IMG/VR virus record: IMGVR_UViG_3300005588_000716
Span: 1 to 34,545 of that record
Strand: one strand, 5' to 3'
DNA length: 34,545 nucleotides
DNA from: a virus
The stretch's first letter is position 1. Every line of letters starts with the position of its first letter. This document shows, piece by piece, positions 1-34,545 of the stretch. A model generated the notes under the pieces. It searched no databases. It was not told the origin of the DNA and saw nothing but the letters and a program-made list of their open reading frames with translations. A program made the translations under genes and the position numbers.

Positions 1-2412
1 GGAATTCCGGAGGAGATGAAGGCCCGACCTCAATGGATCGTTTGGAAATTAACGCCCAACAAGGACGGTAATCTTCAACGGGTTCCATTTCAGGTTAAAA
101 TGGGCGGACGTCTCGTCCATGCGTCCAGTACGAAGCCAGAAACATGGTCAACCTTTAAAGATGCGTTGAAGTGTTTCAACCATCGACCGGACGTTGATGG
201 CATCAGCTTCGCGCTATCTCCATCCGATTCTTACATCGGCATTGACGTTGATCAATGTGTCAACGATAAAGGGATGACGTCCACCAAAATGAACGAGATT
301 CTGGCCGGACTGGACAGCTACACTGAACTATCACCCGGCGGCGATGGGCTTCGTATTTTTATCCAGGTCAATAAGGAATTCAAATGCAAACGCAAAAAAT
401 TTCCGGAATACAGCATCGGCGAACTGGAAGTCTATTTTAAATCAAAATTCCTGACAATCACCGGCCACCATTACAACGTCAAAACGAAAGACGGTCAGTT
501 TCCACGAGACCCAAACCAGATCCAGCAACGAACACCGGTACTCGCGAAACTGTACGAAGAGCTTAGACTCAACGAACGGAAAAAGCCGGTCCGTAAATCA
601 AAACAACCGATCGACATTACCGACGCTGAACTACTAGACAAAATGTTTGCCAGCAAGAACGGGAATAAAATTCAGGCGTTATGGTCAGGCAATATGTCAG
701 CCTATGATGACGACCACTCGTCAGCCGATTTAGCCTTGTGCGGACATTTAGCATCCAGGACCGGCGGCGATTTTCAACGAATAGACAGCCTTTTCCAGCA
801 GTCAGGATTGATGCGCGAAAAATGGAACCGTCCGGACTACAAACGGTCAACGATTGAAAAAGCAATTTCCAACTGTAATATATTCTACAAGCCAGCCGGA
901 TCCGGCAACAACAACCAACCTCCGCGCCACCATTCCGGAGGCGGAACGATTGATCCGGGATTTATTGATTTATCACAGAACGGCATCGCCAATACATTCA
1001 TTGAAAAACATGGCCATGAAATTTTGTATGAACGCCAACAGGACATTTGGTATAAATGGAATGGAAAACGATGGGAAAACACGACCGAAGTCGACATCAA
1101 ATACCTGGTAAGAGTTTTGATCACCGAGGATCTGTTCGACAGAATCCAGAAGGTCGGCGACGAGGAAAAGCAAGCCAGCCTTTTAAAAACGTGGCGACGA
1201 TCCGCGACCGACCGGATGTACACGTCGATTGTTCGTGTAGCAACAACCTTTAGAGAAATCTGGATCAACGCGGATCAATTTGACGCCGATCCATGGGTGT
1301 TAAACGTTGAAAACGGCATTATGGACCTAACCACCGGCACCCTGCGACCCCATGAATCTCATGCACTGTTGACTAAAATAGCACCGGTAAAGTGGGAGGG
1401 GGCGGACGCCAGGTCGGAAGAGTGGGATGATTTTATCACCGTTGTTTGCGGTGGACATATCAAAGAGGTAAAGGACGAAACTATTGCCAAACTCAGGCAA
1501 TACTTGCAACGTCTGGCCGGATACATGTTAATCGGGTGCAACCCTGAAGAAAAGTTCATGTTGATTTATGGCCCGACCAGGTCAGGAAAATCGACATTCC
1601 TTTCAGCCATGCGGGCGATTCTCGGTGCATCGTTAGGCAATGGTAATTGCGGATACTGCCTAGACACTGAATCAGAATCTTTCCTGCAGTCGTTTGGAAA
1701 CAACCCCGGCGGCCCCAGGGCAGACCTCGTGGCGATGCAGGGCGCACGGCTTGTCATCACGTCAGAACTGCCGCCTAATCGCCGTATAGACGCCGAGAAA
1801 CTCAAACGTCTCTCCGGTGGTGACTGGATTACCGCCCGCGCCCCACATTCAAAATCCGCGGTCACTTTTTTTATGCAAGCATTAATCATCTTTGCAGCGA
1901 ACAACGCGCCAAGCCTGGATGCATCAGACAGCGCGTTAAAACGGAGATTTATACCGTTCCCGTTCCCGTTTAGCATTCCAGAAGGAAAAGAGGACCCGTC
2001 ACTCAAAGCCTCGTTATCCGATGTGAAAAAGACAGGATCGGCGATACTCGCATGGGCAGTTGAAGGACTTCAGATATATCTGGAGAAACACAGCCTCGGT
2101 GAACTACCTGCCGAAATCCTTGAAAGCAGAGAGGATATTTACGACAGCCAGAACCCGTTAATGGATTTTATTGAGGAACAGTGTATTCTCGACCCCAAAG
2201 AAAGTATTCCCACAAAACTCTTACGCGACAAATTCAATGAATACAGAAAAGACCAACGCCCAATGTCTACACACGCATTTGCCCGTTATCTTTTGAACAG
2301 TTATGATGGGGCAATAACCGAAAAACGAATTCAAGTAGATGGAAGGCGAGAACGACATTTCGTTGGCATTGTACCAAGAGGAAGCCAGTCTGAACTCAAA
2401 GCTACTTTTTAA
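1..2412 (+). CDS. Phage primase-helicase (P4 alpha / D5 type), 5' end cut by the window
   Basis: A replication protein expected to prime and unwind phage DNA. The reading frame is open to base 1, and the codons before the first ATG (base 16) read G-I-P-E-E. That flows into the family's usual opening 'IPEELKARPQWVVW', so the true start probably lies upstream. Residues numbered from that ATG: an archaeo-eukaryotic-type primase region with the acidic motif GIDVDQC (about 75-81) and SPGGDGLRIF (about 106-115), then a middle helical region. The SF3 helicase core has Walker A GPTRSGKST near 519-527, a Walker B-like stretch LVITSELPP near 579 and a motif C-like stretch IIFAANNAPS near 623. A D5/P4-like C-terminal winged-helix region follows. 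No helicase motif is missing. It is followed by a strong terminator and a repeat array that could be its target. Family confident; host origin of replication unknown. Confidence 0.9.
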   Translation, partial: GIPEEMKARPQWIVWKLTPNKDGNLQRVPFQVKMGGRLVHASSTKPETWSTFKDALKCFNHRPDVDGISFALSPSDSYIGIDVDQCVNDKGMTSTKMNEILAGLDSYTELSPGGDGLRIFIQVNKEFKCKRKKFPEYSIGELEVYFKSKFLTITGHHYNVKTKDGQFPRDPNQIQQRTPVLAKLYEELRLNERKKPVRKSKQPIDITDAELLDKMFASKNGNKIQALWSGNMSAYDDDHSSADLALCGHLASRTGGDFQRIDSLFQQSGLMREKWNRPDYKRSTIEKAISNCNIFYKPAGSGNNNQPPRHHSGGGTIDPGFIDLSQNGIANTFIEKHGHEILYERQQDIWYKWNGKRWENTTEVDIKYLVRVLITEDLFDRIQKVGDEEKQASLLKTWRRSATDRMYTSIVRVATTFREIWINADQFDADPWVLNVENGIMDLTTGTLRPHESHALLTKIAPVKWEGADARSEEWDDFITVVCGGHIKEVKDETIAKLRQYLQRLAGYMLIGCNPEEKFMLIYGPTRSGKSTFLSAMRAILGASLGNGNCGYCLDTESESFLQSFGNNPGGPRADLVAMQGARLVITSELPPNRRIDAEKLKRLSGGDWITARAPHSKSAVTFFMQALIIFAANNAPSLDASDSALKRRFIPFPFPFSIPEGKEDPSLKASLSDVKKTGSAILAWAVEGLQIYLEKHSLGELPAEILESREDIYDSQNPLMDFIEEQCILDPKESIPTKLLRDKFNEYRKDQRPMSTHAFARYLLNSYDGAITEKRIQVDGRRERHFVGIVPRGSQSELKATF

Positions 2413-2432
2413 TACAATCATAAATAAATATT

Positions 2433-2463
2433 AGCCACCTGCTAAATGGGTGGCTTTTTTTTA
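2433..2463 (+). terminator. Intrinsic terminator after the primase-helicase gene
   Basis: A 7-bp stem (AGCCACC with GGTGGCT) and a 9-base loop are followed by a run of nine T. It lies 21 bases after the stop codon of the primase-helicase gene and closes that transcript. Confidence 0.85.
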
Positions 2464-2705
2464 TTATTAAATGGCTCAAATAGGATATTTCCAACCTTTA
2501 AAAAGAGCCACAAAAATGGCCACCATATAACATCCAGCAGAATTCTTCAAGAAGTGGCTCAATTATTTCAGCCACTCAAACAAAAAGAGCCACAAAAAAA
2601 GCCACTGTATAATAAATATTATTAAACACTTAAATGCAAAGTGGCTCGAGTGGCTCTTTTTATTTGCAAATAATACGCGGAAAAAAAGATAGATTACAAT
2701 AATAT

Positions 2706-2739
2706 AGCCCTATACTTATAACTGTGTAAGTACAGGGCT
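2706..2739 (-). terminator. Stem-loop downstream of the secreted-protein gene
   Basis: A 13-bp stem with one mismatch (2706-2718 with 2727-2739) and an 8-base loop. It lies 54 bases past the stop of the minus-strand gene at 2793-3419. On the minus strand it is followed by an AT-rich stretch without a clean T run, so terminator function is probable, not certain. Confidence 0.5.
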
Positions 2740-2791
2740 ACTAAAACCGTTTAAGAAAAGTTTATAAAATAAAGTGAGCCACCGAGCCACT

Positions 2792-2809
2792 TCTAGAAGA
2801 ATTTTTTAA
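2792..2809. repeat. Left copy of 18-bp repeat flanking the moron gene
   Basis: TCTAGAAGAATTTTTTAA, matching 16 of 18 positions of the copy at 3496-3513. The minus-strand stop codon of the secreted-protein gene lies inside this copy, so the two copies bracket the gene closely. Confidence 0.7.
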
Positions 2810-3419
2810 AACCAGGACGGCCTAATTCCCATGTCTGGATCTTCAAATCACCCATTCTAACAATTACACCAACATCAGCATTTGGAAAATAATACACTCG
2901 CTCAACCTCTGGATCAACATTTGGTATTATTAGCATTTCATAATTTCCAACATTATCCTTAAATAATTTTTCATCGAACACCATTCCCTGATAAACGTGA
3001 TCAGAAATCCAACGCCTTTCCTTAGGCCAAGGATCTTCTTCTTCCCACCCTAAATTATCACCTGAATCTGCTTCCAGCTCCTTCTGCTTTTCAGCCAACA
3101 ATTCAGCACTTGATTTTTCGTCATAATGAAACCTCATCACCTTGGCTTTCACTATATCTACAATCAACGTGACACCGCAATCAGTATAATAATAACCTAC
3201 AGCATTCTTATTCGGTTCACCTGGCACATCGAGATATTCATATTTACCAAGCTTTGCCTTAAAATAGTCTGCATCAAATTTCATTCCCCCATAAACATTA
3301 TCCTCAACCCATTTGTGTTCTTTTGAAAGGGAACCACTAGACTGGGCTTGAACAGCTACGCACTGGACAAAAAGTGTTACCATCAAAAGAACAACGTATA
3401 CACACGAAAACCTTTTCAT
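2793..3419 (-). CDS. Secreted protein with two tandem ~65-residue repeats (moron)
   Basis: I do not recognise the family. The chosen ATG (3419) follows GGAG with 6-base spacing; an earlier in-frame ATG at 3431 would put that Shine-Dalgarno inside the gene. The 208-residue product starts with a classic signal peptide: MKR, a hydrophobic core VYVVLLMVTLFVQCVA, then a likely cut after VQA-Q. The mature part holds two copies of one unit. Copy one begins HKWVEDNVYGGMKFDADYF and copy two RRWISDHVYQGMVFDEKLF; each continues to a G-x-YE core and a Y-Y-F/T...GV.L/IV strand. It is transcribed against its neighbours, is AT-rich, and is bounded by short direct repeats, all typical of a lysogenic-conversion gene. 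An exported role in the lysogen is inferred; the molecular function is unknown. Confidence 0.8.
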   Translation of the reverse strand: MKRFSCVYVVLLMVTLFVQCVAVQAQSSGSLSKEHKWVEDNVYGGMKFDADYFKAKLGKYEYLDVPGEPNKNAVGYYYTDCGVTLIVDIVKAKVMRFHYDEKSSAELLAEKQKELEADSGDNLGWEEEDPWPKERRWISDHVYQGMVFDEKLFKDNVGNYEMLIIPNVDPEVERVYYFPNADVGVIVRMGDLKIQTWELGRPGFKKFF

Positions 3420-3436
3420 AATACACTCCATTAATA

Positions 3437-3442
3437 ATTATA
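3437..3442 (-). promoter_or_regulatory. Candidate -10 box for the secreted-protein gene
   Basis: A perfect TATAAT on the minus strand, 17 bases upstream of the chosen ATG. No good -35 box is visible at the right distance, so the call is tentative. If real, the leader would be very short and start just before the GGAG. Confidence 0.35.
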
Positions 3443-3495
3443 GTGATATACCCAAGATTACAGAATCTCTTTGTGAGAATCAACTCAAATAAACA

Positions 3496-3513
3496 TCTAG
3501 AAGAATTCTTCAA
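3496..3513. repeat. Right copy of 18-bp repeat flanking the moron gene
   Basis: TCTAGAAGAATTCTTCAA. It contains the palindrome AAGAATTCTT and differs from the 2792-2809 copy at two positions. A partial third copy (AGAATTCTTCAAGA) lies at 2540-2553 within the GAGCCAC region. Confidence 0.7.
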
Positions 3514-3561
3514 GATGTTGTGGCGACGGACTTTTGCAAGCTCTCCGTCGTACTACATCTT
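3512..3561 (+). other. Long imperfect stem-loop upstream of the next gene
   Basis: Two 7-bp helices (AAGATGT 3512-3518 with ACATCTT 3555-3561; CGACGGA 3524-3530 with TCCGTCG 3544-3550) are separated by a 5/4 internal loop and closed by a 13-base loop. There is no T run directly after it. It could be a leader RNA structure of the gene at 3675 or a boundary element of the moron insertion. The gap 3420-3674 holds nothing else I can support. Confidence 0.5.
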
Positions 3562-3674
3562 GTGCGTGAGATAGGATATTTATATCTTGTTTTTAGTGAT
3601 CTGCGTTTCGGTTGGACGGAACCCATCGCAGAATGAAAAAGCGACTTTATGTCCAACGAAACAGGTCACAAAAG

Positions 3675-4373
3675 ATGAGCGAGACGTTCGTAAAAGTAGA
3701 AGGCGTAAAAGCGTTAGCCGGTTCACTGGACCGACTTGCGAAACGTCAACTCCCCTTCGCAATCGCGAAGTCGCTCACCGACACCGCCAAGGACGCCCAG
3801 TCCGCAACCCAACGTCAAACCCGTAAAGAGTTCAATCTTCACGGTCCATTCATTCCTAATGGGATTCGTATCACAGCCGCCAGGAAGCACGACCTCGTCC
3901 GTTATGGATTCTGCCAGGCAACAGTCTATACGGCACCAAAGATATCAGGATTCATGCCGGACCATGAAACCGGAGAATCCAGATCACCACGAAGGGTAAC
4001 AATTGCCACACCAGCGAAGGATCTGAAGAGGAAAGCATACCGTACGAAGACTGGCAAGGTAAAGAAGACATACAAACCTGAATCATTACTACGTGACTAT
4101 AAACCGTATCGGGGCGGGCGAAAAGCTATTACAGGCCGTCCAGGACGAGGGAAGGGGAAGGCATTCATTACCCGGACTAAACGGGGAAGCTTGATCATAG
4201 CGCAACGAACTGGACGTAAACGTTATCCACTGGCGACACTTTACAACCTGATAGACAAAGCGAAGATAAAACCGCGGTGGCGCTTCAAAGAAACAGCAAT
4301 GAATGATATAAACCTTCACTATGAATGGAATTTTAGAAAGAACATAGAGTTAGCAATAAGGACCGCCACATAG
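3675..4373 (+). CDS. Basic phage structural protein, minor-tail/tail-completion-like
   Basis: A 232-residue product, rich in Lys and Arg through its C-terminal two thirds. The N-terminal part (V-x-G-x-x-x-L-x-x-x-L-x-x-L-A-x-R-Q-L-P-F-A-I-A-K-S-L-T-D-T-A) followed by 'R..F..HGPFIPNGIRITAARKHD' resembles phage proteins annotated as minor tail or tail-completion proteins of the GPZ-like group; that link is from memory. I chose the ATG at 3675, where the conserved-looking region starts. The frame also allows ATG 3633 and TTG 3612, and no start has a strong Shine-Dalgarno. Its position ahead of the terminase genes, away from the tail operon, is unusual. Function unproven. Confidence 0.65.
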   Translation: MSETFVKVEGVKALAGSLDRLAKRQLPFAIAKSLTDTAKDAQSATQRQTRKEFNLHGPFIPNGIRITAARKHDLVRYGFCQATVYTAPKISGFMPDHETGESRSPRRVTIATPAKDLKRKAYRTKTGKVKKTYKPESLLRDYKPYRGGRKAITGRPGRGKGKAFITRTKRGSLIIAQRTGRKRYPLATLYNLIDKAKIKPRWRFKETAMNDINLHYEWNFRKNIELAIRTAT

Positions 4374-4374
4374 G

Positions 4375-4422
4375 CGCGGGTCCTTCTAGCGAGTACCCGT
4401 TTACGGGTCACGCGAAGGCGCG
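4375..4422 (+). other. Nested GC-rich stem-loop between the basic protein gene and terminase small subunit
   Basis: The outer stem pairs CGCG (4375-4378) and CCTTC (4382-4386) with GAAGGCGCG (4414-4422), with a three-base bulge. The inner hairpin pairs ACCCG (4395-4399) with CGGGT (4404-4408) around TTTA. A weak T-rich stretch (CTAGTTTTAG) follows. It may terminate the upstream transcript or act as a structured leader. Confidence 0.5.
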
Positions 4423-4447
4423 AGAGCGGTCTAGTTTTAGGAAAATG

Positions 4448-4476
4448 TTGAGGTTAATTAACCTGTCTATTTATTA
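4448..4476 (+). promoter_or_regulatory. Candidate late promoter with overlapping palindromic operator
   Basis: TTGAGG (4448-4453) and TTATTA (4471-4476) are separated by 17 bases. A perfect 14-bp palindrome AGGTTAATTAACCT (4451-4464) overlaps the -35 box, as expected for a regulator site. It lies upstream of the terminase genes, the first genes of the long packaging, head and tail run. The boxes themselves are only moderate matches. Confidence 0.45.
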
Positions 4477-4509
4477 ATTATTAACTACTTATGGAGACTA
4501 TAAAGCATT

Positions 4510-5235
4510 ATGGCAGCGATTGAGGTCAAAGGAATGGAACTTGTTACCAAGGCTAAATTTTCAAGATTGGCCGGGGTATCTGCTGCCGCAATAACAAAGG
4601 CTATAAGGGCCGGAAAAATCACCACTTATGAATATCAAGGCAAAGAGTTTATCGATAAGCTAACACAACTCGAAACCTATAAATCTACGTGTAAAAAAGG
4701 TGTTCAAGATGAAGGTCAAACTTCTTTAATTCATAATGATTTAACCAGTACCTCCGGTTCAGAAACCGAGCAAATATCACTTGAAGATTCTTTAACCGGC
4801 GACGATGGAATAGAATTACCGCCAGAATTAAAGGCTTTACTTGATCGAATGCCAAATTCGGCCGAGGTAAATCGAATTATCAAGTTTTTAGACATGGAAG
4901 CACGTCGATTAAAACTGGAAAAGGAAGAGGGAAAACTTGTTAGCCTTGATGATGTTCTTCAGAAATGGGAAGAGGTCGGAATAGTCACCCGAAAAGCTCT
5001 AATGAATATTCCAGAACGAGTGGCGTTATCTATTCGATCAGAAATCCTTAAAGAAGCTAACCAAAATAATGCAATACCCGATTCATTATCAGCAACGATT
5101 ATTGAGTTAGCCACCCAACACAAAATAAAAGAAATCGTAAAAAAACAGGTTATCCAGGTTTTGGATGATTTTCAGCTAGTGTTAAATGACGTAGTCGAAA
5201 ATAGTGGAGATGAATCGGCGGTTGAAGCTGCCTAA
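4510..5235 (+). CDS. Putative terminase small subunit / DNA-binding packaging protein
   Basis: A 241-residue protein directly upstream of the terminase large subunit. Residues about 10-50 (LVTKAKFSRLAGVSAAAITK...) form a clear helix-turn-helix with a following wing. An acidic linker and an all-helical C-terminal half follow, ending in a stretch 'IKEIVKKQVIQVLDDFQ' that suggests oligomerisation. Nu1-type small subunits likewise place a winged HTH at the N-terminus to read the packaging site. The start is uncertain: the only upstream GGAG (4493-4496) is 13 bases from the ATG. The role is inferred from the HTH and the position. Confidence 0.7.
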   Translation: MAAIEVKGMELVTKAKFSRLAGVSAAAITKAIRAGKITTYEYQGKEFIDKLTQLETYKSTCKKGVQDEGQTSLIHNDLTSTSGSETEQISLEDSLTGDDGIELPPELKALLDRMPNSAEVNRIIKFLDMEARRLKLEKEEGKLVSLDDVLQKWEEVGIVTRKALMNIPERVALSIRSEILKEANQNNAIPDSLSATIIELATQHKIKEIVKKQVIQVLDDFQLVLNDVVENSGDESAVEAA

Positions 5236-5246
5236 TTCACATAATT

Positions 5247-7103
5247 ATGAATAAAATTCAGACATTATTATTAGTATTTCAACACGCGATGCGACCACCT
5301 ACAGATCAGACTGTCTGGCAGTGGTCAGCAGATAACCGTGTGTTGCCGTCTGAGTCATCAACTGAGCCTGGAAGGTATGATATTCATCGTTTTCCATTTT
5401 TAATTGAAATCATGGAACGGCTAAGTCCCCGAGATCCAGCCCAGGAAATATTCGTAATGAAGGGTAGTCAGCTAGGATTTAGTGAAATTATAATAAATTG
5501 GGCGCTTTATACTGCAGATACAAATCCCTCGCCAATGATGTTAGTGCAACCAACACAGGGCATGGCAAAGGCGTTCTCCAGGGAAAGAATTGCACCTTCA
5601 GCAGAACTGGTTGTTTCAGTTTCCAAAAAACTAGGAAGTCCGAAAAGTCGCGATGCTGAAAATACAATCATGTACAAGAAGTTCCCCGGTGGCTATCTCG
5701 TTATGGTCGGGACTCAATCTGCGGCAGAATTGCGTTCCCGCCCAATTAAAAATCTAGCATGTGACGAGGTGGACGCTTTTGAGCAAGATGTTGACGGTGA
5801 AGGCGATCCGTACGAATTGGCAAAAGCCAGGACCCGAAATTTCCCAAGCAAGAAAGTTTTTGCAATAAGTTCCCCAGGATCGGCTGAAACATCAAGGATA
5901 AAACCGCTTTATAAATCTGGCAGTCAGGCTAAATATTACATTCCTTGTCCACATTGCGGTGCCTTCCAAACAATAAAATGGACAAACATAAAATATCAAA
6001 AACTTGAGAACGGCAGCCTGGACGAAACGTCAGTGCATTTGTTGTGTGAGGATTGTGGTGCACTGATAGATGAATCTTTCAAACAGGATATGTTGATCAA
6101 TGGCGAGTGGCGCGAGGAATATCCAGAACAAACAATTAAGAGCTATTTTATAAATGCGCTTTATTCGCCTGTTTGGAGTTGGACCGACGCTGTCAGGAAT
6201 TGGATTAACGCGAATAAACCCGGCAATGAATTTCTACTTCGAGTGTTTGTAAATACTGTTTTAGGTGAGCCTTGGGAAACAACCGGGCGATCAGTACAAG
6301 ATAAAATTGTTAGTGAACGAGTTGAGGAATATTCTACTGACGTTCCTGCCAACGTTTTAATTCTAACAACCGGCGTTGATGTCCAAGAAGACCGCCTTGA
6401 GGTTGAAATAGTGGGATGGGCAGCAAACCGTGAAAGTTGGTCGATCGATTATGCCGTTTTTAAGGGGGATACAGAACACGCTGAAGTATGGAATCAACTT
6501 GACGAGTATTTATTAAAACCCTGGCAACACGAGAACGGGCAACATGTTCGTCCAGCCTGGACGTTTATTGACTCGGGCTATAATTCTGAAACGGTATATA
6601 AATTCTGTAAGGCCCGAGAATTTAGAAATATTTACCCATCAAAGGGTAAAGGCGGGCCAGGTCAAGGCTGGATAAAGGCGCCGAAATATGGAAAACGTAA
6701 TCAAGCCGGTGTATATCCATTTATTCTATTTGTTGATGAATTTAAACAACTTCTCTATTCAAATCTAAATATTGAACAACCCGGTCAGGGTTATTGTCAT
6801 TTCCCCGAAAAAGATGTATACGATCCTCATTTTTTTGAGATGCTTACCGCCGAAATTCAACGAACAGTTAAACGTGGAAATAAAAAAATTATTGAATGGT
6901 ATTTACCATCAGGCCGACGAAACGAAGCACTGGACTGTCGTGTTTTAGCGATGGCAGGTTTTGAACAGGCTGTTGCTTGGGGTCGACTAGATTTAGCCGC
7001 AATAAAAAAAGCCGGAAAAATTATCAGTGGTAATGCTGGGAAACGACCGATTCAAAAAAAGAGAAAACGGGCCAGAGTTATCTCAAAGGGAGTATCAGCA
7101 TGA
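5247..7103 (+). CDS. Phage terminase large subunit, GpA family
   Basis: The 618-residue packaging motor and nuclease. Visible features are a degenerate Walker A (KGSQLGFSE, about 72-80), a Walker B-like LACDEVDAF (about 170-178) and a zinc-binding pair CPHC (about 235-238) and CEDC (about 268-271). The nuclease domain begins with TTGVDVQEDRLEVE (about 373-386) and has a second acidic site in FIDSGYNSE (about 437). The final 25 residues are strongly basic. Length and domain order match lambda gpA-type enzymes, which cut at specific sites. It lies 11 bases after the small subunit, and its stop overlaps the next start (ATGA). Confidence 0.93.
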   Translation: MNKIQTLLLVFQHAMRPPTDQTVWQWSADNRVLPSESSTEPGRYDIHRFPFLIEIMERLSPRDPAQEIFVMKGSQLGFSEIIINWALYTADTNPSPMMLVQPTQGMAKAFSRERIAPSAELVVSVSKKLGSPKSRDAENTIMYKKFPGGYLVMVGTQSAAELRSRPIKNLACDEVDAFEQDVDGEGDPYELAKARTRNFPSKKVFAISSPGSAETSRIKPLYKSGSQAKYYIPCPHCGAFQTIKWTNIKYQKLENGSLDETSVHLLCEDCGALIDESFKQDMLINGEWREEYPEQTIKSYFINALYSPVWSWTDAVRNWINANKPGNEFLLRVFVNTVLGEPWETTGRSVQDKIVSERVEEYSTDVPANVLILTTGVDVQEDRLEVEIVGWAANRESWSIDYAVFKGDTEHAEVWNQLDEYLLKPWQHENGQHVRPAWTFIDSGYNSETVYKFCKAREFRNIYPSKGKGGPGQGWIKAPKYGKRNQAGVYPFILFVDEFKQLLYSNLNIEQPGQGYCHFPEKDVYDPHFFEMLTAEIQRTVKRGNKKIIEWYLPSGRRNEALDCRVLAMAGFEQAVAWGRLDLAAIKKAGKIISGNAGKRPIQKKRKRARVISKGVSA

Positions 7104-7459
7104 ATGCAATAAAAAGAATTTTAGGATATGTCGTCGGTACTGCCGCGACCGTTAGTGGAGTTGTCACTGCTGTTCAGACTGGCGGTGATGCAGGTGTTGT
7201 AGTCGGAGGTATTTCGACAGTCATCGGTTTGATTACCGGTGGAAGTGCAGCCGTTAAGGAAATCTCGAATGACAAATGGCGACCATTTTTCCGGTGGCTT
7301 GGTAGGGTTATAAGTCAGAAGGGAAGAGAGAAATACGGCATTGAGGCATGGGAAAAGAAAGAAGAGAAACTCAATGCTGGATCTGCTTTGTCTTTTGCGG
7401 TAATGGCTAATGAAGAAATTCAAAAAGGGATGAAAGAGGACGACAATGATCCGGTTTAA
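7100..7459 (+). CDS. Small glycine-rich membrane protein in the lysis group
   Basis: 119 residues. Two hydrophobic, glycine- and alanine-rich stretches (about 8-27 and 30-53) form a probable helical hairpin in the membrane, followed by a charged C-terminal tail. The start overlaps the terminase stop (ATGA). It precedes an M15-like peptidase and a holin, so a role in lysis (a second holin or accessory lysis protein) is possible. I do not recognise a named family. Confidence 0.7.
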   Translation: MNAIKRILGYVVGTAATVSGVVTAVQTGGDAGVVVGGISTVIGLITGGSAAVKEISNDKWRPFFRWLGRVISQKGREKYGIEAWEKKEEKLNAGSALSFAVMANEEIQKGMKEDDNDPV

Positions 7460-7814
7460 AGACGACAAGATCCGGCAGCAATGGGAAAGCAGTGAACTTC
7501 ATCCCCTGATGATTATCGTTGTGCTTTATACAGCCGCCTTGATGGCAATCAAGTATAACGTCCTCGCTGTCATCACTTCAATTCATCGTCCAGGCGACAA
7601 AGGCGTCCATGGATATTGGCGAGGAGTTGATATTCGAGTTCACAACCTTTTAGCAGGTGAAGCCAAACAACTCGAAGCCGAAATAAACCGTCACTTCCAA
7701 TACGACAAAGCTCGTCCAGAGAAGAAGGTTGCGTACCTCCATGGTAAAGGAAATAACATCCATTTACATCTCCAGGTCTACGTAGGCGCTGACCGGTGGG
7801 GAGTTGCATCGTGA
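7446..7814 (+). CDS. Putative phage M15-like peptidase (endolysin candidate)
   Basis: A 122-residue product with the spacing of M15/VanY-type zinc peptidases. GVHGYWRGVDIR supplies a candidate His55 and Asp62, and NNIHLHLQV supplies a candidate His106 or His108. These enzymes cut peptide bonds in peptidoglycan stems. There is no signal peptide; the hydrophobic stretch near residues 21-45 looks like protein core. It overlaps the genes on both sides and is two genes upstream of the holin, which fits an endolysin. The assignment rests on short motifs, so the family call is moderate. Confidence 0.6.
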   Translation: MIRFKDDKIRQQWESSELHPLMIIVVLYTAALMAIKYNVLAVITSIHRPGDKGVHGYWRGVDIRVHNLLAGEAKQLEAEINRHFQYDKARPEKKVAYLHGKGNNIHLHLQVYVGADRWGVAS

Positions 7815-8041
7815 CAACTACAGAAAAACTAGTTGAAGCAAAATCAATGCTTGCGAAATATATGACAGCAGAAGCGGCAATCCTTGCTGGCAAATCTTAT
7901 AAAATCGTCCAGGGCAATTCTATCAGGACAATGACCCGCGAGGATCTGCAAGAAATAATCAAAGGGCGTAAGGAATGGGAGAATCGAGTCGCAAGGCTGG
8001 AAGGTTCCAAAAAGTCAGTTTTACGGGCAATCCCAAAATAA
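7811..8041 (+). CDS. Small phage protein, gpW/DUF6148-like (head-tail joining)
   Basis: A 76-residue helical protein. I chose GTG 7811 because it overlaps the preceding stop (GTGA) and follows GGGGAG with 7-base spacing. The pattern E-A-K-x-M-L-x-K-Y-x-x-A-E-x-A-I-L-x-G-K-S-Y...R.DL.EI..GR..WE..V.RLEG is that of short phage proteins grouped as DUF6148/gpW-like, which sit between the tail and the portal in lambda-type heads. Its place just upstream of the portal (with the holin between) fits. Confidence 0.7.
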   Translation: MTTTEKLVEAKSMLAKYMTAEAAILAGKSYKIVQGNSIRTMTREDLQEIIKGRKEWENRVARLEGSKKSVLRAIPK

Positions 8042-8053
8042 CAGGATAAAGCA

Positions 8054-8536
8054 ATGACCGACATGCTTGGAAAATGGTCTGAGTTTGCGGCTATAAAACT
8101 AACGATAGGGGTATTAGGAGCAATTGCGAATTATCTAATTGGTCCGTTTCCGATGCTCCACATCCCTGTCGCTTCTATCATCCTGATCGACTTCATTACC
8201 GGGTCAATTGCAGCTGTTGGCAGAGGCGAATATTCCAGCTATCAGATGCGCGTCAAAGGTGTCCGAAAGATCGTCGGCTACCTGATTTTATACCTGGTAG
8301 CCTTGATGTGCTACAAGTTAGGCGTTTATGGCGAAACACTTCCGTCCGGAATTTATCTCTATTCGTGGATGAGGCATATCCATTTCGTATTAGCAATGTT
8401 CGTCGTTTTAACAGAATGGGAATCCCTGGGCGAAAATCTTCGTTCACTCGGTTTCAACGGTCTACCAACCCTAGGACAGGCGGTCGGAAAGGTTCTTTCA
8501 GCCCGTCAGTCATTTCGAAATAACTGGAAAAGCTAA
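8054..8536 (+). CDS. Phage holin, holin_4 (toxin secretion/phage lysis) family
   Basis: A 160-residue inner-membrane protein with about three hydrophobic segments (about 17-48, 78-96, 110-125). It carries the family signature DFITGSIAAVGRGEYSSYQMRVKG: an acidic residue and TG after the first helix pair, then SS and basic residues before the next helix. Holins of this type form membrane lesions that release the endolysin. It lies between head genes, not at the end of the late operon, and overlaps the portal start by one base. Confidence 0.85.
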   Translation: MTDMLGKWSEFAAIKLTIGVLGAIANYLIGPFPMLHIPVASIILIDFITGSIAAVGRGEYSSYQMRVKGVRKIVGYLILYLVALMCYKLGVYGETLPSGIYLYSWMRHIHFVLAMFVVLTEWESLGENLRSLGFNGLPTLGQAVGKVLSARQSFRNNWKS

Positions 8537-10146
8537 TGAATAAAGCCCGTTCAAATATCGTCGACAGAATTGTCAGTTACTTCAACCCTGTTCAGGGCGC
8601 AAAAAGGGCAGCTGCCCGAGGTATGGTTCAAGTGATGGCGTCCGGATATAATCATCCAGGATCCCGTAAGCACTCAATGATCAAATGGTCACCTTCCAGG
8701 TACACCGCAGACGGTGAACTTGTCGGCAAGTCCGAAGGATTACGCGCCGGTGCCCGCGACCTATATATGAATACACCTATCGCGACAGCAGCCTTGCGAC
8801 GTACCAAAACAAACGTTGTTGGACCTGGTTTAAAGTTGCAGGCAAGTATCGATTCCAAAGCTTTAAACATTGATCAAGACGAAGCCGAAATCTGGCAGAG
8901 CAAAGTTGAACGTGAATTCCGTCATTGGTGTAAACATTGTGACGCCACCGGGACAGATAATTTTAGAACACTTCAGGGCTTAGTTTTTCTGTCGTACCTG
9001 ATGAGTGGTGACGTTTTCACCATATTCAGGCACACCGACAAAAAACAGTCACCCTACAAACTCGCCCTCCAGATTATTGAAGCTGATCAAGTCGGTAATC
9101 CCCACGGGAATATTAACGGTAAAAATTGGGTAATGGGTGTCAAACTCGACGTCAACGATAAGCCTGTCGCTTATCACGTTAAAAGCTGGGATCCCGTAAA
9201 AGGCGAATGGTTCGACAAAGACGATCAAACAATTCCTCTTTATGGCGAACGATCCGGAGAGCTGAACATTCTTCACGTATTCGAACGGGAACGTCCTGGC
9301 CAACATCGCGGAATTCCAATGCTTGCACCTGTCCTGCTGGAGTTAAAGCAATTAAGCCGGCTAACCGAAGCGGAATTAATGGCAGCGGTTGTCCAATCAT
9401 TTTTAACCATTTTTGTAAAATCCGCCAACCCGGACGGCAGCCCGATACACAATTTCACAACAGATGCAGACGCCATCGAAGATGCCGATACAAATGCAAA
9501 CGTTGGCGACGAGGAAGAAAACTCTCTGGACGGAATCGAGATGGGATCCGGCACAATGATTCAACTTGATGATGGTCAGTCAATAGACATGGCCGACCCG
9601 AGTCGTCCGTCCGGAAAATTTGAACCGTTTTTCAATGCCCTTGTGAAACAGATCGCTGCATCTACCGGCATCACTTTTGAGGTACTAACTCAGCATTTCA
9701 CTTCCAGTTATTCAGCCAGCCGGGCAGCCATCCAGGAAGCCTGGAAGTTTTTCAGCGATAAACGGTCATTCCTGATAGATAAATTTTGTCAGCCGGTTTA
9801 TGAACGTTTCCTCGTTGAAGCTATTGCAACTGGACGTGTTCAGGCTCCGGGATTTTTTAGCGATCCCATTATCCGAGACGCATGGTGCAGCGCTACCTGG
9901 ACCGGACGAGGTCAAGGCCAACTTGATCCATTAAAGGAAACCAAGGCCGCACGTGAACGCATTGATGCCAATTTGTCAACGCACGAAACTGAGGCGCAAC
10001 GTCTCGGCAATGACGACTGGCAAAACACGCCTTCCGTACTTCAACGTGAAAACAATCTTTTAATCGAACACGGTTTAAAACCGGGTGGAAAAAACTACGG
10101 TGATGATGATCCGGACGTCCAGCAATCAGCGAAAGAGGAAAAATAA
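8536..10146 (+). CDS. Portal protein, lambda gpB family
   Basis: The 536-residue head portal subunit, whose dodecamer forms the DNA channel and docks the terminase. It shows the family's usual course: a basic N-terminus with RAAARG, 'R.L..NTPIATAALRRTKTNVVGPGL' near 80-105, 'LIEADQVGNP' near 180, 'HVFERERPGQHRGIPMLAPVL' near 252-272, and the late 'SYSASRAAIQEAWK' near 395-408. The C-terminus is charged and disordered. The full family length is present. The protease gene starts two bases after its stop. Confidence 0.94.
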   Translation: MNKARSNIVDRIVSYFNPVQGAKRAAARGMVQVMASGYNHPGSRKHSMIKWSPSRYTADGELVGKSEGLRAGARDLYMNTPIATAALRRTKTNVVGPGLKLQASIDSKALNIDQDEAEIWQSKVEREFRHWCKHCDATGTDNFRTLQGLVFLSYLMSGDVFTIFRHTDKKQSPYKLALQIIEADQVGNPHGNINGKNWVMGVKLDVNDKPVAYHVKSWDPVKGEWFDKDDQTIPLYGERSGELNILHVFERERPGQHRGIPMLAPVLLELKQLSRLTEAELMAAVVQSFLTIFVKSANPDGSPIHNFTTDADAIEDADTNANVGDEEENSLDGIEMGSGTMIQLDDGQSIDMADPSRPSGKFEPFFNALVKQIAASTGITFEVLTQHFTSSYSASRAAIQEAWKFFSDKRSFLIDKFCQPVYERFLVEAIATGRVQAPGFFSDPIIRDAWCSATWTGRGQGQLDPLKETKAARERIDANLSTHETEAQRLGNDDWQNTPSVLQRENNLLIEHGLKPGGKNYGDDDPDVQQSAKEEK

Positions 10147-10147
10147 A

Positions 10148-11440
10148 ATGTCGAAATTCAGTGCAATAAACTTTCTCATGAAAAATACCTGGCTAATGAC
10201 CGAAGATGCATACAAAAAGGTATTGAGTATAGCCCATCGAGATGGCAGTATTGATGCCCTATTGAAGGAAACAGGAAAAACACACAGAGAAAATTATGCC
10301 TTAAAGGTCCGGGATGGAATCGGCATTATTCAAATTCATGGACCATTAATCCCACACGCTGACCTATTTAGTTGCATCAGTGGAGCAACCTCATATGAAT
10401 CCATCGCAGGTCAACTGAAAACCGCCATCGAAGATCCTTTGATTCATTCAATCCTTCTTTCGATTGATAGCCCCGGTGGCGCTGTTGCCGGTTGTGAAGA
10501 ACTTTCAAAAATGATATTTGAGGCACGCCACAAAAAAACCATTGTAGCCTTTGTTGAGGATCTGATGTGTTCGGCAGCCTATTGGCTGGGTTCAGCAACC
10601 TCAAAAGTCTATGCACAGAAAAATTCACTCACTGGCAGTATTGGTTGTATTGCGACCTACATGGACGATTCAAAAGCCTTAGAGATGGAAGGGTTAAAAG
10701 AACTGACGTTTGTTTCCAGTAACTCTCCACGAAAGGGTGAAAGTCCTGCTACGGAAGGCGGAGCGGCAGCCATTCAGGCAGTGGTCGATGAAATCGGGAT
10801 AAACTTCGCTGAAAACGTTGCTAAGAATCGTGGCGTTTCAATTGAAACAGTAAACGAAAAATACGGACAAGGCAGTTTTTTTTCCGCAAGTAAAGCATTA
10901 AAACGCAGCATGATTGACGCTATTGTCACTGGCGAAGAGGACGTTATCGCAGAACTTAACAAAACCAGAAATAAAAATTCTACAAACAAAATCGGAGGTC
11001 AGAAAATGACACCTGAAGAACTCAAGGCTCAATATCCTGAGACTTATAAAGCGATTTATGAGCAGGGTAAAACGGATGCAAAAAGCGGTTTCTCTGAGAA
11101 ACTGAAAGCGGCAAAAAACGACGGAATCACTGAAGGTGCAAAAGCTGAACGTAAACGCATTCAGGACATCGAAGCTGCTGCATTACCAGGATTCGAAAAA
11201 TTTGTCGCCGAGGAAAAATTCAAACCGGAAGCAACAGAAACCTCGGTCATCAAAGCCCAACACGAACAAATGAAGGCAAAGGGCGCCGACATTCTCGCCA
11301 ACCTGGAAGCTGACGCGGGCGATTTACCAGACGTTACTCCTGCACACGCAAAGAGTGACGATGACAAACAAGCGGCTGCATTGACTGCCATCAGAAAAGC
11401 CAGAGCAAAGAAAGAGGAAAGACAGGCAGCCAGGATGTAA
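10148..11440 (+). CDS. Head maturation protease (S49, lambda gpC type) fused to scaffold
   Basis: 430 residues, starting at ATG 10148 two bases after the portal stop. The N-terminal 290 residues form an S49 (SppA/protease C) domain: LSIDSPGGAVAG (about 110-122) for the oxyanion region, the nucleophile serine in LMCSAAYWLGS (about 139), and the general-base lysine in QKNSLTGSIGC (about 158). The C-terminal 140 residues are charged and helical, as in scaffolding proteins. As in lambda C/Nu3, an in-frame internal start lets the scaffold part be made alone. The product is expected to cleave scaffold and portal tails during prohead maturation. Confidence 0.92.
   Translation: MSKFSAINFLMKNTWLMTEDAYKKVLSIAHRDGSIDALLKETGKTHRENYALKVRDGIGIIQIHGPLIPHADLFSCISGATSYESIAGQLKTAIEDPLIHSILLSIDSPGGAVAGCEELSKMIFEARHKKTIVAFVEDLMCSAAYWLGSATSKVYAQKNSLTGSIGCIATYMDDSKALEMEGLKELTFVSSNSPRKGESPATEGGAAAIQAVVDEIGINFAENVAKNRGVSIETVNEKYGQGSFFSASKALKRSMIDAIVTGEEDVIAELNKTRNKNSTNKIGGQKMTPEELKAQYPETYKAIYEQGKTDAKSGFSEKLKAAKNDGITEGAKAERKRIQDIEAAALPGFEKFVAEEKFKPEATETSVIKAQHEQMKAKGADILANLEADAGDLPDVTPAHAKSDDDKQAAALTAIRKARAKKEERQAARM
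11006..11440 (+). CDS. Nested scaffolding protein (Nu3-like internal start)
   Basis: An ATG in frame with the protease gene is preceded by GGAGG (10994-10998) at 7-base spacing, the best ribosome-binding site in the neighbourhood. The 144-residue product begins MTPEELKAQYPETYKAIYEQ, is alanine-, lysine- and glutamate-rich, mostly helical, and lies wholly outside the protease fold. Lambda makes scaffold Nu3 by exactly this arrangement. The internal start is seen in the sequence; the expression is inferred. Confidence 0.7.
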   Translation: MTPEELKAQYPETYKAIYEQGKTDAKSGFSEKLKAAKNDGITEGAKAERKRIQDIEAAALPGFEKFVAEEKFKPEATETSVIKAQHEQMKAKGADILANLEADAGDLPDVTPAHAKSDDDKQAAALTAIRKARAKKEERQAARM

Positions 11441-11511
11441 CCAGTAAGCTTTTCCAGCTATCCAAAATTGTTTGAAACAAAATCAAATCACTAACAAATA
11501 GTGAGGAAAAA

Positions 11512-12141
11512 ATGAGTACGACTTACAACCCCAATAATCTGGTAACCAAACGGGGGCACACACTGCCAATCACAATTCTGACTGGGCAGAACCTTACCCT
11601 CGGGTCAGTATTGGGAAAGATCACCAAGGCCCTTGGTACAACTGTTGTCGGTGGATCAAACACCGGGAACGGTGTGATGTCCGGTGAAGCCCTGAAGTCT
11701 AAAAGCAAAATCGGCAACTATGTCATCACTTGTATTACTGAAGCGACAAACGGTGGAACATTCAAGGTGGTTGATCCTGACGGTATCCGTCTGGATGACG
11801 CTGTTGTTGGCACTGTATACGCGAACGAGTTCATCGGTTTCAGTATCGCCGATGGAACCGAAGATTTTGATATCGGTGATGTTTTCACAATCCCGGTCGT
11901 TGCCGGATCCGGCAAGTACAAACTCGCCAACAAAGACTCTGTTGACGGTAGCCAGGAAGAGGACCTTGTCATCCTCGAAGAAGCCAACGACGCATCTTCA
12001 GCGGATGTTGTGACAGCTGGTATTGAAAGCGGCGTTGTCAACGAGAACAAACTGGTTTTCGCTGACGGTTCTGATGCAGACGATTTCCGCTCACTGCTTC
12101 GCGCTCGAGGCATTTTCGTTCGTGCATCACAACAGTATTAA
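11512..12141 (+). CDS. Head decoration protein, lambda gpD-like
   Basis: 209 residues, about twice the length of lambda gpD. The first 60 residues match decoration proteins in pattern: an opening 'V.KRGHTLPITILTGQNLTLGSVLGKI', and the C-terminus repeats the gpD-like close 'DRSLLRARGIFVRASQ'. The middle (70-140) is an extra beta-rich segment. Such proteins trimerise on the expanded capsid and stabilise it. Position between protease/scaffold and major capsid is the lambda order. AGTGAGGA gives a good ribosome-binding site. Confidence 0.8.
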   Translation: MSTTYNPNNLVTKRGHTLPITILTGQNLTLGSVLGKITKALGTTVVGGSNTGNGVMSGEALKSKSKIGNYVITCITEATNGGTFKVVDPDGIRLDDAVVGTVYANEFIGFSIADGTEDFDIGDVFTIPVVAGSGKYKLANKDSVDGSQEEDLVILEEANDASSADVVTAGIESGVVNENKLVFADGSDADDFRSLLRARGIFVRASQQY

Positions 12142-12158
12142 TCGAATTGAATAACGAA

Positions 12159-12182
12159 GTCCGGGCGCTGCAACGCCCGGAC
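12159..12182 (+). other. Perfect intercistronic hairpin before the major capsid gene
   Basis: A 9-bp GC-rich stem (GTCCGGGCG with CGCCCGGAC) and a 6-base loop, without a T run after it. A second small inverted repeat (TTGTTC...GAACAA) follows at 12195-12215. Such hairpins between decoration and capsid genes often set mRNA stability or partial termination. Confidence 0.6.
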
Positions 12183-12234
12183 CTCTTAACGCAATTGTTC
12201 CCACGACGAGAACAACACAGAAGGAATATACAAA

Positions 12235-13275
12235 ATGACTGACGCAAGTTTGCTCACTCGAAAGAGCATTTTAATGGTTAAGCAAGGGGCGCTACCTCTT
12301 GTTGCAACCATCGGCAAACTGATGAACTTTGATGACAAAGTCTGGCCTACAAAGACAATCGAAGTCCATTCAGTTGAAGGTCGAGAAAGCCTCGCATCAT
12401 ACGCCAAATCAACAGGTGAAGCGGTTGTTGTTGAACGCGATGGTCACGTTGTTGATGAGTTCACACCACCAACCACAAAAGAAAAAACGGTCCTGACCAC
12501 AGAGGACGTCGAAGGTGTTCAGGCAGGATCCCATCAGTACGCCGAAGACTTTGATCCAATGGCGATAGAGGCTGAACTCCTGCAAAACGATTATCAACTC
12601 CTCTTTGAACGTGCTGAACGTAGACTTGAATGGATGCGTTCCCGCGCCTGGCAGGACGGACAGATCACAGCAACTGGCCGAGGGGTAAGTCAGATTATCA
12701 GTATGAATATGCTGACCGCCCATAAAGTCACTCTGACAACAACAGCCCGTTGGGGCGAAACTGGAGTTTCACCCTACGCCAACCTAAAAACATGGTGCAA
12801 CACCATTGCAGGCAACGGTAAAAAACGTCCGAATATTTGCATTATGAAAGCAAATGCATGGGCGTACCTGGAAGCTGATACCGACTTCACCGGCATGTTA
12901 AACAATCGAGACATCGAACTCGGAAAGATTTCACCCGAATGGACCGAAGAAGGCGACCTGGTTTATATGGGCCGAATTGCTGACGGCTCGATCAATCTCC
13001 GTTTCTACGTCCATCATGGTGCGTATGAAGATCCAGACACCGGCGCAATTACCGACTTCCTCGATGATTACCGTGTACTCCTCGGAAATTCCAAAACACT
13101 CAACATCAACCACTTTGCCTGGCCGAACGATAAACGGGCCAAGAAGTTTGAAAAAGACTTCGTTCATCCCTGGAAAAAATCAGAGGATGACGAAATCACA
13201 AACTTGATGTTGAAACGTGCGGCAGTTCCGATTTTCCACGAGCCGAAAACACTCTTCAGCGCAAAAGTCAGATAG
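12235..13275 (+). CDS. Major capsid protein, lambda gpE family
   Basis: 346 residues, close to the 341 of lambda gpE. The course fits the family: 'F..K.WPTKTIEV' near the N-terminus, 'TPPTTKEKTVLTTEDVE' near 78-94, 'RRLEWMRSRAWQDGQI' near 128-143, and a closing 'KSEDDEITNLMLKRAAVPIFHEPKTL'. AGAAGGAAT lies upstream of the ATG. It is expected to be the most strongly expressed gene here, in line with the hairpin before it and the 93-base gap. Confidence 0.93.
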   Translation: MTDASLLTRKSILMVKQGALPLVATIGKLMNFDDKVWPTKTIEVHSVEGRESLASYAKSTGEAVVVERDGHVVDEFTPPTTKEKTVLTTEDVEGVQAGSHQYAEDFDPMAIEAELLQNDYQLLFERAERRLEWMRSRAWQDGQITATGRGVSQIISMNMLTAHKVTLTTTARWGETGVSPYANLKTWCNTIAGNGKKRPNICIMKANAWAYLEADTDFTGMLNNRDIELGKISPEWTEEGDLVYMGRIADGSINLRFYVHHGAYEDPDTGAITDFLDDYRVLLGNSKTLNINHFAWPNDKRAKKFEKDFVHPWKKSEDDEITNLMLKRAAVPIFHEPKTLFSAKVR

Positions 13276-13286
13276 GCAGGTAAATC

Positions 13287-13910
13287 GTGAAACTTATCAA
13301 CATTACAAACACCACCCTTGTTTACAAGGATAAAGATATTGCCCCGGGCGCTGAATTCGACGCCACAAAGAAGGACGCAGAATCCCTGATCGATTCTGAA
13401 TATGCGCTCGAAGCGGATCAAGTTGAAGCCGCCAAGGAAGAGAAGAAGATCAGCTCTTTTCAGCCACCGACAGTCGAAAAATCCAGCGCCGACACAGTTA
13501 CCGTCGACGGAGTAGTCTACAAAGCCGCTGATCTAGTTAAGGCCAATCAGGAACTTGGAGATTTGGTTGCCGACTTGGTCGACGAAGACGATGCAATCAA
13601 ACGAGCTGAAATGGCAGAGTCTGTGATTGTCGAAGCCTTCGAGAAAAAGGATTACCCGGAAGGCATTAAAGCCCTTCACGCTTCCAGGTCCGCCGATCCC
13701 GACAAGGAAAAGATTGCAGACTTATGTCATATCGACGGCATTGGAAAAAAATCTGCTACCGAGCTAATCAAACTTGGGATCAATAGCGTTGAGGAGTTGT
13801 CCTGCGCCGATCCCGAAAAAATTGCCGAGGTCAAAGGTATCGGCGACGAAGAAGCACTAGGAATGATCAATCAGGCAGTTGAGTTGATCAACTCTAATAA
13901 TCAGGAGTAA
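13287..13910 (+). CDS. Head-region protein with C-terminal helix-hairpin-helix domain
   Basis: 207 residues starting at GTG after AGGCAGG. The first 45 residues (KLINITNTTLVY...IAPGAEFDA) form a small beta unit like other short proteins found after capsid genes. An acidic, alanine-rich linker follows. Residues about 145-205 hold two helix-hairpin-helix motifs (HIDGIGKKSATELIKLGI and VKGIGDEEALGMINQA) of the kind seen in RNA polymerase alpha-CTD, NusA and DNA ligase, which bind nucleic acid or act as interaction modules. The gene is tightly packed between capsid and connector genes. Role unknown; capsid-DNA contact or connector function is possible. Confidence 0.75.
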   Translation: MKLINITNTTLVYKDKDIAPGAEFDATKKDAESLIDSEYALEADQVEAAKEEKKISSFQPPTVEKSSADTVTVDGVVYKAADLVKANQELGDLVADLVDEDDAIKRAEMAESVIVEAFEKKDYPEGIKALHASRSADPDKEKIADLCHIDGIGKKSATELIKLGINSVEELSCADPEKIAEVKGIGDEEALGMINQAVELINSNNQE

Positions 13911-13913
13911 TAA

Positions 13914-14312
13914 ATGAACGCGCTTTTTAAAAAGGGACTTGAAAATTTTCTGACCGGAAAAATCGATTGGTTGAACGATAGTATTTCCGCCATGCTGATC
14001 ACAGCCGAATATAGTCCGGATATCACAAACGACGAGTTCCTTTCTGATGTAACACAAAGCGCGATCGTTTCCCAACAACTCCTAACAGGAAAAACCGTGT
14101 CAGGTCCAGATGCTGACGCGGATGATGTCACATTCGAAGCGGTCAGCGGTTCAGAAATAGTTGGACTGCTGATCGCCCAATATAACGAGAACGACGAGGA
14201 ATCGAGATTAATCGCCTGGCTTGACGACGACACTGTTTTCCCAATTACGCCGACCGGCGAAAATATCCCGATTCAATGGAATAGCAACCCTGACAGGATA
14301 TTTGAACTCTAA
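13914..14312 (+). CDS. Conserved phage head-region protein
   Basis: 132 residues in the recurring phage pattern 'G.ENFLTGKIDWLNDSI.AMLI.AEY.PDIT.DEFLSDV', then 'LTGKTV...DADDVTFEAV.G....GLLIAQYNE', then 'RLIAWLDDD..FPITPTGENIPIQWNSNPDRIFEL'. Proteins with this layout are common between capsid and tail genes but have no settled function that I know of. It starts three bases after the previous stop and overlaps the next start (TAATG). Confidence 0.8.
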   Translation: MNALFKKGLENFLTGKIDWLNDSISAMLITAEYSPDITNDEFLSDVTQSAIVSQQLLTGKTVSGPDADADDVTFEAVSGSEIVGLLIAQYNENDEESRLIAWLDDDTVFPITPTGENIPIQWNSNPDRIFEL

Positions 14313-14695
14313 TGAATTCTATTCCATCAAATAAAAACGTCCAAACGCCGACAGTTACAACCATCGAGCGAAATGATTTTCAGAAAATGCTCGAACAGGA
14401 TATGGATGAGCTCTTTTTCAACACAGATGAATTCGCGATCAATATCACGTATCACCACAGCCGCGACAATACGTCTCAAACTATTCCAGCACTGTTCGAT
14501 AACGACTTCGACACTATCGGCATGGATGGGCTTGAGGTTATGGCAGGACATCCGCGAATTCTGATTAAAGCGAAATCAATTCACCCTCAGCCGGTCGAAG
14601 GAGATCAAGTCATAGTTGAGGGATTGAGATACAATGTTTTTGGGGTGCCAGGCACCAACCTGGGGATGACTGAAATCTACCTGAAACGAGCGTAA
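14312..14695 (+). CDS. Head-tail joining protein, lambda gpFII-like
   Basis: 127 residues. The central and C-terminal parts (PALFDNDFDT...GLEVMAGHPRILIKAKSIHPQPVEGDQV, then VEGLRYNVFGVPGTNLGMTEIYLKRA) match the small beta-barrel head-tail attachment proteins in course and length. The start overlaps the upstream stop by one base. It is expected to join the filled head to the tail tube. Moderately confident: the family varies strongly. Confidence 0.7.
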   Translation: MNSIPSNKNVQTPTVTTIERNDFQKMLEQDMDELFFNTDEFAINITYHHSRDNTSQTIPALFDNDFDTIGMDGLEVMAGHPRILIKAKSIHPQPVEGDQVIVEGLRYNVFGVPGTNLGMTEIYLKRA

Positions 14696-14697
14696 AA

Positions 14698-15240
14698 ATG
14701 CACGGACGCAAACAGATTAGAAAAAAGCTTGTCGAAATCCTGACCGAAGCGAAAATCGTCAAGAATAAGGTTTTCAATGGCAGAGTCAAGCAGATCAGAC
14801 AAGGCGATCTGCCGTGCATTATCGTTTCGTTTTCTGATGAAATCAGCGACGGAAAACAATATTCACCACGAAGATACAAAAGAGAATCAGTTTTTGTGAT
14901 CACCGTCGCGGCGTTTGATAAAAAGGAAAGCATCAAGGACGTGAATATTGATGATGTTCTTGACGATTTCGCTGAAGAAATTGAAAACGCGCTCGAAAAA
15001 AATCCGTTACTGGATGGTTATGCCGACCACATAAATATGACAGGCACCAAAGCTCTCTCCTTGGAAACAAGTGAAAGCGAATATTTGGCCGATGCACTAA
15101 CGATCAACGTTGAAATTGAATGGCAGAGCGAACCCCTTGCCAATGAACGCGAAACCAGCAGTACTGACCTGGAAAGCACATGGGCAGTTTCAAATAGCAA
15201 TGACGATAATCCGAAAAACAAAATAAATCTGGAGAATTAA
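14698..15240 (+). CDS. Tail terminator / minor tail protein (gpU- or Mu-type)
   Basis: 180 residues. The opening HGRKQIRKKLVEIL.....V...VF.GR...I..GDLPCIIV, the middle 'RESVFVITVAAF' and the late 'SESEYLADALTINVEIEW' are the pattern of phage tail terminator proteins, whose ring caps the tail at the head end. The last 25 residues are polar and disordered. It lies between the connector gene and the DUF2635/sheath pair, the usual place. Confidence 0.7.
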   Translation: MHGRKQIRKKLVEILTEAKIVKNKVFNGRVKQIRQGDLPCIIVSFSDEISDGKQYSPRRYKRESVFVITVAAFDKKESIKDVNIDDVLDDFAEEIENALEKNPLLDGYADHINMTGTKALSLETSESEYLADALTINVEIEWQSEPLANERETSSTDLESTWAVSNSNDDNPKNKINLEN

Positions 15241-15241
15241 A

Positions 15242-15448
15242 ATGTATGTCCAGCGACCACTCGGAACGACAGTCCGTCACCCAAACGGAAAATTAATCAG
15301 CGACCAACCGGAAGGTGAATCCGTGCCGATGAAAACGTTTTACAAAAAGTTAGTAAATGACGGATCATTAATTCGTTTGAAAAAGAAAAAATCCAATAAA
15401 GCCGAATCCGCAAAACCCGTTTCGGCAAAATCAGGAAAGGGGGAATAG
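15242..15448 (+). CDS. DUF2635 protein (Mu gp38-like)
   Basis: A 68-residue product starting MYVQRPLGTTVRHPNGKL, with 'VP...FY.KLVNDGSLI' after it: the DUF2635 pattern found immediately upstream of tail sheath genes in Mu-like phages. The C-terminal third is a lysine- and serine-rich tail. The downstream sheath gene starts at the very next base after its stop. Exact role in tail assembly unknown. Confidence 0.8.
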   Translation: MYVQRPLGTTVRHPNGKLISDQPEGESVPMKTFYKKLVNDGSLIRLKKKKSNKAESAKPVSAKSGKGE

Positions 15449-16900
15449 ATGAGTATTCCCGCGATGCGAACACCAATGTTTGCCGTTGAAATTGACGGCA
15501 GCCGGGCAGTTCAGACACAAGGCACACTGCCCTACAAAGTTTTGATCATTGGACAGCGACTTGCAGCCGGCACTATCGCCGAAGCAATTGTCCAGTCAGT
15601 CTCGTCAGCCGACGAAGCGGCCACAAAATTCGGTGAAGGTTCCATTCTTCATCAACAGGCTGTGAAATGGTTCGCCAATAAACCGGCAGCCGAACTCCAC
15701 ATGATCGCACTGGATGATGCAGCCGCAGCAGTTGCCGCAACCGGAACTATTGCCTTCACAGGTACTGCGACAGCCGACGGAACCGTTTATATCCTGATCA
15801 ACGGTGTCCAGGTCACCGCGTCAGTCACATCCGGCGATGCAGCCGCAGCAGTTGCGACAGCCGTCGCAGCCGCAATCAATGCCGAAACGACGCTACCGGT
15901 CACTGCCGCTGCTGATTCAGGAACAGTCACCCTGACTGCCAGGAATAAAGGCGAATGCGGAAACGACATCGATTTCCGTCTCAACTATTACTCAGGTCAA
16001 GAACTTCCGGCAGGCATCACAGCTGTTTTAACAGCGATGGCAAGTGGCGCAACCAATCCCGACGTTCAGGATGCTATCGACGTTATAGGCGACACTTGGT
16101 ATCAGCTTTTCAGTATGCCATGGACCGATGCGACCAACATGACCGCAATGGAGAGTGAACTTGACGATCGTTACGGTCCCATCGAAACCAACGAGGGAAC
16201 CTGCATCACCGCCATTCGTGCCGCGAACTTCGGCGCTTACTCGACCTACGGCAACGCTCGAAATTCAAAACACACTGTTGTCATGTATAATAACGGCATT
16301 CCAAATTCCCCATGGGAACGAGCTGCAGGGCTGACCGCGATTATCGCCGACGAGGCAAGTCTTGATCCTGCGAGACCATTCCAAACACTTGAAGAAAAAG
16401 GGATTCTCCCGCCGGCAGATGCTGACATCTACACACAGACCCAACGCAACACGCTTCTCTATGACGGGATCAGCACATTCACCGTCACCGACGCAGGAAA
16501 GGTTTTGATTGAACGGGTGATCACAACCTACCAGACCAATGCGGCAGGGGCAGCTGATACAGCTTTCCTCGACATGAACACGATTCTAACATTGCGTTAT
16601 CTGAGATGGTCATTCAGGAATACCTTCCTGACTAAGTATCCACGCGCAAAATTGATGAACGATACAGCCAACATCCCAACAGGCCAGCAGGTTATTACCC
16701 CGATGATTGCAAAAACTGAGGTAATTTCAATCTTCCGTGGATGGGAAACACTCGGACTTGTCGAGGCACCTGATCAATTCATTGACGAATTAACCGTCAC
16801 ACGTTCAACTACTGACCCGAATCGTCTTGAATTCTACCTGTCACCTGACCTGGTAAATCAGTTCAGAGTTGGTGCGGCGTTGATTCAATATCTGTTATAA
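15449..16900 (+). CDS. Contractile tail sheath protein, Mu gpL-like
   Basis: 483 residues. This gene defines the phage as a myovirus. The N-terminus (MRTPMFAVEIDGSRA, then YKVLIIGQ) and the scaffold 'SVSSADEAATKFGEGSILHQQAVKWFANKP' are those of Mu-type sheaths. An alanine- and threonine-rich beta insertion (about 95-180) includes a repeated DAAAAVA motif. The C-terminal domain ends 'DLVNQFRVGAALIQYLL', the usual sheath close. Full length. GGGGGA just before the ATG gives the ribosome-binding site. Confidence 0.92.
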   Translation: MSIPAMRTPMFAVEIDGSRAVQTQGTLPYKVLIIGQRLAAGTIAEAIVQSVSSADEAATKFGEGSILHQQAVKWFANKPAAELHMIALDDAAAAVAATGTIAFTGTATADGTVYILINGVQVTASVTSGDAAAAVATAVAAAINAETTLPVTAAADSGTVTLTARNKGECGNDIDFRLNYYSGQELPAGITAVLTAMASGATNPDVQDAIDVIGDTWYQLFSMPWTDATNMTAMESELDDRYGPIETNEGTCITAIRAANFGAYSTYGNARNSKHTVVMYNNGIPNSPWERAAGLTAIIADEASLDPARPFQTLEEKGILPPADADIYTQTQRNTLLYDGISTFTVTDAGKVLIERVITTYQTNAAGAADTAFLDMNTILTLRYLRWSFRNTFLTKYPRAKLMNDTANIPTGQQVITPMIAKTEVISIFRGWETLGLVEAPDQFIDELTVTRSTTDPNRLEFYLSPDLVNQFRVGAALIQYLL

Positions 16901-16983
16901 AAAAAAATTAATCTCCCTGATTAATTCGATAATCGAAAATTGGGTTGCGGCAATTATGCCGCAGCCCACAATCGGAGAAAGAA

Positions 16984-17334
16984 ATGAAAGCAGGACTAAA
17001 AAAACTGACAATAAATGGTGTGACCTATCCAACCCAGGGCAGTTTTGAGTTGCAAGTGTCACACGATAAAAAAGAACCCATCATAGGAAATGGTGGTCTC
17101 GTCGGTCACAAAATTGAACCGGTCGCTGGATCAATCAAGGGCGACTTGATAATTGAGGATGAAACCAAAATTAAGAACATCCTTGATGTTGATGGTGCCA
17201 CTATAATGGCCGAAACCCGCAACGGGAAAATCTTTATCCTTTCCGATGCTACCCACACCGGTGACGGGAACTTCAACACCGAGGACAACAAACTTCCTGT
17301 TGAATTCACAGGCAAGAAAGGTGAATGGTCATAA
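16984..17334 (+). CDS. Tail tube protein, Mu gpM-like
   Basis: 116 residues from ATG 16984, which follows GGAGAAAG; nothing upstream in frame looks conserved. The sequence KKLTINGVTYPTQGSFEL, then 'GLVGHKIEPVAGSIKGDLI' and 'LPVEFTGKKGEWS', fits the small beta-sandwich tube protein that stacks in hexamers inside the sheath. Order sheath-tube-chaperones-tape measure is conserved. Its stop overlaps the chaperone start (TAATG). Confidence 0.9.
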   Translation: MKAGLKKLTINGVTYPTQGSFELQVSHDKKEPIIGNGGLVGHKIEPVAGSIKGDLIIEDETKIKNILDVDGATIMAETRNGKIFILSDATHTGDGNFNTEDNKLPVEFTGKKGEWS

Positions 17335-17675
17335 TGAACTCCCAAGAGAAATCGCAAGAGGTTCCAGACATTCAGGAACCACCGATCACGATCATACTGG
17401 ATAGTCCGATCAAATTGACCGAAAGCGAAATGGTTACTGAGATCGTTATCGAACGGAAGCCGACTGCAAAAGATTTTCGTCATCTAAAAATTCCAGTTTA
17501 TTCCAGCATTGCAGCACTTGAGGCAGCAAAGGCTAAAGGAGTGACCGAATACGGACTGGGCGATGTTCTTCAAGTTGCAAAAGGAATTTGCAATCAACCC
17601 GGGTCGGTTATAGACAGCCTATCCTTTAACGACGTCAATCAACTTGTTCAGGTGGTTATCCCTTTTATGACATAG
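17334..17675 (+). CDS. Tail assembly chaperone, short (frame 0) form
   Basis: 113 residues. The pattern 'ITIILDSPIKL...E.V.EIVIERKPTAKDFRHLKIP' and the helical remainder match the Mu gp41 / P2 gpE group of tail assembly chaperones that wrap the tape measure before tube polymerisation. ATG 17334 overlaps the tube stop; an ATG three codons earlier is less well placed. Near the end, the slippery heptamer CCCTTTT (17660-17666, read as CCT TTT in frame 0) permits a -1 shift into the next frame, giving the long form. Confidence 0.85.
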   Translation: MNSQEKSQEVPDIQEPPITIILDSPIKLTESEMVTEIVIERKPTAKDFRHLKIPVYSSIAALEAAKAKGVTEYGLGDVLQVAKGICNQPGSVIDSLSFNDVNQLVQVVIPFMT

Positions 17676-17830
17676 AATGGCTGATGGGCAATATCCACAA
17701 ATGGATTTCGTTTATCGCTGGAGTATTGCACATCCAGCCGAGTGAGATCGACAACATGGGAATCAACGATCTCCACTATTGGTTTAGCCGTGCAGTTGAA
17801 TTTTTAAAAATACAAAGAGGTGATATTTAA
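17666..17830 (+). CDS. Tail assembly chaperone -1 frameshift extension (GpE' / Mu gp42 analogue)
   Basis: No start codon of its own is needed. After re-pairing on CCC-TTT at 17660-17665, translation continues as YDIEWLMGNIHKWISFIAG and runs to the TAA at 17828. The 54 added residues (W..S.IAGVLHIQPSEIDNMGINDLHYWFSRAVEF) have the conserved 'dm...dL..W...A' close of these extensions. The fusion would span 17334-17830 and be about 165 residues. The TAA abuts the tape measure ATG. Lambda G-GT, P2 E-E' and Mu 41-42 use the same device. Confidence 0.85.
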   Translation, partial: YDIEWLMGNIHKWISFIAGVLHIQPSEIDNMGINDLHYWFSRAVEFLKIQRGDI

Positions 17831-19495
17831 ATGGCACTCAAGCGTCTCATGGTTGTTATTGGCGGACAGGATCGTTCACAGGCAGCATTTGGGTCTGTAG
17901 CGAAAAACGCTGACAAACTCCACAAAAATGTTTCCCGAATGGGACGCTCTTATGTACGAAAAGTTACCGCTCCACTCCTGATCGCCGGTACGCTGGCTAC
18001 AAATACAGCGATGGGTTTCGAAGCCAAGATGAACAAGGCGAAAGTTTTATCGAAAGCCAACACTGAACAGTTTGCCGCGATGTCATCACAGGCAAGAAAG
18101 CTCGGCGCATCAACCGTTTTCAGTGCCGGACAAGTCGCTGACGCGATGGCTTTTCAGTCAATGGCAGGGTTTAAAGTAAATGAAACCCTTGCGGCGACGC
18201 CTGGCATTTTACATTTAGCTGCAGCAGCCGGCGAAGAACTCGGCAGGTCCGCAGACATTGCCTCCAATATCCTGACCGGCTTTAATCTTTCAGCCGACAA
18301 AATGAACATGGTCGGCGATGTTTTAACAGGGACATTTACCAGCACCAACACAACCCTTGACATGCTCGGTGAAGGAATGAAAATGGTCGCTACATCAGCG
18401 ACCGGAATGAAAATCCCTCTGACCGAAGTTTCTACTGTAATGGGCACACTTGGAAATGCCGGCATCCAGGGCACCATGGCCGGAACAGCTATGCGCGGGA
18501 TGCTATCAAAAATTGCTAAACCTTCTGGCGAAGCAATCAGAGCACTCAAGCGTCTCAAACTGAAACGCGAGGATTTTGTTAACAGCGAGGGAAATGTCAA
18601 AGGCTATATAAACCTCGTTGAAAAACTGGAAAAATCCGGTGCTACCGCATCCGACATGCTGGCGATTTTTGGCGAACGGGCCGGTCCGGCAATGCAGGGT
18701 CTCGTCAATCAAGGATCAGAAGCTCTTCGAAAACTCAATCTCGAATTAATCAACAGCGGTGGACTGAGTGAACACATCGCTAAAGAGATGAACAAAGGTT
18801 TGGCAGGTGAACTCAAAAATCTAAAGTCAGCTTTCGAAGAGTTACAAATTGCAGTCATGCGTCCAGGAACAGAGGGAAGCCCATTATTTATCCTAACAAC
18901 ACAAACTCAAGAACTGACCTCAGCCCTCCGTGATTTGGGTGAAACAAATCCGAAAATTCTGGATGCTGTTTTTTGGGGAGGAGCTGGACTTGCCGGAGTA
19001 GGTGCTGGAATATTTGGACTCGCCGGCGTTGTATGGTCAGTAAAAACTATTGCACCGTTAATGGCTGGAATCGCTGGAAGCGCTGCGACATTCGCAAAAT
19101 TCTTATGGGCTGCAAAAGCAACACTCGGACCAATCGCAATAGCCCTAGCAGCGATCACCGACACTATTGCCACAGTTAAAAACGTTGGAGGCACTAGGAC
19201 CCGAAATACTGCCTACATGCTAGGTCTACAAGGAACACCATTTTCAACCGGACCGCTGGGAGGGGCTGGTGTATATGCACAAGTCAAAGAGAAATTAGCC
19301 CAACTTTTTACAGATAAAGACTGGCTAGATGATGCCCGTAGTTATCAACTCAAAAATAATTCTATTGTTACCGTAAAATTTGAAAACCTTCCGCCAGGTG
19401 CTAGAGCAATGTTGACTGAAGGTGAAAACGTCAACATCGAAACCGAAATTAATACTGGACGTTTCTGGCAAGATGCATTTTGGGAGGGGAAATGA
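17831..19495 (+). CDS. Tail tape measure protein
   Basis: 554 residues, short for a myovirus. The N-terminal two thirds match the TP901/Mu tape measure core: 'F.AKMNKAKVLSKANTEQFAAMSSQARKLGASTVFSAGQVADAMAFQSMAGF', 'AAGEELGRSADIASNILTGF' and 'VMGTLGNAGIQGTMAGTAMRGMLSK'. Two or more hydrophobic segments (about 380-445) follow, thought to take part in genome entry. Tail length scales with this protein, so a fairly short tail is predicted. The stop overlaps the next start (ATGA). Confidence 0.9.
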   Translation: MALKRLMVVIGGQDRSQAAFGSVAKNADKLHKNVSRMGRSYVRKVTAPLLIAGTLATNTAMGFEAKMNKAKVLSKANTEQFAAMSSQARKLGASTVFSAGQVADAMAFQSMAGFKVNETLAATPGILHLAAAAGEELGRSADIASNILTGFNLSADKMNMVGDVLTGTFTSTNTTLDMLGEGMKMVATSATGMKIPLTEVSTVMGTLGNAGIQGTMAGTAMRGMLSKIAKPSGEAIRALKRLKLKREDFVNSEGNVKGYINLVEKLEKSGATASDMLAIFGERAGPAMQGLVNQGSEALRKLNLELINSGGLSEHIAKEMNKGLAGELKNLKSAFEELQIAVMRPGTEGSPLFILTTQTQELTSALRDLGETNPKILDAVFWGGAGLAGVGAGIFGLAGVVWSVKTIAPLMAGIAGSAATFAKFLWAAKATLGPIAIALAAITDTIATVKNVGGTRTRNTAYMLGLQGTPFSTGPLGGAGVYAQVKEKLAQLFTDKDWLDDARSYQLKNNSIVTVKFENLPPGARAMLTEGENVNIETEINTGRFWQDAFWEGK

Positions 19496-20640
19496 TCCAG
19501 GCGAGCTATAAAGGGATTTCTTTCCACATCCAGAACGCTGACAACGAGTTCGGCAACCGTATCGCGATACACCAATCGCCGGGGAAAGATGTACCCGACA
19601 ACGAGCGTTTAGGTCGAGCCGGACGAGTTTTTCAGGTCCAGGGCTTTTTACTTGGAAGCGACCATTTACTTCAAGCTCAGGATCTACGCGAAGCGGTTGA
19701 AGAGGGAACCACCGGAACCCTCATTCATCCCTATTATGGAACCCTTCAAGTTGATGTCACAAGGCTTCGTACATCCAACAAAGCCACATCAAAAAATATA
19801 ACCGACTTCACTATCCATTTTATTGAAGCCGGCGAACAGGACGTCATCACCGAACTACCTTCCGAACCAAATATTGAACAGATTCAACCAACCACTTTTG
19901 ATCGTATACGTGAAGGCTTCGAGACTGTCTATGACGTTACGTCGGTTCCCTACGAATTAGCACGCGACGCACAGACAGCCATCGATCAAGGGCTTTCCCT
20001 GATCACAGAAACCAGACGGATTGTCGGAAGTGTCGCCGATTTCCAACGGACACTCGAGAACATCAACAGTCGTGGTGATCAACTGGCGTTTGATGTGAGT
20101 AACCTGGCGAACGAACTGCAGGACGTTTTGACGTTCGGAGCAACACTAGGAACATCAGGAGTGTCGACCAATTCAGCCGATCAAGTTGCCGAATTTCGAG
20201 CGATGGCAGAATCAATCACGATTACCGGCGACGAGTCACCGGCGGACGCCCTCAATCAATTCATCCTGCAAAATATCTGCATCGCTTGGGGAGGACTACT
20301 AACAACGTTCGATTTCAAAACACGCGACGAAGCGAAGGAAGTTTTTTACGATCTAATCAACCGTTACGATGAACTAATTGCAGTCTCTATGAACTACGAC
20401 ATCAGCTCTGCTCTGGACGATTTTAGGGCGGAGCTGACAAAATACGCCGACGAGAAAATATTCAATCTCCCGTCAATCACTAAACTGACGTTAAATGTCA
20501 ATACACCGGCGCTTGTACTATCGCATCAGCTTTATGGTAATATAGAAAACGAACAGGAAATTTTAGATAGAAATAAAATCAATCATCCGGGATTTATTCA
20601 ACCGGCTGTTGAACTCGAGGTGGTCAATCATGCTGACTAA
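19492..20640 (+). CDS. Mu gp43-like baseplate hub protein (DNA circularisation N-terminal domain)
   Basis: 382 residues from ATG 19492, which overlaps the tape measure stop and follows GGGAGGGG. The N-terminal domain (YKGISFHI....N.FGNRIAIHQSPGKDVPDNERLGRAGRVFQVQGFLLG, then 'GTTGTLIHPYYGTLQVDV' and 'FTIHFIEAG') is the one labelled 'DNA circularisation' in databases. It belongs to Mu-type tail hubs that bind the tape measure. The C-terminal part is helical. Its end overlaps the next gene by 11 bases. Confidence 0.85.
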   Translation: MIQASYKGISFHIQNADNEFGNRIAIHQSPGKDVPDNERLGRAGRVFQVQGFLLGSDHLLQAQDLREAVEEGTTGTLIHPYYGTLQVDVTRLRTSNKATSKNITDFTIHFIEAGEQDVITELPSEPNIEQIQPTTFDRIREGFETVYDVTSVPYELARDAQTAIDQGLSLITETRRIVGSVADFQRTLENINSRGDQLAFDVSNLANELQDVLTFGATLGTSGVSTNSADQVAEFRAMAESITITGDESPADALNQFILQNICIAWGGLLTTFDFKTRDEAKEVFYDLINRYDELIAVSMNYDISSALDDFRAELTKYADEKIFNLPSITKLTLNVNTPALVLSHQLYGNIENEQEILDRNKINHPGFIQPAVELEVVNHAD

Positions 20641-21664
20641 AATCGAGTTCAGGATAAACGGCAAAGTGATCACCGGTTGGGATATGGTTCAGGTCACACA
20701 TGCGATTGACAGCCTGGCCGGAACATTTGTATTACGAACGCAAACCAGTCAACTCGAGGCAATTTGCAACGCCTTAAATACCGATGAACCATGTTCAATT
20801 GTGATCAACAACGAGCAGGTTTTGATCGGTTATATCGATCTAATCAATCCGCTAATTCAAGGATCTGAAAGTTCAGTCACCGTCATGGGTCGCAGCCATG
20901 CAGCCGACTTGATAGATAGTTCAATCGACAGCGATAAACATGAATTCAACAACATAAAACTAGATGCGTTTATTCAGCAATTGATTGAACCCTACGACTT
21001 TGAACTCCTGATCAGTAATGCACCGGCGACTATAGGGGAACCATTTGCATCCATCGTAACGATGCCGACTTGGTCACCATGGGATGCAATTACCCACGCA
21101 TGTAAACGCAGGATGATTTTACCCATTGCAGGTGTTCATAAAAATATTTTTCTGACTACACCTGGCAGTTTCGGACGATCAGCCGATTTAGTCTATGGAC
21201 AGAACATCAAAAAGATTGAGGAGAAAAACAGACGCGACAGCCGTTTCTCTGAGATCATTATCAAGGGTAAAGCCAACAGCGACGACTTTTCAAGTAGCGA
21301 GGAAATCTCAGCCAGCACGAAGGATCCTGACATAAAACGCCATCGACCGAAAATTCTACAGGTCAGCGGGATTACCCAGGATTATGCGCAAGAACGGGCA
21401 AATTGGGAGACAAATATCCGAGCGGCAAAATCAAGAGAAATATCTGTTTCGATTCCTGGATTTACCCAACCCGACGGTTCACTCTGGAAATATAACACAC
21501 TCGCCCGAACGGTCATTCCAGCACTTGGACTCGACACGGACAGATTGATCGCAAAACGGATGTTCAAAAAATTCAACGAAGGATCTGAAACACAATTAAC
21601 ACTCGTTCGTCCGGATGCCTTCCAATTCAAACCTGAAGTCGAAATCAAAGAAGAATCCTGGTAA
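20630..21664 (+). CDS. Mu gp44/gpP-like baseplate hub protein
   Basis: 344 residues from ATG 20630 (GAGGTG upstream, inside the preceding gene). The pattern 'I.G.VI.GWDMVQVTHAIDSLAGTFVL', 'VLIGYIDLINPLIQGSESSVTVMGRSHAADLIDSSI' and 'W.PWDAITHACKRRMILPI' is the phage late control D/gpP group, structural analogues of T4 gp27 that form the hub above the spike. It is followed, with one-base overlap, by the spike gene. Confidence 0.85.
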   Translation: MLTKIEFRINGKVITGWDMVQVTHAIDSLAGTFVLRTQTSQLEAICNALNTDEPCSIVINNEQVLIGYIDLINPLIQGSESSVTVMGRSHAADLIDSSIDSDKHEFNNIKLDAFIQQLIEPYDFELLISNAPATIGEPFASIVTMPTWSPWDAITHACKRRMILPIAGVHKNIFLTTPGSFGRSADLVYGQNIKKIEEKNRRDSRFSEIIIKGKANSDDFSSSEEISASTKDPDIKRHRPKILQVSGITQDYAQERANWETNIRAAKSREISVSIPGFTQPDGSLWKYNTLARTVIPALGLDTDRLIAKRMFKKFNEGSETQLTLVRPDAFQFKPEVEIKEESW

Positions 21665-22173
21665 TGCTCTCAGACATTTTAGATAAAATAAAAAATCTTT
21701 TCAGCACTGGAACAATTGAACAGGTCAACGATAATGATCCAGTTCAAAAAGTTAGGGTAAAACTTTTTGGGAAAGGTTTACGCTCATCGCTGACCCGAAT
21801 ACAGCAGTACGGTTTCACTTCAGTTCCGGGAAAAGATGCCAGTTGCATTGTGATTAATCTCGACGGTAAAGAGGTTGTCATAGCTGTTGAAGATTTCAGT
21901 TTCCGGAAAAAAGAAATGTCAGAAGGCGATGTCGCAGTTTACGACAAACGCGGATCATTTATTCTGTTAAAATCCGGTGGCGAAATCGATATCGAATCAG
22001 AAAACGCAGTTAATGTCAACACTGCCAAAGCAATTTTGAACGCGGATGAGGTTCACTTGGGTGGTGATTGCACCGGCGATCCACTTACCGGAGTTGCGAC
22101 TGGACATTCACTTGCTCCGTCCGGTGGCGGACCAATCACAGAAAATTCAACAAAGGTATTTGCCAAATCATGA
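21664..22173 (+). CDS. Mu gp45-like baseplate spike / assembly protein
   Basis: 169 residues. An OB-fold-like first part (V.DNDPVQKVRVKLFGKGLRSSLTRIQQYGFTSVPGKDASCIVI) is followed by repeated short beta segments (GSFILLKSGGEIDIESENAVNVNT) and a close 'HLGGDCTGDPLTGVATGHSLAPSGGG'. This is the Mu gp45/P2 gpV type of trimeric membrane-puncturing spike. Start and stop both overlap neighbours. Confidence 0.85.
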   Translation: MLSDILDKIKNLFSTGTIEQVNDNDPVQKVRVKLFGKGLRSSLTRIQQYGFTSVPGKDASCIVINLDGKEVVIAVEDFSFRKKEMSEGDVAVYDKRGSFILLKSGGEIDIESENAVNVNTAKAILNADEVHLGGDCTGDPLTGVATGHSLAPSGGGPITENSTKVFAKS

Positions 22174-22679
22174 GTTTCTCTGGCGACATAAAAATAAACC
22201 TGGTAGATCCTGCTGGCTTCGATATCGAAATCACTGACGGCGATTTTAGCCAGGACGACGGCATCCTGACCGCGATTCTGATCAGTCTGTTTACCGACCG
22301 TCAAGCATCGACTGACGATCCGCTTCCGGGAAATAATTCAGACCGTCGTGGATGGTGGGCTGATGAATTATTCAGCGAGCCCATCGGTTCAAAATTGTGG
22401 CTATTGGAACGAGCGAAGTTGACCGAAAACAACATCGCACTCTTTACACAATACGCTGAGGACGCTCTCAAATGGATGGTCAACCGGAAACTTTGTAGCA
22501 AGGTCACAATCACTGTTTCTCGCGATTCATCAAACCTTGAAAAGCTGAACTTCACAATTGGGATCAGCCGGACAGGGAAGAGGTCAACAGCCAGCAGCCA
22601 GACAACATCGGAACTGCTTTATAATTTTAATCTGAAATGGGACACAATGTCGGCATCACTTTCAGGGAGTAGCGAATAA
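22170..22679 (+). CDS. Mu gp46-like baseplate wedge protein
   Basis: 169 residues from ATG 22170, overlapping the spike stop (ATGA). 'GDFSQDDGILTAILISLFTDRQA', 'RRGWWADEL......GSKLWLLERAKLTENN' and 'AEDALKWMV' are the hallmarks of the GP46 family. These are gp25-like wedge proteins, which start sheath assembly. The next gene overlaps by one base. Confidence 0.88.
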   Translation: MSFSGDIKINLVDPAGFDIEITDGDFSQDDGILTAILISLFTDRQASTDDPLPGNNSDRRGWWADELFSEPIGSKLWLLERAKLTENNIALFTQYAEDALKWMVNRKLCSKVTITVSRDSSNLEKLNFTIGISRTGKRSTASSQTTSELLYNFNLKWDTMSASLSGSSE

Positions 22680-23779
22680 TGGCATTCACTCGACCTACAA
22701 AAAACGAACTTAAAACGCGGATCGGCAACGATTTTACAAGTCGTCTGTCCGGTACTTCATCCATATTTCAAAACGCACTGATTCAAGTTTTTGTGGCGGT
22801 CTACGCTGGACTATTCCACATCCTTTATGGTGTTCTCGCGCAACTGGAAAAAGAAATCTTTGTTAAAACTGCCGGTGATATCACACCACACGAAGAGGTT
22901 TCACCGTTAACACGAAAACCAGCTGCCTACGCATCCGGATCAATTTTAATCACCGGGACAGCAGCGTCGGTCATTCCAGTTGATACGGTTTTTCAGCGAT
23001 CAGACAACACCGATTATAAAACCGCGAACGAGGTCACCATTCCTGCAGGTGGTTCGATTGCCGTTGACGTTGAAGCATCGGTTGCTGGACTCGACGGAAA
23101 CGTCGATTCAGGAATCCTCTCGCTAGTTTCACCAATTGCCGGAGTCGACAATGATGCCACGATCGAAAGTGACGGCATTTCTGGCGGTGCCGATCTGGAA
23201 AGCGACACGTCCCTGGTAGCACGAATTGTTAAAGATCAACAAACCGGTGCAACTGAAATCGGAAATCTATCCGACTATGAACGTTGGGCTGAATCGGTCA
23301 GTGGCGTTCGTAAAGCCTGGGCGTATCGAGCGTACTCTGGCGCCGGAACGATTGGACTTTCATTTGCCGCCACCGGTACAAATCCGATTCCATCAGCGAC
23401 ACTTCGCAACACCGTTCAGGCGTACATCGAAGATTCGTCCAGAATGCCGGGCGCGGCATCACTGACCATGATCACTCTCTCGCAGGTATCACTTTCACTG
23501 ACAGTTCACCCTGTCGAGGATCTGGACGACGATACAAAAACGACGATCCGTGAAAATATTCAAGAGTTGATTTTTGACAAAGTCACACCTGGCGACTACA
23601 TGCCATTCAGCGTAATTCATCAGGCATTCCAACAGGCAGGAGTTCGCTCGTACACCGTCGACAATGTGACGGTGAACTGGAACGATGGCACCGGCGAACA
23701 TACCGATCACGGCGAAAACGACATCAGCCTGTCTGCCGGACAGATAGTTGTCCTCACATCACTAACCTGGGTGGAATAA
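22679..23779 (+). CDS. Baseplate J-like protein, Mu gp47
   Basis: 366 residues. A helical N-terminus ([10 protein letters not shown]) is followed by '[42 protein letters not shown]' and '[49 protein letters not shown]', the classic baseplate J core. The C-terminal part is another alpha-beta domain. It forms the baseplate wedge with gp46. Instead of the expected gp48-like gene, the next start (one-base overlap) is that of a single-stranded DNA-binding protein. Confidence 0.92.
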
Positions 23780-24243
23780 TGGTCAATAAAGTAATTCTAA
23801 TCGGGAACCTTGGGAAGGATCCTGAGCTGACACACACGCCCAACGGTGCGGCAGTCGCCAAGGTTACTGTTGCAACAACCGAGCACTGGACCGACAAACA
23901 GGGTAATAAACAGGAACAGACCGAATGGCACAACTTGGTATTCTGGAACCGTTCCGCCGAAGTCGTCAACGAGTACCTGGCGAAAGGTTCAAAAATCTAC
24001 GTCGAAGGCAAACTTCATTATCGATCATGGGAAGGGCAGGACGGCCAGAAACGATATGCGACTGACATCGTTGTAAAGTCTTTCCAGTTTTTAAGCACTC
24101 GCGGATCCGGCAGCCAGGACAACCACCCGGCGAAGAATGATCAGAAACCGAAACAACAGTCACAGCAGACTCATCAGCCGCAAGGCGGTCAACAGGATGA
24201 CGGTTCGTTCGGTTCAGCCGACGACGACGATATGCCGTTTTAA
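23779..24243 (+). CDS. ssb: Single-stranded DNA-binding protein
   Basis: 154 residues. The OB-fold begins [20 protein letters not shown] and contains the conserved '[55 protein letters not shown]' series. A Gln- and Gly-rich linker follows, then the acidic tip DDDDMPF that docks replication and repair partners. It is a complete, ordinary bacterial-type SSB. What is odd is its place: its start overlaps the baseplate J stop (TAATG), inside the late tail operon, so it would be made late with structural proteins. A G-rich repeat element lies directly downstream. Confidence 0.95.
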
Positions 24244-24414
24244 AGGGTAGGGCACCCAGTGGGAAGGGTTACGAGTTGTGGGGGTTAAGGTACACATGTC
24301 GTGGTGGACCACCACTGGAGTAGGACCACTTGTCGTAGGGGATACCAGTCGAGAGGGGATACCAGTCGACACCGGTGATGAAACGTTATCGGTGACATTA
24401 AAAAGGTTTTTCAC
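24244..24414 (+). repeat. G-rich non-coding element with degenerate tandem repeats and hairpins
   Basis: 171 bases without a credible gene and strongly G-biased on the plus strand. AGGGGATACCAGTCGA occurs exactly twice, at 24337-24352 and 24354-24369. Looser units of similar form precede it (TGGACCACCACTGGAG and TAGGACCACTTGTCG from about 24306 on, and TAGGGCACCCAGTGGG at about 24248). GTGGTGG pairs with CCACCAC at 24301-24315 around one base. CACCG (24370-24374) can pair with CGGTG (24390-24394). A structured RNA, a protein-binding site or remnant DNA are all possible. No T run marks it as a terminator. Confidence 0.65.
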
Positions 24415-24966
24415 ATGAATCAATTCCAAAATAGATACAGTGCAGGTGATTATGCATCAATGATCTGGCAGCTATTCCCAAAAGGATTACTCTGGACACA
24501 ACTTCGCGAATCAGCAACCATGCAAAATCTTGTGGATGCATTCGCCCAGGAACCGAAACGGTTCAGCGATGCGGTTGAAGAGATTCGGAATGAATCGTTT
24601 CCTGAAATCGCCGACAATCTGATACCCTGGGCAGATCGAACCGGCGTTAAACAATATGACGATGAGACCGACGAAATCTATCGCAAACGTATAGTCATGC
24701 AAACGCGAGAGCAGGTCGACCCGACAGACGCTTACCTGATCAGCTATCTCGCAGAACTAGGATATACGATCACCATTGAATCACCGTTACCAGGCAAACG
24801 AATCATTCACGTTCAGCACTCATCACCGGTGGTTGTTTTCCGCGCAGGAGTCAGCCGTGCAGGTGATAAACTTGTCACCTACAACGCAGTCCAGGCTGTT
24901 GAAGATATTTGCACGCGCCTTACACCTGGACACATTGATCTGTCATTTACTTACCTGGAGACATAA
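24415..24966 (+). CDS. Mu gp48-like baseplate protein (DUF2313/YmfQ)
   Basis: 183 residues. 'LFPKGLLWTQLRES.TMQNLVDAFAQEPKRF', 'PWADRTGVKQYDDETDEIYRKRIVMQTREQ' and the late 'VVFRAGVSRAGDKLV.YNAVQAVEDICTRLTPGHIDLSFTY' are the DUF2313 pattern. These proteins connect baseplate wedges with the tail fibre. In Mu-like phages it directly follows gp47; here ssb and the G-rich element intervene. Confidence 0.88.
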   Translation: MNQFQNRYSAGDYASMIWQLFPKGLLWTQLRESATMQNLVDAFAQEPKRFSDAVEEIRNESFPEIADNLIPWADRTGVKQYDDETDEIYRKRIVMQTREQVDPTDAYLISYLAELGYTITIESPLPGKRIIHVQHSSPVVVFRAGVSRAGDKLVTYNAVQAVEDICTRLTPGHIDLSFTYLET

Positions 24967-25033
24967 AACACAGATCCCCAACTAAAAAACTCGGGGACGA
25001 CACCCTTTTGAAATATTAACCGGGCATTATATT

Positions 25034-25053
25034 CAGGTAATCACCTGGAGGAG
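25034..25053 (+). promoter_or_regulatory. Small hairpin next to the tailspike ribosome-binding site
   Basis: CAGGT (25034-25038) pairs with ACCTG (25043-25047), whose last G begins the Shine-Dalgarno GGAGGAG (25047-25053). The fold could influence use of the first tailspike start (25056) relative to the second (25110). Confidence 0.35.
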
Positions 25054-25055
25054 TT

Positions 25056-28000
25056 ATGAAGCAAATAATGTTCGGGATTCTGATAACGCTATTATCTGGA
25101 GTTCCAATCATGGCAAAAACAACTTTAAACAACAACGATATTGTCACACCCGATTTTCTAAATGCACTAAACAACCACAACCATCGAGGCGAAAACGCCG
25201 ATGGCAGTAACTCACCGTTGGTTATGCACGAGGAAGTCGCATCAGCAAGTCATCGCCTGGTCGGATCGAAATCTGCCCTTGAAACAGCCATTTCCGAAAT
25301 TGCTACCAATCCAGCACAGATCGTTATTAGCAAATCGATAGCTTTAACATCAGCCGACACGATCACTATTCCCGCCAACGTCGCGGTCAAAATTGAAGGT
25401 GAAGGAATACTTAACGGCGATCTTTCCAATATTCGGTTTTTCGGCAAACTAAACGGAGACCATCAGCTATTCGATTGCACTGTCCCTCCAAAAATCTACA
25501 ATGCCGACCACATCAATGCCCTATGGTTCGGACTGGACATTTTAACCGACAACAGCGATGCGTTAAACATGGCCGCCCAGGCAGCGGCATTGACAGGAAA
25601 AAAGTTATTCATTCCCCATGTTGGAAATCCTGACCTAGAGGTTGACTTGGCGACTAATGTTCCGGTCGCGTACAACACCAAAGTTCGCATCCCGGTCAAA
25701 ATTGAAAATGCAGTTGTAGGTCAATGGATAACGATCACCGATTCGGACTCAGATGTTCACGTCGGGCAGATAACGGCCATAACCGACACCACAACAGATA
25801 CATCAATTTTATTTGATGCAGGACTGACCTATTCTTCGCTTAATAAAATTGATGGTATTCCGTGCGGATCAACAGTCACCATTTCGGGAAATATTGACGT
25901 TGAACAGTTATCACCGATTATTTTTACCGGCACTAGCAACACAACGTCGCTCGTGGTTGGTGATCAGGACGACAACTCCAGGCATAAAATATACCATCTG
26001 GCTGGAGCAATTCGGGTAATTCAATCTGACTGGACATCACAAGCATGTGTCGGTGTTAAACTTCAAAATTTAGCAGAATGCGAAGTTGTGGTGAATCAGG
26101 TAACAGGCTTTACAGTCGGAATTGAAGCGGTCGGTTATACACGTGGACTCATCAACTCCAATCTAAAACATGGACTTATCAGTAATAACTACATTGGAAT
26201 AAAACTCACCGCCGATGGAATTACCAGCGATTTAGCAACCGCCACAATAAATTACGCCGACGGGAAAACCACAATCACAACCCTCACCGATCACGGATTC
26301 ACGACCGACGATATAGGCAGTAACGCCCGAACACTTGGGCTTTTGCCAAATGACAGTGAGGATGGGCTATACGAGATTGATAGCGTCCCATCAAGTACCC
26401 AAATCGTCCTGATTGGAGAAATCACAACGGGCGCCACACGCGGTGCATTGATCAAGTCGTTCGGATGGTGCAACCAAAATCACATTCATGGTGGACGCAT
26501 TTTCTGCGGAAATATCCCGCTCCACAGCACATCGGATCGTATCGGCATTCTCATCACCTGCGAAGGTCCGACAGCCTCGGGAATTCCCTATTGTTATACC
26601 AATAACGGAAACAACTTTTTTAATCAATCAATCGATTTGGGAGATTCATATACTACCGGTGATTGCCTACCGATTAAAATTCTTTCTGGCGGTTACAACT
26701 ATTTCAACATCCGTGATGAAGGAAACGACTCGCCAACCATGCACACACTCGGGGAATCATACAACAACCAGGTCGAGCTGGATTATGGCGAGCCCACTAT
26801 TCTGGACGAATCGAGTTTTGCCGGGAATACGGTCAGTAAACTTACTGAACCAACACAAATACTGCCGGTCTTTTCAATTTCGGAACTGCAAAACAAGATT
26901 ATTCAATATGCCGGCGACAACAATTACCAGTACATTCCTGGACTAATGCGTGCACGATCCGGCGACGCATATTCCTATACGGAATTCCGCAGCACTGCGA
27001 TCAAATACGATGATGGAGTAGATTTTAGCAACAACGATTGCCCGGCAATTTTTGTCAACACTGAAACGGCTAAGACATTCATCGTGTCCAGGGATATTGT
27101 ATTAGGAACCGGTGGATATATTGTTATTCAGGCGCTCGACGGTGCAGATCCTTCTACCGCCAATATTCTTGACCCTGCGACCGGAAATCATATCCGAGGA
27201 ATAAAATCTGGTGAATCAAAATTTGCATCCACAACTAATTTTGGCGGTGCATTCAGATCATCGTTCAGTAATTTAAAAAATACACAGTTCACTGTCGCTG
27301 ACAACGTCAAATCTATTCGACTAATCATTCAGCGACCATCAACCGGGGATTTCAGATTACGGGGATTTTCAGTCTATTCGGTAAGCAATCACACGTTTGC
27401 ATTTACCCTACCAACAAATTCAAATTACATCCCCAATTCATTCAGAGTAAACCAACCGCCTGAGAACGAGATATATCCTGAAGGGACAATAGCCTTTAAT
27501 GGTGCACCTGGGCGAGGCGAAGCTTATGCCTGGATGCAGTCCAGATATCTTTCAAAATCTCTTTCCGGCGGTGCAACCACCGGCGATACAGTTTTATCCA
27601 TCAACTCAGTGTCGTCAGTCAAAGGTGGGATGCTAGCTGCAGTTTTACTTGATTCAGGGGATTACTTCTTCAGCGAAATTACCAATCTGACAACTTCAAC
27701 CATTACTCTTGGTGATGAAATTACAGGAGACGCAGCGTCCGGAAATACAATCATTATCAATGACTGGCAGCCTATTGCTCAGTCAGGAACAAGGTCAATC
27801 ACGCCCGACATTACCAACCCACATCATTATGGAGAAATCGCGATTAATTCCGCAGCCGACAAATGCTACATCGCATTATCACAAAACGGACAGTATATCT
27901 ACACCGGCGATTTTACCGTTGCAGACGCAACCGGCAATATCACACTTAATATCGAAAATTCAAACCTAGTTGCTGATAAGAAAGTAACAATTTCAGGTTA

Positions 28001-28283
28001 TGCCGACGATGCCGAAACTACAGCGTCACGTTACAACGGGGAGTGGGAAGTAGTATCCAAAACAAATGCGAACGTAACCCTTGCCCCATTGGACAGCCAA
28101 ACCTATGACGCTGGCGAAACAACCATATACACTTGTACTGCTACAGGCGCTGGCGACTGGCATCAAATCTCTAACAACGTTGCAGCCAATGTTACCGACG
28201 CTGACGATTCCAGCCTGGCAACCCTGGCCGCGTCAATCGACGCTATCCGTGACGCTTTAGTCGCTGCAGGATTGATGGAATAA
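25056..28283 (+). CDS. Tailspike / tail fibre with pectate-lyase-like beta-helix
   Basis: 1075 residues. After the sequence 'LNNNDIVTPDFLNALNNHNHRGENADGSN' typical of phage fibres, residues about 85-210 read as a tailspike head: 'IANALWFGLDILTDNSDALNMAAQAA.LTGKKLFIPH'-like pattern of the pectate_lyase_3 beta-helix found in polysaccharide-degrading spikes. The rest is beta-rich, and the last 30 residues form a short helix (SIDAIRDALVAAGLM) suited to trimerisation. Two starts are possible. ATG 25056 gives a hydrophobic, signal-like first 18 residues; ATG 25110 (MAKTTLNN) has GGAG at 8-base spacing and is the more usual fibre N-terminus. Depolymerase activity is inferred. Confidence 0.85.
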   Translation: MKQIMFGILITLLSGVPIMAKTTLNNNDIVTPDFLNALNNHNHRGENADGSNSPLVMHEEVASASHRLVGSKSALETAISEIATNPAQIVISKSIALTSADTITIPANVAVKIEGEGILNGDLSNIRFFGKLNGDHQLFDCTVPPKIYNADHINALWFGLDILTDNSDALNMAAQAAALTGKKLFIPHVGNPDLEVDLATNVPVAYNTKVRIPVKIENAVVGQWITITDSDSDVHVGQITAITDTTTDTSILFDAGLTYSSLNKIDGIPCGSTVTISGNIDVEQLSPIIFTGTSNTTSLVVGDQDDNSRHKIYHLAGAIRVIQSDWTSQACVGVKLQNLAECEVVVNQVTGFTVGIEAVGYTRGLINSNLKHGLISNNYIGIKLTADGITSDLATATINYADGKTTITTLTDHGFTTDDIGSNARTLGLLPNDSEDGLYEIDSVPSSTQIVLIGEITTGATRGALIKSFGWCNQNHIHGGRIFCGNIPLHSTSDRIGILITCEGPTASGIPYCYTNNGNNFFNQSIDLGDSYTTGDCLPIKILSGGYNYFNIRDEGNDSPTMHTLGESYNNQVELDYGEPTILDESSFAGNTVSKLTEPTQILPVFSISELQNKIIQYAGDNNYQYIPGLMRARSGDAYSYTEFRSTAIKYDDGVDFSNNDCPAIFVNTETAKTFIVSRDIVLGTGGYIVIQALDGADPSTANILDPATGNHIRGIKSGESKFASTTNFGGAFRSSFSNLKNTQFTVADNVKSIRLIIQRPSTGDFRLRGFSVYSVSNHTFAFTLPTNSNYIPNSFRVNQPPENEIYPEGTIAFNGAPGRGEAYAWMQSRYLSKSLSGGATTGDTVLSINSVSSVKGGMLAAVLLDSGDYFFSEITNLTTSTITLGDEITGDAASGNTIIINDWQPIAQSGTRSITPDITNPHHYGEIAINSAADKCYIALSQNGQYIYTGDFTVADATGNITLNIENSNLVADKKVTISGYADDAETTASRYNGEWEVVSKTNANVTLAPLDSQTYDAGETTIYTCTATGAGDWHQISNNVAANVTDADDSSLATLAASIDAIRDALVAAGLME

Positions 28284-28299
28284 CTGACACAAACAACAA

Positions 28300-28319
28300 A
28301 CCCGGCCACCTGGCCGGGT
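28300..28319 (+). terminator. Stem-loop after the tailspike gene, end of the late operon
   Basis: A 9-bp stem ACCCGGCCA/TGGCCGGGT with a minimal loop, 17 bases after the stop codon. The following sequence (CTAGC) is not T-rich, so termination may be partial. The gap up to 28569 holds no gene I can support, apart from a 35-codon frame listed under rejected items, and an inverted repeat ATTGTTGCATACAAT at 28465-28479. Confidence 0.65.
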
Positions 28320-28569
28320 CTAGCGAAACCTGGATACATCGATAATATTTCCTTAACACCTTCAGGAGTGGTCATTTGGAGAAATTCTCACCAGAATTTT
28401 CGCCGATAATTAATCACCACCTCCCGTACTCTTGGAAACTGAACAATTTATATGATCGAGTAAATAATTGTTGCATACAATAATAGAAAATGTTAGACTT
28501 TGGTTTAATGAGTGGGAAAGATTTCACAATATTGGATTTCACAAACCGTCAATTCACTGGGGAGGGAAA

Positions 28570-29772
28570 GTGGCGGATAATAAAGCTATTTCTGAAACTA
28601 GCAAATTACCAACCAAAGAAAACACATCTTTAATTATTTCAAGTTCAGGGCTTTCAGTAGGAGTAATTGGGCTACTCTTACAGTTAAAGGCAATGGAGTT
28701 TATTGATTTTAGGATTATTAACATATTTTGGGGATTGATTATTTTTGGTTCAGCAGTCGTTTTTTTCTTATCACTTCGCCAAAAAGCCATCAGGTGGAAT
28801 TCAACCTTAAAAAACTACCAAGCGACATTAAAAACACAGGGCGAATTATTTGCTTATGAAATAAAAGGCATATCAGAAAACTATTCCAAAGACCTCAAAG
28901 ACACCAAAGAAGAGTTTCAAAAAACAATTGACACTACAAGGAAAGAACACGATAGAAAATCTGAAGAGTATGCAAAAGAATCAGAAAGGCTATCTCAAGA
29001 GTATACTAAATTGCTTGATGAACGGATAGAAAGCCTAACAAAGAATTTTAATGATACTTTTGTTGCAACCCATAACACACTGAAAAGAAAAGCCAGAGTA
29101 GCAGAGGTTGCAAATGATATCCATTTAGCTATCCACCATATAAGAAATTCAATAGCCGAGCTACGAGCGAACGGAAAAAGCACAGAAGAATCAGTTCTTG
29201 CTTCTCTAGATTCTCTTCATGCATGGCACAGGGTAATGAAACATATTACTGGAAACGATGTAAGGGTCATTATCAAGCATGTTTACGTAAAAAACAACAA
29301 AAACGCGACTTTAACTATCAAGGATATTTCACCAAAAGACCCAAACTTGTTAGTAGATACATTCTTAAGAGTCCCAAGGGAACAAAAGAATGGCAAAACA
29401 GTAAAATTATCAGATAACACTGACATGAAAGAAGTTATTTCAAGTGATGAATTTGTATACTATCTTAATAATGATATCAAGGATGATCTTAAAAACGGTA
29501 CCTTCAAGAGCTCTTGGATAGGTAGCAATATTAGCAAGCGCCCCTTCAGCTCTACGCTTGTTTGGCCGATAAGACTTATAGATAAGAACGTAGCGACTCT
29601 TCATGGTTTTTTGATTGTTGACTCAAAGAACGTTAATATTTTTAACCCAAGTGTTGATGTAAGCCTTGGATTTATGTACGCTGATGCGCTATACATATTA
29701 TTGGATGCGCTTAAAGCCTACGATAAACTTGCGGCCCCAGCGGCACCAAAGGATGGACAAAAAAATGGATAA
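28570..29772 (+). CDS. Membrane-anchored coiled-coil protein with GAF-like C-terminal domain
   Basis: Not a family I can name. I chose GTG 28570, which follows GGGGAGGG; the frame is open to TTG 28468 and the start is uncertain. The 400-residue product has two membrane helices (about 20-40 and 48-69), a long charged coiled coil (about 85-165) and a cytosolic domain. The domain's end, 'STLVWPIRLID...ATLHGFLIVDSKN...FNPSVDVSLGFMYADALYILLDAL', follows GAF-domain logic, suggesting ligand sensing. It lies after the tailspike, is AT-rich, and overlaps a 59-residue gene. Likely a lysogen-expressed accessory gene (exclusion or defence); this is inference from place and architecture. Confidence 0.65.
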   Translation: MADNKAISETSKLPTKENTSLIISSSGLSVGVIGLLLQLKAMEFIDFRIINIFWGLIIFGSAVVFFLSLRQKAIRWNSTLKNYQATLKTQGELFAYEIKGISENYSKDLKDTKEEFQKTIDTTRKEHDRKSEEYAKESERLSQEYTKLLDERIESLTKNFNDTFVATHNTLKRKARVAEVANDIHLAIHHIRNSIAELRANGKSTEESVLASLDSLHAWHRVMKHITGNDVRVIIKHVYVKNNKNATLTIKDISPKDPNLLVDTFLRVPREQKNGKTVKLSDNTDMKEVISSDEFVYYLNNDIKDDLKNGTFKSSWIGSNISKRPFSSTLVWPIRLIDKNVATLHGFLIVDSKNVNIFNPSVDVSLGFMYADALYILLDALKAYDKLAAPAAPKDGQKNG

Positions 29773-29944
29773 CAAAACGGAAAAACCTACTAACGCTAAA
29801 GTAGTTAAAGTGAGAATCGCTGTTTCGAATGGCGATCAACTTACTAAATACAAAGAAATCCGCAACCGAATTTATGAGAGAAGAAACATTTTCTACTCGA
29901 CTGTTCCAATGACCAATATTATGCAGCTCGCTGGTAATAAATAA
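29765..29944 (+). CDS. 59-residue protein coupled to the membrane coiled-coil gene
   Basis: A small basic protein (MDNKTEKPTNAKVVKVRIAV...) with no membrane segment. Its ATG lies 8 bases inside the end of the upstream gene, so the two are likely made together. AAAGGATGG lies about 7-10 bases upstream. It could be a partner or regulator of the membrane protein. No family recognised. Confidence 0.55.
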   Translation: MDNKTEKPTNAKVVKVRIAVSNGDQLTKYKEIRNRIYERRNIFYSTVPMTNIMQLAGNK

Positions 29945-30001
29945 TCCACACCCACATAAACTACTAATTCCTAAAACTACCACTTTCTGCCATATATAAC
30001 A

Positions 30002-30025
30002 AAACCCGGTCAAGTGACCGGGTTT
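30002..30025. terminator. Bidirectional terminator between convergent accessory genes
   Basis: A perfect 10-11-bp stem (AAACCCGGTCA with TGACCGGGTTT) is followed on the plus strand by TTTCATTTTT and on the minus strand by TTTTGTTATAT. It serves the plus-strand cassette ending at 29944 and the minus-strand gene whose stop codon touches it at 30025. Confidence 0.9.
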
Positions 30026-30633
30026 CATTTTTCATATCCATATACGCTTTTAGCAAGAAATACAAAGGAGATAGATATAAAAACAATCAACATAAGACTC
30101 GTTGTATAAGTTAAATAAATAAAATAATTGTTATTAGTAAACATGAAATCCTTAACTGGTAACATCAAACATACTATAGATAATATCTCCAAAGCAATTA
30201 TTAGTATGAACGGGATTTTTACATGAGTTCTATATTCTTGGGCTTGCGTCATTGCAATATATTGCACAAGTATTTTTTTTGTGGCATCTGTATGGTTTTC
30301 ATCATTAAGGTCAATTTTATCCATGAAACCTTTCAGTTGACTGCAAATATGCTTTCCAGACATATATGCAAGAATAAATCCTGCAGTCATATCACGAAAG
30401 TCAGACCTTATTGAATCGGGAAGATGATCTACAACTGTTTTATAAAGTTCCCCTTTTACATTTTGCGTTGTGTCCGCCTCGTTCCTGTTTGCATAAAAGA
30501 AAATAGCTCCAAGAAAAGCCAACAGACCTGCAACAACCTGGGCGACTGTCGAATGAAACCAATAATACTTATCAATGTCCACAGCCGGTACAATCGCTTC
30601 CACTAGTCTCTCTGTAGTAACCAAATCAATCAC
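30025..30633 (-). CDS. Membrane protein A, downstream of duplicated leader
   Basis: 202 residues from GTG 30633, which follows GGAGGG; a TTG at 30645 is less likely because it would place that site inside the gene. Three membrane helices are visible (about 29-48, 140-160, 171-193), with a soluble helical segment of some 85 residues between the first and second. No family recognised. The gene is transcribed from the leader at 30648-30750 and ends at a shared terminator. Its overall form (membrane helices around a helical cytosolic part) is similar to protein B at 31484-32200, but I see no clear sequence match between them apart from the leaders. Confidence 0.7.
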   Translation of the reverse strand: MIDLVTTERLVEAIVPAVDIDKYYWFHSTVAQVVAGLLAFLGAIFFYANRNEADTTQNVKGELYKTVVDHLPDSIRSDFRDMTAGFILAYMSGKHICSQLKGFMDKIDLNDENHTDATKKILVQYIAMTQAQEYRTHVKIPFILIIALEILSIVCLMLPVKDFMFTNNNYFIYLTYTTSLMLIVFISISFVFLAKSVYGYEK

Positions 30634-30647
30634 TATTCCCTCCAACC

Positions 30648-30690
30648 AAAAGGGCGAAACGACAGAGTCCTCACCCTTATCACTTCGCCC
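30648..30690 (-). promoter_or_regulatory. Attenuator-like hairpin in the leader of membrane protein A
   Basis: On the minus strand GGGCGAA (30690-30684) pairs with TTCGCCC (30658-30652) and is followed by TTTT. Inside, AGGG can pair with CTCT around a TGAGGA loop. It ends about 15 bases before the start codon. The same structure stands before protein B (32217-32257), with an almost unchanged loop sequence. This suggests a selected RNA element, such as an attenuator or protein-binding leader. Confidence 0.6.
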
Positions 30691-30796
30691 ATATAAAAAA
30701 ATGCTTTATCCCTGATCGAAAATATAAGACGTTAAGAATTAACTATACAATATTCAAGAATTCATAATCATTAAAGCTTTGAAAATGGAGAGTCAA
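30651..30796. repeat. Copy A of a ~147-bp direct repeat (promoter plus leader)
   Basis: Matches 32220-32366 almost end to end, with a few substitutions and single-base or two-base indels. It runs from the TTGACT end (30796) through promoter, operator-like palindrome and hairpin to just before the coding sequence. The flanking sequences differ, so the duplicated unit is exactly the control region. Confidence 0.9.
30721..30750 (-). promoter_or_regulatory. Promoter A with palindromic operator in the spacer
   Basis: On the minus strand TTGTAT (30750-30745), 18 bases, TATATT (30726-30721). The spacer holds the inverted repeat GTTAATTCTTAAC (30743-30731). This arrangement is what a repressor site looks like. 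Promoter B has the same parts with 17-base spacing. Confidence 0.55.
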
Positions 30797-30808
30797 AAAG
30801 AATCAGTA

Positions 30809-31075
30809 TCAGTCTGACGTTTCTGGATCTCCATTGCGACCGTAAATATCATCGAGTTCATCCTGAATTTTTTAATCACAGGAATTAAGAATGTTACGGG
30901 CATATTGAATAGCCTGATATTCAACCTCTTCATCCGACGGTTCAAATTCAATATAGTGTTCATAATCGTTATACAATAATCCAGCCACCTTGTCAGTGAG
31001 GACTTTCTTTTCTTTACCAGAAAAATCAAACGTTTTCACACACTGGTCAATCGCACTGGCCGCATAAACAGCCAA
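30809..31075 (-). pseudogene. Remnant of a small secreted or membrane-associated protein gene
   Basis: A frame from about 31075 reads AVYAASAIDQCVKTFDFSG... to '...YARNILNSCD', then meets TAA at 30874-30872. In the same frame it goes on sensibly for 20 codons (KIQDELDDIYGRNGDPETSD) to a TGA at 30811-30809. The nonsense codon probably cut a gene of about 90 codons. The 5' end is also poor: no ATG or Shine-Dalgarno, and the frame upstream (FYCLLL) runs back into a terminator. This looks like the tail of a signal peptide whose start was lost. A functional 67-residue protein from TTG 31075 is the alternative. Confidence 0.5.
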
Positions 31076-31089
31076 AAGAAGGCAATAAA

Positions 31090-31113
31090 AAACCCGACTA
31101 AAGAGTCGGGTTT
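31090..31113 (-). terminator. Terminator of the membrane protein B / peptide operon
   Basis: A 10-bp stem (AAACCCGACT with AGTCGGGTTT) and the loop AAAG are followed on the minus strand by TTTTTTATT. It lies 26 bases after the stop of the third peptide gene. Confidence 0.9.
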
Positions 31114-31138
31114 AACTTTAAATAGTAATATACAGAAT

Positions 31139-31327
31139 TTAACTTTCATCTTTCTTCTGAATATCTTCAGGTTCATTTTTTGGAGTAATTTTAGATTCTT
31201 TTTTATATATAGTTGAAGTCGGACTTTTCATACATTCAAGTATTACCTTACTTCTATTTACAGTTTTTCCCCCAGGGCCCGAAGCGTTAACCTTTTCGCC
31301 ATCTTTATTATTATCATCAGCAAACAT
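31139..31327 (-). CDS. Small peptide 3 of the GPG-VNR set
   Basis: 62 residues. The start follows AAGGAGTAGTT, which also contains the stop of peptide 2, so coupling is tight. It opens MFADDNNKDGEKVNASGPGG and continues KTVNRSKVILE, sharing MF-acidic-...-GPGG-x-VNR-x-x-I with peptide 1. The rest is lysine- and glutamate-rich and probably disordered. No membrane segment. Family unknown. Confidence 0.7.
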   Translation of the reverse strand: MFADDNNKDGEKVNASGPGGKTVNRSKVILECMKSPTSTIYKKESKITPKNEPEDIQKKDES

Positions 31328-31329
31328 AA

Positions 31330-31481
31330 CTACTCCTTGTATTTGTCTTTTTCAGAATCAGTATTCTTAGGTAACTGAGGTTTATTAGACGGCAATTTCT
31401 TTTCCTCATTTATCTTATCACGTTTAACGGGATTTGGACCAGGACTCTCGTCAGAATTACTTGTTTTTTTTCTGAAAACAT
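31330..31481 (-). CDS. Small peptide 2 of the set, frame broken at an A8 run
   Basis: From ATG 31481 the frame reads MFSEKKQV... and stops early. Its relatives' pattern resumes only in the -1 frame after the eight-A run (minus strand, 31473-31466): MFSEKK then TSNSDESPGPNPVKRDKI, ending at 31330. A -1 slip on A-AAA-AAA or insertion of one A would give a 50-residue product matching peptides 1 and 3. Either programmed slippage makes it, or this is a recent single-base deletion. The upstream stop is two bases away. Confidence 0.5.
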
Positions 31482-31483
31482 AA

Positions 31484-31645
31484 TTATTTTTCCGTTTTCG
31501 AACTATCACCTGACTCATTTGATTGTGGGGGTGGCGGAGGTGTTGGTGTCGAACGATCTTCACCTTCTTTTATCATACCACGGTTCACCACATTCCCACC
31601 CGGACCATTTCCATCACCACTGGATTTTGTGTCGTCAGAAAACAT
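31484..31645 (-). CDS. Nested peptide 1 of the GPG-VNR set (internal start)
   Basis: ATG 31645 lies in frame at the end of membrane protein B and is preceded by AGGAGAGAG, one of the strongest ribosome sites in the region. The 53-residue product opens MFSDDTKSSGDGNGPGGNVV, matching the free-standing peptides 2 and 3 in start, length and motif. So the same peptide may be made both as a membrane-protein tail and alone. Seen: site, frame, similarity. Inferred: separate expression. Confidence 0.55.
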   Translation of the reverse strand: MFSDDTKSSGDGNGPGGNVVNRGMIKEGEDRSTPTPPPPPQSNESGDSSKTEK

Positions 31646-32200
31646 TATTCTCTCTCCTGTTTGAACAAATAATAACGATGCAATTATGATCAATAAAATA
31701 ACCGATTTCTTACTTAATTCAATCGAGGAACCTATTATTTTTATTTTTTCCCCAGCAGCCTTTTCATTCCTTTTTGCGCTATTCAGTGCATCATTCCCAC
31801 GAACGCAGTAAATACTTTCAAGATCATTATTTTCCCAATATTCACACATTTTATCGCGGTTATTATTATTCTGTTCTATCTCTTTATACGAAACACCTAA
31901 TAATAGCTTATGAATACAAACCAATTCTAAAATCAATGTTCCAAAGACAGTAAAGGCTAGTAACACATTTATTACCATACAAGAATCTTGAATGTTTTTT
32001 ACAACAACACTAATCAATAAAGACAATAAGACGATTACTATAGAATGAAACAGAAGGAGGGAGTTAATCTTTTCATCCTGCTTTACAAACATATCGATAT
32101 ACTCATCCATTACCTTATGGCCATATTGGTAATAAGCCTCCCACTTCTTCAGATTCAATTCCTTTTCTTTATTCCTATTCAGTTTTTTCAAAATTTCCAT
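31484..32200 (-). CDS. Membrane protein B with a GPGG-peptide C-terminus
   Basis: 238 residues from ATG 32200 (AGGGA upstream; an earlier TTG at 32215 has no site). A charged N-terminal helix is followed by two membrane helices (about 46-67 and 75-97), a helical cytosolic part, a third membrane helix (about 168-184), then a proline-rich tail with 'GNGPGGNVVNRG' and PPPPP. The two-plus-one helix layout recalls SLATT-type effectors of bacterial conflict systems; I cannot show homology. The last 53 residues coincide with a nested peptide start and match the separate downstream peptides. It is the first gene after leader B and heads a four-cistron unit. Confidence 0.7.
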   Translation of the reverse strand: MEILKKLNRNKEKELNLKKWEAYYQYGHKVMDEYIDMFVKQDEKINSLLLFHSIVIVLLSLLISVVVKNIQDSCMVINVLLAFTVFGTLILELVCIHKLLLGVSYKEIEQNNNNRDKMCEYWENNDLESIYCVRGNDALNSAKRNEKAAGEKIKIIGSSIELSKKSVILLIIIASLLFVQTGERIMFSDDTKSSGDGNGPGGNVVNRGMIKEGEDRSTPTPPPPPQSNESGDSSKTEK

Positions 32201-32216
32201 TCTTATCCCTAACAAG

Positions 32217-32257
32217 AAAAGGGCGAAACGACAGAGTCCTCACCCTTTCACTTCGCC
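32217..32257 (-). promoter_or_regulatory. Attenuator-like hairpin in the leader of membrane protein B
   Basis: GGCGAA (32257-32252, minus strand) pairs with TTCGCC (32227-32222), followed by C and TTTT. It has the same inner AGGG/CTCT helix and TGAGGA loop as the copy before protein A. It ends about 16 bases upstream of the start codon. Confidence 0.6.
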
Positions 32258-32366
32258 TATATTAAAAATGAATGCTTTATCCCTGACCGAGAATATAAGA
32301 AGTTAAGAATTAACTTACAATATTCAAGAATTCATAATCATTAAAGGATTGAAAATGGAGAGTCAA
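32220..32366. repeat. Copy B of the ~147-bp direct repeat (promoter plus leader)
   Basis: The second copy of the repeat at 30651-30796, about 1.57 kb away and in the same orientation. It lies between membrane protein B and the sequence leading to the tRNA. Recombination between the copies would delete the peptide operon and the pseudogene remnant. Confidence 0.9.
32292..32320 (-). promoter_or_regulatory. Promoter B with palindromic operator in the spacer
   Basis: TTGTAA (32320-32315), 17 bases, TATATT (32297-32292) on the minus strand. The spacer contains GTTAATTCTTAAC (32314-32302), identical to the palindrome in promoter A. Shared control of both membrane proteins is likely. Confidence 0.6.
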
Positions 32367-32430
32367 CGGGAAGATGTACATCATTTAAACTACCCAGTAG
32401 AACCACAATAGAACCATGGTGACTATACAT

Positions 32431-32460
32431 AAATAAAAATGCCCTGCATAATACAGGGCT
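32431..32460 (-). terminator. Terminator downstream of tRNA-Ser
   Basis: Minus strand GCCCTG (32459-32454) pairs with CAGGGC (32446-32441) around a 7-base loop, followed by ATTTTTATTT. It lies 18 bases past the tRNA 3' end. Confidence 0.8.
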
Positions 32461-32477
32461 AAGTATAATAATAACAG

Positions 32478-32564
32478 CGGGGAGGGAGGGATTCGAACCC
32501 TCGGTACGCGCGAACGCACACTCGCTTAGCAGGCGAGCACCTTAAGCCACTCGGTCACCTCCCC
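32478..32564 (-). tRNA. tRNA-Ser (anticodon GCU)
   Basis: 87 bases. The acceptor stem GGGGAGG pairs with CCTCCCC, and G is the discriminator; CCA is not encoded. The anticodon stem CTCGC/GCGAG frames the loop CTGCTAA with anticodon GCT. A long variable arm, as in serine tRNAs, follows, and the T arm contains GGTTCGAATCC. It reads AGC/AGU codons. Its 3' end points into the phage accessory region, the usual geometry of a tRNA attachment site; the other att copy is not in the window. The 140 bases on its 5' side (32565-32704) hold nothing I recognise. Confidence 0.97.
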
Positions 32565-32704
32565 TAACCATCGAAGGGGAATTAGCAATAACGGCTTAAT
32601 TCCATATTTTTCGCTGAAGTTTTATACCCTTCAGCAACGCCAAAGGTAATGCACAACGGACACCGAGGCAACATATGCCGAGGCATTTCCAGAGGCCTTA
32701 ACTC

Positions 32705-33488
32705 TTAACGGACCGGATGCCAGAAGAGTGAAACCCACCATTCCAGTCCTGTATCGTCATAATCAGGTGTAGACGATTTATAGTCTACCGTATGGTTCAC
32801 CCAGTATTCGCTGACACTGGTTTCCGTTTCGTAAAATCATACTGGTCAGTTTTACCTTCTCTATAACTTGTAAGGGAAACGGTCTCTATCAATAAATTTA
32901 GCGTCGCCCGACATCTGATTCTCAGAGGTCCATCCAGCAAAATCCATTTTTTTTATACACGCTCGAGCAGAAAATCCATTACTGCTAACCAGTTGTGTAC
33001 CAGACTCAGTGCTATACTCGTTGAAGAGTTTAGAAGTGTAGTCAAACCCTCCGATAGTATTGGCAAAGACTTTGCGATCTTTACCTGTATAAGAAGCAAT
33101 GTTGCGACGGTTTTGAAATAAACCATATTTCTGCAGGAGTTCCAAATTACTCATGGATCCCCATATAGGAATGAAAGGTTTTTCTGAAATAAAGCCGGGT
33201 GATACTCTTTCGATATCATCCGAGAATTCGTATAGATATCTTTCCAGAAGGTCTTTTTCAATACGGCTGAGTTGATTTCTGTTTCCATATATCTCAACGA
33301 GGTTTTTGGCAACAGTTAAACGGCTATAAGGTTTGGAATGTGATAACGAATGATTTGTAAAACTTTGTAGTTCGCATCTTTCAAGAATAAGTATATACGG
33401 GATGATTGTATTGGATATCTGCTGCAATAGAAAGTGCCGGAAACAAAAGAAAGGCAATCAGCAGAATTAACAGGTAACGGTTTGACAT
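32705..33488 (-). pseudogene. Decayed Wzi-like outer-membrane protein gene
   Basis: A host gene broken by several frameshifts. From ATG 33488 a clear signal peptide (MSNRYLLILLIAFLLFPALS) leads to DIQYNHPVYTYS and a stop. The neighbouring frame carries on with LERCELQSF....SKPYSRLTVAKNLVEIYG through about 33,380-32,865, then two further frame changes (SYREGKTDQYDF; YETETSVSEYWVNHTVDYK) reach a TAA at 32705. 'NHPVY..LERCE...KPYSR..VAKNL' is the N-terminal pattern of Wzi-like capsule-assembly barrels, usually over 450 residues, so an internal deletion is also likely. It lies 25 bases downstream of the sugar epimerase gene on the same strand, fitting an envelope polysaccharide locus. Confidence 0.6.
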
Positions 33489-33513
33489 TCTATGACGCTT
33501 TGATAAAATAACC

Positions 33514-34545
33514 TCACATTTTCGGAATTGGACGGTTCCCCTCCAGATAGTACTCTCTGAACCATTCTACATAAGCTTTAATGCCTTCCTTGACTTTGAT
33601 AGAAGGCTTATAGCCGGTCGCTTCATGAAGGCTGTCAACGTTGCTGGAAGTGCTAGGAACATCGCCAGGTTGCATTTCAACACGCTTAACAATAGCCTTT
33701 TTACCAAGGTATTCTTCGATATAATGCAAGTACGTATCCAGTCGAACAGGATTGCCGGCTCCAATGTTGTGGAGACGATAGGGAGCAAGACTGCTACTCG
33801 GATCGGGATTTTTACCATCCCAATCTGGGTTTCCTTCAGGAATAACAGGGATAAGTTTTGTTATGCCTTCAACAATATCATCGACGTAAGTGAAGTCGCG
33901 TTGCATGTCACCGTAATTGAAAAGCATCAAGGGTTCGTCGTGATGGATGGCTCGGCTGAACTTCGCCAGTGCCATGTCTGGACGACCCCAAGGACCATAA
34001 ACCGTAAAGAACCTCAAACCGGTTGTTGGTAAACCGAAAAGATGGGAATAGGTATGGGCCATCAATTCATTGGATTTCTTAGTCGCAGCATATAGAGAAA
34101 TCGGATGATCAACGTTGTCGGTCACAGAGAAGGGCTCAGTCTTATTTAAACCATAAACCGAACTGGATGATGCATATAGCAGGTGACCAACTTTATTGTG
34201 ACGGCAGTTTTCCAATAGGTTGAAAAAGCCGATCATGTTTGAGTCTATGTAAGCGCGGGGATTCTCAATGGAATAACGGACACCGGCCTGTGCTGCAAGG
34301 TTGACAACCGCATCAAATTTTTCTTCAGTGAAGAGAGAATTGATCGCTTCAGAATCTTCCAGATTGATCTTTACCAGTTTGAAGTTGGGATTTGAATCGA
34401 TCAGCTTTATTCTGTCTTTTTTCAGATTGACATCGTAGTAATCGTTGAAGTTGTCGAGCCCAACGATCTGGTGATTATCCTTTAAGAGTCGTCGTGAGAG
34501 ATGAAATCCGATAAAGCCTGCGGCACCAGTGATAAGTATTTTCAT
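33514..34545 (-). CDS. NAD-dependent epimerase, UDP-glucuronate 4-epimerase type
   Basis: Complete at 343 residues; its ATG is the last three bases of the window. An extended short-chain dehydrogenase fold: NAD-binding GAAGFIG (7-13), Asp31 in GLDNFNDYYD, the serine-rich strand ASSSSVYG (125-132), and catalytic Tyr152 and Lys156 in LYAATKK. 'DNFNDYYDVNLKKDR' after the first strand and 'TVYGPWGRPDMA' are characteristic of enzymes that interconvert UDP-glucuronate and UDP-galacturonate for capsule or lipopolysaccharide. Cytosolic. No phage relation; it marks the start of host sequence with the adjacent Wzi-like remnant. Confidence 0.93.
   Translation of the reverse strand: MKILITGAAGFIGFHLSRRLLKDNHQIVGLDNFNDYYDVNLKKDRIKLIDSNPNFKLVKINLEDSEAINSLFTEEKFDAVVNLAAQAGVRYSIENPRAYIDSNMIGFFNLLENCRHNKVGHLLYASSSSVYGLNKTEPFSVTDNVDHPISLYAATKKSNELMAHTYSHLFGLPTTGLRFFTVYGPWGRPDMALAKFSRAIHHDEPLMLFNYGDMQRDFTYVDDIVEGITKLIPVIPEGNPDWDGKNPDPSSSLAPYRLHNIGAGNPVRLDTYLHYIEEYLGKKAIVKRVEMQPGDVPSTSSNVDSLHEATGYKPSIKVKEGIKAYVEWFREYYLEGNRPIPKM

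Follow-up and report, generated by a model that had tools for sequence, protein, structure and literature searches.

A viral contig, probably a prophage, encodes a complete canonical bacterial-type single-stranded DNA-binding protein (SSB) between the gp47-like and gp48-like genes of a Mu-type baseplate operon. The window analysed is the whole IMG/VR record IMGVR_UViG_3300005588_000716, which is 34,545 bases long and of class linear. The protein is ordinary; its position, not the protein, sets it apart. That position is real and absent elsewhere in the sample of relatives, and it is apparently unusual and rare. With a probability of about 0.6, the gene is an ordinary SSB that was gained as cargo of the late operon, is translationally coupled, and works on DNA in the cell. 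The features discussed are collected in Table 1.

Table 1. Features of the SSB locus and of the left contig edge, with window coordinates.
Feature	Coordinates	Strand	Evidence or remark
D5-type primase/helicase, phage replication module, left contig edge	16..2412	+	phrog_1829 461.7 bits; PF08706, PF22763
gp45-like baseplate spike protein	21664..22173	+	PF06890 48.3 bits
gp46-like baseplate wedge protein	22068..22679	+	PF07409 107.3 bits
Baseplate J / gp47-like wedge protein	22679..23779	+	PF04865 178.7 bits; phrog_6
TAATG stop/start overlap	23777..23781	+	sequence; junction table
Single-stranded DNA-binding protein, 154 aa, OB domain 2-105, tip DDDDMPF	23779..24243	+	PF00436, phrog_44, PDB SSBs
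Gap between SSB and gp48 start, 171 nt	24244..24414	+	17-bp tandem repeat inside
Candidate 40-aa ORF, unproven	24296..24418	+	AAGG upstream; stop overlaps gp48 start (ATGA)
gp48-like baseplate wedge protein	24415..24966	+	PF10076 48.5 bits; phrog_203
Large protein after gp48, tail-fibre position (position only)	25056..28283	+	no family match

The initial annotation had placed a complete SSB with a DDDDMPF tip at 23779-24243, and the gene is present exactly as described. Residues 2-105 cover the whole PF00436 model (positions 1-104 of 104) with 135.8 bits and an E-value of 6.5e-40, where the curated cut-off is 26 bits. The match to phrog_44 reaches 187.6 bits, and solved structures are also matched (3tqy, E 5.1e-42; the E. 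coli-type 1eqq, E 8.3e-38). W37, W50, and W84 are invariant when the protein is aligned with phage and bacterial SSBs. In E. coli SSB, W40, W54, F60, and W88 are the aromatics that contact ssDNA. These aromatic positions are kept in the window protein as W37, W50, and W84, plus W56, which stands at the position of F60. The C-terminus reads ...SADDDDMPF*, and gammaproteobacterial SSBs carry the same type of tip.

The protein thus shares with the bacterial SSB family (E. coli 1eqq, 3tqy, PF00436) the whole OB domain, the ssDNA-contacting aromatics, a low-complexity linker, and the acidic tip. It differs in having Trp at the F60 position and in being encoded among phage tail genes, and no SSB seen is more than ~60% identical to it. 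Judged by sequence, the protein appears to have the features needed for a working SSB; tetramer formation and a role on DNA are predicted. The SSBs of Pararheinheimera phage KLER1-1 (gp65), Pasteurella phage Pm86, and Xanthomonas phage DIBBI belong to the same family, with 53-61% identity over the OB domain. Their genes adjoin exonuclease, Bet/ERF, or helicase genes, whereas the window SSB adjoins baseplate genes.

The genes from the terminase (5247) through gp48 form one cluster, all on the + strand, in which the terminase and head genes are lambda-type and the contractile tail is Mu-type. One head-cluster protein (13287-13910) has a helix-hairpin-helix domain at its C-terminus (PF14520, 39.7 bits). 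The order gp43-gp44-gp45-gp46-gp47, then gp48, is common to the window and the Mu-type operon. In the window, gp47 and gp48 are parted by the SSB gene and the gap that follows it. The C-terminus of J is intact, as its alignment with relatives runs to the common ..TW end. About 15 extra residues in this C-terminus (23640-23760) are absent from the aligned Mu-type relatives.

The right edge of the prophage is suggested by a tRNA-Ser(GCT) gene (32477-32564) and the epimerase gene that follows on the - strand (33514-34545), with host DNA beyond. In a homology search for the host, the epimerase was ~60% identical to genes from many phyla alike. A 434-aa ORF within 28468-29944 is AT-rich (GC 0.36) and has weak matches to ZorA-like coiled coils (E 8e-5); a 58-aa ORF comes after it. 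Both could be accessory genes located where the prophage ends. Similar upstream stretches at 30645-30800 and 32215-32370 (gggcgaaacgacagagtcctcaccc... and ...attcataatcattaaag...) each adjoin a - strand gene with no Pfam family, and the pair is perhaps a duplicated cassette. The left end of the contig is truncated, so a second SSB gene, or an early transcript extending to the SSB, may exist.

The start of the SSB gene overlaps the stop of J, as the initial annotation had claimed. The J stop TAA occupies 23777-23779 and the SSB ATG begins at 23779, so that one base is shared. TAATG occurs at five junctions of the late operon, namely those of portal, 14312, gp45, gp47, and SSB. Because four other junctions have it, the SSB start matches the coupling style of the operon itself. 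The 9-mer GAATAATGG, which contains TAATG, is common to the gp46/J (22679) and J/SSB junctions and therefore stands at both ends of J. Coupled late expression would be the simplest reading of the gene order and operon position.

In an unlikely alternative, the SSB gene would be a moron that brings its own promoter and is switched on in the lysogen or early, and its place in the late operon would be incidental. Accessory genes often carry promoters along, and one promoter-like match with a TG extension lies at 23753-23780, directly before the SSB ATG. However, the promoter scan gave matches at chance level (3 against 2.6 expected), and no terminator-like site was found after the SSB. The same scan bears on the late expression proposed in the initial annotation, against which an early promoter of the gene's own would have spoken; chance-level matches are weak evidence in its favour. 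An ATG that overlaps the J stop also suits coupled translation. We use the term accessory cargo for the SSB and do not apply to it the classical definition of a moron, with its own promoter and terminator.

A 17-bp tandem repeat (AGGGGATACCAGTCGA-G/C) lies at 24337-24370, in the gap that separates the SSB from gp48. No Rfam family matched a structured RNA in the gap (fold z -1.25), and no terminator-like site was found within it. The 40-aa ORF in this region had no family and no relatives in searches, and an ORF of its kind turns up in 8% of shuffles; for these two reasons it is considered unproven. Its codon match is low (0.66).

The origin of the SSB was addressed with a tree of 122 columns, which is short and poorly resolved, with many forks open. 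In this tree the window SSB sits on a long end branch (0.64) with no near kin. A supported group (97/91), made up of the 30 sampled chromosomal SSBs together with 7 phage SSBs, excludes it. The best chromosomal matches are gammaproteobacterial, the class that was also the main one sampled. The codon match of the SSB to the late genes is 0.78, within the late-gene range of 0.74-0.84, and its GC3 is 0.58 vs ~0.45 in the neighbours. A fresh copy of a sampled gammaproteobacterial chromosomal SSB was considered as a source; it is contradicted by the long branch outside that group, albeit in a poorly resolved tree. The phylogeny thus gives no support to recent copying from the sampled chromosomal genes. 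The suggestion in the initial annotation that the insertion was recent is likewise not supported, given the long branch and codon usage within the range of the late genes.

The junction was surveyed in relatives of J through three alignment-guided IMG/VR scans (best 80 loci per scan) together with phage and genome searches. At least 212 loci were fetched, with roughly 25-40% identity. Loci were counted as usable where the sequence includes the J stop and runs on for 700 nt or more beyond it (187/212 among the matches listed). The gp48 gene was recognised in 180 of these 187, again among the matches listed, and in 162 of the 180 it begins no more than 60 nt from the J stop. Adjacency of J and gp48 is also annotated in Mu, Bordetella PBb002, Chromohalobacter YPCBV-1, and Pantoea AH07. 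The claim that gp47-like and gp48-like genes are normally adjacent, with the SSB set between them here, is therefore upheld. The SSB is not widespread at this site: it was found at the J/gp48 junction in 0/187 usable loci among the matches listed, by tblastn and by an unfiltered SSB profile in six frames.

Wider searches gave a similar picture. Among 42 records with J relatives, only one contained an SSB, ~22 kb from its J. Across 155 SSB loci examined, tail genes lie alongside only in the window. Just one further SSB among these loci (L380:1123-3921) has a late-type gene near it, a relative of the terminase large subunit that lies ~1.1 kb downstream. A J search of one gammaproteobacterial class sample (369 genomes) and of a Geobacter-type phylum sample (247 genomes) found no SSB at the junction, and the best J was 38% identical. 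Single-protein IMG/VR scans with J, sheath, and TerL recovered no close phage relatives, and the nearest J from the alignment scans was 40% identical at best among the matches listed. Since no listed J exceeds 40%, a close lineage outside the sample may commonly have this arrangement.

A minority of the 187 usable loci, among the matches listed, carry other inserts between J and gp48. Proteins of ~740-765 aa lie there in four (L115:5058-7292; L089:1130-3355; L118:1221-3515; L262:5056-7344), and that of L118 is tail-fibre-like (phrog_37064). A 93-aa ORF occupies the site in L214. The one clear non-structural parallel among the matches listed is in L406, and the other inserts are mostly tail/fibre proteins or unresolved. 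There, a free-standing gene at 2860-3099 encodes a 79-aa protein of the anti-CBASS-type Acb2/Tad1-hairpin family (PF24729, 61.6 bits), exactly between J (which ends at 2852) and gp48 (which starts at 3107). It is unrelated to the SSB in sequence; both genes are small, non-structural, and cleanly placed at the junction. The L406 gene indicates that the site accepts non-structural cargo, and the site can be read as an entry point for accessory genes. Acceptance of extra genes at the junction favours the SSB as accessory cargo, and no structural role is needed for it.

The L406 gene also lends something to a quite improbable counter-defence reading, in which the timing or identity of the SSB would let late phage DNA escape, or not trigger, defences cued by phage SSB or exposed ssDNA. 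Several bacterial defence systems are triggered by phage SSBs (PMC10732053). The simpler outcome of SSB expression would be to set such systems off, not to block them. Moreover, the window yielded no recognisable partner gene for defence or anti-defence, with weak matches only. A link between the SSB and defence is possible, with nothing specific to it in the window.

A place for the SSB in the virion or on the baseplate, from which it would be brought into the host or used at packaging, is very unlikely. The only point in favour is the position among wedge genes. The protein itself is of the standard SSB kind; it has the partner-binding tip and lacks any additional domain. In the Mu baseplate, the wedge is described as gp46, two gp47, and gp48, with no SSB-like part (PMC11915804). 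A literature search for SSBs in baseplate operons or virions found nothing relevant, and hence no precedent.

An assembly artefact, in which a chimeric contig fuses an SSB gene to the baseplate operon, is similarly far from likely. The join is known from one IMG/VR record, with no second genome that has it, and GAATAATGG recurs at the two J boundaries. Against this, a chimera would have had to create, by chance at the join, a working stop/start overlap of 1 nt that follows the style of the operon. Codon usage shows no break there, and the 9-mer is too short for usual assembly errors. Least probable of all is an SSB made in step with the wedges and carried on or in the virion, where it would coat early ssDNA or blunt ssDNA-sensing defences.

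In the favoured reading of the SSB as late-operon cargo, a probable prophage would have taken up a conventional functional SSB gene between gp47 and gp48 of its Mu-type tail module. The gene would be transcribed together with the late genes, and the TAATG overlap would couple its translation to that of baseplate J. The protein's site of action would be the infected cell and not the particle. The OB fold would bind ssDNA and the acidic tip would recruit partner enzymes, with possible uses in late replication, recombination, or concatemer formation.

Phage SSBs are usually regarded as early replication genes. If an SSB is made along with the late structural genes, both the timing and the dose of a protein under bacterial surveillance would differ. 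With an SSB here and an Acb2-type gene in L406, the gp47/gp48 junction is a spot at which Mu-type tail operons could be searched systematically for accessory and counter-defence genes.
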